Source: Mermis nigrescens (lineage: Eukaryota; Nematoda; Enoplea; Mermithida; Mermithidae). Taken from it: a stretch of DNA of 64,000 nucleotides. The translations under genes were made by a program, and so were the position numbers. Below the pieces are notes generated by a model that ran no database searches, was not told where the DNA came from, and saw only the letters and a list, made by a program, of their open reading frames with translations. Positions 1 through 64,000 of this stretch are shown piece by piece. The DNA lies in NCBI GenBank assembly GCA_036768485.1, contig JAVLUZ010000731.1, positions 164,001 to 228,000 on the forward strand. Reading direction: 5' to 3'. Position 1 is the first letter of the stretch. Each line of letters opens with the position of its first letter.

Positions 1-506
1 TTTTCATCTTTGAACATTTTTGAACGCTTTTTGAATGATTCACTATCTTTTGTGTCGACTTTACTGCCCCCGTCATGAAAGTACAGGGATGACTGTAATT
101 GTGAATGTTTTGCATCATATCCATAATTTAGCTCCGTTTCAAAATAAGATCTGTAAGCATATTTATCAGAGCTGTCAAAAACTAATTGTCCGCCTAAAAA
201 GCATTTTACTTGCTTGAAAAAAGTTTTACCTATAAGATTGATGGGAGCATAGTCAGGTAAAGCTGCGCCTACTGCAACCGTTGGTTTTTTAATTCTTAAT
301 AGCATATAAATGTGGTTTTTACTCAGTTGTAGGTAATGCGGGTCAGGCGGAATTCTGAACTCATACGGTCCCTCATTAGTAATAGGATGCGTTGGCTGGA
401 TTTCATGCCAGAAGCCTTGCTTTATCACCACCTGGGTAGGTGGAACTGTAAAAAGGTCAAGTTCGCTTTTTGTGCTTGGAATTGATTTTACGTCTATGAG
501 AGCCAT
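1..506 (-). CDS. Polinton/adintovirus-type major capsid protein, N-terminal 168 aa (cut by window edge)
   Basis: An open frame without stops runs from the ATG at 506 off the left edge of the window. The visible protein starts with a short leader, then LDLFTVPPTQ (about residues 16-25), a run of beta-strand-like segments, and YRSYFETELNYG (about 118-129). These match my memory of the F54H12.2-like family, regarded as the double-jelly-roll major capsid protein of Polintons. It would form the icosahedral shell. The start is chosen because a TATAAATAC box lies 31 bp upstream (537-544), inside the preceding ORF, whose last 50 bases this gene overlaps. No lesions are seen in the visible third. The family call rests on motif memory, not a search. 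Confidence 0.8.
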   Translation of the reverse strand, partial: MALIDVKSIPSTKSELDLFTVPPTQVVIKQGFWHEIQPTHPITNEGPYEFRIPPDPHYLQLSKNHIYMLLRIKKPTVAVGAALPDYAPINLIGKTFFKQVKCFLGGQLVFDSSDKYAYRSYFETELNYGYDAKHSQLQSSLYFHDGGSKVDTKDSESFKKRSKMFKDE

Positions 507-897
507 TTTTATTATAAAAAGCATCATTTACACTAGTATTTATAGACTTTGAGCGATAACCAAGACCTTCCCCTTGCTGCTGAAGGGCTTTAGAGGCCTC
601 ATCAAAAAGCTGAGCAGCTTCTCGTTTTGAGTGTTCTTTAGTTGATTGAAAGAGGGGCTTTCCATGAACCACATCGGACGCTATATTTGCACCTGCCACT
701 AAAGCATGTTTTCCTACTTGCTTACCAATAGATTGCAAAACAGGAACAGCCATTCTGAAAAGTGAACGGAAAAAACTACCAAGACCAACCCCCCACTGAT
801 ATGGAATTCCCCTAAACCCCTCCAACCCATAGCCCGCCTGCCCAGTGTAATACTGCAGCCAAAGATTGTAATCGTCTGGGTGAAATTGAACATGCAT
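457..897 (-). CDS. Glycine-rich, basic minor-virion-like protein of Polinton type
   Basis: This 146-aa protein has a Tyr/Gly-rich N-terminus (GYGLEGFRGIPYQWGVGLG), a hydrophobic middle with FFRSLFRMAVPVL, and a strongly basic C-terminus (HRRKINSKHKKRT). The layout recurs in Polinton and adintovirus gene sets between the capsid gene and other late genes and resembles adenovirus-type minor or core proteins; the exact role is unknown. The frame is open from 954, but the ATG at 897 is preferred because a TATAAATAC box at 929-936 sits 32 bp upstream and would lie inside a longer ORF. The box overlaps the stop codon of the upstream gene. The 3' end overlaps the capsid gene start. The gene is intact. 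Confidence 0.7.
   Translation of the reverse strand: MHVQFHPDDYNLWLQYYTGQAGYGLEGFRGIPYQWGVGLGSFFRSLFRMAVPVLQSIGKQVGKHALVAGANIASDVVHGKPLFQSTKEHSKREAAQLFDEASKALQQQGEGLGYRSKSINTSVNDAFYNKNGSHRRKINSKHKKRT
537..544 (-). promoter_or_regulatory. TATA element of the capsid gene
   Basis: AAAGTCTATAAATAC on the minus strand, 31 bp before the capsid ATG at 506 and inside the preceding ORF. Confidence 0.65.
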
Positions 898-928
898 TTT
901 TGTAATTTTATTCCTATTTAATAATGAG

Positions 929-936
929 TATTTATA
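929..936 (-). promoter_or_regulatory. TATA element of the glycine-rich virion gene
   Basis: AAAGTCTATAAATAC on the minus strand, 32 bp before the ATG at 897. It overlaps the stop codon of the upstream gene and helps decide the start. Confidence 0.65.
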
Positions 937-1501
937 GACTTTCTTCCCAATCAAAATCTACATTAGTTCGCGCTGCTGTAAAAATTTGCCTTCCCTGTTT
1001 ATTAGCAATGCTTTCAATTGGAACATTTGTTCGATTAAGTGCTTTTAGTAATTCTATTGTACCAGGATGTTTGCTTATGTTTTTTCGCTCACGTGCCAAA
1101 TCGTGTAGTATATCTGTGATGTTTGAACCACGAATTTTTTGACCATGTATAACAAGCTCGCCATTAGGGTCGATTTCAATACTAGGATTGCTGCGAATAT
1201 AATGTAAAAGCATTTTAGCCTTTTGATAGTTCGATTTTGGAACATCTGCAAGGATTTCCTCATCATTGTCATTTTTGCTGTCTATGATGTTTACCTTATA
1301 TGGTTGCTTTTTCTTTTCCTGCAATCGCATAAATCTGCCAATTAGTTGATTATATTTTATGAGCTTTACATCTTGTGGTACATTCTTTCCATTCAAAATT
1401 TTTTGCATTTCTCTGTCTAAGGAGCCAAGCAGGGTGTCAACAGGCTTTGTATGTTCAGTTAATTCACTAGGTATTAAAATTATCTTTTCAGTGTGCTTCA
1501 T
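932..1501 (-). CDS. Conserved Polinton protein of unknown function
   Basis: The 189-aa soluble protein is rich in charged residues. A predicted helical N-terminal half (MQKILNGKNVPQDVKLIKYN) is followed by a pattern LLHYIRSNPSIEIDPNGELV then IRGSNITDILHDLAR (about residues 122-137) and a segment ending NVPIESIAN. I recognise this arrangement as a recurring uncharacterised protein of invertebrate Polintons, but no function is established that I know of. Its ATG overlaps the stop of the upstream gene by 4 bases, and no TATAAATA box lies within 40 bp, so it may be expressed from the upstream transcript. No stops or frameshifts interrupt it. Confidence 0.65.
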   Translation of the reverse strand: MKHTEKIILIPSELTEHTKPVDTLLGSLDREMQKILNGKNVPQDVKLIKYNQLIGRFMRLQEKKKQPYKVNIIDSKNDNDEEILADVPKSNYQKAKMLLHYIRSNPSIEIDPNGELVIHGQKIRGSNITDILHDLARERKNISKHPGTIELLKALNRTNVPIESIANKQGRQIFTAARTNVDFDWEESL

Positions 1502-1848
1502 TTTTTACCAACTATTGCATCAGCTAATAGACTGCCAACAATTGAAAGTATGGGTGTGAGTAATAAAGGAAGAAAACCACCATTTTGTAATATAATGTTT
1601 TTTCTTTGTTTTGTTGTTGCCTGCTTATTATTTGCCAAATATCTAATTTGATTCTGATACCTTCGAAGTGTATTGATTTCCTTCTCAGAGAATGGAATAT
1701 TACCGTTTAAAAAGTTGTGAGCACAATCACATATGCAGAGAATCTGGTCTTTGCTAGCAGTATTTATAAGCGCATTTCTCTGAGGTTTTTTCGCATTACT
1801 TAGTACGTGTAAACACGTTATGTTCTGTTTTAGTCGTTTTGGAGCCAT
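1498..1848 (-). CDS. Small basic protein with hydrophobic C-terminal segment, probable virion component
   Basis: A 116-aa protein. The N-terminus is basic (MAPKRLKQN), the middle contains paired cysteines (ILCICDCAHNFLNGNIPFSE, about residues 36-55), and the C-terminus is glycine-led and hydrophobic (GGFLPLLLTPILSIVGSLLA, about 89-108) ending in GKK. The same layout recurs in Polinton and adintovirus-like clusters, usually unannotated. A membrane-active role at entry, like adenovirus pVI, is only a guess. The ATG at 1848 has a TATAAATAC box 30 bp upstream (1878-1885) placed in the 3' end of the ATPase gene. The gene is intact and overlaps the next ORF by 4 bases. Confidence 0.6.
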   Translation of the reverse strand: MAPKRLKQNITCLHVLSNAKKPQRNALINTASKDQILCICDCAHNFLNGNIPFSEKEINTLRRYQNQIRYLANNKQATTKQRKNIILQNGGFLPLLLTPILSIVGSLLADAIVGKK

Positions 1849-1857
1849 CTTACATTT

Positions 1858-2496
1858 TTATTTAATATTTCTATCGGTATTTATAGGCTTTGGTACATAA
1901 ATAGTAGGATGCTTATTGAAAATATCCGCTTTTAACCTATAAGTGTCCAAAATATTTTGAGTTAGATCAATGAAAAGATAACCGTGAGGTTTACAAGTTG
2001 CATCTGAATAAGCTTCTAGAAAATATTTCTGATTGTTAGGATAAAGCTGTCTAGATAAAACTTGTGCCTGTAATTGATTGGCAGGATTTTTAAACAAAAC
2101 TATGTAATCAGAATTTATGCGAGAAGTGCGTAGTCCATCAAAAAATAGGTTTTGCACAATGTGAACCACACTAACGTTCCAGTGATGACAACCTCGTGTG
2201 AATAGTTGTATAATTTGTGCATTTCCTTTGCTTTCCTGCATAAGATCATCAAGTATAAGTAACTGGGGTGTTGGGCTGGCCTCCTTAAGCCTGCTAAAGT
2301 CAGGTAATCCAGTGATAAATGAGACATTTTTAAGCTTCTTATATAATGGTTGATCTTCAGTAAAGCACCACCGGATCTTTGTGATTTTTGAGTCAATTAT
2401 TGTTTCACGGTTTTCTATAAGTTTTTTCACAAATGTTGTTTTACCTGATTTTGTTGGACCAGAAACAATGCATGTAAATGGATGTTCTAGAATCAT
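1858..2496 (-). CDS. FtsK/HerA-superfamily genome-packaging ATPase of Polinton type
   Basis: This 212-aa ATPase is expected to power packaging of viral DNA into the capsid. Visible motifs are the Walker A P-loop GPTKSGKT (residues 13-20), a Walker B LLILDDL (79-85), and a downstream NSDYIVLFKNP segment typical of A32-like packaging ATPases of Polintons, adintoviruses and large DNA viruses. The length is usual for this compact family. The ORF is uninterrupted. It starts 11 bp after the integrase stop, with no TATA box in the 25-40 bp window; the nearest TATAAATAC (2594-2601) is 98 bp upstream inside the integrase. Strand and order are those of a late virion gene cluster. Confidence 0.85.
   Translation of the reverse strand: MILEHPFTCIVSGPTKSGKTTFVKKLIENRETIIDSKITKIRWCFTEDQPLYKKLKNVSFITGLPDFSRLKEASPTPQLLILDDLMQESKGNAQIIQLFTRGCHHWNVSVVHIVQNLFFDGLRTSRINSDYIVLFKNPANQLQAQVLSRQLYPNNQKYFLEAYSDATCKPHGYLFIDLTQNILDTYRLKADIFNKHPTIYVPKPINTDRNIK
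1878..1885 (-). promoter_or_regulatory. TATA element of the 116-aa protein gene
   Basis: AAAGCCTATAAATAC on the minus strand, 30 bp before the ATG at 1848, located in the last codons of the ATPase gene. Confidence 0.6.
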
Positions 2497-2507
2497 TTTG
2501 GCTGCTC

Positions 2508-3546
2508 TTAAAACTTAAATTCTCTCTTTGTTAACTCTGTGTCAAGCTTTTTTGGCCAATTTTTAAATTTTACTTTGTATGTCCCTTTACCAGTATTTAT
2601 AGCTTTTGCGACTTGCTTATGCATTTCAGCCCCTGGTTCAGCTACTTGGAGCTCCTTTCTATAAAACGCACCAATGATTGGTTCTCCCATCAAATCTTCC
2701 AACTTGTATGTTTTAGGACAACTGTCTGACACCTCTTTAATACGAAACAGCTCATCAGTATATGTGTGCTTGCTTGCTTTTGCAAAACCGCTTTTGAGGG
2801 AAGTTATTCTCACAAGTTGTCCAATAGGAAGTGTTGCTTCTGGTTTACACATTTTTCTATTTTTTAGCATAAATGCTAATAATTCTCCTGTATTTTCAGA
2901 ATTTACATCATTTGGGGCTGTATTGTTAAGGCTACTATGAGGCGTGTTATTATAGCTCTCAATGATGCTTTTATATACCTTTGTCCAATTTTCATTTGAA
3001 TAGTATGTCATGTATCACATGAGCTTGTCACGGAATGTTCTATGAAATCGCTCCACAAAATTAGCCTTAATCTTGGGACTACTTGTCAATATATGCTTGA
3101 TTTTGTATGACTTGAGCAATCTATTAAATTCCCCTTTAAATTCATTACCATGATCATTTCGCACTGCCTGAGGGATGTTAAGGGGCAATATTTTTTCAAA
3201 AGCTTGTGATGAGGTTTTTGCACTTTTATTAGTCATTGCCTGTCCATAAGCTTTACGCGAAAAAACATCAATAGCCATCAATATGTATCGATTTTTATAA
3301 TTTTTATTCCTAAATTCTTTAAGATCACAGAAGATCTACATCCCACAGAAGATTAGGACCTGAAACTATAAATGCCCGCCTAGGAAATCGCTTCCTCACT
3401 GGTTTATGCAATTGATAAGTAAACTGTTTAGACAAAAGTTCTTTTACTCGCTTATTTGATGCTTTGCTAACTTTTTGCAGTTTATTGATACCTGCAAATG
3501 CGCCCGGCTTGCCCACCTCAGTCCACTGTATCTTTAATGGTTCCAT
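2508..3546 (-). pseudogene. Polinton retroviral-type (rve, DDE) integrase, two lesions
   Basis: About 345 codons encode a retrovirus-like integrase that would insert the element. The catalytic pattern is visible: Asp in WDVDL, Asp in RNDHGNEF and Glu in ANFVERFHRT, with 33 residues between the last two. The C-terminal region has an SH3-like stretch (LVRITSLKSG) and YKLEDLMGEPIIGAFYRKEL, typical of Polinton integrases; no chromodomain is evident. Two breaks are present: a 1-base frameshift near 3325-3335, next to a duplicated GATCTT, and an in-frame TGA at 3015-3017 after the Glu motif. The ATG at 3546 has an AATAAATAC box 33 bp upstream in a promoter shared with the divergent TBP gene. Confidence 0.85.
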
Positions 3547-3548
3547 CG

Positions 3549-3592
3549 TTTATAAATATAGACAAAGAAGAGTTTAAAGTATTTATTAAAAA
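3549..3592. promoter_or_regulatory. Compact divergent promoter between integrase and TBP genes
   Basis: Only 46 bp separate the two divergent start codons. Reading right, TATAAATA at 3551-3558 lies 35 bp before the TBP ATG. Reading left, AATAAATAC at 3579-3587 lies 33 bp before the integrase ATG. Both match the core of the TATA element found before the other viral genes. Confidence 0.6.
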
Positions 3593-4033
3593 ATGGTTAC
3601 CATACAAAATATTGTGTTGACTACATGCCTACCAAATACAGCGCAGTATAATCGGCAGAAATTTCCAGGCATCATATTTCGATTACCCCAGGCTACACTG
3701 CTGATTTTCAGGTCGGGTAAAATTGTATGTCTTGGAGCAAAAACTATAAAAGATGGTGAAAATGTGATAATGTTGGAAATAACGCCTCAGCTGTTTGTCG
3801 GCTCTGCTAATTTAGGATTTCGCATTAATCTTTGCAAATTTTTTGAGCTAGTGAAAAGAAAATGCATGTATGAAGTAGAATTATTCCCTGGTTTAGTGTA
3901 CAAATTTCAAAATGTGACATTTTTGCTCTTTACAAGCGGAAAAATGATTCTCACTGGTGCAAAAAGAGTGAATGATTTGCATATAGCATATAAAATAGTT
4001 TCAACAATGCTCGAGCAATGCCAAATTAAATAG
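3593..4033 (+). CDS. Virus-encoded TATA-binding protein (TBP) homologue
   Basis: A 146-aa protein with two TBP-type repeats. Repeat 1 has KFPGIIFRL (residues 23-31) and LLIFRSGKIVCLGAK (36-50); repeat 2 has YEVELFPGLVYKF (93-105) and LLFTSGKMILTGAK (111-124). These are the DNA-facing strands of the TBP saddle. The four phenylalanines that intercalate at the TATA box in cellular TBP are all present (Phe24, Phe39, Phe98, Phe113). The protein is shorter than the ~180-aa cellular core: helix 1 of repeat 1 and helix 2 before repeat 2 look reduced. It has no introns or lesions, sits divergent from the integrase, and carries its own TATAAATA box. The likely role is recruiting transcription machinery to viral promoters; that is inference. 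Confidence 0.85.
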   Translation: MVTIQNIVLTTCLPNTAQYNRQKFPGIIFRLPQATLLIFRSGKIVCLGAKTIKDGENVIMLEITPQLFVGSANLGFRINLCKFFELVKRKCMYEVELFPGLVYKFQNVTFLLFTSGKMILTGAKRVNDLHIAYKIVSTMLEQCQIK

Positions 4034-4035
4034 CA

Positions 4036-4228
4036 AAATTTCCAAACTTTACAAAAAATATTCCAAACTTTACAAAAAATTTTCCAAACTTTACAAAAAA
4101 ATTTTCCAAACTTTACAAAAGTACTATGCTTAAGCATGTAAAATATATTCCAAACTTTACAAAAAATATTCCAAACTTTACAAAAAATATTCCAAACTTT
4201 ACAAAAAATTTTCCAAACTTTACAAATT
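4036..4228. repeat. Tandem repeat, eight copies of a 21-22 bp unit, immediately 3' of the TBP gene
   Basis: The unit CCAAACTTTACAAAAAATATT recurs eight times in two blocks of four, separated by a short segment containing the palindrome ATGCTTAAGCAT. The array begins directly after the TBP stop codon. The unit resembles part of the left arm of the neighbouring palindrome (ATTCCAAACAATGCAAACTA), so it may have arisen from it. Confidence 0.85.
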
Positions 4229-4334
4229 TTTGTGCCCATTTGTCAATGACCGACTCACACCATGGGGAGGTTGGCACAATGGTGAGTCATTTCCAGCTGA
4301 AAAGCTGAAAATTTTATTTTTTGACCATATATAC

Positions 4335-4956
4335 AAAAATTTCTAAATACTGCAAAATTTATACACCTAAACACGTAAAATTTATTCCAAACAATGCAAA
4401 CTATTCTGAAAGCTTTACTCCAAATGCACATGAACTTGTGCCCATTTGACTCATAACACAGGAAGATTGATACAAAAGTGAGGCAGGCATTTTATCGTTA
4501 AAAAAATTAAAACTTTTTCTTAACATAATGTACAAGAAAGATCATTTAAACAAGTATACGCTCGCCCACGAACTCCTTTCGGGAGGTAGCGCTCGCATAC
4601 TACAACATTCATACAGGTATACACCCCAACTGCCACTAAACCGGATCGCGGGGTACAGCTGAGAATGTACCACAGAACCACATACACATCGCCGGCACTT
4701 GCTCCTCACAAGGCACAATATGTACATGGAAAACATCCTGTTTCAACAGGCTGCTCCTTTCTTGTATAATGTGCTGAGAAAAATCTTTATTTTTTTAAGC
4801 TAAAATTAACTCAGTATTGTGTCAATGTTCCTGTAATATGAGTCAAGTGGGCACAAATTCATGTGCATTTGGAGTGAAACTTACAGAATAGTTTGCAATG
4901 TTTGAAATAAATTATACATGTTAAGGCATAGAAAATTTACAGTGTTCAGAAATTTT
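4335..4956. repeat. Large inverted repeat between the convergent TBP and polymerase genes
   Basis: Arms of about 200 bp (4335-4540 and 4757-4956) are roughly 80% complementary by eye, for example ACTCCAAATGCACATGAA in the left arm matches the reverse of the right. They flank a 216-bp loop of higher GC with a small CTCC-TTTC-GGGAG hairpin. The structure separates the 3' ends of two convergent genes. It could be a terminator-like or replication structure, a fold-back insertion, or fused element termini; the sequence alone does not decide. Confidence 0.75.
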
Positions 4957-4972
4957 GTTAAGTTGAAAATTT

Positions 4973-6510
4973 TTATATATCTAATGGGACTGTTGTTATT
5001 CCATCAGATAAAACTTTTCTTTTAACATACAAGTATGGTAGTCCCTGCTTTTCTTGTAAGTATGTCCATATTTGATTATCTGGTTGCATGCGGAAACCAA
5101 TATTTTTTCCGCCTTGTGGTTCCTGATTTTGTAGGACATTGCTGTACTGCTCGAAGCTCAGCTTGTTTACCTTTTTCATTAAGCCTTTACTGCTAGACTT
5201 GATTTTATTTGTTGTCTCATCTACAGCAATTTACGTTGTAGCGGCTAAACAGCACATGGCCGTTCCTCTGAATTCCTCTTTTAGTAAACCGGGTGTTCTC
5301 TTGCTTGCTTTAGATGTTACAAACCAATGTGAGTAAACTTGCTCAAACTCTTGCCTTTTTTCCGGCTTTACTATATCTAACAAATTTTAAGCAGGCAAAG
5401 CTAAATAAATGCTATCTGTGTCAGTCTGCATACATTGATAATCTGACTTGTCAAAGAATTTCAATAATACATCGTAGGAAAATTCTAGCATGCGAATTTT
5501 TGCCCAGTTATATATCGAAAGGCCTACTACGATTGGTAAATCTAAGGTTATTTGCTTTTTACGCATATGTATTTATAACAGTTGTTTGTAATATGCTTAA
5601 TTTTTTTAATGAAAGGACTTAAGTTGTATTCAGCTGCTTTTTCATAGTCAGCAAATGAGACATCTGTGTGTTGTTCCTTGTTAGTGAGTGTCTTTCCGTA
5701 ACCTGTGTTTCCAAGAAGTTTGAATGTATCGGCCAGCATAGCAAGTTCTGGGTCTTCATCCCCTTCTTGCCTATGCTTTGTTACTATATCGCGAAATTTT
5801 TCAAATGGCATTGTTCTATCATACTGTATTACCTCGTGAACTTTATCTAATGTTAGGCCATGATTAACAAGAAATCTTATCATTTCTGTAGATAGCATGA
5901 TATTTTTCCCAAAATAGCTGCTTATTAGATTTTGTCGTGGGTTTTTTAATAAACCCATTTTTTCAGCATATTCTTTCATTAGAGGGCCGATGTCCTCTCG
6001 ACTGATTTCAGCATGCTTTATAATTGGTGGAAAGTCGGCATATAGGTCCTTTAAATGATTAGGGGTTGAAATGTCTACCTTGGCGAAGCCAAAGATGGAT
6101 CCATCAAGTATTGCTTTTGTCATTTCCTTAGTACTTATCCAGTTTTTATAGTAGAAGTGCCTAAGCTTTTGCGTTTTTAAGTATTCCATACGTATTTCAT
6201 GCCATTGTCATTCCCATATAGTGATGAGATTATATCCTAGAGACTTAATGTATGATTCCTTCTCCTTAATCCAGTTTTGTGCCTCCTCCGGATCTATTTC
6301 CTTATTGCGTGCACCTGCTAGGCAGTCATGGCCATGCCAGTAGCAGCCATAAAACTCATATACTGTATTTGTTGCAGCGCAAAACCCATCAGCAGGTAAG
6401 CATCTGGGTCCTACAGTTTTTTCTTTGCCATTTGTGTGTGCAGCTTGCGCTGCGATCGGTTTGAGCCGGCCTCCGAAAAAGTTACTGACGTCGGCTGACG
6501 GAAGCTATTT
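4973..6510 (-). pseudogene. Protein-primed family B DNA polymerase (pPolB) of Polinton type, 5'-truncated and broken
   Basis: The polymerase domain is readable across most of the interval. FFGGR lies near 6470, the motif B region KLLGNTGYGK lies in the block ending at 5548, and the catalytic motif C DTDS lies at 5411-5425 (QTDTDS). The C-terminus ends at 4973. The N-terminal exonuclease and terminal-protein regions are absent: a stop sits just upstream of FFGGR. Further lesions are an in-frame TGA at 6208-6210, a frameshift near 5550-5565, and TAA stops at 5387-5389 and 5231-5233. The enzyme would replicate the element. It is convergent with the TBP gene across the palindrome. Confidence 0.85.
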
Positions 6511-6621
6511 GTTAGCCCCACTGAGACCAGTAACCCTGGAATTTTGACATTTGTAGTCATAGTTTCCAGAAAACTATATATTCCTAAGCTATATATTAAT
6601 AAAATTTGAGATAATTCTGAG

Positions 6622-6806
6622 ATTTATAGACTTTGATATTTATAAACTTTCTAGTATTTATAGACTTTTTGATATTTATAGACTTTTTGATATTTATAGG
6701 CTTTTGATATAGTCGGATGACAATTTTTGACGGAAAATGTTTGTTATTTATAGACTTTGATCGAAGTCGGAATGACAATTTTCAGAAATAATTTTCGATA
6801 TTTATA
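6622..6806 (-). promoter_or_regulatory. Array of seven viral TATA elements
   Basis: The minus-strand motif AAAGTCTATAAATA or a one- to two-base variant occurs at 6622-6628, 6637-6644, 6655-6662, 6673-6680, 6691-6698, 6745-6752 and 6799-6806. The first five are spaced about 15-18 bp, less than two helical turns. All point leftward toward the polymerase remnant, whose first codons are lost. The flanks of each copy extend the similarity beyond the 8-bp core, so this is not simple AT-richness. No ORF is visible in the stretch. Confidence 0.65.
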
Positions 6807-6982
6807 GACTTTGCTATGCTTAAAACTAGTTGCTTTTTGACAAAAACGTGTATTTAATCCGCTTATATGTCCCATTTAAAACATTAAACTCACGGGTTAA
6901 ACCACATATGTGCTGCCATCTTTTTTTGGCACTTTGCCAACGGCATCCGCCTTATAAATCACAATAACTTTTTAGAAATAAC

Positions 6983-7052
6983 TGAAATCGCGCATGTGGT
7001 TATGCGTTGGACTGTAACTCGCTTTGTCCGTTGTTCGACCCCCACTGACCTA
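6983..7052 (+). other. tRNA-like sequence (possible SINE head), degenerate
   Basis: A TGGTTATGCG segment resembles an A box and GTTCGACCC matches a B-box pattern, with GACTGTAAC between them. Anticodon and acceptor stems do not pair well, so a functional tRNA is unlikely. It is followed by a perfect 9-bp hairpin (CCCGAAGGT / ACCTTCGGG, 7067-7092) and a direct repeat GCGGCCCTGCGAAAA at about 7099 and 7151. Confidence 0.3.
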
Positions 7053-7193
7053 TACTTTTTTCTTTTCCCGAAGGTAGCCAAAGGCGGACCTTCGGGCCAG
7101 CGGCCCTGCGAAAAATGCGGGGGCGGCCAACCTGTAATGCTTAAGGATAGAGCGGCCCTGCGAAAATGCGCTTGACCCCCCCCCTATATACTA

Positions 7194-7370
7194 CTAATAT
7201 GTAGATATCGCTTTTTTTAATCGTTTTCTAATATACTTTGAGAAGCTCAAAATAGCATTCTCATCGAATTCCAGTAATGTTTGCTTATATTGCTCGCTTA
7301 TTTTCTGCCAAAAATAATCTTTAATAGCATCATCAGACAAATAAGTGTATTGTAACAAACGATGCAACAT
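7194..7370 (-). CDS. Small unrecognised ORF beside the second Polinton remnant
   Basis: 58 codons from the ATG at 7370. The protein looks like real coding sequence rather than repeat translation: it has mixed composition with aromatic and acidic residues (DYFWQKISEQYKQTLLEFDE) and a basic tail (KYIRKRLKKAI). It lies downstream of the decayed integrase on the same strand, so it is probably a fragment of another gene of that element. I recognise no family. Confidence 0.35.
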   Translation of the reverse strand: MLHRLLQYTYLSDDAIKDYFWQKISEQYKQTLLEFDENAILSFSKYIRKRLKKAISTY

Positions 7371-7419
7371 ATGATTGAAAAAACATCGGCTGATTATTAT
7401 GTTTGATAATTATTTTTTT

Positions 7420-8332
7420 TATGTTTGAGACCCAAGAATCAAACTTTCCAGGGTACCCACGCTAGTCTACTAAATAATCAGTTTTATTGCCTTTCTCACG
7501 CGTTTTCAAAATCTCTTCAATTACATACAAATCGTCAATTTTTGTTTCAATTTTTTGCAATTCAGGCTCATAAAAAATACCTTCGACTTTTTTACCCATT
7601 TGATCTTCTAAAAGATATCAATCCTAAATGCTCTATTCATAATTTCAGTTTCATTTTTAACGGTCACATTAGCTGACAATGTGCCCATTGTACAATGCTT
7701 AGAGTGATTATAATTTTTCATCAAGTCGGGTAATACATCAATATATTTATACAAATTGCTCTTGCTGAAGTACCGCCACACACGTTCTTTAAGCGTGCAA
7801 TTAAAACGTTCAATTATGATAGCTTTTGTTCCGCTCTTAGTGGTAAAAAATCGATAGGTTCAGATTTTAGAAATTTCTGGAACTCCTTGCTTGTAAATTC
7901 GGTCCCTGCATCTGTTTGCAGCTTGTACGGTTTCCAATTAGATGAATTTAAAATGCTTTGAAAACAGTTGGCACATCTTTTGAACTTTTAGATTTCCGAG
8001 GAACAGAGCATGCGTATTTTGAAAAAATGAGTATGCGATTCAAGAGATACTTGAAATTATCATTAAACTTGCTTAAAGACTGCATATCTATAATATCAGC
8101 TTGCCATTGCTTATCAATGCTACATGCTAACACTTTATTTCGAGAATACCGCTTGAGGGCGGGTTAGTGTAAAGTATAGGTGGGCTGCTTTTCTAAGCAT
8201 TCTTTAACGTAGGACCGGTCTATTTTTGGCTTTACTTTTTTATCCCTCTCATAGAGCTGTTCCACGCTACTATACCCCGTTTTAGGGTCGTAATACATTT
8301 GCTTTAACACTTTTTTCACTTTTATTTCATTA
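7420..8332 (-). pseudogene. Second Polinton integrase with C-terminal chromodomain, heavily decayed
   Basis: Pieces in several frames read in order as a Polinton integrase: YYDPKTGYSSVEQLYERDKK near 8300, a catalytic segment QADIIDMQSLSKFNDNFKYL (near 8060-8100), QTDAGTEFTSKEFQKFL near 7900, and near 7480 EILKTREKGNKTDYLV then RGYPGKFDSWV, a chromodomain signature. Multiple stops and frameshifts separate them. The catalytic Glu segment is broken. The sequence differs clearly from the integrase at 2.5-3.5 kb, which lacks a visible chromodomain, so this is a separate, older lineage rather than a duplicate. Confidence 0.75.
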
Positions 8333-8344
8333 TATAACAGTCTA

Positions 8345-8711
8345 CCTATTCATTAACATCAGTAAAATTGCATCAAATGATAATTTATCACTACCTCGAA
8401 TTGTTGTTACTGGAATAGAAAAGCTGGACAGTAGCTCTAAATGGGAGTCTATCAGGAAAGGAGATAACAGCGAATGTACTCTGCAAAAACGGCTAGGTAT
8501 AGATATGATGCACAAAGCTGATCTTAACACTGATAAAGAAAAATACGGTCTTAAAGCTGTTAAGAAAATTAAAAACGTTCTGGTACCCCACTACCAAATT
8601 AAAGTTTACTCGGACAATATTTTGTTTTATGAAAGGCCAAAGGCCATCAAAATAATTAATTTTCGCATATTTAATAATTGCTACACCCTTATGACAAAAT
8701 TCTTTCGTTAA
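8345..8711 (+). pseudogene. Probable N-terminal fragment of a Polinton DNA polymerase
   Basis: An open frame begins about 12 bp from the second integrase, on the opposite strand. It contains RIVVTGIEKLDSSSKW, CTLQKRLGIDMMHKADL and then PHYQIKVYSDNILFYERPKA followed by NNCYTLMTKF. The last part resembles the conserved N-terminal segment of Polinton polymerases (YQI-VY, then NHYNVIT-like). No in-frame ATG precedes residue ~45 and the frame stops at 8711 without any polymerase domain, so this is a truncated relic. The family call is moderate. Confidence 0.45.
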
Positions 8712-8984
8712 CTAACTATAATGGATATCGTGAACACAGTGGCGCTTGTGGAGGTGGCGATTGTGGACCTCAGTGGCGCTTGTGGACTCCCACAGGGACT
8801 GCTACCCGAACACACACACACACACACAAACACACAAACACTGTTAATTTGTTGTTACCCCTTCCCAGCTAGGCTTACTGACAGGTTTGGGCATGTTTAT
8901 TATAATTCATTATCAGTCATAAAACATAAATCGCTATAGGGAACTTTACATCCATCTCTGTCATCGTCATCTGAAAAACCAGTT
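8712..8984. repeat. Short direct repeats and (CA)n microsatellite
   Basis: AGTGGCGCTTGTGGA occurs twice at about 8739-8785, followed by a CA/CAAA microsatellite at about 8811-8842. No gene is seen; the segment marks the end of the viral remnants. Confidence 0.6.
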
Positions 8985-9480
8985 TAATTGGCATACTGTA
9001 GGTTGCGCGCTAAAATTTTGTACATAGTGCAGTTACAATTAATATATCTTACCTAGAAAGTTTGAGCCCGATCTGATCATTGGTTCTTGGATTACAACTA
9101 TATCTGAAAGAGTGTAAACCAAAGTCGGCATACTATAGATTATATGCACATATCAATAAGTGCAACATATGCTCACCCTACTCTAAAAATTTGAGCTAAA
9201 TCCGCCCTAAAGTTCTTGAAATATAGTGCTATATGAGAAAGTGTAAAGTAAATCGGTATACTGTAGACTGCGCACTTAAATCCTGTTCATAGCATGCCTT
9301 GACTATATAATTACATCATATCCAGAAGATTAAAACAAAATCTGACCATTGGTTCTTGAGTTACGTAAAAGTGTAAACTGATGCTGATATACTGTAGGTA
9401 CTACTACCTCCAAAGTTTTGTAATAGTTTGCAAATAGGGTATTCATCCTACCCCTAAAATTTCAGCCCGATTCGACTACT
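8985..9480. repeat. Degenerate tandem repeat, period about 140 bp, 3-4 copies
   Basis: Each copy carries a line like GGCATACTGTAG near its start and GAGCCCGATCTGACCATTGG near its end. Copies start at about 8990, 9128, 9258 and 9388 and differ by many substitutions. No coding potential is seen. Confidence 0.6.
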
Positions 9481-11063
9481 GGTTCTCCTCTTCGAAAATT
9501 TTCCTCTACCCCCAACCCCAGCTCCTAGGCGGGCAGCTTCTGGCAGGCCGCTATCCTGGACCCCAACTACCTTCCACTGGGCAGGTTTGAGCATGCCCTA
9601 CCCAGCTATTTGCTCCCTGGCGCTACCTCGATTTTGGGCCAGGGAGCAGATCTGCCTGTGTTATAACAGTACAACGCTATAACAATGCCCCCACCCCTAG
9701 GGACGCAGGGTATACTACTAATCCTCATTATTAGTGTACAAAACCCACACGCTTTTTGCTATCAACTTTTAACCTATCAACTTTCAATTTTTTGACCTAC
9801 CAACTTCCAACATTTAGGAAACATGGCTTGATGGTCGTTGGAGCGTTCGCAATTGGAATCATTTTACAAATGAATGGAGAAATATGCCCTTACTTGGACA
9901 ACCCGGGCTCAGAATGACCAATCATGCTGAAGGTTGACACTACTGGTTTAACCACAATTTTGGTCATCCACACCTCGACTGAATACCTTTTTAGATTGAC
10001 TGCAGGAAACAAATAATTCTAACCAGGTTCATACCAGACATCCATGGCAAGGAGAAAGGCCCAGGCCCGGAGGAGACTGATACGTTCAACTTGATACATA
10101 CATAGCCAGAGCAAAATATCATTTTGTCCAAGGAAGGGCCGAAATAAATAATGTTGAAAATTTTGCTGTGTTGCTTTTAGAAATTCAAGTGTATCTGGCG
10201 TACTTGAAGCATTTGTTAGGCTAAAGCAATATTTGTTTGGATGCATATGTTCTGTTTGTGTTACGCTCCAACGGATTTTTCAATTAGATTCATAAGGACA
10301 CGATTTCATTATGAAAATTAGGCGATTTTTCGATAGAAAATATTTACATGACGGATGCCTAACATATGGCTGCATTACAAAATGCCGCGTTGCAGACTTT
10401 CAACTTATAAGCTAAATAGTTATATGTTAGAATTAGTGAAGCTTCCATTTATTAGATTATAACATTTCAACTTTTTTCAGTCTTTTAGCAATATTTTTGG
10501 TGAAAAGTTCCTATTTCTCAGGCGCTTCGCGCCAAACGGTCACTTTTTTGTGTTTAACTTAATTTTATTGAATTTTTTTCATTTTTGAAAAAATGTCATG
10601 TTTCAATCATCTGAGAATAAGAAAGAACTTAATAAGACCTTCACATGCAAAATAACGTTTTTTCGGCGTTTCGCATCATATACTTATATTTTAATTCACT
10701 TAGCGCGAAATTTTTCTCGAAAATCTACAAGATTCATGCTGATTCTGTGCAGAAAATGATTAAATTTGTCTAATTATAGCAAAAAAGTAAATAGAACGGA
10801 ATTTCCGACGCCAGGACAATTTGAGAAATTATGATCATCAACGGCCAAAAATCCTTGCAAATTACATGTCCACTCTTTATATTGCACGGCCCTGCACCCA
10901 CGCTTAAATCCGCCATTGTACGCATGTATGGCAACGCCTAAACATTGATAGTGGATCACCATTTTTTCTGACCAGACACTACCCAAACCTACAGGGAAGG
11001 GCCGCCCGTTTCCTCCCCTTATGCCTACACCTCTATCCATTTTCGTGCGCTAAACATACGAGT
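9481..11063. other. No gene found; AT-rich intergenic DNA with hairpins
   Basis: I see no exon or intact ORF. A 9-bp-stem hairpin (GCTCCCTGG / CCAGGGAGC) lies at about 9608-9648. An exact GGCGCTTCGCGCC family B core is at 10521-10533 with a degenerate one near 10660. Confidence 0.5.
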
Positions 11064-11292
11064 AGATATGCGCCAAGTTCAGATATGCATCATGTTCATG
11101 CATGTGCCAAATTCAGAGATGCGCCAAATTCAGTCACAATCGAGACCTGTAACAAGCGCCAAGTTTAGATATGCCCTAAGTTAAAATAGGCGCCAAGTTT
11201 AGATGAGCGCCAAGTTTAGACGGGCGCCAAGTTCAGACACGCGCATACTTCAGACGGGCGCCAAGTTAAGACATGCGCCAAGTTGAGATTGA
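11064..11292. repeat. Minisatellite with unit near GCGCCAAGTTCAGATAT
   Basis: About a dozen imperfect 17-20 bp units (GCGCCAAGTT[C/T]AGA...) run head to tail, with substitutions and a few shortened copies. Confidence 0.8.
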
Positions 11293-11607
11293 TTGTAAAC
11301 ATAGTGTCAAATTTTTGTAATAAGCAGAGTATTTTAAGAGTTATTTTTGGATTTATAAAGCAGTAATCTCTTTTAATTAGCAAATGAAATTTTTTACGTG
11401 CAAGTTGTTCCAATATATTACATACACAATAACAGTTCAGCTATATTCACTTTACATGCTGCAACCTTAGTTTCTGAGTAGACTATATCACAAAAGAAGT
11501 GCTTGATCGAACTTTTAGCTGTGCCAGCGCAGCATTAAATAAAAATTGGCATGATCTAAGTTGTGCAGTGCTTGAAAATGTTTCATATAGTACTAATGTT
11601 CTGTAGT

Positions 11608-11700
11608 GAATGATTCACTTTTATGTCGTTCTGCACTAAAGGTTTTCACTTTTATGTTGTTGTGCCTTAAAGGTTTTCACTTTTATGTTGTTCTGCATTA
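11608..11700. repeat. Three copies of a 34-bp tandem repeat
   Basis: TTTTCACTTTTATGTTGTTC followed by TGC(A/C)(T/C)TAAAGG occurs three times in a row, nearly identical. Confidence 0.75.
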
Positions 11701-14700
11701 ATAGCAAAGGTAAGTTTATGATGGGTGTAACGACATGCAGACCTGTATCCATGATTTGGTTATGGGACGAATCTGAGATAAATTGGTCTCTAACTCAGAA
11801 AATTCATCAGTTCGCAAAAACCGCATTTTTTGACGTTTCACGACTTACTCCATTATTCAAGGTCATAAAATTCAAATTTTTGGAAAAAATTCCCTACTGA
11901 AAAGGCAATAATAAGTATCGTTTTATGGTTGCACCTGAGTCAGAATTATAGAAAATACTTCACATCTGATGTAAAGCGGCAAAAATTTGAAGATTTCACA
12001 TCAGACGCATGCGCTTTTTCCGTCTTTTCAATGCATTACTATACTTTTCAAAAGTTTTGCGGCCAGGGTGGCCGCCTCCCACTCCCCTAAATACTGCCCT
12101 GATAACATTTTACATGTGTACCTATGTATACCTATGTACCTTATTCAATCTTCTTTTAATCTAAAATAATTGGATCATGCGCACTGTTCCTCAATTTCAC
12201 AAAATTGAGGAAAAGTGCACGTGCTACGATAATACCTGGACATTGTAAAAGAGTGTGAAAATCATTTTATGCCGGTCTGACAATTTTTCGTTTAAATTCG
12301 TTTTACAATTCAGAACGCATTTCACTTATTAACAACGAGAGTTTGGTTCAGTTACAGATCTAGGATTTCCCGGGGGGTAACCCCAGGTTTTTCGTAAATA
12401 GGTAAAATAGGTCCAAAAATTTGCCCTTTACATGCTTAATATGAGTAGCTGTTTTTCGGCGTTTTATATTGTCCCCTTTTCTTTAAAATCACTTTAGACA
12501 TACGACTTTTTCAGAGAAGTTTTAAATTTATGACAATTTTGTGCGAAAAAAATCATTATATTTCTTTGAAATCAGCTAACATCCGGCACGAATCGCTCCA
12601 AGAAATTTGTGAAATTTATGCTGGAGGACGATTAGAAGCTTGATTTACTGCTTGAAATCCTGTATTTGTAGCTTTTGATGCCTAATGTCGAAAATGTTGC
12701 GAAACTTTTACTCGGAAATAGATGAACTCAAAAAATGGAATCCAGGTCACAAAGAATGTAAACAAATGTTATTAATATGTATTATCGTGTGCGAAGCGCC
12801 GAAAAATTTGAGAAATTATAATCGCTCAAGGCCAAAAATCATTGCAAATCACATATCAATTCTTTATCACGCCAAATATTTTTGCTCAGTGGGAGGGATG
12901 GCCACCCCCTCCTTGAATTCGTCCCTGGTTTGGTTGTAGGTAAATATGAATGAATAATTTAGTGAAACTTTCAAGGTTAAAATTCAACATTTCATTTTAC
13001 AAAATTTCCTGGGGCTTCTGCCTGGACTCCACTGGTGGCTTTTGAGCACGTCACTCCAGTTCCCTGCTAAAAAAGCAAGGGTTTTTCTTGCATTCACTTT
13101 GTATCTAAGGCAATCAAATGGTCGGGTACCTGACGCGACTGTGGGGCGAGACCGCCCCATCCCGGAATTGAAAAAAATTTACTTCTCACAAAGTCCCGCA
13201 CAGTAAAAATATGCGAAATTGAGTGTCTAAAACTTCACCAAAACAGGTTTTTAGGATACTTTTTAGCTACTGAAGGCAGATTTTTTCGACGCTTCGCGCC
13301 GGATCCATTGTTAATGTACATATATTTAGTTTTTGTACACTAAGCCGCTCAAAAATGCTTAAATATAAGATAAATATAGCAAACATGCCGAATTGTTCCG
13401 GCGCTTCGCGCCGGATTATTCATTTTCCATGTTCTTTTTCTTCGCGGATTACCCGGATGCGTTAGTATGCAGTGTGCACCCTGACGGGCCCTACTTAGGG
13501 AAATTAAAATCCGGCTTCACCTATCGTTTCTGTTTCCGAATTACCTCTTCCTCTGAATATTTACAATCTTTCACTTCCCTCTGTTTACTTTGAGGTTTTT
13601 AAAGTCGAAGTATGCCATGCCAAAAGGCTATTCTAGCCTATGTTAAGTACACTTGTTTCGATTTTTCATGTTTTCCTGAAGATGTGTTTTATTTTTCACG
13701 AGGATTAATTTTGAAGAAATACAATTAAAAAGTTACTGCAATGAATGCTAAAAGAAGAGAAAGCATGTTCTCTTCTCTTAAACACAACCAGGGGATGCTA
13801 ATATATATTTGAAAAGGAATAGGCCTCTAAGTTCTTTTATCAGAACCATATTTGCTCATCCTAAAGTTTTTGTGACATCATTGTGAATTTGCCGTCAAAT
13901 GCTTGTTACTTACTGCTATGTAATTTCTCATATAGCTAATGCATTAAAAACGAAGCAGAGATTAATAAAGAATTAGCTTAATAGCATCTTGAGCTACTCT
14001 AGAAACAAATGAGCTCATTTTCTTAGTAGATATCAGCTAATTTCCTTAGTGTATTTCATTATATATTCTTTAATCTTTATTTAGTGCTTCAACGCATAAT
14101 AGCTCATCAACTACGGTAATAATTTCTATGTTCATATTCACTTAATTACCTTGAGGTATCCAGCCACGGTCTTTGAGTCCACCATTACACTATTTTTAAA
14201 ACTGTACAAACACTCTAGCATTTTGCGTTAGGTTTAAACCTGGCTTACTTATGAACATATTAGGACCGGCTTAAGCCAGGCGTAATTTTGGCCACATATG
14301 TTAAAACATTGAAGTCGCAGTCAAGCCTGGCTTAAGCCTGAAGATATTGAAATCGAGTCTTGATCTTTGTTGTGATAATTTTTAAGAAGTATCACTTACT
14401 GATAGACCAGATTCCTTCGGAAATTAGCTCTCTTCATTATACAGGTACATACAAATTTTATCATTCTATTTTGCGTATCGGGTGTAAATGGATTATGGTA
14501 GGAAGATGCCGCATTTTACACAGCCACAATAAGCAATGGACTTGAATGCCAGGTCACCAGTGTTCATGGAGTAATGCAGGAATTGTCTGAAGTTCATGAT
14601 TATTTCATTTATGTTCAGCTGAAGGAGCAGGAGAATAGCTGCAGAGTACAGCCCGTATAGTAGAGATTCAATATCTATCCCAGGGACTGATCAGAGAGTT

Positions 14701-15046
14701 TTCTGTCCAAGCTAATAAGGCTATTGTATAACATTGGCAGATTAAATCAATGTGCAAAAATATGAATTACCATCTATTTTGACCTAGATTTTGCTTTGTT
14801 TAGCAGCAAGCCATATCTCTAAGCGAGATATGTTTGACTTTTTGTTTCTATGTGTGTACGTCTATTATAGTAAGCCTCACAATTTCATATTTTTATCACA
14901 TTAAATATTTCAAATAAGAAAAACCAAACCCGAAGTACATAAATGAAATACTATATCTAAACAGTATAGGTACTGAGGAATCGCTTAAAAAGAATGAAAA
15001 TAATAATTATCAATTCGTCGTAGAAAATTGTTGTAATGAAATTGAC
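11701..15046. other. No gene found; intergenic DNA downstream of the astacin gene
   Basis: No supported exon on either strand. Family B hairpin cores are at 12789-12800, 13288-13300 and 13400-13412 (exact). A short palindromic segment with AGCCTGGCTTAAGCC-type units lies at 14230-14345. Short open frames here have no recognisable content. Confidence 0.5.
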
Positions 15047-15140
15047 TCATTTCTTGCCCACTCTGCAGTTGTAATAAAAGTTAATTCTATCGATATCGCT
15101 GCGACTCATGGTATTATACCATCCCATTGTGCGAGTATAT
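15047..15140 (-). CDS. Astacin terminal exon
   Basis: 94 bp, acceptor TTTTTTACAG|ATATACTC, stop TGA at 15047-15049. It encodes MSRSDIDRINFYYNCRVGKK: the last helix, the fourth conserved cysteine, and the end of the protein. Confidence 0.82.
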
Positions 15141-18100
15141 CTGTAAAAAAGTTGCCATAGATTAATAGGTTTTATCAAAAGATAGATTGGTTGCATGAAA
15201 GAATGTCCTTAAATTAAGTTACTAAATAAATTTAGTTAATAAATATAAGCTTTCCCCAAGTTAAGTCGATAATTATTTCAATTTCGGAAGGATCACTTAA
15301 AACTGCATCGAATTGTAAAAACGTATGACTTGCTATTGCGTATTTTATAAAATAATGACACAACATAAAACGAAAAATACTAAAGCAAAAAAGTATATAT
15401 GAATGAGTTAATAGATTGATTCTTTTGACCAGGTAATAGAAGTTAAGGATTAAGCCGAGCAGCATAAATCAAAACTTTTATATTTACGCTCATTTTTAAT
15501 GCAGAAAAATTGAACTATACTTTAGCCTGCTTAACCTAGACTTGAAAGCCAGGTTCAAGCATCTGTAATCGTGCTTTAATCATGTCTCAATAAAAAAATA
15601 AGTCACGATAACCGATCCACGCATTTAGCCTGCAAAAAAAGATATGCTTTTGCGTTAGTAGCGAGAACGCGTCACATCATATCTGAAAGGAGATTTGAGC
15701 TCAAATCGGGTTCGGAAGTCAGTCAAACCATGGTCAGAAAAATTTTTAAGTTGTGTAAACGTGCTTTTGCTCAACTCTAATCTGAAGAATCAGGTGTGAA
15801 AATAGCACTGCATTTTCATACCACCAAAAGGGTAGGATTGAGAACTTAGCCAACTGTTTTTAGTTCTTGAATTAGGTGTAATCCCAACATTGCCCCCCAA
15901 AGATATCCTGGCTGCTTATTTCCCACGAACTCTTTTTCTCATTTTGGCTTACGCGTACTGAGTATAAAAAGAAAAGCTGTCATGTGCATTCTTTTTGAAG
16001 TTTCAGTCAGTGGCTGGCACTGTTGGAATGGGTGGCTATATTGGGACACCACCATAAATTAGCTGTTAATAAATATTTTTGTGAGTCGCAAATTTTTTAT
16101 CATGGATTGAGATGCTCAAATAGTGTCGCATAATCAACCATCATCTTATAATTTATACAGTCGACAAAATTTTTCTTGATTATCACCGATTAGAAACTAT
16201 CATTTTATATTTTATACCGTCGACAAAGCTTTCTCGATTCTCACCACAATCAAAAATTAAAGAAAAAGAATTTTGATTTTCCATTACAAATCATCTGTTT
16301 CTGGCATTATTAGGAAAAGTTTCCTTTTGACCTTGAATTCTGTCTTTTCTCTTAAATTTAAACCGAAGAAGGCAGTAGAGGTAGGTGAGAAGCTTGATGC
16401 AGTACGCCGTTCAAAAATGACTTCAATAATTCAACTGAATTTATCAATTTTCAATAATTTAATTCTATCTATCTTGAATTTGATAATTCAATCGAATTCA
16501 TATTTAAGAACTGTCACATATTCAAGAGAAAAAGACTAAAAATAATTTTTTTTTCTTAAAATGAAAAAAATCTCCGTTTTCTTCGGATTTTCAGTCCCCA
16601 GAGAAAAAATTTGAAAATTAAAAATTTTTACTGTGTCCCGACCACGATTGATAAAACCACCCTCAATTTTCATTCTTTGAAGTGCCTCAAGTTTTGTGAT
16701 GAGTTTGCATTAGCGGTTCACTTGTAAAAATTGCAGACTAAAAATCTAAAAGCATATGAATACTTCGCTCCATTAAAATAAAGAATCTCCCATTTAATCT
16801 CGTTTCCCTGCATTTTATACAGTCGTTAAAGCACTTTTCCTAATTAAATTCATTTGATTGTTCACAGCAAACTGCCTTGATAAGTCTCTTGAAAACGGAT
16901 TTGTGACCACTATAGAGCAGTCCAGTTGTATTCACACATGAGTGTGGGGTTCGAGGACCCTGAATCGATAGACTCCCCAGAATTGAATGGAGCATGGCCG
17001 ATCAGGTAAGGTCAGCCGGTCTAGGAGGAAGGTGATCAATTAAGCTTTTTTTGGGTTAAAAAGAACGTTATTATACAGTTTCTAGTCAATTTAAGGCACT
17101 TTTAAAGAAAATTTTCGATTTTCATCCATTTTTAACCTTCATTTTGCCTCATTTACCCCAACAAATTTCCGCTTTTTCACATGCTGGGATTGTCTAGATC
17201 ATATATGTACAGCATGGGAATTCTGGGGGGTCAGACCCGAGAAATTTTAAGAAAAGGCCTTTTTTGGGCTAAAAACGAAGGTTATACGTCAATAATACTG
17301 CTTTTTGACGTTTAGGACAATGCTCGTTCTTTCTAGAATATTAAACGTAATGGAATTTTGAAAAAAATTTGAAAAAATTGAGTGAATTGAACAAAAGAAC
17401 AAAATATAGTCAAAAAATGTGTATATGGCGCGAAGCGCCGAAAATCAGAGATTTTTGAGCCAAAAATGAACTAAGAACACTTAAAAGGGTACACTTTTTG
17501 CAAAATTTACGAACTTTTACGAAAAATCGACAATTCTGGGGGGATGTTGTTTTAGCCATTTAACGGGGGGTCAGTCGCCATTCTTGAGGGTCAAACCATA
17601 CGTGGACAGCAAGAAAATTCTGGGGGGTGCAAGATTTTTTGAAGGTCAAAAAATGGCCTCAAAAATGGTGGTATGGGGATAAAAACACCATTCTTCGACG
17701 TATCTCATCAAGCACTATCCATTGGCATCAACAAATTGCGAAAAAAACGAAAAAAAATTTCAAAGATTGAATTCTGGGGGGTTTGATTTCTGCAGGGGAG
17801 GTGCATACCCCCTCAAACCCCCCACGCCCAGGTGTGGGTCAAACCCTACTTCAAGAACAATGTCAAATCGGAACCATATGTGGGTAGCATCAAAATTGAG
17901 GGTAAAAGGTGTGGGGCGCAACATTTTCAAAGATAAAAAATGGCCTTAAAAATGGGTGTATGGCTAAAAAATGTATTTTTTTCAACGTGTCTCATCGAGT
18001 ACTATTCATTGGCATCTAAAAATCGCGAAAAAAACAAAAAATTTCGAAAATTGAATTGGGAGGGATATTCCGGTTCTTCAAGAGGGGGTATTCGGCCTTC

Positions 18101-21100
18101 TAGGTAGTGCATACCCCCAAACACCCCTACCCACACTCACGTGTGGTCAGGAATCGTAACTTCCAGTTTCATTCACTTATTTTTGAACGAGATAATCAGA
18201 GATGTTCTAAGGGGGATTAGGGGTTTGATCCCCCTTCCTAGAATGGCAATTGACTCCCAAATCAAAATTGCTGCATCCCCCAGAATTGTTGATTTTTCAT
18301 AAGGGTTGGTCAAATTGTAAAAAGTGTGCCTTTTTAAGCGTTTTTAGGTCATTTTTGGCTTAAAAATATTAATTTTTCGGCGCTTAGCGCCATATACCTA
18401 CATATTTTTTGACTACATTTTATTCATTTTTTTTTATTTTTTAAAATTTTTTCGACATTTTTTTACGTTTTCACTTTTTAGAAAGTTGTCTGAAATGTCA
18501 AAAAAACAGGGTTTTCGAGGCGTACCCATAGGTTTTTAGTATGGCACTTTTTAGATATTTTTTGGGCCTAAAACACCTCCCCCAGAATTTCCATGCTGCA
18601 CATGTATGGAGATAATCCTTACCTTTTTATTGGGATAGGTAACTATATTCCAATTAGCTGTGGTTGAGTGAAACCGGAAGAATTTGTAGATCAAGCAAAG
18701 TTGATCATTTTAAAGTGATCTTGTGATTTACAGCGTAATAATAAAGCACAATTTTCATATCATAAAATACTCAACTTACTGCGAATAAGGTGCCTTTGCC
18801 ACCATCGCATCTCCACCGTTACTGGAAAATGCCTTGTTGTCATAATGCATCATGGAGTTATAGTCGTAGGCAAACGCCTTTGTTGTTTTGACGGGAACAA
18901 AGTTGAAATTGTACTGCATGTCTGAATGATACGTATTTAGAATTTATATTTAATTTATTAATTATATTTTTAAAATTAAATATAGTAAGAAACAAACAAA
19001 ATAAGACACATGACAGCTTTTCGAAGTTTATATATACATTTATTATCCAGCGTATTCAAAAGCCTATGAAAGCAAACATGGGATATCCTAGTGATGCATA
19101 AGAGTCTCAGAGGTCTCCTTGCAATATGTACTAGCTTTTTTATTGGAAAATCTACAGAAATACGTTTTGCATAAAAAACTGTTGTAAAATTCTAGGTGTT
19201 GACTTGTTTCGGCTTTCTACTTGGGAAATGTGAAGATGGCTTTTGTGAAATAAAATTGAAAAAGTACTTTGTATTACGCATCCTTTCTGCCTACAGATAA
19301 GAGAATTAGAAGAACTTCCCACTATGTATGTCGATGTGTTAATTTTCAATCGTCTATACAGTGTTCACTAGTTTTTCCTCTCCTTACTAGTTGTTTAATG
19401 TTTCGAATAGGATATGTGAAATCGAATGAATAATCTATTTTAAAAAATTTTAAACTGCCTTTTTTAAGAAGTTTCCGCTCCTTTGTGATGATTAAAAGCT
19501 TTTATTAACAAAAAGTAACCTTTTCGTGTCTTTCTGCTCGCATTGGGGGGATTAAAGATGTTTAATTAATTATATACGCAATAATTTTTTTAATTTTTTA
19601 GCAACTGCACTGGTGCCGGTACTAGCCTAGCACCGGCCTGGTACCGGTGCTTAGGAACACACAATTTAGCAGCAAAACACTTCGGACAGGCTTGCATAAT
19701 GAACGAGACAATAGGAATTACATTCAAGCTAAGGCAACAGTGCAAAATGATTTTTAAAAAAATTGAACACTCCTGCGCTAAAATTGGAGAAAATGTGCAT
19801 AGTCATAATTTTGTCAAGCTACTGATGATTAAGAGAAGATTGGTAATATATTGCCAAAGAAATTTAATATTGATAGGGAACTACATCACTTATTATTTAC
19901 ATATAAAGCTCCTCTTCATATTCTATTTTACGCATTGCTGAGCGGGAGCCTAATTTCGATTTTATGAATTGCTGCGCGGAATTCTAATTTTTAGCAGATT
20001 CGGCAACTCTCACTGCATAGATGACTAGGATCTGGTATTCAATTTATCCGCCACCGTTTTTTAGCCGATTCAAATAAGCTATAGTGACCAACACTGTAGA
20101 TTCAAATAAGCTACAGTGACCAACACTATTTTTATTGATGCGAGTCAGAACGTGTTTGATAATTTTTGTGTAAAGTTTGGTCACTGTTGCTTATTTGAAT
20201 CGGCTAAAAAACGGTGGCGGGTAAATTGTATACTAGATCCGATGACTATACTCATCCTTTTTCGATCAAACAGCAAATGTTTCTTAGCTAGTACCTTACT
20301 TTTCATTAGCATGATTTGATTTAATCAAAAGCAGGCACATAAGACAATATATTGGAATTAACATATAAAATGTAGCAGCATGGAAAATAAGATTGTTTAT
20401 AAATATCTATAGCATCCTAATTTGAACAAAACAATTTTGTCCTAATTTAAGGAGGAAAAGTCTAAATTTAATACGTAATGCGTTAGCGAATACCTGTAGT
20501 ATACTTGGTTACTCCTAACTCCTGTGCACCCCCTGCAGCCATAACGATACGCGTCTGGGAGGTGCACTGTCCTTAAATGATAGATAATAAAAAATTTTGC
20601 TGCTGCTATTTAGTTTAAACTCATGCCCGGTTTGTAAAGAGCGTATAAACTTCAGGCATAACATTATAACATATAAGTTTTGTTGTCTGAGTGACTTGCT
20701 ACCATGGCTATTCAACTCAGTTTTGCTCTTTATTCAATTTGGTTTTTTTGAATGCAGACAATTGAGTAAGTTCCAAACAAAATTTTTATCCTTTTGAAAA
20801 GTGCTTTATTTCAAATTTACTCTACGATTAGTGGTTGCGTAAAGTTTATGCCAAAGGTTATCTTTAGATCTAGGAGGCGGTACAAGATAAATTTGTTTTA
20901 TAAACTATTCTCCCGTGACATGAGGATTACAAATTTAGCTACATTTTCTTGACAATATTTGTTTAAAATTTCCACTAAAATTCATTTTAATTTAAAAACG
21001 TAGAAAGTACATATTGTAGAAAGTACTGTTCTCCAAAACATTCGAATTACGTATTATGTAAGCATTGTCTTGTTTCCAATATGGATATTGAGGTGAAAGA

Positions 21101-24100
21101 ACAATCTTGTTTTCCGACTGTTTGACAGGTGCATTTCATTTGGCAAGTTATTTATTAGTTTACTGATTGATTCACTCAAGTCTTCCTAATGAAAAGTGGT
21201 ATACCACCTCAGAAAAATGCTGCGATGAAACAAGAAGGACAAATATGTCACGGATTATTGAACATATACAACAAAGGGACTAGGAATAAGTCACATGTGA
21301 GCCTAAAAAACATAAGACTATGCAAAAAATCCGACTTTCTCTAAGCAACACACAAAACAATGCATATTCTCGGCCTCTGAAAACTGATGGTGTCTTCTCA
21401 AAACCTATCCCACTGGATTGCTAAAGAGCTAAAAGGAAACTTTGAATTGTGCTGAATCGTCGATTTAGTTGGATATCAGTATCGCTAATTTCCGACAATA
21501 TAATCAACATTGTTTTGACTCAAATTATGTTTTTTATTATGGCCATCAGTTACACGTGCTATCTAGCATTATGGTGATGTGCATTTTATCTTGCTTTAGC
21601 GTCTATTGCTAGTCATTTATTCTTGTATTTTCTTGCTCGTCTATCCTGCTGATTATTCTTGCGCCTTGTCCTATATTGTTCAGTGTGACCCTCTTTGTGT
21701 ACATATGTTATGTGCACTGTTTTTTTCTAACAGACAAAATTTTTGAGGCTCGCATACAAAGATTTTAGGATCCGTCTGGTTACAATTTATAATGATTTTT
21801 TGTGGCAAAATAATAGTAATTTTGACGCTTTTTTGAGCACTGTTTAGCGAAATTAAAAAAAATATTTTGGTATTCCGCGCCAAATATTATAATTACATTC
21901 TATTTGGATCCAAGCTCGGGAATTAAACACTCCAAAACCTCTATCTATAAGCATCTTTGTACAGATTTAAGCATCTTTTACATCTATCTCTACTTTTTTA
22001 TAAAGATTTATGCAGAAAAAAGAAGTATTAAACATCTTTGCACTGTTTTCTGCCGTTTGAACATGAAATTGACTTGAATGACATTGTGTTACATGCTTTT
22101 TGAGTCGAATTTTATGTGTAAATGAAAAATAAAATTCCGGCGCTTCGCGCCGAACTAATATAACCAGCTAAATTTAGGAAAAGTAACACTTTTTGTGAAG
22201 AGTGCGAGTGCGGCTCACCTTTGACAATCTAATAGTATGTGGAAATGTGTATTTCGCTCATACAAAGACGTTTCCGGAAACAAATTGAGTTGTTTTTTAA
22301 TTTAGATTGATTAGCTCTTTTATAGAATAAATGTTGTTTTAGTTGTTTCTCGAAGTGAAGCGTAATTTCCTCCTATAGGCCACAGAATATACTTCAATTT
22401 TTGTGTTGCTTGGAGAAAATTTGTTTTTCAGCTAATTCTTGTGAAATTTGGCACGCATATGTGGCTTTTTCCAGTCCTCTTCTTTTATACCGTTACTAAT
22501 CCGCAATTCTAAGTATTTTTATTTTTCATTAATTCCGAACCCATCAGAGTATTTTTCCATGATAGTTCAATATAGCTACCTTCATTGTAGAAAAACAAGC
22601 CTCTTCCGATTTGAAGTGGGGAAAAAACCTGCATAAAAATACCCACTGCATTGAATTAGGACTTAGTATAAATTACTTACTGCTGCATACAGTTACATCT
22701 GAAATTTCACAGAACGACTAAATGAACTGAAGAAACATTCTTAACATATTAAGTGAACCAGCCAGCGGCCGTTTGATTTGGCACGATTCACCGCATGCTT
22801 CCATTATAACAAACTATGTAAATAGAGATTTAATAGGCTTTCCTGAAATACTTACCTTTTTTCAAAAAATAAAAAAGCTTGCGCGCCAACCTTACGATTG
22901 CTTTTCGCTTTTATTGAGCAGTTATAAAACTAAGCTAATTTAGTATAAAAACTGTATGCAACAAAAAGGGCGTATTTCAAACTCAGCTCAAATTAGCAGC
23001 GTTTGAACATATCTTGACTTTCGATTTGTAATAATGTTCTTATAAAGAATCTTTATTAAAAAACCAACTTTCTTGAAAACAAAAACAGTTTTTAGTGAGT
23101 ATTCTTTAACATCTATATCTGGATCAATATTGAGCGTTAACAGATCAAATAATACGCGATGTGTAGCCCTTGATCCATACTATATTTTTACTGCAGAATG
23201 TTCTAAGTCGAGGACTGTGATTCTTACGGTGAATATGATATAAATTTAAGTGTCCTTGTTTCAGGTCTCATTATAAAGATTTCTAAAACTGTAGAAATAG
23301 TACATGTTCGCAAATAAAAACTTTTATTTGTCAGAAAAAGTATAGAATCTACAAATTTTAACAAAGAGGACCTAACTCTATACAAGACGGGGTTAGATTG
23401 GCATCAGGAGATCCGCATATTTTGCCCTGCTTTTTGATAACCAGCGCATATAAGGTAATTTTAAAGAGGCTCGGTCTTAGGCATTTGGGGGGCCCTGTGC
23501 GAGGTACCTTTTTGGGGCCCCCGGTATTTGACAGTTTGAAACCTCTAAATTTAAGTTATACGTAGCTACCACACATGCACAGGGGAGCGGAGGGTGAGGG
23601 CCGAGGGAGTATTGCTCCCACTGAAGGGTCAGCCAGCCAGGTACTGTCCAGCGATTTTGAGTTGATGGAACCATTTTTTGCATCATTTTTGACGGCAAGA
23701 CAAAATCACTAAAAATGTCAAAATTTTTCTAGCGCTTCGAGCCGGATTACACACATTAATGACTTTATTCATTTTCTAGCTGGCCAAAAAATATTACACC
23801 AGTTTTTTGCATAAAATGTCAAAAATGTTTGAAATTTTCTATAGAAATTCTGCAGCAAAAGTGATTTTGAATGAAAGTCGACTACATGAAACGTCGAAAA
23901 AACACCATTTTGCGCGTGAGCAGCGAATTTTCGGACCTATTTTCGACTGTTTTTGGAAAAATTTAGGGAACCACTCAAAGGTGGGCTGCACGGAAATTCT
24001 CGGGGAGGGAGTGCGAAATTTTTTCACGCCCAAAAATGGTATGAAAAGTGATGGAAGGGCAAAAAACACCATTTTTTGACGCTTCTTATTGAGCTCTATC

Positions 24101-27100
24101 CGTTGGCATCAAAAAATCGCGAAAAAAACAGAAAAATTTTCAAAATCGAATTCTGGGGGTAGTCCGAATTTCTGGGGGTATTCAGCAGGCTGAGGATGTA
24201 TATCCCCCAATTCCCCACCCACGCCCACGTGTGGAACCGCTCATTATAACAAAATCCTAGATCGGCCACTGTGCTCATGTAAGTCTCAAGTTGAAACAAA
24301 TAGTTTTATCTTGAACTGATCCCCAGATCATGCAGGCTCCTTTAACGCGAGTAGCGCTAAGATCGGAATATTAATTAAATGCTTCTGTCCATAATTCACA
24401 TAGTAATATGCAGAAAGATTGAACGAAAAATAATAATGAAAAATGTGAATATATGATTCTTTAGCAATTTTTCAAACGTGATGTTTCACTTCAAATTAAT
24501 TTGTGAAAAAGCGTGTTTTTAGCATCTGAGTGAGAATATCACAAAACAAAGCTATCCGCGTCAAATTTTTTTTAAATGGAAAATTTGTAAAAGAAAAACA
24601 ACCTAGCAACACTATTCATAATAACGCATTTGAATCTGGAACTTCAACAAGCATTGTATAGTAAATAGCTATAAACAGCGTGCATAAGATAGTTCATAAA
24701 ATAAGTAATATAAGCAGCACTTCTCATGTAAAAATATAGCGCAGAAAATTCTATGAAGGCATAATGCAATTACTTATACTACGGGATTCTACTACAAAGA
24801 TTCAAAAATTTAAAAATAATGTCAAGCTTTAAAAATTTAACAATTTCAGCATATTTTTTAAGCATTTCAGCACAAAATAGGAAGTTTACTCATATTTACA
24901 CATCGTGATAATGCAGTAAGATAGGTAGGTCTAAAGCCTGGAGATATAAAACCTTCAGCAGAAACAAACCAAAAACATCATTTAATGAAAATTCGCTTAA
25001 TTCAATAGTCATTCATTAGAGCAAAACACATATTCGTAAATATAGTTTAAAACATATAACGATATGTAGGTATTTAAATTATAATTTACTAAAATTTTTG
25101 AATTAATTTAATTTACTAAAATCCCACCTTTTTCATTTTCTTATAGTTTAAAATCTTTTATAATTCTCTTCATAATTTAATGGTATGTTTAAACTTTAAG
25201 TTTCTGTTGGTTTACAACTCTCGCTTAGCAAGCTCATTTTTAAAAACTATTTAAATTATAATGTACAAAAGTAAGAGTTATGTATGAGGTAAGGGTACCT
25301 ATGTATGTACTTAAAAAGAACACTTCTCGGTTCTTTACCTTTGATTTGAATATCGCATAAAAGCTGACTACAATTTTTTATAATTTAAGCAAGCTAATAA
25401 GCTTATTATTCATAATCACAGTCAAAATCCCGCGTTAAAAGACTGTTAGAAGCACTTGCATAGTGCGTTGTGGCGCCCCCAGGGGCCCTTCGGGTTCGCG
25501 GGGCCCTGTGCGGCCGCACACTCCGCACATGCCTTAGACCGGGCCTGATTTTAAACAAAGATTCGTAATTCTGATCTTATTGTGAACATATAAGAAAATG
25601 ACCTTTCAAACGCAACACTGGATTTAAAAACAAAATAAAATGGGATGTGTGGCACTGATCTAAAGTTCGATTCGATATAGAGAATATTTTCAAAAATAAG
25701 CCTGCGCAATGCTCTATGATTAAGGTTAAAGTCAAGTGTAAACTCATTCAAAGGAACTTAAAGTCAGATTTGTTTTTAGATTCAAAACCCTTTATGAGCT
25801 AGAGTTTGAATCTAGCACCTCCAGATCTGACTAATTATCGAGATTGAAGAAACGCGTCATACTGCGATGTGTAATTCTTATGCCATACTCTGTTTTCATT
25901 ATAATCTGAACGTCCCAATTTGTAACCGCGGAGGTTGTCAAACAAAAAAGGCGAAAAGCGTTTTTAATTAGACGCCAGTGCATAAATTTTAAACCTCTTG
26001 AACTAAATCACTATTGAGTTTAAACAAACAAAGTTAATTTCTATGTGTTTCCTCTGGAGCCTACATCTTATGAGAATAGTTTGCAGCTCGCGTCGTGATT
26101 TGGAGAAGTTGGTTGTCAAAAAAATGGACAGAAACGTGTTTTCACCACAGTTCTTTATAATCATAGCTTAAGAAACAATAAGCCCTCCGCTCCGCAAGCA
26201 GTAGGTAGAAAAATTTAATTGTACGTGTAAAGTTCACATGCTAATTGCTATAGTCTGTTTCATTTATCCGAGAGCTTTTTCAGTAAATGTTTTCGGAGGC
26301 TACAGTAACCCCTTCCTTCTTATTTACTGTAGTTGGCTATATCTCACTGTAGTTACTTAGCAGAGAAGGGTTTTTCAATTACATTTTTGCGACATAATTC
26401 ATTCTCGTCTTCCAGCAGATTAATCAACTTACAGATAAAAATCGCGCATTCAGCTTACCCTAAGTTGACACTTTAAACACAATAGACTAAAATGTCAAGA
26501 AATGCCGCGAACTCCCTCATAGCTCAGTGGTAAAACGTCTGCTTGTCGTGTCGAAGCAACCGGATTCGATTCCACCCGATAGCTTTTTATTCAATGCACT
26601 TACTGTAGTATATCCCAGTACTGATTAAATGCCTGAATTAAATTTATATAGGCGGATTAGTGCATTAAAAATGGAATAATTCCAGCCACTCGCCCGCACT
26701 GAAGTGATCTGCCGAATTACAGTAATTCATCTTGTATCGCTTACTGTAGTCCTTAAAAGAATTGACTAAAAAGCTCTCAAATAAATGAAACAGACTATAG
26801 CTTGGACTTGTGTGTGAAGAAAAATGAGAAGCAGTTTGACAACAAATGCCTTTATTATCAATCTTTTAAGATACCGCGTACCCCTAGGGGTATTCACATT
26901 TTAGGGGTTCCCCCCAACTATATTAATGGGGTCGAACATTCTATTACAAATAAACGCATTATCAAAACTCACTTCGATTAATATTCTGCCACATTATTTG
27001 TACGTAATTATCGCGGTCTGGTCTGAAAATATAAATATTGCATTCGTAAAGATTAATAAATAACAAATAAAAACGCCCTTTGACATAATAAACATTGTTC

Positions 27101-30100
27101 TATTATCGAATGATCTCATGACGTTAAAATTATCTACCTTTGTTGTTCATGAATCAATCCTAAAGCATGTCCGATTTCATGCAGAATAACTTGCGGCCAA
27201 TTGTTGCAATATGGACTCATGTTAACAACTTGTCCGCCACCAACCATTCCAAAGTGGGCATTGCATCTGTGACAATAAAGTTAGGCAACTTAGATAAGAA
27301 GATAGATGGCCAAATTTGTTGGAATAAAAGCATTTCTCTCAAAATACCCATTTGATGCTGCAATGATTATATAATTTCGATCCGTATTTCGTCTTGGAAT
27401 AAGCTTTATGCATGTGTACTTGCTGAATTCACGATTTGCCAGGCCTATTAAATCGGCCCGCAAAGAATCTAAATTTTATAAAAAGCATTAGTTGATGAAT
27501 TGCATCAATATGCGTTACGCATCATCCATGCAGCGATTTCTTATCTTTTGTCTTAGAACTCAACTTTAGTGTGTTATGGATATTATTAATATTATTCAGA
27601 GCAGAGTGTCGGAAGTTTTTCGAATTTTTACCGAGAAAATGCTATAACTTTGTAACCCCTCGCTCCTCTGAACATTGGTCTAAATGGTATTTTTAAAAAC
27701 AGAACAATAGAAAGAATAACAGCAATGTTCACAATAACAATTATCCTTATTATTTTTATTAAAATGATAAAATCTACAAATATAATCAAAGTTATTTATT
27801 GCAAAAATACTAATATGAAACAATAAATTTAGAAAAGCAATAAATAATAATTTATGAACAAAAGAGAAAATTATTGAACTGCCGAAAAATGATGATCGGG
27901 CAAAACTATCTATATATGTATCGGCATCGAAAAAATCGGAAAAAAACGATAAGTTTTCTAAAAATTTGGTTCTGGGCGTAAAAACATTTTTATTTACAGA
28001 AAAAATGCTCATACATGACGGTAGATGATCAAAATAATACTAATTTTTACTTTTTGTTGCCAACCGCACCTTATTTACATAATAATTTGAAATATTTCCA
28101 TATGAAAAAGCGTTGGTTCTTTTTCATTACATGCTCTAAATTTTAAAATTGAGAGAACACAAGGCTTGAATTAGGTAAAAATACTAATTGCAAAAGATTA
28201 CTTTCAAATTTGAAATTGAACAGAGACTGAATAAGCAATCAGAAGCTGTTAGATGTTTATCTTTGAATATCTACATAAGCAAACTCATTTCTGACAATAT
28301 GAGGTGTTATTATATTAATGCGATTGATCATAGAAGCTCCTCTAATTAAGTGAACTTTAATTAGGTCACCATATTTTCGTAATGATTTTAAAATGTTCCT
28401 AGTTTTAACTTTCATATATACAAAAAAACTTGTTAGAAAAATTAGTTGACTGTAATTTCATATAAGATACTTAGCAAAAGTTCTTTTGCCTAAAGCTTTG
28501 CTAAAAACTATGCTAATAATGCACACTTTTGTACCTAATACCACTTCTGGAAATTCAGGATGAATTGCATTGATGATGAAAGATTTAATATTTGTTAGGA
28601 ACGTGGAACAATTGTTCAAAAATTAGTTTAAAAGTTACTATAAGACGCGTCAAGCACATATGGAACGACACCACCTGGCCAAAAGTATGCTTGCAAAGCC
28701 GCCATTCTTTGTTTCTGGAAACCAAATTGATTTAACGCCTAGCTTTAAAGCACTGCAGACATTTATAAAGATGTTTAAAGCAAGGTAAAATAAGCTACTC
28801 GTGTAAACGGCTTTAGCAAATTAGTGGCCAAAACATTTTGTACAGAGTCGTAGGAGCACAATGTGTATGCATGCGTAAATTGAATTCTGGTATTCAATTA
28901 AAAAGATTCTAAATCATTAAACTTATTAATCATTTGAATTAGGTTATCTCATAAGATGGTTCTGGAAGAAACTCTTAAAATCTTGCTTGCTCAAGAAACT
29001 TAAGCAAAAAGAGATAAATAAATTTAAGCAACTCTTAAAGTTTAGGAAGCACAGAACAAAAACATTTCCTGCATGCTGTCAGGCGATTGCTTTGGTGACA
29101 TATGCACAATAGTTCTTTCGGTCTGAATTAGTCTGCTATGTCTTGTTTTGTAATTTCCTCAGCCTTTTTAGAGCATTGGCAATTAGAATCACTATTCGGA
29201 TGCTAACATAGGATTTCAATGTACTATTAAAATATAAAGGTTTTCAACTCGTGTCTCTCTTCAGCTAAAAAGTAAACTAAAATACACTTTATTACAATAA
29301 AAATCACTAACATTTAGCATATTTGTGAAATTTTTTGGCATTTCTTGTTAAACAAATTTTTTAAAATTAACCAGTACAAACGACAATGCTTAAATATGCA
29401 ACCATTGGTTGGTCGTTGATCTGAGAAGTTCATTCATTTTAATAAAACGCACATATGAAATGGTGCATTGTAAGGCATTTATTTTATCAATAGCTGCTAA
29501 TACAGTAAAACTCACAATACTCACAATAAATTGCAGCAATTTTCTATGATTTTCTGTCAGAATCAGCTATGCAGCAGTGGCAATTACATATAAAACACAA
29601 TAAAAATTGGCCATGGTATAGTAATTTTTGCAAAAAGATTCCCACTCGCTATTGAAAAAAAGTAATCCAGACCATACATTACAGTAAGCAAAAACGAGTT
29701 GAATAAAGTGATGAAGGGTGGACAGCATCAAAATTCTAGGGGGTTGAAGGATTTTTCAAAGGTCAAAAAATGGTCTTTGGTTTGGCGAAAAAGCACCAAT
29801 TTTCAACGTTTCTCATCGATTACTATCCATAAGCATCAGAAAATTGCGAAAAAACGAAAAAGTTTTCAAAAATTGAATTGTGGGGGGGGAAGTATTTTGA
29901 TTTCTGGGAGGGGAGGTATTTGGCCTTCTAGGGTGCTTACCCCAACCCGCCCAAGTGTGGTTGTAACTAATTATTGTATTGGGAAGAAAAAATTGATGCA
30001 TATAGCAAGCAAATTGCTACAACCTGCACCGTTACAAACATTTATTCACGACTTTTTCTTACGAAAATGCACTATGCATATGGAAATATGTCCCAAACAG

Positions 30101-33100
30101 AGACTTTTATTATGTGAAGAAGAAAAAATAGTAATTCATGAGATGAATTTTGCAGTTTTGACTTGCAAAAGGAACAAATTCAAGCCATAACTTATTGTAA
30201 ATGTAAAAAACTTTGTGAAGCGATGATTCATGTGCTTAAGGTACAATCATTAATTGTTTCTGTGAAAAAATTTCATGCAAGTAGCATGCAACATGCTGAA
30301 ATGGTGTACTGCGAAATATGTGGTTTTCTGTCAACATCTGTCATTAGTCAGGCTCATAAAACTGTTATTAATTGTGCTGCTGCTAGCATTGGTAAAGCCA
30401 CAAAAAAAGAAATATTCATAGTCCTAGTCTGACTACTATCCTTTTAGAAGACTAAGTCCTAGTCAGACTGAAGATAATATCTCAGAAGACTAAGTCGTGA
30501 GTCAAAAATTGTGTTTTTTCAGCAAAATGACCTCAAAAACCGGTATGAATGAATCATTTTCATTTGTTTTTGGCTTCATTTACCTCATTTTTCACACAAA
30601 ATTTTTCTTTTTAAAATGCTGGGGTCTAAATTTCCTTATTCCCCCTTACATGAATGTCTGGTAACATAATGATTAAGGCTGAAAACCGGGGTTGGGTAAC
30701 AACCGGGAACGACAACAATGGATTAAACCGAAAAAGGAAACGAAAACGTTCTAAGCCTCCTACCCATTCTTATGAACACCCGCAACCCCTTTTTGGGCCA
30801 AATTTCTCCCACTTAAGCATGGTTTTGCGGCCCCGGAAATGGACTATCCTATTATTTGCATGTGATGCTGACACCATTTCCATTTAGGGTTTCTCAACTC
30901 TGGGGGTTGTCTAAATAGTAAAACCGGGTTTTCCCAATTAGGGCTTATTTCATTTACGGCTAAATTTCTACCATCAGATGATTTTGAGACCCTTAATTAG
31001 GGTACCCCATTATTTAGATGTGATTCAGACCCTGCTTCCATCTGAGATGTCTGATTTCTCAATCCTGGAGTTGGTTTAAAAGTAGGGGCCATCAGTTAAA
31101 CACTCCTAACTCCGTTTCCGGCAGAACTTCTCCGACTTAAGAGTAGTTTTGGGGCTCAAAAACGGAGTATCCTATTATTTCCATGCAATGCTCTCCCCGA
31201 TTTTGCAAGAGGTTTTTCCACCTTTGGAAGTAGTGGTTTAAGTGGCGGAACTAGAATTTCCCCTATGTGGAGAAACGCTCGACGGAAGTGTGGTCAGCAA
31301 TACAAGTATATAATTGAATACTCCATTTCGGATCCCGGAACCACCCTTAAGTGGGCAAAAGTTTGTCGGAAACGGGTTTGAGGGTGTTAATTTTAATGTC
31401 CATTTTTTGGGGATCCCGGTTCCACCTTGTGAACCACAACCACCGCTAAGGTGGAGAAACTCCTGACAACATAAATGTCACTCATCTGGATGAGGTGACA
31501 GACGCAAACCAGCCAAAAACGTCTTTTTTACGCCAAAGTTAGAACTTTTCAACTCAGAAATAAGTTAGCATTGAGTGTAAAGAAACACGAGCAATGCGAC
31601 GTGTTACCATTGACAGGCACCTTAGTTTTAGAATAGTTCGCACTATTCAATTTAAAACCGTAATGATTTACAGAAAAAAGAGAGTAAAAAGGTGTTTTTT
31701 ACCTCACTTTAAACTTTACACTAGAATAATTAACTCTGACGCGTTCAAGTGAGATATATAATCCTTGAGAGGTACTTAACTTTTAAAATACTTTGCAATT
31801 CACAATTTATGACCGAAGCGAATGACAAACTAAAATGAAAAACGTGTGTTTCTTTGTACACCACCTGAATGTAAACTTCAAACCGCTTGAACTAAGTTCG
31901 TATTGACTCTACACAATCGCGAATAAGTTCAACGTGTAACCAACCCGTTAAGCGTAGTACTTTTCCATGAATAAGTTTTTTGGGGGACTTTTATACGAAA
32001 AATTTGGCAGATATAAACAAATCGTAACTTCGACCAAAATATGTCATTACATTCACAGATGTTTCTACTCTTTACACTCCCACTCAAGAATTAATGCGAA
32101 ATTCAAAAAACAAAAACATGCGATTAGAGGAATTTCTCCCTCTACAATTTGAAGCAATTAAATTGTTTGAGGCATCAAAACTGAGTTGTTCAAAAGCAGT
32201 GGAAAAAACCGTCTAAAATTGCTATATTTTCAAACACTTTGTACAAACTTTATACGATCATCACAAACTCGGTATTGAGTAAAAACAAACAAGTCTGCAT
32301 AATCTTTTCGGGGTACCCAAGTATATTATAGGTACGCGCTATGGCATTGCTTATTATTTGATGCTGTTATGTTTGTTTTGCACCACTTAAGTAAATAGAG
32401 AGCACTGCATGCAGATTCACATATTTTATTTAGGCACTCTTGTCAAAATTTTAAAACACCCAAAACAAGACAAAGCACGTAATCAATTATTAAAATCTTT
32501 AGGCATCTAAGGTTTTTAATAAAATATTTTGCGCTGGACCATACCCTATCAAACTACTCTTGGGTGTAGGTCATTCAGTAATGTTATTCAGGATGGGTAA
32601 AAAAACGAATCGCATATTGAACCTTTAACTTCTTATTTGCTTGTTCAAATTGAATGCGCTTTGCTTTGCATAAGAGCCCATCGAAAGAACGTTGAGCCCA
32701 CAAATCACCTTTTCAAGTGCGGCATAGTTTTTCCGCCGTTTCACTTTGTCTACTTTAATTTCAAATCATTTGTGATGCATCAATTTTTCGAGAAATTACA
32801 CAACTACAAAAATAATGCTTCCAGGCCGCAAAGAAAGTAGGAAAATGTAAAGAATAAGTATTATTCAGCGCAAAGCGCTGGAGAACTTCAAAAAGTTACG
32901 ATAGTCGATGGCCAAAAATCAAGAGTATATGTGGCACAACCGTTAATGTGGGCATAACCGCTAGCTACAAGTAGTGTGCAGTAGCTAATAGTGCACTTCA
33001 CAAACTAATGCACGACTGCTAATGTAACCGTAATAATTTTAAGTAATTTCAATTGAAATAATTTCAAGTTATAATTGTATGACTTTATTGTCAATTTCAT

Positions 33101-35776
33101 ATTCTGAATTTCTCAATCCATTAGTGAATTCATTAAACTGAAGTTTATCATTGTAATGTAAGCGGTTTTCAATGAATCGACTCACCACATGATTATCCTT
33201 AAATCGACTTAAGTCCAGAACAGTTTGGGGACACTGCGGATTAGGAATTGGGGAAAATTAAGCGAAGAATTACTACATTCGAAAACGAACTTTGATAGAG
33301 TGAACTGTTAATCTTTCCGCAAAGCTAAATGTTAATAAAACAATCCGCGTACCACTTGGAAAAGTGAGACCCCTTGATATCTGTCAAGGTGAACTACACT
33401 TTTAGAAAGTGTATCAAGTTGAGTAAAATTAAGTTATAAAACTCTTATAATATACTATCCAGTGGTCATGCACTGGATATCAGATTTGCACTAATTAGCA
33501 GCTGTGCCCACGTAGCGGCTGTGCATCACAATCAAAAATAATTACAAAGTACGAATCTATTCTTTATCTAGCCAGTAATGTTGGGATGATGGGTAAGCCG
33601 CCACCCCTCCAACAATAACATATTTCAATAAACCTCCTGCGCAAACGCGTCCGGACCATAGGTGCACAGAATGGCCGATCTGAGAAAGTCGGTCTATGGA
33701 GTCGAAAATTGGAATTTCAGGGCCGAAAACCTCAAAAATTGGTATAAGCGACAAAATTGCTCGAAAACTACGTCAATACACAATTTCTATTCAATTTAAT
33801 AATTTAATTAATTTTTTTTGTAAGTTTTCAATTTTTATCTATTTTATACTTCATTTTCCTTCATTTTTTCTATTAGATCTCAGAATTCAATTTTTGACAC
33901 CCTCCGTGCATGTCTGGGACATGCAGCATGCAATTTTTTCCATTCTTTCACCATAAAAAACTAAATTTTTTATTCTTATGTTTTTTTTATCTTCTATATT
34001 TTTTATTTTCTCAGCAACAACCGGATCCTGTCCAATCCATGTGAGAAAGAGCATAAAATAGCGCTATTCGAATGGTTTCACTTATAATTTTCATACTTTT
34101 GTATATCTAGAATTCAACTTGCCCAAAGATATACCTACATAGGTATATTGCTTACCAATTGTGCTTTTTGCTCCGGCGTAAATTTCAAATCGTTATGCAT
34201 CGCTGAGGAAAAAAATTTAACAAAACATAAGAAAAATACACATGACCGAGGCGTTACCAGCGTTTCTTCTTCTGATTTCCCTCAAGGTGAGATTTCTTTC
34301 TGGTGGATGTGGCGGTTCAATTAACGTGTCAGGAAGAGTGGGGAGGCTTGTGTTGTCATTTCCATTGCTCAACGTATTTTCATTCTCAGGGGCTGACAGC
34401 TCTAAAATACATTTTTTAGTCAGAGTTTTCGCAAAAGACGATAGAAATAATAAATATAATCCATCGTACAAGGAAGTTGTAAGATACTTATAATTGACTC
34501 AATTGACGGAAAAACGAAAAAATTGATTAAAAAGAAATAATTATGAGGGAATTCGAAGGTATAAAAAAGTTACAAAGAAAGGAATTTTAAGCACATTGTA
34601 TTACAGTCAGCTGTCTAAATACCACGTTTGTAGCAGCTATCTAGATCGATGAAAATTGACAATAAGGAATAAATAAAGAACTATAAGGAATATCGTCAAT
34701 CGTGCGCTTAGCAATCAATAATAGGTAAACATCCTAATGTTTCCAGCTAATAAACGCGTTTGATGATTCGTTAGACTATAAAAGTTTTACCCGAGTTTTC
34801 TTGCTCGATTTCTTTATGGGTCAAATTTCCCCGTGGTGGACGCATTGGCTCAATCACAACGTTGGAAATTGTATTATTGTTTCCATTCTCGATTGAATTT
34901 TCATCCTCAGGGGCTGAAAGCGTAGAAATGCATTCAAATTCGGATTTTCGCATAATACGAAATGAATAATAAATACAGAAATTATCTAAGGAAATCAAAC
35001 CATGTATTCACGCATCACCTACTAGTGGCTTTTCAGATATCCGAGTGATTAAAATTCGTAGATCATATCGTAACTGGTGCTCATTACGATTTTAATTCGC
35101 AAAAACGTATGCAAGTGCGAGAATTACCCTTGAATTGACGGAACTTTAAATATTTTTTGTATTAACCAAAAATAAAACAACGCATTTTCGCACCTATTGA
35201 GATTTTATTCAATTGACTTTTTTACCTTTTTATCTGTCATTTTCACCGTCATTTTTCATCATCAAATCATCATCATTTTCATCCTGATCATCGTCTTTTA
35301 CGATGATGATCATGTTTCATAAAGACTGATCAACATAATCACACCATGGTCAGCACGGGAGCAGGCACCGATTTTAGGCTTTATTTCTTGACGTATTTTC
35401 CAAAAAATTTCCTTTTGGTGAAGTTTATACCCCGAATCCACAACTGCATGTCTGGCAGTAATTACTGGTGGTACGAGATTAGGACCGAGATTTTTTACAA
35501 TCGAATCGGTTACTATGGCGACGCCGTCCTAACCATTGACGAATAGCTTTACATATGTAAAAGATGTGCTTGCATTTGATATCGATTTTCACTGATCTAC
35601 TTAATACCTGAATCTTGTTTGGCATTTTTAATGTGCAAGACAGGATGAAGCTTACGGACTGACGAAGAATTAACTTCCTCTGCCTTTTCCTCCTCTTGTC
35701 CACTTCTAGTCGCAGTGTCAGCAGTCAATAGTGCCGCGCTGACAACTATAATAATCAACAAAATCAAAGATGACAT
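15047..35776 (-). CDS. Astacin-family zinc metalloprotease, secreted (multi-exon gene)
   Basis: Nine exons located on the minus strand, 5' to 3': 35608-35776, 34791-34913, 34258-34392, 28639-28714, 27348-27468, 27138-27266, 26973-27022, 18780-18921 and 15047-15140. They encode a signal peptide, a low-complexity acidic pro-region, and a complete astacin catalytic domain. That domain has the zinc motif HEIGHALGLIHEQQR, the Met-turn SMMHY and the four conserved cysteines (YTC, NGC, PYC, YYNC). The protein ends seven codons after the last cysteine, so no CUB, EGF or ShK domain follows. Splice phases agree for every junction from 28714 to the end. Exons 34258-34392 and 28639-28714 do not join in phase, so at least one pro-region exon is missing. 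The enzyme would cleave extracellular or gut proteins; the paralogue is unknown. Confidence 0.88.
17190..18610. repeat. Nest of inverted family B copies around two family A copies (astacin intron)
   Basis: Two family B copies (about 17190-17550 and 18280-18610) are in opposite orientation; their hairpin cores are at 17427-17439 and 18379-18391. Between them are two direct family A copies, 17596-17838 and 17874-18146, both starting CCATA(C/T)GTGG and ending near AGGTGTGG / CGTGTGG. Confidence 0.75.
18780..18921 (-). CDS. Astacin exon: Met-turn
   Basis: 142 bp, acceptor CATTCAG|ACATGCAG, donor TCGCA|GTAAGT. It encodes MQYNFNFV, then AYDYNSMMHYDNKAF with the Met-turn and the zinc-near tyrosine. 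Confidence 0.9.
20022..20239. mobile_element. Short fold-back element (MITE-like)
   Basis: Arms of about 70 bp (20022-20095 and 20170-20239) are almost perfect inverted copies, e.g. TTATCCGCCACCGTTTTTTA on the left, with an internal direct repeat of ATTCAAATAAGCTA. Confidence 0.7.
21199..22563. mobile_element. Fold-back element, same family as 60693-61519
   Basis: Inverted arms at about 21199-21350 and 22385-22563 share GACTAGGAATAAGTCAC-like and complementary GGCTTTTTCCAGTCCTC-like lines. The interior (about 1 kb) carries an exact family B hairpin at 22139-22151 and a ~150-bp segment (21940-22080) related to 55200-55400. No transposase ORF is seen. Confidence 0.6.
23971..24236 (+). repeat. 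Family A dispersed repeat copy
   Basis: Same order of landmarks as the other copies: GTGGGCTGC, a CACCATTTTTTGACG line, ATCCGTTGGCATC, CGCGAAAAAAAC, then the C-rich end CCACGCCCACGTGTGG. Confidence 0.7.
26247..26801. mobile_element. 555-bp terminal-inverted-repeat element carrying a tRNA-like sequence
   Basis: The first 21 bases and the last 21 are exact inverted copies (GCTATAGTCTGTTTCATTTA...). The similarity continues for about 40 bp through AGAGCTTTTT, and CTGTAGT motifs are scattered inside. The element ends 172 bp from the astacin micro-exon. No ORF is present, so it is non-autonomous. Confidence 0.75.
26513..26585 (+). other. tRNA-like sequence inside the inverted-repeat element
   Basis: TAGCTCAGTGGTAAAACGTC matches a tRNA D-arm/A box and GGATTCGATTCC a T-arm/B box, with CTTGTCGTG between (GTC anticodon possible, Asp-like). 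The D-stem and acceptor stem do not close, so it is a tRNA-derived relic or Pol III promoter rather than a working tRNA gene. Confidence 0.5.
26973..27022 (-). CDS. Astacin micro-exon after the zinc motif
   Basis: 50 bp, acceptor ATTTTCAG|ACCAGACC, donor CGAA|GTGAGT. It encodes PDRDNYVQIMWQNINR, the conserved segment after HEQxR. Phases 2 and 1 fit both neighbours exactly. It is followed by an intron of about 8 kb. Confidence 0.88.
27138..27266 (-). CDS. Astacin exon: zinc-binding motif
   Basis: 129 bp, acceptor TGTCACAG|ATGCAATG, donor CAAAG|GTAGAT. It encodes the second and third conserved cysteines, the GMVGGGQVV segment and HEIGHALGLIHEQQ, which supplies the three zinc-ligand histidines and the catalytic glutamate. 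Confidence 0.92.
27348..27468 (-). CDS. Astacin exon: first catalytic subdomain
   Basis: 121 bp, acceptor AAATTTAG|ATTCTTTG, donor AATGG|GTATTTT. It encodes LRADLIGLANREFSKYTCIK and RRNTDRNYIII, matching the astacin helix and the first conserved cysteine. An 81-bp intron follows. Confidence 0.85.
28639..28714 (-). CDS. Astacin exon: start of catalytic domain
   Basis: 76 bp, acceptor TTTCCAG|AAACAAAG, donor TTATA|GTAACT. It encodes YFWPGGVVPYVLDASY, the conserved N-terminal strand of the mature protease. The exon begins in phase 0 and ends in phase 1. Confidence 0.85.
29712..29960 (+). repeat. Family A dispersed repeat copy
   Basis: Landmarks GGGTGGACAGCATC, TTTCAACGTTTCTCATCGAT and GCGAAAAAACG, ending CCCGCCCAAGTGTGG. 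A 163-codon open frame across it is only repeat translation. Confidence 0.7.
30650..31480. repeat. Degenerate tandem/inverted repeat block, unit about 165 bp
   Basis: The line ACTATCCTATTATTTGCATG and its variants recur near 30842, 31004 and 31167, with an inverted partial copy (ACCCTTAAGTGGGCAAAAGT) near 31350. Confidence 0.5.
31510..31960. repeat. Tandem repeat, about 170-bp unit, related to 25.9-26.1 and 62.9-63.5 kb
   Basis: Each unit has a line like CTTGAACTAAGTTCGTATTG, a downstream GTGTAACC and a GTGTTTTTTACC line. About 2.5 units occur here. Similar units recur near 25940-26130 and 62880-63500. Confidence 0.6.
34258..34392 (-). CDS. Astacin pro-region exon 2b (tandem homologue of 2a)
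   Basis: 135 bp, acceptor TGTCAG|CCCCTGAGA, donor GCTG|GTAACG. It encodes APENENTLSNGNDNTSL and an EPPHPPERNLTLREI tail, clearly homologous to exon 2a, and is also phase 1 at both ends. Confidence 0.65.
34791..34913 (-). CDS. Astacin pro-region exon 2a (tandem homologue of 2b)
   Basis: 123 bp, acceptor TTTCAG|CCCCTGAGG, donor TCGG|GTAAAA. It encodes APEDENSIENGNNNTISN and then a proline/charged tail (EPMRPPRGNL). Both ends are phase 1, so it can be included, skipped or swapped without shifting frame. Confidence 0.65.
35608..35776 (-). CDS. Astacin exon 1: signal peptide and start of pro-region
   Basis: ATG at 35776, then a classic signal peptide MSSLILLIIIVVSAALL with likely cleavage near TADTATRS, followed by an acidic stretch (EEEKAEE). 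It ends in phase 1 at CAG|GTATTAAG. It joins in frame to either of the two downstream pro-region exons. An upstream in-frame ATG exists, but the hydrophobic core begins right after this one. Confidence 0.7.
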
Positions 35777-36494
35777 GTCGTTCTTTTGAGAAAAATGTCG
35801 AAAATGTAAGCCTTTGATTTGGTTGGAGGATATGTAGTAAAAAGTCAAATGCTTGAAATCGGTGTCATGCGTACGAGCCCACTTTGTAGGATTTCAGAGA
35901 AATTTACATTTACATAAATTTGTTTTACCGCTTTTCTAACGTATGATGTGTCTGGCCTTCGAAAAGTACACAAAAATTTACAAATGCCGAATTCAAAATA
36001 CTGTCTAGCTTTTCAATTCACGTGACTGCTTAGATCCCTGTTTATCAGGCGGAATCGTTTTGTTGGTAAGGGCAAATTTAACATTTTGTTAATATGTCGT
36101 TTTCGAAAATAAATATTATTCAAAATTGTGTTCAATTTTCAGCGTAAACTCGAATTTAAATTCGGTTTTTGAGTTATCGCTGTTTAATATGTCGAGCGAC
36201 ATTATGAATTTTTCTGTCTATATGTAAATCATGCAATTGAATTTGTGCGAATGAATAAGCTGTTATTTTTCAGACGCTTCATCAGTAGGCAGTTATTATT
36301 ATAATTTCTGTGCCATGTATCAAAGTGCTCAGCTCTAGGTGATGCACTGTTTTTAATCGTAACCCAAATCTTGACAAAATGTAGACTCAACAAAAGCGTA
36401 CCACATGTCCTTCCGTAACAAGTTTGCTATTTGACCGCAGAAGTGCAACAAACATTTTTAAATTGCCTAAAAATGAATTTGATCAGGCACGGTA
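35777..36494. other. Upstream of the astacin gene; no gene seen
   Basis: AT-rich DNA 5' of the signal-peptide exon. It probably contains the astacin promoter, but I see no element I can assign with confidence. Confidence 0.35.
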
Positions 36495-36660
36495 TCTCTG
36501 TGGGGAATGGAGGCGTTGGACCCCAAAATTCAGAAAAATCGGAAGCATAGGACTTTTTAAACGTTGTTTGTGTGCTATTTTTGGGCTTTTTGGGCTTAGT
36601 CCCCCAAAAATGGTTTTGGGACCCCCCTCCTTTAAAAATAGGACGGCCTGAATTTTGCGT
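36495..36660. repeat. Dispersed repeat with an inverted relative at about 48770-48900
   Basis: Shared lines on opposite strands include GACTTTTTAAACGTT, a GCTATTTTTGGGCTTTTTGG-like line and CCCCCAAAAA. Both copies border GC-rich ends. No coding content. Confidence 0.55.
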
Positions 36661-36808
36661 GGACATTAAATGATTTCAAGTCCAAGATGCTTAGATGCTA
36701 AGTTGACTGCAGCATGAATCAATTTACTCGTTATTTTGTTTTTTCCAACAAACCAGAAGAGGATGTGTCTGGAATTCATCTAAGGTAACAATCATACAAA
36801 CAGTACCT

Positions 36809-37307
36809 ACCATAGGTGGGCAGCACCAATATTCTGGAGGGGGTCAAGCATTTTTAAAGGCCAAAAAATGGTCTTAAAAATAGTGGTACGGCGAAAAAAA
36901 GCACAGTTTTTCAATGTTTCTCATCGAACACTATCTATCAACATCAAAGAATCGAGTTAGAAAATTTCAAAAATTGAATTCTGCAAGGCCTATTTTGGCC
37001 TATTTTTTGGGGGGAAGGTATTTGGCCTTCTGGGAGAGGGTGCATACCATACCTAGGTGTGGGGAGTTTTGGGGGGTATGCACTCCCCAGAAACCAAAAT
37101 ACCGTCTCCATAAACCATAATACACCCCTCAGATTTCAATTTCTAAATTTTTTTTGGTTTTTTTCGCAATTTTTGATGCTAATGGATAGTGCTCGATGAG
37201 AACCGAACCGTTTAAAAATGATGTTTTTCGCCATACCACCATTTTTAAGACCATTTTTGACCTTTTGAAAATCGTGCACCCCTTCCCCCAGAACTAACCT
37301 ATGGTGG
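36809..37307. repeat. Head-to-head pair of family A copies
   Basis: A forward copy (about 36809-37062) meets an inverted copy (about 37056-37307) at a shared GGTGTGGGG centre, giving a ~500-bp imperfect palindrome bounded by CCATAGGTGGGCAGC and CCTATGGTGG. Confidence 0.7.
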
Positions 37308-37309
37308 AA

Positions 37310-40300
37310 AATTGTTCGTTTCTTCGACTTTTCACTCAAAATACTTATCTTCTGCCAACTTACACCTACCAGATCCGAAAAAAATCGTCGTCTACTTCGA
37401 CTACAAGGATTTAGTCGCACATGGGAAATCGCCGAAAAATGGAAACTTAGAAATAGAAAACTGGATAATAGAAAATTTTCTATTTCCGTCATTTTCAATA
37501 GAAGATGGTTCATTTTTAAATATTCAGTCGTCGATGTCAAAATGATGTCGTTTCACATCAAATTTTCTTATTTATAAGGAAACTTCAAAAGCGTAACAAA
37601 AAATCGAAAGAGATCTACAAAAATGAAAAAATGAGAAATTGTTCGTCTCTTCGTCGTTTTACTCAAAATTCTTTTCTTTTGCGAACATCGACCTTCCAGA
37701 TCCGAAAAAGTCGTAATCACTTCAGGAACAACGATTTCGTCGCTGATATAAGATCGCCGGAAAATGGAAAACTTTCCATCTCTTCCATTTTCAAGAAAAA
37801 TTGGTTCATTTTCAAAATTTTCAGTTATACATGTCGAAATGATCTCGTTTCTCACTAACGACCTACCAGATCCGAAAAAAAATCGGCATTTACTTCGACT
37901 ACAACGACTTCGTCGCAGATGGAAAATCACCGAAAAATGGAAAAATATGGTAAAAAGCGGAAATGATAGATGTAAATGGAAAATTTTCCATTTCCGCTAT
38001 TTTCAACAGAGAAAATGCTTCATTTTCAAAATTTTCGGTCGTAGATGTCAAAATAGTGTCGTTTCTCACCAGATTTTCTTATTTTTGAAGAAATTTCAAA
38101 AGCGCAACTAAAAATTGAAAAAGGTATACAAAAATGGAAAAAAACAGAAAATTTTTTGTATCTCGGTCTTTTCACTCAAAATACTTATCTTCCGCGAACA
38201 TCGAACTGTCAGATTCAAAAAATCGTCATCCACGGCGACTACAACGATTTTGTCGCAGTTGGAAGATCGCCGGAAAATAAAAAAATCGGGCAAAACGCGG
38301 AAGTGAATAATGGAGGATGGAAATTATTAGTTCCGCAATTTTCAACATCAGAAAACGCGTCATTTTCAAAATTTTCGGTCGTAGATGTCGAAATGATGTA
38401 ATTTTTCACCATATCTCCTTTTTTAAAAGAAATTTCGAAAGCGTAACTAAAATCGGAAAGTTCAACAAACATGGAAAAAACGAAAACTTGTTCGCTTCTT
38501 CATCCTTTTACGCAAAATACTTATCTTTTGCTAACATCAGCCTACCAGATCCAAAAAAGTCGTATCCACTTCAACAATAACGATTTTGTCGCAGATGGAA
38601 AATTGCTGGACCGCCATATTTAACAAAAATTGGTTTATTTTCGAAATTTTCAGTCGTAGATTTCAAAATGATACTGTTTCTCACCAAATTAAGGAAAACA
38701 TTCTACCAAAATGGAAAAAACAGAAAAATTTTCGAATCTTCGTCTTTTCACTCAAAATACTTATCTTTCGCGAACATCGACCTGCCAGATTCGATATATC
38801 GTCATCCACGTCGACTGCAACGATTTTGTCGCAGTTGGAAAATCGCCGGAACATGGAAAAATATGGTAAAACGCGGAAATCGATAATGGAAAATATAAAA
38901 TTTTTCGATTTCCGCTATTTTCAACAGAAAATGCTTCATTTTCAAAATTTTCGGTCTTAGATATCAGGATGATGTCGTTTCTCACCAAATTTCCTTGTTT
39001 TTAAAGAAACTTCAAAAGCGTAACTAATAATCGAAAAAGCTCTACAAAACTAAAAAAACGAAAAATTGTTCGTTTCTTCATCTTTTTACCCAGAATATTT
39101 ATCTTTTGCGAACATCTACCTACCGGATCCGAAAAAGTTGTAATCCGCTTCAAACACAACGATTTCGTCGCAGATGAAAAATTGCTGGACCGCCATTTAC
39201 AACAGAAATTGGTTCATTTTAAAAATTTTCAGTCGTGGATGTCGAAATGGTGTCGTTCCACACCAAATTTCTTTATTTTTGAAGAAATTTTAAAAACGTC
39301 ACTAAAAAATTAAAATCACTGAAAAATGGAAAAATAGAGTCCGTTATTTTCAAATGAAAATGCTTCATTTTCAAGATTTATCGGTCGTGGATGTCAAAAT
39401 GATGCCGTTTCTCCCCAAAGTTCCTTATTTCTAAAGAAATTTTAAAAGCGCAACTAAAACTGGAAAAAGTTCTACAAAAACGGTAAACCCAAGATTGTTA
39501 GTTTCTTTTTCTGTTCACTCAAAATACGTATTTTTTTGCGGACATCAATTTACCAGATCCGAAAAAGTGGTCATCCAGTTCAATAAACAATTTCCGATGA
39601 AAAATCGCAGGAAAATGGAAAAATAGAAATATGGTAAATGGAAAATTAAAAACCCTTATTTCTAATAGAGTATGGTTCGTTTTCGAAATTTTCGGTCGTT
39701 AATGTCGAAGTGCTATCGTTTCACATGAAATTTCCTTATTTTTGAAGAAATTTCAAACGCGTAACTAAAAATCGAAAAAGTTCTACAATAATAGAGAAAA
39801 CGGATAATTAATCGTTTCTTTGTCTTTTTCTCAAAATTCTAATCTTTTGCGAACATCGACCTTTGAGTTCCGAAAAAATCGTCATCCACTTCGACTACAA
39901 CGATTTTGACGCATATGCAAAATCGCCGGAAAATGGAAAAGTAGAAATTTAAAATTGAAAATAATTTTCAATTCCCGCTATTTTCAACAGAAAATGCTTC
40001 TTTTACAGAATTATCGGTCGTAGATGTCAAAATGATGCCGTTTCTCACCAAAGTTCCTTATTTTTGAAGAAATTTCGAAATCGCAACTAAAAATCTAAAA
40101 AGGTCTACAAAAATGGAAAAAACAGAAAAGTTTTTGTATCTCCGTCTTCTCACTCAAAAATCTTATCTTTTGAGAACATCGACATTGTCAAATTAAAAAA
40201 AGCATCGTCATCTACATCAAGTACAAGCTTTTCGTCGCAGATGGAAAATCGACGAAACATAAATAGAAAATGCTTCAATTTTAAAATTTTCGATAGTAGA

Positions 40301-40475
40301 TGTCAAAATCGTGTCGTTTCCACGAAATTTCCATTTTTTTTAAGAAATTTTAAGAGCGCATCTAAAACTGGAAACAGTTATACAAAATGGAAAAAGCCAA
40401 AATTGTTAGTTTCTTTGTCAGTTCACTCAAAATACGTATCTTTTGCACACATTTACCTGTCATATTCGAAAAATA
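37310..40475. repeat. Satellite-like tandem array, ~330-bp degenerate unit, about ten copies
   Basis: The landmark CACTCAAAATACTTATCTT (with variants) recurs near 37333, 37664, 38176, 38511, 38750, 39087, 39517, 39830, 40150 and 40425, so most spacings are 313-337 bp with some deletions. Each unit also has CCAGATCCGAAAAA, CTACAACGATTT(C/T)GTCGCAG, TTTTCGGTCGTAGATGTC and TTTCTCACCAAATTTCC. Open frames across it are translations of the repeat and are not genes. Confidence 0.85.
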
Positions 40476-41136
40476 AGTGATTTTGCAAGGCCTCTTGAGG
40501 CCGATGTGAAATCATCATTGTACCTGCTATACTAAGACTTAATTGAGTGCTACTTCCTCGAGTAGGCGAGGCTTACAGCTCGTTAAAAGCTTTTTAGCTA
40601 TATCTACTTCAGTGTTCACGAGAGCAAGGTGTATTAAGGAACGCTCTTTCTTTCCTTTATTTTTGTTTCTTATTTTTTTATTTTTTTGTTCAGTGAACAA
40701 TTTACAATCGCAGTGCATTGACGTTTAGACTAAAGAAAGCAATAAGAAAACATGGGCGAAAATACGGTACAAAGGCAGCAAATGTGTTGCACGCCAAAAA
40801 TTGTGAGTAAAATTAAAAAGGATGAAACGAATTATGGACGCAAGAAGCCATAAACGTGGAAGAAAATTTCATGTTTGCTGTCAGCTGTCCGAAATAAGGA
40901 AAAGACTCCGTTTTATGACTGGCTAAACGAAGCAGCATTATAAAGAACATATAGGAAAATCATCGGTTTGTTGTTAAAGCGAAAAAACGCAGGAAACACG
41001 AATAACACGTTTCCTGGCTAGTTGTAAAATTATTTGACTCACTACAAATGCAAGTGAGACAACAAAAAAGTGCACAAGTTTGTTTTACGCGAAAGAGAAT
41101 AAGCAACAATTGCTTATAGTTGGCAATAGTTAACTG
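40476..41136. other. No gene found
   Basis: AT-rich DNA between the satellite and the palindromic arrays, without recognisable exon, repeat or RNA. Confidence 0.4.
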
Positions 41137-41280
41137 AGAACTAAGAAAGAACTAAGTTAGAACTACTAGTTCTTAGTTCTTAGTTCCTAGTTCTAGTTCT
41201 TTTTTCAGAAATTTTGTTCGAAAAAGAACTTAGTTCATTTCTAGTTGAACTAAGTCCTTAATTTAGTTCTTCTGTTCTAG
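41137..41280. repeat. Array of palindromic GAACTTAGTTC-type units (left copy)
   Basis: Repeated GAACTAAGAAAGAACTAAG, TTCTTAGTTCTTAGTTCC and AGAACTTAGTTCATTTC lines; the 11-mer GAACTTAGTTC and its variants are near-palindromic. A matching array is at 47762-47908. Confidence 0.7.
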
Positions 41281-41465
41281 CGTTCCATAAGTGATGAAAG
41301 TCGTCGAGCATTTGATGCCTGTGATGGCAACAGAATACGTAGGTGGTACGTACTTCCGTTAATGGTACGGTAAATGTGTATGTATGTAGGTAGGTAGGTA
41401 CCTACGTGTTGCCTTGCCTCCTTGGCGTTCTTAGCAATACATGTATGTACATGCTGGCTGAGATT

Positions 41466-44095
41466 GTGTCCCAACTTGTCCACCAGTCCCAACATGTCCA
41501 CCGTCCCAACATGTCCACCGTCCCAACATGTCCACCAAGGCAGGTACCGTCAGCGCTACCGTTCCAACAGAGCTACTATCTAAACAAAGACACGGCAGAT
41601 ACACCACCCTCATTTTTTATGTACTTATTATACGTACGAGTCAAACACTAGTAGAGAAGTTAAAATGGCGCAAAAACTATGTTAATCGGTTTTGCTAAAT
41701 TGGTGTACAAATTATATTAATATCTAGTCAACTTCAATCAGTTTTAGAGAAAAAATTTTGATTTCCGCTTATTTTTAGCCTTAATTTTGCCCGCTTTCTG
41801 AAAAATTTTCCTTTTTTACTGCGTCGGGCCCCGAGCCCCGGCCTGGGACAGCAAATTAGATAGGTGGTTTGTACCGCTATGCTGCTCTGCCTGAATACAT
41901 GCGGCAAACAATGAAATCTGACATGTACTTCAATAACGTGCAAGAAGAAATGCAAAAACAATTTAAAAAGGCTCAAAATAATGAGACGTCTCAAACTAAA
42001 ATCTGTTCTAAAACGGAACTATCCCAGCAGATGAATCATGTAATCCATGTATGCTCTAATTCTTTCGTGCAAATTCTGGCCGGCCAAACCCGCTATTGCA
42101 TCCTGCAAAACCATTTTTGCTCTACGGATATTTTCGTCAACTTGAACGTAGCGTTGTTGTCTTTGACGCGGCGGCTCTTCATTCTGTAACTGTCTCAATC
42201 TGATCTATGAGCAGGAAGGACCATAGATTCACAGCATGACCGGGCTGAGTGAGTAACAGGTCAAGTGGGAGGGTCAAAATATGAGATCTTGGGGCATTAT
42301 GATGTTATTCGCTTTTAGTCCTCATTTTGTCTCCTTTTCCCCATCACAGAAAATTCTTTATGTTTCCCTTCTGGAGTCAAACCCCTTACGTGCATGTCTG
42401 ATAAGGTCTACACACGGCATCCGGAAGATTCGCCCCCAACATTCCGCCCCCAGCATTTTGCCCCCGGTATTTCACCCCCGACATTTCGCCCCCAGGTACG
42501 TTTCGCCCCCAGAACTTTCGCCCCCACACATTTCGCCCCCCGGATGTTTCGCTCCAAAACATTTCGCCCCTCGGTTGTTTCGCCCCCAGGAAGTTTTGTC
42601 TCACAGTGAATATGTATGTATCCGTGATTATCTAAATCAACCAAAAATCGTTAGAATGATTACCATGCATGCTTTGGATGTTAATAACATTTAGGTAGGT
42701 AGGTAAGAACCTACTGATTAAGCGTTTTATTTATTTTGCCACATCTATTGTGCTTGATTATGTTTCATAACACTCACTTGAAAACGGTTTGAGTGGTTAT
42801 ATTTTCATTTCACCCGACAAGTAGGTACCTACTTATTTCTTTCTGACAAATACGTATTCCTTATTTTTATTATTGTTTAAACGACCAACATATTCAAAAT
42901 AGCCTATAAAATGTCTCTTTGTGGTAATTTAGCATTTTTAAAGCATTTTCAGTCCATTTCGACAGTATTTTATAACTTTTAACACTACTTGAAATGATTC
43001 ATTTTTAGCGCTTTATGGGCAAAAAAGTGCATAAAAGTACAAATTCGGCGGAAAAATTGATTTTTTTGCTGCTTTTGGCGTCAAAAATGATGCAAAACAC
43101 GTCTCGTCAGCTCGAAATTGTCGGACAGTACCTGTCTGGTTGACCCCGCAGTATAGGGTATGCCCCCTCACTCCCTATGTGCATGTAGGCCCCTAACCCC
43201 ACAACAGTTTGTTGAACCCAGTCTCCGAATTATGGGAGAAAGTCTATCTTCTTGCCATTTTAAGCTCTTTTTCTGACCTTTTTGGCCTAAAATTGAAGGT
43301 GAGCTACCCCCTCCGCCTTTCCTTAAAAATGGTCAAAGACCCCTAAATTTTAGAGCCGTCACATGTGTGGCTATAAGTACCTCCTGATAATTGATCAAGT
43401 TTAGTGCAAACTGGGGGCATAACATGCGAGGGGCGAAATGTACGGGGGCGAAAATCCCGGGGGCGAAACGTACCCGGGGCGAAATGTTGGGTGCGAAATG
43501 TTGGGGGCAAAAAGTCGGGGGGAATTGTTGGGGGCGAATCTTCCGTAAACCGTCTACACACATAGGTATAAGATGAGATCCCTCGGGTCCCTATCTAATT
43601 TGCTGTCCCGGGCCGGGGCCCGGGGCCCGACGCAGTAAAAAAGGATAATTTTTCAGAAAGCGGGCAAAATTAAGGCTAAAAATAAGCGGAAATCAAAATT
43701 TTTTCTCTAAAACTGATTGAAGTTGACTAGATATTAATATAATTTGTACACCAATTTAGCAAAACCGATTAACATAGTTTTTGCGCCATTTTAACTTCTC
43801 TACTAGTGTTTGACTCGTACGTATAATAGGTACATAAAAAATGAGGGTGGTGTATCTGCCGTGTCTTTGTTTAGATAGTAGCTCTGTTGGAACGGTAGCG
43901 CTGACGGTACCTGCCTTGGTGGACATGTTGGGACGGTGGACTTGTTGGGACGGTGGACATGTTGCTACGGTGGACATGTTGCGACGGTGGACATGTTGGG
44001 ACGGTGGACATGTTGGGAATTTTGGTGGACATGTTGGGACGGTGGACATGTTGGGACGGTGGACAAGTTGGGACTGGTGGACATGTTGGGACGTT
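41466..44095. mobile_element. Fold-back element with mirrored minisatellites in both arms
   Basis: The left arm 41466-41862 and right arm 43590-44095 are near-identical inverted copies over about 390 bp, including GTACCGTCAGCGCTACCGTT and the GC-rich GGGACAGCAAATTAGATAG line. The outer ends are a GTCCCAACATGTCCACC minisatellite (about 4 units left, about 10 right, mirrored). Further in, a CGCCCCC-based minisatellite (42428-42605) is mirrored by GGGGGCGAAA units (43410-43545). About 540 bp in the left arm (41863-42400) has no partner. The structure resembles Foldback-type elements, whose arms also contain tandem repeats; no transposase is seen. Confidence 0.65.
42019..42204 (-). CDS. Unrecognised open frame in the unpaired part of the fold-back element
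   Basis: An open frame of 61 codons before a stop at 42019-42021. Its composition is protein-like and not repeat-derived: QNEEPPRQRQQRYVQVDE is followed by a helical stretch with AKMVLQDAIAGLAG and ERIRAYMDYMIHLLG. It is preceded by TCATAG at the upstream boundary, a possible splice acceptor, and contains internal ATGs. I recognise no family. It may be a captured exon or a transposon fragment. Confidence 0.3.
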   Translation of the reverse strand: MRLRQLQNEEPPRQRQQRYVQVDENIRRAKMVLQDAIAGLAGQNLHERIRAYMDYMIHLLG

Positions 44096-44464
44096 ACCCT
44101 GGCTGATGCCTCTTAAAAGCTTTTTATTTCTTCACATAAATAAAAATGTAATATGCTAATGAGTTTTTCGTTTGGCCTGTTGGGCAGGTACAAGTATATG
44201 TACGTAGGTTTGTGAAAATCAATGTAATGCATATGACTCATTCCTCGCTGCCTTACTTCCTGCGTTTTGCGGCATGCTTTTGGCCTGGAATGCTATATTT
44301 TTCTGCCGTTTCGTTCCTCTCGTAACTTAGTTTGGTCACTTCCCTTCATTCGACGATAATTTTGCTTTAATCTATAGTGTTTTCACACAAGTTTGGGCCC
44401 AACTTATCTAGCCTCCGTAATGCTTTTCATAGGGAATGCTTTACAGCACGGGCAGAGTAAGGTT

Positions 44465-45255
44465 TTTTGGTGAGATGGGCCTTTTTGGCGAGATGGGCGC
44501 TTTTGGTGAGATCGGCGTTTTTGGCGAGATGGGCTAGATGGTCGTTTTTGGCGAAGTGGGCGCTTTGGCGAGATTGGCGTTTTAGGCAGATGGGCTAGAT
44601 GGGCGTTTTCGGCGGAATGGGCGTTTTTGGCGAGATGGGCGCTTTTGGCGAGATCGGCGTTTTTGGCGTGATGGGCTAGATGGTCGTTTTTGGCGAAATG
44701 GGCGCTTTTGGCGAGATTGTCGTTTTAGGCGAGATGGGCTAGATGGGCGTTTTCGGCGAGATGGGCGTTTTTGGCGAGATCGGCGTTTTTGGCCACATGG
44801 GCTGGGCGTTTTTGGCGAAATGGGCGCTTTTGGCGAGATTGGCGTTTTAAGCGAGATGGGCTAGGTGGGCGTGTTTTGGCGAGATGGGCGTTTTTGGCGA
44901 GATGGGCTAGATGGGCATTTTTGGCGAGATGGGCACTTTTGGCGAGATGGGCGTTTTTGGCGAGATGGGCGCTTTTGGTGAGATAGGCGGTTTAGGCGAG
45001 ATGGGCTACATGGGCGTCTTCGGCAAGATGGGCGTTTTGGCGAGATGGGCGTTTTTGGCGAGATGGGCTAGATCGGCGTTTTTGGCGAAATAGGCGCTTT
45101 TGGCGAGATTGGCGTCTTTGGCGTGATGGGCTAGATTAGCGTTTTTGGCGAAATGGGTGCTTTTGGCGAGATGGGTGGTTTAGGCGAGGTAGGCTCGATG
45201 GGCGTTTTTGGCGAGATGGGCTAGATGAGCGCTTTCGGCGAGATGTGCGCTTTAG
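44465..45255. repeat. Minisatellite, GGCGAGATGGGCGTTTTT-type unit, about 800 bp
   Basis: About 40 units of 18-20 bp. The motif GGCGAGATGGGC alternates with inserted CTAGAT steps, giving a higher-order pattern of roughly 80-100 bp. Long open frames with no stops in it are a by-product of the repeat. Confidence 0.9.
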
Positions 45256-45534
45256 GTTCACCAACCTAATTCTTGGAGGGGTCCGTCGGGCTCAATGGAA
45301 CTATGTAGCTGTATGTATCTTTTGTATTTGAATATGTTTTACACACGATTATACTTTTACAAATCAACCGGCACTTTTTGCAATTTTCTGTAAAAACCGA
45401 TTTTTCCTAACGTGGCGTCGTGGCGTATTTGGCGTTTTGGCGTTTCTGCATTACTACCTATCTTATCATATCAATTCCCTTGGCGTTTTCCAAATTTTCA
45501 TCCCAACTTGTAAAAGTCGACCTAAGCAGCTATG

Positions 45535-45625
45535 TATATGTCGATCTAAGCGGGAGTAATATCGACCTAAGCGGGTGTGATACCGACCTAAGCGGGAGTA
45601 ATACCGACCTAAGCAGCCTGATTTG
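45535..45625. repeat. Short tandem repeat, unit near CGACCTAAGCGGGAGTAATAC
   Basis: Four units of 21 bp with few substitutions. Confidence 0.8.
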
Positions 45626-46349
45626 CATAGTATGCAAATTAGGCAAATTTGCATATTGCAAACTTGGTTCAGGGCATGTCTTGGGTTCATAGTGCTGCTC
45701 CTGATGATTAGAAGCCCAAAAAGCGCTGTTTGAGGCTTCAGATTGGTGTCAGGGGATGATCTAAGCCTAAGCCAAAGATGGGGCAAAAATTTCTTCGCTC
45801 GCTTCGCTCGCTCCGCAATTTTCGCCCCATCTGACTCGCTGGCACCAATTTGAAGGCACATAACTAAGCCTAAGCCTAAGCCAGTGCTAAGCTCAACTTA
45901 ATGATTAGAAAACATGTTGTTTACACCACTCACTATTCTTCTAATCCTCCAGTTCGTCGGGTCTTTGTCACAATTATCAATTAGCGAAGTGCGATTGGAG
46001 CATCAAGATGAGTGCAAATCAGTAGTAGTATAGATTTTCGGGCGCGGATAAAAAACCGGAACGTTCTAGCTGCTAATCTGTTGAAAATATGATATAGTTA
46101 AGGGGCAGCAGAATTAGTGGTATCAGCCGAAATTGACGAATCCACGGACTTTCTATATGGGTATACTCGAATTCTCAAAGAATGCATGATCGCAAAAGCA
46201 CACTCAAAGTCGTCCTCCGTCGATGCTTTCCGCTTCTTCACTGATACATGTGCCCACCACAGCGATTCCTTACACATTCACCTGTAACTTTACGAATCGA
46301 TACATAAACCGCAAAACTGGTCTTAAACTTAAACTGGACAACGTTGACA
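45626..46349. other. No gene found
   Basis: Contains a simple GCTCGCTTCGCTCGCTCCGC run near 45798-45815 and scattered CCTAAGC repeats, but no supported gene. Confidence 0.4.
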
Positions 46350-46620
46350 CCACACCTGGGCGTGGGGGGGGGTTTTGGGGGGTATGCACCCCCCAGAAAC
46401 CAAAATACCCCCCCCCCAGAAATCAAAATACCCCCCCAGAATTCAATTTTTGAAAATTTTTTTCGGTTTTTTCGCAATTTTTTGATGCCAATGGATAGTG
46501 CTCGATGAGAAACGTCGAAAAATGGTGTTTTTATCGCCCTACCACCATTTTTAAGGCCATTTTTTGACCTTCAAAAAAAATCTTGCACCCCCCAGAATTT
46601 CTCTTGCTGCCCACGTATGG
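46350..46620 (-). repeat. Family A dispersed repeat copy
   Basis: Starts CCACACCTGGGCGTGGGGGG and ends GCTGCCCACGTATGG; one of the best preserved copies. Its ends form a short imperfect terminal inverted repeat. Confidence 0.75.
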
Positions 46621-47761
46621 TTGACTGACACTACAACTTTGTTTAGCTGAATTCCGTTTTCTTACGGACTAATAATTCAAGTAAGTAATCTCTACTATGG
46701 TCTACATTCCGTTGTCTAAAAGAATATTAATCCGAATTAGCTATTGCACTTGTACTGCAGATACGATAACAACGTATAAAGCTACTCGCCGATCAGTGAA
46801 TGTTGCTAAAGTGAAATTAAGTGCTCTAGCTTTTTATGCTCCTCAACACGTTTGTGCCACAAGCTCTCTCGTATACTTATGCAAATCACTGTGGTCGACT
46901 CATTTCTTATTTTAAATCCAATGATCTTGCAACAATTGTTCTCATGCAGGCATCTTCGCATTCTAATCTTGATGGATATCATATTTCTTGTTCGTCAAAT
47001 CATTCTTATTTTGATTCGTTTCGCTAACAATGAAAACGATAATCAATTCTGACATTTCTTATCACATTCTGCTAACTGAAGTGTACATTCGTAGGTACAC
47101 TTTCTTTAATTAGGGTTCATCAGCGGCTTATGATTTTCTTGAGTGCATAGATCTTTGCATGAAGATAACGAGTTGTCGTATTTTTTCTCATGGTTCATCT
47201 GATATATTTATCTAGTGATCGATGTGGTGCAACATTTTCGAGCTAACTCTAAAAACGGCTGTACTTATACGCATTCTCGCCTACATATCAATATGCTTAA
47301 TGATAGTTGACCTTGTTCGGGGCGTTTTAGGGCCTTTAAGCTACATAAGTACGTACACGTACATACCTAGTACCTACCTACTGTAACTACATTATGGCTA
47401 ATGTTTGGGTTAATGTGTTCCTACGTGTGCGTATGCCTGATATTAGCCTATGTAGCTCTTTGCACTGCCTGCAATAGCGCGTAAAAGCACAGTTGACCTT
47501 GTGCGGGACGTTTTATGGCCTTTAACCTACATAACATCAGTACGTACACTTACAGCCTGCCATAGCGCGTACCTACTTGTAACGTTATTTCGTATTCCAC
47601 GCGCTTTACGGGCAATCAAAAACGCCACATTTCGGCTGGCGGTTTTACGGAGGCTAGATAAGTTGGGCGCAAGTTTGGGCATAAATTTTAAAAACGATCT
47701 CGGACAATAGCTGAAAGATTGTGATTTTTGCACTGATCTGATATATAATTATCGTGTTTTG
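46621..47761. other. No gene found; contains a diverged ~200-bp direct repeat
   Basis: TTGACCTTGTTCGGGGCGTT near 47308 and TTGACCTTGTGCGGGACGTT near 47493 begin two related copies, each followed by CCTTTAA(G/C)CTACATAA and GTACGTACAC. A segment at 47645-47680 is the inverse of 44398-44432 (CCCAACTTATCTAGCCTCCG). Confidence 0.5.
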
Positions 47762-47908
47762 GACAAGAACTTAGTTCAAACTAAGTTCTTTTTGAAAAAC
47801 AAGAACTTAGTTCAAACTAAGTTCTTTTTTCGAAAAACTTAGTTCCCGCCTCTAGTTCTAAGTTCCAAGAAGTAGGAACTTAGTTCAGAACTAAGTTCGA
47901 AAGTTCTT
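47762..47908. repeat. Array of palindromic GAACTTAGTTC-type units (right copy)
   Basis: AAGAACTTAGTTCAAACTAA occurs twice, followed by degenerate AACTTAGTTCAGAACTAAG units. It matches the array at 41137-41280. Confidence 0.7.
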
Positions 47909-49204
47909 TTTTCCTGAAGTTTCGCCAACACTACCTTTGATGTGGTTTTCGAAAAACAATATGTGCTGCAGTTGCCGGATATCATGCCCGCTTAAAACGT
48001 ACTAATTAGGTTTTAAACGCGACTGCAGCGCCTTCTCTCCAATATACAAATGACGTGTTACATTCTAATCACGAAATGTAACATTGATGCACGTAAACAC
48101 TCCGATATGGATACAGGCTTAGCAGGTCATCAATACGACAACAATAAAAGAAAAGAAAGGAAACACGGTACGGGAGTATATTGAAAAATATTACGTCCAC
48201 ACTAAGAAAAACGAAATATCGTGCACGAACAGCTAGTTTTAAGAACAACTTGAAGTTATAGACAAATGTTAGTTTATAGATCTTGCGAAATTTCGAAAAT
48301 AAGTTCTGTTTATATCATTTCTTAGTTCAAATATTTTTTTATAATTTGTGATAATTCCGGGCTCTATGTATTCAATAAAATTTTGCACCTATTAATCATA
48401 TTACCTTTTTTCTCAACAACAATGTAAAAACCAACTAAGCTCTGAAAAACCTGTCACATATCACGAAATTTTGTCTGTAATCTGAAAGGAGATACAAAGT
48501 CAAAGAAAACGTAAAAATCTCAGTCTTCTATACAGCAGCTTAGAATTTACAATTTCAAATTTAAAGAATTTTAAAGATTTATTAACTCCTAATACATTCG
48601 AGCTTCTGCCTGCGAATCTCCAGCTTCGTAACATAAATATTTCCATGCTTTCTGTCAATGAGTTACTTCTCTCTAGCATTATTCTAGAACATATCTCGAA
48701 AGAAAATCATACACGGTGGGTAAAAAACAAACTGTTTGATGATCCTTATAAGCAGGCACGTGCTAGCCGGCCGTCCTATTCGGAGGGGACCAACACCAAC
48801 TTTTTTGGGGGACCTTGACCCAAAAAAGCCAAAAATAGCACAAAATAACGTTTAAAAAGTCCTATTCTTCTAACTTTTTCTGAATTTTGTGGGGTTCGGA
48901 AACCCTCGGCTTACTGTCACTAAAAATTCTTGGAATTTATGCGCAAGGTTATGCGAAACAGACTATAATACTTAAGCAGCTCTTCCTTCAACAAGATTTG
49001 CCACAATCCAACATTAACCCTCCGTTTACCATCACGTTTTTGCAGTCGAAGTGCACCATCATGGCGTAAAGCTATGCCTTCTTAACATTCTCTGACAGCT
49101 ATTTCTTTCATTTCAGTGCAATTTTTTATGCTCATTCTGAATATGTATGTTATTTTCTAGAGAAAATTATTTTTGGAAGAGGTATAAATAAAAACTATCA
49201 CAAT
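47909..49204. other. No gene found
   Basis: AT-rich. Includes an inverted relative (about 48770-48900) of the repeat at 36495-36660. No exon recognised. Confidence 0.4.
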
Positions 49205-49465
49205 CACACCTGGGCGTGGGGTTTGGGGGGTATGCACCCCCCAGAAACCAAAATACCCCCCCCCCAGAAATCAAAATACCCCCCCCAGAATTCAATTTTT
49301 GAAAATTTTTTCGTTTTTTTCGCAATTTTTTGATGCCAATGGATAGTGCTTGATGAGAAACGTCGAAAAATGGTGTTTTTATCGCCATACCACCATTTTT
49401 AAGGCCATTTTCGACCTTCAAAAAAATCTTGCACCCCCCCAGAATTTTCTTGCTGCCCACGTATG
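49205..49465 (-). repeat. Family A dispersed repeat copy
   Basis: Starts CACACCTGGGCGTGGGG and ends TTGCTGCCCACGTATG; closely similar to the copy at 46350-46620. Confidence 0.75.
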
Positions 49466-51798
49466 TTCGGAACCCCCTTTCCCCAGAAATGCGTGTCTGC
49501 GTATAAGATCTCAGATAGTTGACTAAATCAGACACAGCTTGTTTTATCTATAAGAGCCTTTGACCTATGCAGGAATGTATTAAAGTTACAGTCAAGCTGA
49601 ATAAGTGCTATTCGCTCATTTAAAGGAGAATTGTTAAACGTGATTAGTTTTGTACACATATCAAAATTATTAGCTCTATTTTTATCTCAATTTTTATTAA
49701 GTTGTTTGCATCTTCCGGACACAGCGAAATAACAATGCTTATCACAGGTTATCAACTTAATGAAAAGTTGATACTTTCTATCACTGAAGTAAGCCGCATT
49801 TCGAGGCGATTCGTTTTTTTTGCCACAAAATTTTCGATACAAACGCAAGAGATTTTTATTCACAACTCCAAAAAATTGGAAAAAAAGATGCTATTTTGAA
49901 GGGCGATTTGCAATTCGGAATAATGAACCAAAAATTTATATTCCAATTGTTTTAGCGTATATTTCATGTCAAAGCCGATAAATGAATATTAATTATACCT
50001 TTGCTTGAAATATATGCATCTTTCTGCGTTTCTGAGGATGCGCTTTTTTTGCAAAAGCGAAAAATTAATTTATAAAAAATGATGATAATAATATCAGATT
50101 ACGTAGACAAGCGGCGTATTGACGCAAAGTGCCGAAAAAACGATAATTATAGAGCCAAAAGCCGCTTGACGCGTAGAAAGCGTTTTAAGCTTTCGTAAAA
50201 ATCCAGGAATTTTCGCGTGTAAAGTTTCGGCATGACGTTATAACTTATAGCCGATTTCGGTGGTGTTTTCGCGGCTTGTTAACAACTTTGATGCCGCAAA
50301 CAATAGTGGTTTTGAATTGAAGAGGAAGGAATGCTCCAGAGGGCACTTTTTTGTTTTCTTGATTTTCGTATTACTTATCGGATGGGACTGTAAAGAGTGT
50401 GAAAATCAGGGTGAGTTAAAAAACACATTTTGGTGGAGTTTTCGACTTGTTTATGTCTGTTAACAAGTCCGGTTATGAGTCATAAAAAATATTATCTAAT
50501 AAAAATGTACCACGGCTTAAGGACTAAACTTTCACCCGGCTGGCTGTCGTCTGTTGCACACTATTTGGCTCTTAAACCTCATCATGCTTTGGCACTGTGG
50601 GTTAGTTTTGCTCTTAAGGAGCTGTGAGAGCGTAACCGGTAGCCTTACGCAAGAAAAATATGTAGGTATACCATGGGACGGAGTCGAACTCCGTATTTCT
50701 TGCTGTGAAGCGAGTGGTAATACCGATAGACCACGTGGGGAAGCAGCGCCGATGTTTATATTATTATGTGCGTAGCTCATTGCATAATTAGTGAATCAAT
50801 TGACGGCGAGAGGCGGACACTAAGAAATTGCTCTTGATTGGCTGAATTTTAAAAACTTTCGAATTACCATACTGTAGAAAAGTCAAGAATTTTGAAAGAC
50901 TACATACTATATATAATGGGTATTACTTATACAATCTAGATAAAAAAAATTGTACACAAAGATTAGTTCTCATCACTAAAGCGACCAGCTACAAAAGTAA
51001 TTTCTAGTGAGCCTACTTTACTACAATTTTGCATAGTAAAGCTGCAAATGCTTATCTACGCTATGCACAATATCGTGGTTGATGCTTAAGTTTAAATCGC
51101 TTTTGAAATCTGCATACATTGACTCAAAAATAGCGGTCCATGCGCAAGGTTTCGAGCATGCTACAGCACCAAATATAAATCGAGTTAAACCATATACGTA
51201 ATTGATTACACTTGGGTTAAATTGACGAAAAATCATGATGGTAGGTGCAGTTAGCTTGTCACTGTATTTTTACTGCAAACCAGATTTTAGCATTCTCCGT
51301 GAGCGCTAAGACATCTGTTCGCGCGCAGGATTTCATCGAAAGAAACACACTTTCACGTGTAACGATAACTTAAAAATTTACACCACATGTAGTAATAACC
51401 AGTTCTCTACAATAATCGAGCGAATCCGCAAGATTTACATTTTTAGCTAGCTGTTTTGAATTAAAACGCCGGGAGCTTTATATATTACAATTTAAAGTAA
51501 AGTAGTGCAGCTGTTAAAAGTAGTTTAAACTATAAGTAAATCAACACATTTCGGCAATCAGGTAAGGCTCTCTTTTCCATACAGTATATGCAGTGTGACG
51601 CAGGCAAATGAATGTAAGTATAAATAATAAATGGCACGTACACATCAAATACAGTACACATTAGAACACTTGCATAGTGTAAACAAACAAAACGTCGAAC
51701 TATGAAAAAATGATTAATTAAATAAATAAACTACAAAATTAGTCACTGTATGACAAAATACGACAAAATACAACCTGCAAGCACAAACAAGACAAATT
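49466..51798. other. Intergenic DNA downstream of the ABCD gene; only a tRNA-like relic
   Basis: No gene is supported. A degenerate family B core (GACGCAAAGTGCC) is at 50121-50133. The only RNA-like feature is the entry at 50673-50741. Confidence 0.45.
50673..50741 (-). other. tRNA-like sequence, probably a pseudogene
   Basis: On the minus strand, CACGTGGTCTATCGGTATTA resembles the D-arm/A box of Glu-type tRNAs. ACGGAGTTCGACTCCGT forms a perfect 5-bp T-stem with a standard loop. The anticodon arm (CTCGC-TTCACA-GCAAG) has one mismatch and a 6-base loop, and the acceptor stem does not pair. A decayed tRNA or SINE-like copy is more likely than a working gene. Confidence 0.45.
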
Positions 51799-51862
51799 TC
51801 ACAGCGTTGACAAGGCGCAATTTCCTTGGCCATCAAATCGCAGAATATGAGTATGGTATTTC
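51799..51862 (-). CDS. ABCD terminal exon
   Basis: 64 bp, acceptor TTTGCAG|GAAATACC, stop TGA at 51799-51801. Encodes [20 protein letters not shown]. Confidence 0.82.
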
Positions 51863-54800
51863 CTGCAAATAAATGAAAAATGAATAAACTAAAAATTAAT
51901 GCAAATTAAGTTTAATGCAATGTTTACCAAAACAGTATGCGGATCATGAGGGTAATCAATTTTTCGGCAATTCATATCGATTGCCCAATAAAATATGTTA
52001 TTTTTTATGAATAATCCATAATCAAATAAAAATTCTATTTCTAATTCAAATTATAGTGAAATGAATTGCACTGCATTATACTGTATTATATTTTTATCAC
52101 TATATTATATATTATATTAGATTATTTATTGAACTATGCACTTTCAAATCGAAAAAGGTTCCAATTTGAATTAAAATTAGAACCCGTAACTTATGCGCTG
52201 AAAAATTGAAAAGCTATCCAAACGACTCAAACAGCACAAGTTCACAAAACTTGACACGGCGCTAGTGGTTATTCGGAAGCTAAATTACCGTAGTATTCAT
52301 ATTTTCTGACATTTCGACAAAACGCGCATTGTATTCAATTTTCCATGCAATTAAAGGCTAAATTTAGGATTGTAAACTATGGAAGTGTAAAGTAGCAGTT
52401 AATTAGAAATGCCGCGTAGCACGCCACATTTACCAAATTTGATTTTTTGGAAATGTCTAAGGCTTTATATAAATAATGAAAAATACCATAATTTGGCCAA
52501 ATTTACGAATGTAAACCACGGAAAAGGGAGTGCGAATTAGCACTTAAAAGAAATATACCATAAAGAAGGCCTGTGGGTAACGGTTAATAAGGATATGTTG
52601 TGAATGCGAGCCGATTCGTAAATTTCGCCCTCTACGTCGATAGATACGGCGCTCGTACATTCGTCCAATAAGGCAAATTTTGGCCTACAGCGTCGCAAGA
52701 GGATAAAATTTAAGAAAAAACTTCTAAAAAATCTATACAAAAATAAAAAGTAAATTATAAATGGAAATAAAACTTGAATCTAAAATCAGCACAATTTCGA
52801 ATTCGATAGGGGGCAAGGTTTGGGGCCACTGGGCTGTCGGCCCCGATCGCCCAAAATTTCTCATTATCGATTTCGAAAATATACATAAATATTCTTCAGG
52901 CACTTTTGAGAAGCGTACATTAATGTTTAGTAGCAGATTAGCCATATTTTGATTTTTCTTCGTTTCGCAGTAATTGAATAATTTATTTTCGGACTGATAA
53001 AAATGGGAAAAAAACCTGAGCGACGTACAAAGCATTTTTTAAACAGGAGGGGATGGTTGTTGGTTAACATCACACCTTGGCGTGGGGGTTCGGGGGTATG
53101 CACCCCCACCACGAGAAACCAAAATACCCCCCCCAAATAATTTTTTTTGTTTTTTTCGCAATTTTTTGATGCCAATGGATAGTGCTCGATTAGAAACGTT
53201 GAAAAATGGTGTTTTTTCGCCATACCACCATATTTAAGGCTATTTTTTGACCTTTGAAAAATATTGCACCCCTGAATTTCGGTGCTGCCCACCTATGGTT
53301 AACATACATGATTTTTAAGGGTAGGATTAAGGCAATTTCGTTCACCTCCACCTTCAGGAATTTTTTTCCACCCCGCCTTCTATAATTCGCGATTTTCCGA
53401 AAAATCGTGTAAAAAAGGTACATTTTCAAATTTTTTTCCCGCAAATTTCCGCACATTTTTCCGTTCTAGAAAGGTAGAGCAACATCAGAATAGCAAAAAA
53501 TGATGTTTTCCGAACTTATCCACGTTTTTGGGCCCAAAAGGGCGTTTTAGAAAATTTTTTGGTTTCAGCTCGCAAAATTTCCATGATGACGTGTTCCGAT
53601 GAGTGATGAAATTTGGAATTCGAACGAGGAATAATGAACGGAATGCGGAAAAATAATTATTATACTAAATATCATAATAAATGATAATAAAATAAAATAA
53701 TGAGGAAAAATAAGGCGAAATTGAGGTAAAAAACGTAAATTACAATAGCTTTCTTGTAAAAGTACTCGAAATTGACCAGAAATTATAAATTGAGGCAGTT
53801 TATATGCTTTTTTTAGAACTTTTTAGGCAATTTTTCAGTCCATTTTAGGTCAAAACTCCCCGGTTGACCCAAGCGGAAGTTTTGGTACCGAAAAATGTAA
53901 AAAGTGAAGTTTTATCAAAATGCAAATTTAGAATTCCAGCGCTAAACACGTATGGTGCTTATCCCGAAAACTTTTGGAATGTCCAAAGAGCTGTTGTAAA
54001 TGAAAAATACAAAAATAAATAACAAATAAAGGTGAGTTGGTACCTATGATAGAAAATTCTAGCCAATGCGAGACGCTGCTTCTCCCCTCCGCTCAAAACG
54101 TCATTCCATTCATTCTTTGCATTCCAGCCTATTAGAAGCGTAATACGAAATTTTCAACATAAAGAAAAGTACAAACAAATAAAAATAAATCAAAAAATAC
54201 AAAAGGAGTCAATCGATACAAGCGGGCAGAAGCAAACATGGAATTTTGATCTGGACCACACATGGGCGCACACGTTTCCATAAGGGGGGTAAGGAGGGGT
54301 ATTACTCCCCCTCAGGGTCCAAGGCTCAAGTGACTGTCCGACGATTTTTGGTAATTTTTACTATGACAAAAGTGGACCTCCTAACTATTAAAATTTCACG
54401 AAGTGATACAGTATTTTTGAATGTAAGCAAGAGTAAATAGACAAACTATTACTATAAAACATGCATGTAATGGCTCAAAATTTTGGAAGAGGGGGTCCTC
54501 GGCATACGTATACGGCTGAAAATTTCGGGTATAGGTCCCGGGCTATGTTTAGAAGGAGGACGGGGGGTTAGCGACTCCAATTTTAGGCCAAAAATGGCAA
54601 AAACACCTGAAAATTGCCAAAAATGCGCAAGTCCTCGCTAGAAATGCGGGAAGGTGGTCAAAAATTTTCTGACTTTGGAGGGGGTGCGGGGCTTAAAAGC
54701 GTAGGTGGGGGATGGCCCAAACCCCTGTTACATGAATATTTCTGGGTCATTTTTCGGGGGGGGGGGTAAACAGCTCCGATTTTTAGCCAAAAATGGCAAA

Positions 54801-57800
54801 AAACCTAAAAATAGACAAAAAGCGCAAGTTTTCGCCAAAAATTGGGGAGGATGGGTCAAAATTTTCTGACGTTAGGCGGGGGTATTTGGGGAGGACCTCC
54901 TACCTTCTGTGAGCAATTCCCAAAAGCCCTCTTGTTACACGTATTGTTTTAGGCCATCTTTCGAGGGGGCGTAAATGACCACCAATGTTTGGCCGAAAAT
55001 TGCAAAAACGCATCTAAAAATGGCCGAAAAATGCAGCTTTTCGCCAAAAATCGATTTGAGCTCGGGCATTTATTTTTGGAGCCATTTCTATACAATGTCA
55101 ACATACTTTCTGAGGCAAAGTGGTTTTAATTTTAACTTTTTTCAATATTTTTCTAGGAAATTTCAGAAAATGTTTGGCGCTTCGCGCAAAAATATCGCTA
55201 ATATACTGTATTTAGATTCAAGCAAGGGCATTAAACAATCAAAAATCAATCTTTGCGTAATCTAGGCATCTTTATGCAGATTCAAATATCTTTTGTATAT
55301 ATTTATACTGTTTTGGAAAATTTTATGCAAAAAGTGAGTACTGTTTAATAACTTTGCACTTTTTTGCCTTTCAAAGAAAAATCTGACTAATTTATATTGA
55401 TGTTGCATTGGATTTATAAGCGCAGTGGTGCTTATTACAAGATTTAATTGACATATTACAATTTCTGCAATAATTCTGATTTTGTAGTATAGCCCCTACC
55501 AACAGTAGTTCGAATCTTTATTAATTATGCATTTATTTAATTTTTAATTTCTCCTAAGCTCAAATCGAGTAAAAACGTTACATTTTAACAACTAATTACC
55601 GGTTAGTTTTTGCAGATGATACAATTTGATTTTTAGATCGCCAGGAAATAGGCCTAGGGAGCTTCCCATCCAAAGTCGACCGTCCTCTTCCAGTCCCCAA
55701 AAGCCAAATTTTTTCTCCTCAAGTCGAGCCAACGATTTTGGGCAAAAGCTTCGATAAAGGGCCTTTTTTGCAATTTCAGATTACGGTAGCTTACCGTAGC
55801 ATAGATGACCTACCTCCTTCTCTAGCCACGACGTAATTCAAGTGAACTATATCTAAAATTCGTTCGAGATCCGAATCGGATTTATTTTTGCGTTTCATGC
55901 ATACGTGAGAATCTGGATAAATCACTTGATCCCTCAAAGTCCCAACGCACATATAGGGTCTGCATTGATAAAAAATAAACAAGTAGAGAACAAAATAAAT
56001 TTAAAAAATGAAAAATGTAATAAAACGCGTAAAGTCATGCACAAAATATTAAAATAGAGTAGAAAACTAAGATACAAGCGTTTAAAAATGTGAAAAATTA
56101 TAATATTATTTCATTTCGGGGGAGGGGGCGGACTCCACCGCGAACTTTGTTCACTAAATTTTAAAAAAATGGAGGAGTAAACAGCGTGCTATAATTTTAT
56201 TTGAATATTTTGGCCGAATTTTTCTCAAATAAAACCGAAAATCAAAGGGCGAATAAGCACACTGAAAACTATACAATACGAATTTAGAGAAAGACTAATA
56301 AAATACGTAAAAGTGCGAAATTGGAGCAAATCGCAACGAAAATCCGAAAATTATGCACAATTTCAACGAAATTTAGTAGCATTCTATTCGTGGATTGAAA
56401 CAGATAAAAAGTACACATGTAAAAAGCGATATCCAGTCTATTTTGACAAATCAAAGGCCAAAGAATGAAAAAATCGCAGAAAATATTCCGTCAAAAATAA
56501 TTATCAATTATTCTCCATATACTTACTACCACACCTGGACGTGGGGGCTTTGGGGTATGCACCCCCTCCCCAGAAACCGAGATACCTCCCAGAATTTAAT
56601 TTTCGAAATTTTTTTGTTTTTTTCTCGCAATTTTTTTGATGCCAATGGATAGTGCTCGATGAGAAACATTGAAAAATTGTATTTCATTCGCCATACCACC
56701 ATTTGTAAGTCCATTTTTTACCTTTAAAAAATCTTACACCCCAGAATTTTAGTGCCGCCCACCTATGCTTACTACTATTTGAGTTTTAAAATTCTCTTTA
56801 CGCTTCAAATCTTATTTATAGAAGGCAAAACAAAACAAAAGATTTGTCCCTTTAGTACGCAAAACAAAGCCTGAGACTTTCCCGCGAAAATTAGTAGTTA
56901 TTTTTATGGCAAAAAGCAACAAATTTCCGTAGTTTCGCGCCAATACTGATTTTCTGACTATATTTTGTTCAATTTACGGGCATTTAATCCAGACTTTTTC
57001 TGAATTTTCCAACGTTATCATATTTAAAAAAACGACTGTCCAAAACAATAAGAAATCAGTGTTTATTTACGTTTACCCATTTTTTAGCGCAAAAAAGGCA
57101 CCTAAAGATATTTTTTCGCAGCTGACCCCTCAACAATTACATGCTGTATGTACACGCATAGAGCAGACTGCAAAATTTTCAAAATGGAAGAAAGGATAAA
57201 ACTTTCTGGAGCAAATCAGGCAAATGAAGACTAAAATTGATGAAAATATAAATTTTTTAAAAAAGCGTAAAATTGACCAGAAATCGTGGATCAACCTATT
57301 GAAGAAGAAGAAGAAGAAGAGTTTATTGCGACAGAGACGGAAATAAAAGAATACAAATATGGTTCAATTGAAAAAAGAAAAAATCAAAGTAAATACAGTA
57401 AGATGACGTCAATGGAATGCAATTTGAAGTATAAATTACTGTGATAAAACAAAACGTAATATCAATAACCTGCAAAAGGACTATAAAGGCGGTTTACTCT
57501 TATAGTCTAAGGCATTTATATATTTATATCTGAATTATATATATATTTTCTAACCTATTTTACCACTTATTCGAATTTATAAGATAATTTTGGCCCAAAA
57601 AAGGATCATTGAGTATGTAAATCGTTCCCAGACCATCCGTGATTTTCGTATATATATATACGTAACTACCACAAAATATTAAAACTATCGTAAGCATTAG
57701 ACACTCAGTTGAGAAATGAAAACAGAGAAAAATTTTAGGCACCTAAATAAATAGTGAATAAACAGATATGAACATACATGATCTTGGGGGTGAAGCTAGG

Positions 57801-58934
57801 GGGTTTTCAATCCCCTTCCCCAAAAAATTTTCACTAACCCCAGCATTAGCGATTTTTCAAAAATTCCTACAAATTTTCTGAAAATTCGTAGAAAAGGTGC
57901 TGTTTTAAGGTTTTTCCGCTGTCGATTTGCTCAAAAGCGCCAGATTGTCGGCGTTTCGCGCCATATACTCATGTTTTTGGCTATATTTTGTTCAATTTGT
58001 ACGACTTTTTTGGATTTGTTACGAATTTTTAATGTTTTTATGCTCTAGAAAGAAAGAGCATCGTCAGAAACGTCGAAAATGGTGTTTTTGACGCCTACCT
58101 ATCATTTTAGAGCCCAGAAAGGCACTTTAAAATTTCAAGCCCCCCTAGAATTCCCATGCTGTGCATGATTTGGTATGAAACAGATGAAGCTATTGAAGTT
58201 TGAAAATGTATAAAAAGCCCGTGGTCATGGTCGTAAAAGCGCAGAGTGAGGGATAGCACAATCGGCCAATGTTTGAAGGGTAATTCCCTTTTGGCCGAAA
58301 ACAATGGGAAAGAAATTTCGCTTAAAATGCTTCAAAAAATGGCTTGTTTCCAAAATAATCAGGGAAGAGAAGTAAACACTTCGAACATTTATTTAGAAGA
58401 AGGGGTGCAGGGCAGTCGATCCCACATACAAATTTCTGACAATTTTCTCGCGATTTTGCCCGATTAGACCCCAGAATTCGGTTGCTGCCCATTCATGTGA
58501 AACCCTGAATAGAGATCCCGAATCGCCCTCTCATGCACTATACTCATGATCAGACATGTAAAACATTAAACAGTTCCAAATTTTTAATAGGTGCTCAATT
58601 TATTTCTGGAAGGAGATAAATGACCGTCCATTTTTGCGTAAAAAAACACCTGGAAATGGCTAAAAAACGCATGATTTTGCCGAAACATGTGGAGAATATC
58701 TGACTTAGGGATTGGGGGGACGATCAACTCTGCTAAGGGACCCCATTCCCCTCTTGAATCTATGCTCGTCATAAATTTATATATCTACCTTTGGGGCACG
58801 TAGAACAGATCACATTTGGGGGGTTTCCTTAATACCCCATCGTAACAGGGCCATAGCCCGTCCAAAATGCGAAACAATGAACTTTTGCCGCATCCGTTTG
58901 GCCCGCTGATCAATAAATGCATCCCGGAATTTAT
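51799..58934 (-). CDS. ABCD1/2-type peroxisomal ABC half-transporter, C-terminal nucleotide-binding domain (5' exons missing)
   Basis: Five exons on the minus strand, 5' to 3': 58789-58934, 55814-55959, 54044-54128, 52559-52684 and 51799-51862, all with GT/AG borders and matching phases. They encode a full ABC ATPase domain: Walker [11 protein letters not shown]-loop VPQ-RPYM, signature LSGGEKQR, Walker B ALLDEC and H-loop [17 protein letters not shown] and RPSLWKYHTH favour ABCD1/2 (ALDP/ALDR) over ABCD3. Such half-transporters dimerise in the peroxisomal membrane and import very-long-chain acyl-CoA. The transmembrane exons were not recognised up to 64 kb and probably lie further right. No lesions are seen. 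The C-terminal tail after the H-loop is short. Confidence 0.9.
52559..52684 (-). CDS. ABCD exon: Walker B and H-loop
   Basis: 126 bp, acceptor GCTGTAG|GCCAAAAT, donor TTTATG|GTATAT. Encodes [20 protein letters not shown] and [10 protein letters not shown]. Confidence 0.92.
53071..53298 (-). repeat. Family A dispersed repeat copy (ABCD intron)
   Basis: Starts CACACCTTGGCGTGGGGG and ends GTGCTGCCCACCTATGG; shorter than the others in its C-rich half. Confidence 0.7.
53299..54043. other. ABCD intron with a diverged family B copy
   Basis: A segment at about 53330-53600 has family B landmarks (CTAGAAAGGTAGAGCA, AATGATGTTTTCCG, GGGCCCAAAAGGGCG) but no clear hairpin core. No gene content otherwise. 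Confidence 0.4.
54044..54128 (-). CDS. ABCD exon: ABC signature
   Basis: 85 bp, acceptor CTAATAG|GCTGGAAT, donor CATAG|GTACCA. Encodes [20 protein letters not shown]; both splice phases fit the neighbours. Confidence 0.9.
54129..55813. other. ABCD intron; repeats only
   Basis: Contains two related ~180-bp lines around 54480-54980 (e.g. TTTTAGGCCAAAAATGGCAA and variants), a family B core at 55176-55187, and a segment at 55200-55400 related to 21940-22080. No exon seen. Confidence 0.45.
55814..55959 (-). CDS. ABCD exon: after the Q-loop
   Basis: 146 bp, acceptor AATGCAG|ACCCTATA, donor GAAGGAG|GTAGGT. Encodes [17 protein letters not shown] and [19 protein letters not shown]. Confidence 0.9.
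56529..56767 (-). repeat. Family A dispersed repeat copy (ABCD intron)
   Basis: Starts CCACACCTGGACGTGGGGG and ends AGTGCCGCCCACCTATG. Confidence 0.7.
56768..58788. other. ABCD intron with family B copies and a GAA microsatellite
   Basis: Family B-like copies lie at about 56930-57180 and 57790-58170 (core GGCGTTTCGCGCC at 57950-57962, end CCCATGCTGTGCATG). A (GAA)n run is at 57301-57320. No exon recognised. Confidence 0.5.
58789..58934 (-). CDS. ABCD exon: Walker A
   Basis: 146 bp, acceptor AGCTCAG|ATAAATTC, donor CCAAAG|GTAGAT. Encodes [20 protein letters not shown] and FYVPQ. Confidence 0.9.
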
Positions 58935-59700
58935 CTGAGCTCGTGATATTGATTATGCATTAATTAAAAAATGTTAATAACAAATTGAAGCCAAAAACAA
59001 AGGAATAGACATGAAATACATAAAATAGAATGCACAACACAAATAAGCGAACAGAAAGTTGAATAAAACATGAGAAAACAAAAGCGTTATGGATCAAAAA
59101 TGCATAACTAAGACGAAAATGATCGACGTGTTATTGTATTTTTCATTTATGTATAAGATTGAAGATTTTTAAGAACAGATCAGCTTGCCCAGTCAGACGG
59201 CGAGAAATACTTAATTTCAAGCAGAAAATGGAAAGAAAGCTCAAAATTTACACAAATAAAAATGAAAGTATTTCGTAGCCGATTCATAGGTGCACAAGGC
59301 CAGGGTCGGAAGAGGACTGAAGTCCCAAAATCCAAAACAGTAAATTTAACGCTCAAGACTCTTTTTGCTGTTATAACGATCAAATGGTTGAAATAGCCTA
59401 TAAAATATTTTTTCGCAGTAATATCGCATTTTAAAAGCATTTTTAGTCCATTTCGACTGCATTATATCAATTTTAAAGCTAAGAAGTGCAAAAATTTATC
59501 CATTTTAGGCGCTTTTTGAGTAAAACTGGCGCGAAGCTCCGGAATAATTGTGACATTTTTGCTGCTTTTGAACTCAAAAATGATGCAAAGTGGCACCAAA
59601 TTTTGGAATTTCACACAACCCCGGAACCTTCGACTTACGAAACTATCTCCCTATTCACGTTACATGCCACTCTTTATTTATAAATCCCGACTTATATATA
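58935..59700. other. Upstream of the first recognised ABCD exon; no exon identified
   Basis: The preceding ABCD exon must end in phase 0, but I found no matching sequence. A family B core variant (GGCGCGAAGCTCC) is at 59528-59540. Confidence 0.4.
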
Positions 59701-60204
59701 AGGGGTGGCCCAAAAAAGCTACATGTCAATTCAACAGGTCATAACTTCGGCTTATATGAGCATGCGACTTTGTAAGGTAGCTTTAGATAGATAAAAGTAT
59801 CTTCTTTCAGATCGTGTAAAAAATTTTGGCCAGATGTCAACGGTTCGGGCGCTACCGCAGTTTGTTTACACCCTACTTTAATATTTTTCAAATACAAATA
59901 GCGTCACTGGACTTACCGTTAATTTGCATACTCTTGTGACGATATCCTAAAATTTTTGCACTAAGTACAACGCGTATCTAATCCGGTGTGTAAAAAATAA
60001 CCATGGGGGTTTAAACAATGTCAAAGTGAGATATAAACAAACTGTCATAGCGCAGGAACCAATGACAGCTGGCCAAAATTTTTAATGTGGTACAAACAAG
60101 GAGATGTTCACCTATCTAATGCAGCTGGTCTTAAAGTTTTATGATCACATCAGACAAAGTTATGCCGTACTAATTAATGTAGCCTTTTTTATGGGCCGCC
60201 CTGT
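59701..60204. mobile_element. Fold-back/MITE element with GGGTGGCCCAAAAAAG-like ends
   Basis: Inverted arms of about 190 bp share GGGTGGCCCAAAAAAGCTAC (inverse GTAGCCTTTTTTATGGGCCG), a GGTCATAACTT line and AAAAATTTTGGCCAG. It is flanked by TATATA-rich sequence. There is no transposase ORF. Confidence 0.65.
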
Positions 60205-60692
60205 ATATCAGCGCAGATTATAGTACTACTATTTTTGCATGTTGTTTACACAAGGTTTCGATCAAAGATAAAGCTAATGCATTTTGCATGCTTTTATTAT
60301 AACTGAATAACGGTTTGATTCTAGGGAAATTAGATTTTTTAAAAGGATTGTTTTCTGATTCTTAGTTTTTTCGAAATCACTGTAATTTTTTACATTTCCT
60401 GGAAGTTGAAAAACAAGCTGCAAAATAAATTCACTGGCAGTCTCTTGCTAAAGTTTTATTGCATTATTATTTGTAACTATTTTTATAGTATATTACGATA
60501 TTTTAATCTTTTAAAGAAAACTCTTATCCTACAAATACTCTTATTTAACACTATTCATAATTAACCAATACTCGAAATTTGGATATATTTACAATGCCTA
60601 CTGTCCCAATAGAAAGTAGAAGACCTCTCTCTATTCAGCGCCACTCATGCATTTAAGTAACTACTACTCCAGGTTGCGATTTGGATATTAAA

Positions 60693-61519
60693 TACTAGCA
60701 AACACAAGCTCCGATGGAACAAAAAGGACGAATATACTTCAAAACACGCACTATTGAGCATATAAAAGATGGGGACTAGGAAAAAGTCACCGATGCTGAA
60801 AAAATTAATATTTCTCTATGCAATGCCAAAATCGAAGAAAAACCACATGCAGTGTTGTATCCAAACGTAAGTATTCACTTTAAAGTAAAAAAGGACAACT
60901 CTTGCGGATTGCTAACTTTAAGTGCAATCGAATTTAATTAACGCAGCAGAGGCGCTAATCCTGACAAGCACGAAACACGCGCATAAACAACATCTAGCGC
61001 TAAAACGTATAAGGCAGGTAAGAATAATGAGAAGGACTATAAGAATTACGAGTAAATCAGGAGAACAGAGGATAATAACAGAAGGCACATTTGGGTAGAA
61101 CACAAAAACAAGATAAAAAACAGACGAAAATTTAACTAAAGAACCATAATATAGCAAATAAGGAGCGAATTACATTATTCATTAATCATTTGTTAGTTAT
61201 TATCACATATTGGCTATATATCGTCAGAAATTGCCAAATTGATAAGCGACAAATCGAATGTTTAATACGCATCGAATTTTCTTCGTAAGCTCTTTCTGAG
61301 TGAATCAGCAAAAATTTTTTGCAACTTCTTTTTCAGAAGCCGCAGAATATAGTTCGATTTTGCAGTGCCTATAGAAAGCCTAGTTTTTAGCACATTCTAA
61401 TATTTTTTGCATGCATCGGTGACTTTTTCCTAGTCCCCATCTTTTATATCCTCAATAATGCGCGTTTTAAAGTATATTCTTCCTTTTTTGTTCCATCGGA
61501 GCATTTTCCTATGCTAGTA
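60693..61519. mobile_element. Fold-back element, same family as 21199-22563
   Basis: Inverted arms (60693-60860 and 61360-61519) match well: GATGGGGACTAGGAAAAAGT on the left is exactly inverted in the right arm, and the ends are TACTAGCA / TGCTAGTA. The ~500-bp interior has no convincing ORF. Confidence 0.75.
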
Positions 61520-62879
61520 CCCACCGTTTTATTAAGAATATTTGAATATATCAGTGGAGTTCATAAAGAACAAGTTGGTTGTCAATTCTACTCCCAACGT
61601 CAGAATATTTTTGACTTCCAGCCCCCCTAAATTTAAAAATTCTTGGAGAAAATTTGCGTTTTTCGGCCAATTTCAGGTGCTTTTTGCTATTTTTGGCCAA
61701 AAATTTGTAGGTCATCCAACCGCTTCCCCCCAGAAAGGGCCGGAGACCCCGGAATATTTTAAGCCGTTACACATATGAGCATGCTTTCTTCTTTCGTTTT
61801 TTTTGGGGGTTTATATTCTCCAGGGTCCTGCCTGAGGCCCCGTGCCCATATGTGTTGAAACGTAGTGTGCCGTATGCTACCTTTGTTCGGGCGCGGATTT
61901 GGATGGGGGAGCGCCCTGTCGTCAAATAATATTTAGGCGCAATAGAGAATGATGTTGATCATTTCAGCAATGTTTTATCTCGATTTTTCAAATTTTTTTT
62001 GTCGGGTAGTACTTACTAATGCCATTCACTCACTTTCTTGTTGATCTAAGAACTATATTTTCACGTCAGAAAAGTTGTTTAGGTACAAAACAAGGATTTT
62101 TTAGTTCTTAAAACGATTTCGGAGTATTTTTTTGTGCTTCGTGCCGATTTTCTCACTAATTTTGCGCGTTTTTTATAGTAAGTTTTCGAGAATTTCTATT
62201 TTCTTTCGAATCACCAATGCTACTGTCTGTCGAAAGACGGCAAAATAACGATGTTTACGCATAATAGACGAATTTTAGGGACAGTTTTCGACACTATCAG
62301 GGTAATTTGGGGTTCCGTCCCCCTGTCAGAACACCCTGGATCAGCCACTGCCTTTTCTTTATTCCAACCCACACAATTAAGGATTGCATGGCTTCTAATG
62401 ACTAATTCCAACCACGGTTTTTTTGTATTCGGCAAAGATTTTTCGAGATGTACAAAGACTTTTTGGGACCGTCTTCGTACATGTACAAAGATTTTTGGAA
62501 GACAAAAACTGCAAAAAAGGTCTGAAATTCGCTAAAGTTTTCGGCGCTTAGCGCCGAAATGAGTAATTGTGTGTCCAATATATCTTTATAATTTCAGAAA
62601 TTGCATTTTGAAAGGAAAAATGCCAAATTTCTTGGCGCTTCGCGCCGTTTTGAGACGATTATTACTGATTTCTGCCCTCAGAAACCTAGAAATTGCTAGA
62701 ATACGTAACCAAAGGCCGAAAACCTCTGTTTTTGGAATACGTAACCAAAGGTCGAAAAACTCTGTTTTTGCCACACTAAAATCGCTACTGTATCATATTA
62801 TAGTACCCAAAAATTTGTGTGTACGAAATGTACAAAGACTTTAAGGGACCATCTTTGTACATGTACAAAGGACCTTGTA
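61520..62879. other. No gene found; two family B cores
   Basis: Family B cores are at 62543-62555 (GGCGCTTAGCGCC) and 62634-62646 (exact), only 90 bp apart, with degenerate family B sequence around 62100-62330. A short direct repeat AATACGTAACCAAAGG lies near 62699 and 62737. Confidence 0.5.
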
Positions 62880-63500
62880 CAGAAAAAATACTGATTCTCC
62901 AACTCATATTGAGTGAAGTTGTCTGAAAAATACCTGCAAAAACGACTTCTAATCGCCCCATACTTAACACTTTCAACACCAGGAATGACTTCGTATTGAG
63001 TTTAAAGAAAGTTGACCAAGTGTGTTGGGTAGCCATTGACACGTGCTTTTTTTGGAATATTTCACTCGGATCGATTCATAGCCGCAGAATAGAGCAGCCA
63101 AAAACTGTCAAAAAACATGTTTTTTAACCATAAAGCTTAAACTTTACACCTCCATATCTAACTGTATAATGAGATTAGAGAGACGCGTTGAAGTTCGATG
63201 TGTAACCCCTACGAGTGATTTATTTTTATAATATCTTACACGCCGAAATTCATAACCAGAAAAAGGAGTAAACTAAAAAAAGAGATAAAACGCATTTTTT
63301 CGTTCACCTCAGGGTGTAAACTTTTAACCCCTATAACTAAGTCCGTATCGATTGTATACGAACGCGGTCAAGTTCCAAGTGCAGCCTCTAAAACGTAACT
63401 TTATTTTAGCAATAATTTTTAGCACACGACTTATAACCAGAGAAGAGGGCAGTCAAAAACCGTCAAAAACGTGTTTTTTAAACCCCGATTCTCTACACTT
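62880..63500. repeat. Tandem repeat, about 170-bp unit, 3-4 copies
   Basis: Units carry lines like ATTGAGTTTAAAGAAAGTTG, GTGTAACC or GTGCAGCC, CATAACCAGA and ACGTGTTTTTTAAACC. They are related to 31510-31960 and 25940-26130. Confidence 0.65.
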
Positions 63501-64000
63501 AGCTTACTGCAGATCGAGGCCTTGCGCGGATTCTAAAAAAAACAAAACAAGGCTTTTTAGAAGAATTCGTGTTTCACAGTCTACATACATTTAATTTCAT
63601 CAAGCGTTTAATCTGAATGAAAAATTTCTATTCAGCATTTGTCTTACTGTAGGGCTAGAACCAGTTATTGTAAAAATCTAGATGTGTCCTATTATAGTTG
63701 AAGAAGGGAGACATACGTTGGGAGTACCTAAGTATATTACAGGTACGCGCTAAGGCGCTAACCCATGATTTTAAACTCCTACAATGAAATGTATATGTTT
63801 TATTCCTATAAGTCAACGCAGCTGTAATTTCAGCCCTAAACTCATCTACATTTGCCTATTTAAAGTAAACTGATATGATTTAATGGCACACACATGTCTT
63901 TTAATGTAGAAAAAGAAAAACAAGAGAAAAATGTTAATAAAATTCGAAATAATAAGAAAAAGGAAGAATTTAGGGGAACAAATAAAGCAAATATGTCCAA
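63501..64000. other. No gene found; repeat flank
   Basis: AAGTATATTACAGGTACGCG at 63730 matches AAGTATATTATAGGTACGCG at 32321, so a composite repeat extends past the tandem units. Nothing else recognised. Confidence 0.4.

What the first reader, a model, noticed from the sequence alone, without database searches (positions are those of the whole stretch)
3593..4033. Polinton-like element encodes its own TATA-binding protein
An intact 146-aa ORF divergent from the integrase has two TBP repeats with both LFPG/KFPG and SGK-GAK strands and all four intercalating phenylalanines. Known: TBP homologues occur in eukaryotes, archaea and some large DNA viruses. I know of no established Polinton or adintovirus TBP. 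Inference: it is a viral initiation factor, acquired from a host or a larger virus and then shortened.
Basis: partly seen in the sequence, partly recalled or inferred. Interest (0 to 1): 0.92.

Follow-up and report, generated by a model that had tools for sequence, protein, structure and literature searches.

The report
Polintons carrying their own TATA-binding protein
In one animal genome, virus-like mobile elements called Polintons carry, in many copies and several distant lineages, a gene for the protein that marks where genes start being read, and many of their genes have the DNA signal this protein normally binds; the copy in this window is a shortened and probably impaired one.

Summary
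Window 3593-4033 (+) encodes a TATA-binding protein: Pfam TBP E 3e-34, four intercalating phenylalanines, AlphaFold pLDDT 90, all 44 confident PDB fold matches TBP. It lies 46 bp from a divergent, frame-broken Polinton integrase. It lacks 25 aa of the first repeat present in 171-aa relatives, so it is probably impaired.

The surprise is the family. This animal's genome holds about 370 or more TBP loci besides a spliced host TBP. All 22 TBP loci that I fetched with flanks and checked have Polinton genes alongside (one weakly). In one lineage 57 of 71 capsid genes have a listed TBP within 5 kb, downstream on the same strand. Copies evolve under purifying selection (median dN/dS 0.19 and 0.16). 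They form two deep branches, beside neither host TBP nor the sampled viral TBPs. TATAAATA boxes lie 32-47 bp upstream of 36 of 81 element gene starts, against about 2% of controls.

Best reading: a Polinton-encoded initiation factor that brings host RNA polymerase II to the element's own TATA promoters. Binding and expression are untested. Eight full-text searches showed me no report of a Polinton TBP.

The parts
3593..4033 (+). TBP ORF, 146 aa, two TBP repeats; lacks 25 aa of repeat 1 (two in-frame gaps) relative to 171-aa relatives
3551..3558 (+). TATAAATA box at -42 from the TBP ATG, inside the 46-bp gap shared with the integrase
   Evidence: nearly identical upstream stretch in L013
2508..3549 (-). 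Integrase (rve), in three open pieces (3325-3549, 3015-3335, 2508-3014): frame broken in this copy
   Evidence: relatives
1858..2496 (-). Packaging-ATPase-like protein, 212 aa (Pox_A32 24.6 bits, cut-off 22.8)
1498..1848 (-). Element ORF of 116 aa, conserved in relatives
932..1501 (-). Element ORF of 189 aa, conserved in relatives
457..897 (-). Element ORF beginning MHVQF, conserved in relatives (minor virion protein guessed from its place)
3..506 (-). N-terminal part of the major capsid protein gene; runs off the left window edge
   Evidence: homologues of the lineage-B capsid match the Double jelly roll-like domain just under its cut-off
4973..6504 (-). DNA polymerase B remnants in several frames, named by a DTDS motif (recalled) and by place; no Pfam hit for the longest piece; the same pieces occur in L013, L014, L016
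537..544 (-). TATAAATA box upstream of the capsid gene (GTCTATAAATACT)
929..936 (-). TATAAATA box upstream of the ORF at 457-897
1878..1885 (-). TATAAATA box upstream of the ORF at 1498-1848
2594..2601 (-). TATAAATA box about 105 bp upstream of the ATPase
6637..6806 (-). Cluster of six TATAAATA boxes upstream of the PolB remnants, four of them 18 bp apart
4035..4226 (.). 21-bp tandem repeats (CCAAACTTTACAAAA unit) directly 3' of the TBP; similar stretches in 12 of the 24 loci compared
4336..4956 (.). Inverted repeat (147-nt arms 84% complementary, then a 49-nt pair 76%), also in L013, L014, L016

Best explanation
Several lineages of Polinton in this animal genome encode their own TBP. The protein most likely binds TATAAATA-type boxes 30-50 bp upstream of element genes, bends them as ordinary TBP does, and through its conserved TFIIB-facing stirrup recruits host TFIIB and RNA polymerase II; I saw no polymerase gene in the element stretches read other than DNA polymerase. 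That would free element transcription from host TBP supply or host control, and let capsid, ATPase and TBP genes be switched on together. Shown: gene, fold, element linkage, purifying selection, enrichment of TATA boxes at element gene starts. Inferred: DNA binding, polymerase recruitment, timing. The copy in the window is probably impaired.
Against: No expression, binding or mutant data. TATAAATA suits host TBP too, so the boxes do not prove use of the element's TBP. Many element genes lack a box: lineage A integrase 0 of 4, protease 0 of 2, 189-aa ORF 0 of 6, ATPase 3 of 7; lineage B protease 0 of 7, penton 0 of 6; TBP of lineages C and D 0 of 1 each. Two of the 13 window boxes (at 1768 and 5577, - strand) lie inside genes, not at starts. 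Copies are related, so starts and pairs are not independent; most lineage-B pairs are saturated, and one young pair had dN/dS 1.69 on one synonymous change. 14 of 71 lineage-B capsid genes have no listed TBP nearby, and only 1 of 26 capsid genes at 61-62% identity has one within 15 kb (the lists are capped and missed at least L036). One of two such capsid loci that I followed, C529, showed no TBP on the ATPase side. For most of the roughly 370 loci the neighbours were not looked at. The window copy lacks part of repeat 1.
Confidence: 0.6

Rival explanations
1. The element TBP acts on the host rather than on the element: it competes with host TBP for TATA boxes, TFIIB or TAFs and so damps host transcription or antiviral genes.
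For: The protein keeps the saddle and the TFIIB-facing motif but lacks the long N-terminal region of animal TBPs (the latter recalled); many copies could give much protein if expressed.
Against: TATA boxes are enriched at the element's own gene starts, the TBP gene's among them (exact box in 12 of 15 unique lineage A and B TBP starts), which suggests use in cis. A decoy would not need that.
Confidence: 0.14
2. The TBP serves DNA replication, packaging or silencing control of the element, binding AT-rich repeats such as the array beside it, rather than transcription.
For: 21-bp AT-rich tandem repeats lie next to the TBP or integrase in lineage-A loci and in L023; six TATA boxes cluster upstream of PolB.
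Against: The boxes lie at promoter distance from several separate genes, which replication does not explain; the repeat unit holds no TATAAA.
Confidence: 0.08
3. A passenger: one or two captured TBP genes carried along without function.
For: 32 of the 292 loci have a stop inside the match; a few copies, the window's among them, lack parts of repeat 1; the gene's place differs between lineages (beside the integrase, beside the ATPase, or after the penton).
Against: Median dN/dS of 0.19 and 0.16, 260 of 292 loci without a stop, and presence in elements whose capsid proteins share only 22-27% identity.
Confidence: 0.05
4. The ORFs are host genes (retrocopies or a domesticated TBP family) that merely lie near Polintons.
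For: TBP-related factors exist in animals (recalled); the genome also holds a real TBP gene.
Against: The host TBP is spliced, its two found exons 79% and 70% identical to a canonical TBP, while the other matches are 46% or less; they do not group with it in trees; the spacing to capsid genes is nearly fixed.
Confidence: 0.03

Closest known systems
Polinton/Maverick elements (adintovirus-like) of animals
   Same: rve integrase with chromodomain, A32-like ATPase, adenain-type protease, PolB, DJR-like capsid protein, penton-like protein
   Different: A TBP gene, which is not in the Polinton gene set that I recall; term searches for TATA and TBP in the text of PMC11071308, PMC11071296, PMC8097293 and PMC10120064 gave no hit
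Cellular TATA-binding proteins (PF00352)
   Same: Two-repeat saddle, four phenylalanines, YExELFPG stirrup, SGK loops
   Different: About 30-47% identical in the comparisons made; no long N-terminal region; in lineages A and C the Asn of the second-repeat IQN motif is Leu or Met, which may change TATA preference
TBPs of large DNA viruses (NCLDVs, nimaviruses, mirusviruses)
   Same: Viral genomes carrying a TBP. PMC10132985: in 59% of mirusviruses, against 0% of the Nucleocytoviricota compared there (passages); PMC10871703: wsv303 of nimaviruses (passage); PMC4602308: Yellowstone Lake phycodnaviruses (passages); NCLDV proteins named TBP or TFIID in BFVD
   Different: Those genomes are far larger (recalled). 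The 17 viral TBPs taken from 20 IMG/VR loci do not group with the element TBPs
Mavirus and virophage promoter systems (recalled)
   Same: Small DJR viruses with a shared motif upstream of their genes
   Different: Virophages are thought to borrow a giant virus's transcription machinery; here the element carries a TBP of its own

Membership tests
TBP (PF00352) | Two TBP repeats above the curated cut-off | tested here: met
   117.1 bits against 22.9, two stretches
TBP (PF00352) | Saddle fold | tested here: met
TBP (PF00352) | Four intercalating phenylalanines | tested here: met
   F24, F39, F98, F113
TBP (PF00352) | Binds and bends TATA DNA, recruits TFIIB | not testable with these tools
   Needs a bench assay
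Polinton/Maverick | rve-type integrase (often with chromodomain) | tested here: met
   Relative L035: rve 45.4 bits (cut-off 32.6) and Chromo 35.5 (25.1). The window piece alone is below the cut-off (28 bits, E 2.8e-6)
Polinton/Maverick | Protein-primed DNA polymerase B | tested here: inconclusive
   Window pieces in conserved place with a DTDS motif but no Pfam hit; DNA_pol_B_2 in L031; protein priming not tested
Polinton/Maverick | A32/FtsK-type packaging ATPase | tested here: met
   Pox_A32 24.6 bits against 22.8; L058 26.4
Polinton/Maverick | Adenovirus-type maturation protease | tested here: met
   Peptidase_C5 above the cut-off in L028, L021, L058, L059; in the window the gene would lie beyond the left edge
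Polinton/Maverick | Double jelly roll major capsid protein and penton | tested here: inconclusive
   DJR-like domain 24-26 bits against a cut-off of 27 in three homologues, no hit for the lineage-B capsid itself; penton assigned by place and sequence pattern only
Polinton/Maverick | Terminal inverted repeats and target-site duplication | not tested

The most novel reading that the evidence does not exclude
Polintons of this animal run a private promoter system: an old, element-owned TBP family, distinct from cellular TBPs, coevolving with lineage-specific TATA boxes (CTATAAATAC in lineage A; TATAAAAG at lineage-B capsid and minor-protein genes, TATAAATA at most lineage-B TBP genes), so that element promoters are read by element TBP on host RNA polymerase II, partly insulated from host TFIID control. 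The Asn-to-Leu/Met change at the saddle centre in lineages A and C would be part of that altered specificity.
Probability: 0.35. Interest if true: 0.9.

Novelty: new variant of a known kind. Interest (0 to 1): 0.8.

Why it matters
Polintons are seen as relatives or ancestors of adenoviruses, virophages and giant viruses (recalled), and how they get their genes transcribed is little known. A TBP in a 15-20 kb class of element (size recalled) would be a sign that such small nuclear viruses bring a core initiation factor, a trait that I know only from much larger viruses. It gives a direct, testable handle on when and how Polintons are expressed, and a natural set of diverged TBP and TATA-box pairs for studying promoter specificity.

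Tried and rejected
Processed host TBP: rejected (host gene spliced and far more similar to canonical TBP; no grouping in trees). Single origin of all element TBPs: not settled; holding all element rows as one clade costs 35 and 34 log-likelihood units, p-AU 0.059 and 0.073. That test also forces metagenomic proteins out of lineage B, so it is stricter than needed. Relatives elsewhere: among the listed proteins none is over 47% identical to the window copy (32 listed) or over 41% to the 171-aa relative (120 of 2696 listed). Six metagenomic proteins (P0036, P0038, P0039, P0040, P0042, P0043) join lineage B, so the family is probably not confined to this genome, but their contigs were not read. 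Scans of viral contigs with the window TBP, the window ATPase, the TBP alignment and two capsid alignments found no relative; a general TBP alignment found 20 viral loci, none with Polinton genes by tblastn. Phage collection: six records, three of them haloviral TBPs at E 2e-8 and 0.2, the rest at E 3-9. Naming the host: the COX1 search did not complete; the host TBP fits human TBP best among PDB chains (309 bits, yeast 282), so I take the host for an animal. Genome-wide count of ATPase genes: not completed. A 107-109 aa CxxC protein beside some TBPs has no credible Pfam match; a small protein beside TBP in L036, L057 and L058 has none. PHROGs: no hits for the six proteins sent. Literature: eight searches; judged from the listings and from passages of nine papers, none reports a Polinton or adintovirus TBP. 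Not every listed paper was opened, and subscription papers are not covered. Loci L001-L008 and L010-L012 were used for TBP comparisons only; their neighbours were not searched.

Full report
Observation. The ORF at 3593-4033 (+) is a TATA-binding protein beyond reasonable doubt. Pfam TBP scores 117 bits against a cut-off of 22.9, in two stretches, and PDB TBPs match from 2.6e-22. AlphaFold gives pLDDT 90, and the 44 Foldseek matches at E <= 0.001 are all TBP chains or TBP fusions. All four phenylalanines that enter DNA in known TBPs are kept (their role is recalled). On the other strand a 110-aa ORF (3907-4239) overlaps its 3' end, but most of it is translated tandem repeat, and the strand opposite the TBP frame holds many stops.

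The copy itself. The window copy is a shortened TBP. Its near relative in L013 (and L003, the same locus) has 171 aa; the window copy lacks 39 and 36 bp, in frame, in the first repeat. The model of the 171-aa relative has helices 19-25 and 65-78; the window copy has none at the first place and only 52-59 at the second. The integrase beside it is split into three frames, and the PolB remnants into several. The shortening is not unique: L005 has both gaps and L002 and L016 the second, at the same places, yet the window and L002 are nearest to full-length L003 (dS 0.06 and 0.01) and L005 and L016 nearest to full-length L007 (dS 0.23 and 0.20). Recurrent deletion or exchange between copies would explain this; it is unsolved. 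Of the 150 rows listed, five have open frames under 165 aa, so the short form is rare. It may be impaired or a variant; I think impaired likelier.

Genome context. The window is G000:C696:164001-228000 of a 524-Mb, 860-contig genome. The host's own TBP is a spliced gene on contig C73, whose two found exons are 79% and 70% identical to a canonical TBP and match human TBP best in the PDB. Besides it, searches give 292 distinct TBP loci, 260 of them without a stop inside. One search adds 85, 54 of them without a stop. Each search scored only 150 of 1666 to 2025 first-look candidates, so these are lower bounds; for most loci the neighbours were not examined.

Linkage to Polintons. Nineteen TBP loci were fetched with about 3.5 kb on each side, besides the host locus. 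Seventeen of 19 hold Polinton proteins by tblastn with the window's own. Of the other two, L031 has a DNA_pol_B_2 ORF and L023 only short integrase fragments and a small protein shared with the integrase side of L035. Three loci chosen from more distant TBP groups (L057-L059) have penton, ATPase, protease or capsid genes, the capsid proteins of L058 and L059 only 22-27% identical. Following two capsid genes without a listed TBP gave one TBP beside the ATPase (L036) and one element with none there (L035).

Gene order. Three arrangements were seen. In L013, L014, L016 and the window, TBP is divergent from the integrase. In L015, L017-L020 and L036 it is divergent from the ATPase. In lineage B it follows, on one strand, a minor protein, the capsid protein (435 aa), the adenain-like protease (Peptidase_C5) and a penton-like protein. 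Genome-wide, 57 of 71 capsid genes at least 70% identical to the lineage-B one have a listed TBP within 5 kb, each with one downstream on the same strand, mostly at nearly the same distance; one of them has a second TBP on the other strand. Of 26 capsid genes at 61-62% identity, 1 has a listed TBP within 15 kb; L036 shows that the capped lists miss some.

Selection. Nei-Gojobori dN/dS with one row per locus has a median of 0.19 in lineage A (34 of 36 pairs with dS between 0.05 and 3; range 0.13-0.42) and 0.16 in lineage B (11 of 36; range 0.08-0.36; most others are saturated). Recent pairs are nearer neutrality (0.19-0.42; one with a single synonymous change 1.69). An earlier run, in which three loci were counted twice, gave the same medians.

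Ancestry. IQ-TREE trees were built of 81, 94 and 80 rows. Support (bootstrap/SH-aLRT): lineages A+C 99/94; A+C+D 89/81 and 99/93; A, C, D with the L057-L059 TBPs 99/97. Lineage B forms another group with four metagenomic proteins (99/94), or six (100/99). In one search, which held several very long branches, lineage B stood with some of those long rows apart from the rest at the midpoint root, after I dropped five of those rows (and seventeen further rows), both groups lie on the eukaryotic side (98/88 and 100/98). Neither joins host TBP, nor the seven IMG/VR TBPs near the eukaryotic ones, nor those near archaeal TBPs. Of 20 IMG/VR loci 17 were used. One origin of all element TBPs is neither shown nor rejected (p-AU 0.059 and 0.073).

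Promoters. Repeats in the element led to a motif, TATAAATA with the context CAAAGTCTATAAATACT, upstream of element genes. The window element (1-6900) has 13 TATAAATA, the remaining 57.1 kb 11. Over the window and 23 loci, 36 of 81 unique gene starts have it at -65 to -20, all between -47 and -32. Lineage A: capsid 6/6, MHVQF ORF 6/6, 116-aa ORF 7/7, TBP 6/6, penton 2/2, ATPase 3/7, integrase 0/4, protease 0/2, 189-aa ORF 0/6. Lineage B: TBP 6/9 (8/9 with the looser box); capsid and MHVQF-like ORF 0/5 and 0/6 exact but 5/5 and 5/6 with the looser box, TATAAAAG; protease 0/7, penton 0/6. Lineages C and D: TBP 0/1 each. Controls: 294 of 19,200 random stretches and 145 of 6,151 ATGs for the exact box; 5.8% and 7.1% for the looser one. 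Six boxes cluster upstream of PolB (6637-6806).

How it most likely works. TBP made from the element binds these boxes and recruits host TFIIB and Pol II; the TFIIB-facing YExELFPG motif is kept in lineage A and mostly in B (the role of the motif is recalled). The TBP gene's own box implies feedback. Everything after the sequence is inference.

Known and new. Viral TBPs are known from giant viruses (PMC4602308, passages), mirusviruses (PMC10132985, passages) and nimaviruses (PMC10871703, passage); endogenous elements of putative mirusvirus origin sporadically have one (PMC10675990, passages). Eight literature searches showed no Polinton or adintovirus TBP in the listings or in the passages that I read, and term searches of the text of PMC11071308, PMC11071296, PMC8097293, PMC10120064 and PMC12220804 gave none. 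I therefore file it as a new variant of a known kind: a Polinton family with an element-owned TBP.

Noticed in passing
window 3593-4033; L002, L005, L016: The same in-frame gaps in TBP repeat 1 occur in copies that are otherwise closer to different full-length copies: recurrent deletion or exchange between copies; unexplained
   Followed up: partly
window 7195-9466: Remnant of a second Polinton, matching the integrase side of L015 at 76-88% identity
   Followed up: partly
window 4035-4226; also L013-L020, L023, L034-L036: 21-bp AT-rich tandem repeats beside the TBP or integrase, kept across element lineages; perhaps an origin, terminator or end-linked repeat
   Followed up: partly
L023 3122-3442 (-), L035 1743-2069 (-), L031 4106-4380 (-): Small protein with two CxxC pairs beside TBP or the integrase, no credible Pfam match; a zinc-ribbon transcription factor is a guess
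   Followed up: partly
L023 2169-2459 (-) and 4497-4787 (+); L031 1849-2676 (-); L059 2226-2846 (-): F-box proteins near the TBP (Pfam F-box in L023 and L031; by similarity in L059), in L023 two identical copies in opposite orientation
   Followed up: no
L036 1266-1568 (-), L057 3347-3733 (+), L058 2312-2674 (-): Similar-looking small proteins next to the TBP in three loci, without Pfam match; alikeness judged by eye
   Followed up: no
G000 C724 and C843: Three TBP loci within about 5.5 kb in alternating orientation on each of two contigs, perhaps one duplicated nested insertion
   Followed up: no
window 4336-4956: Inverted repeat with long arms, kept in L013, L014 and L016
   Followed up: no
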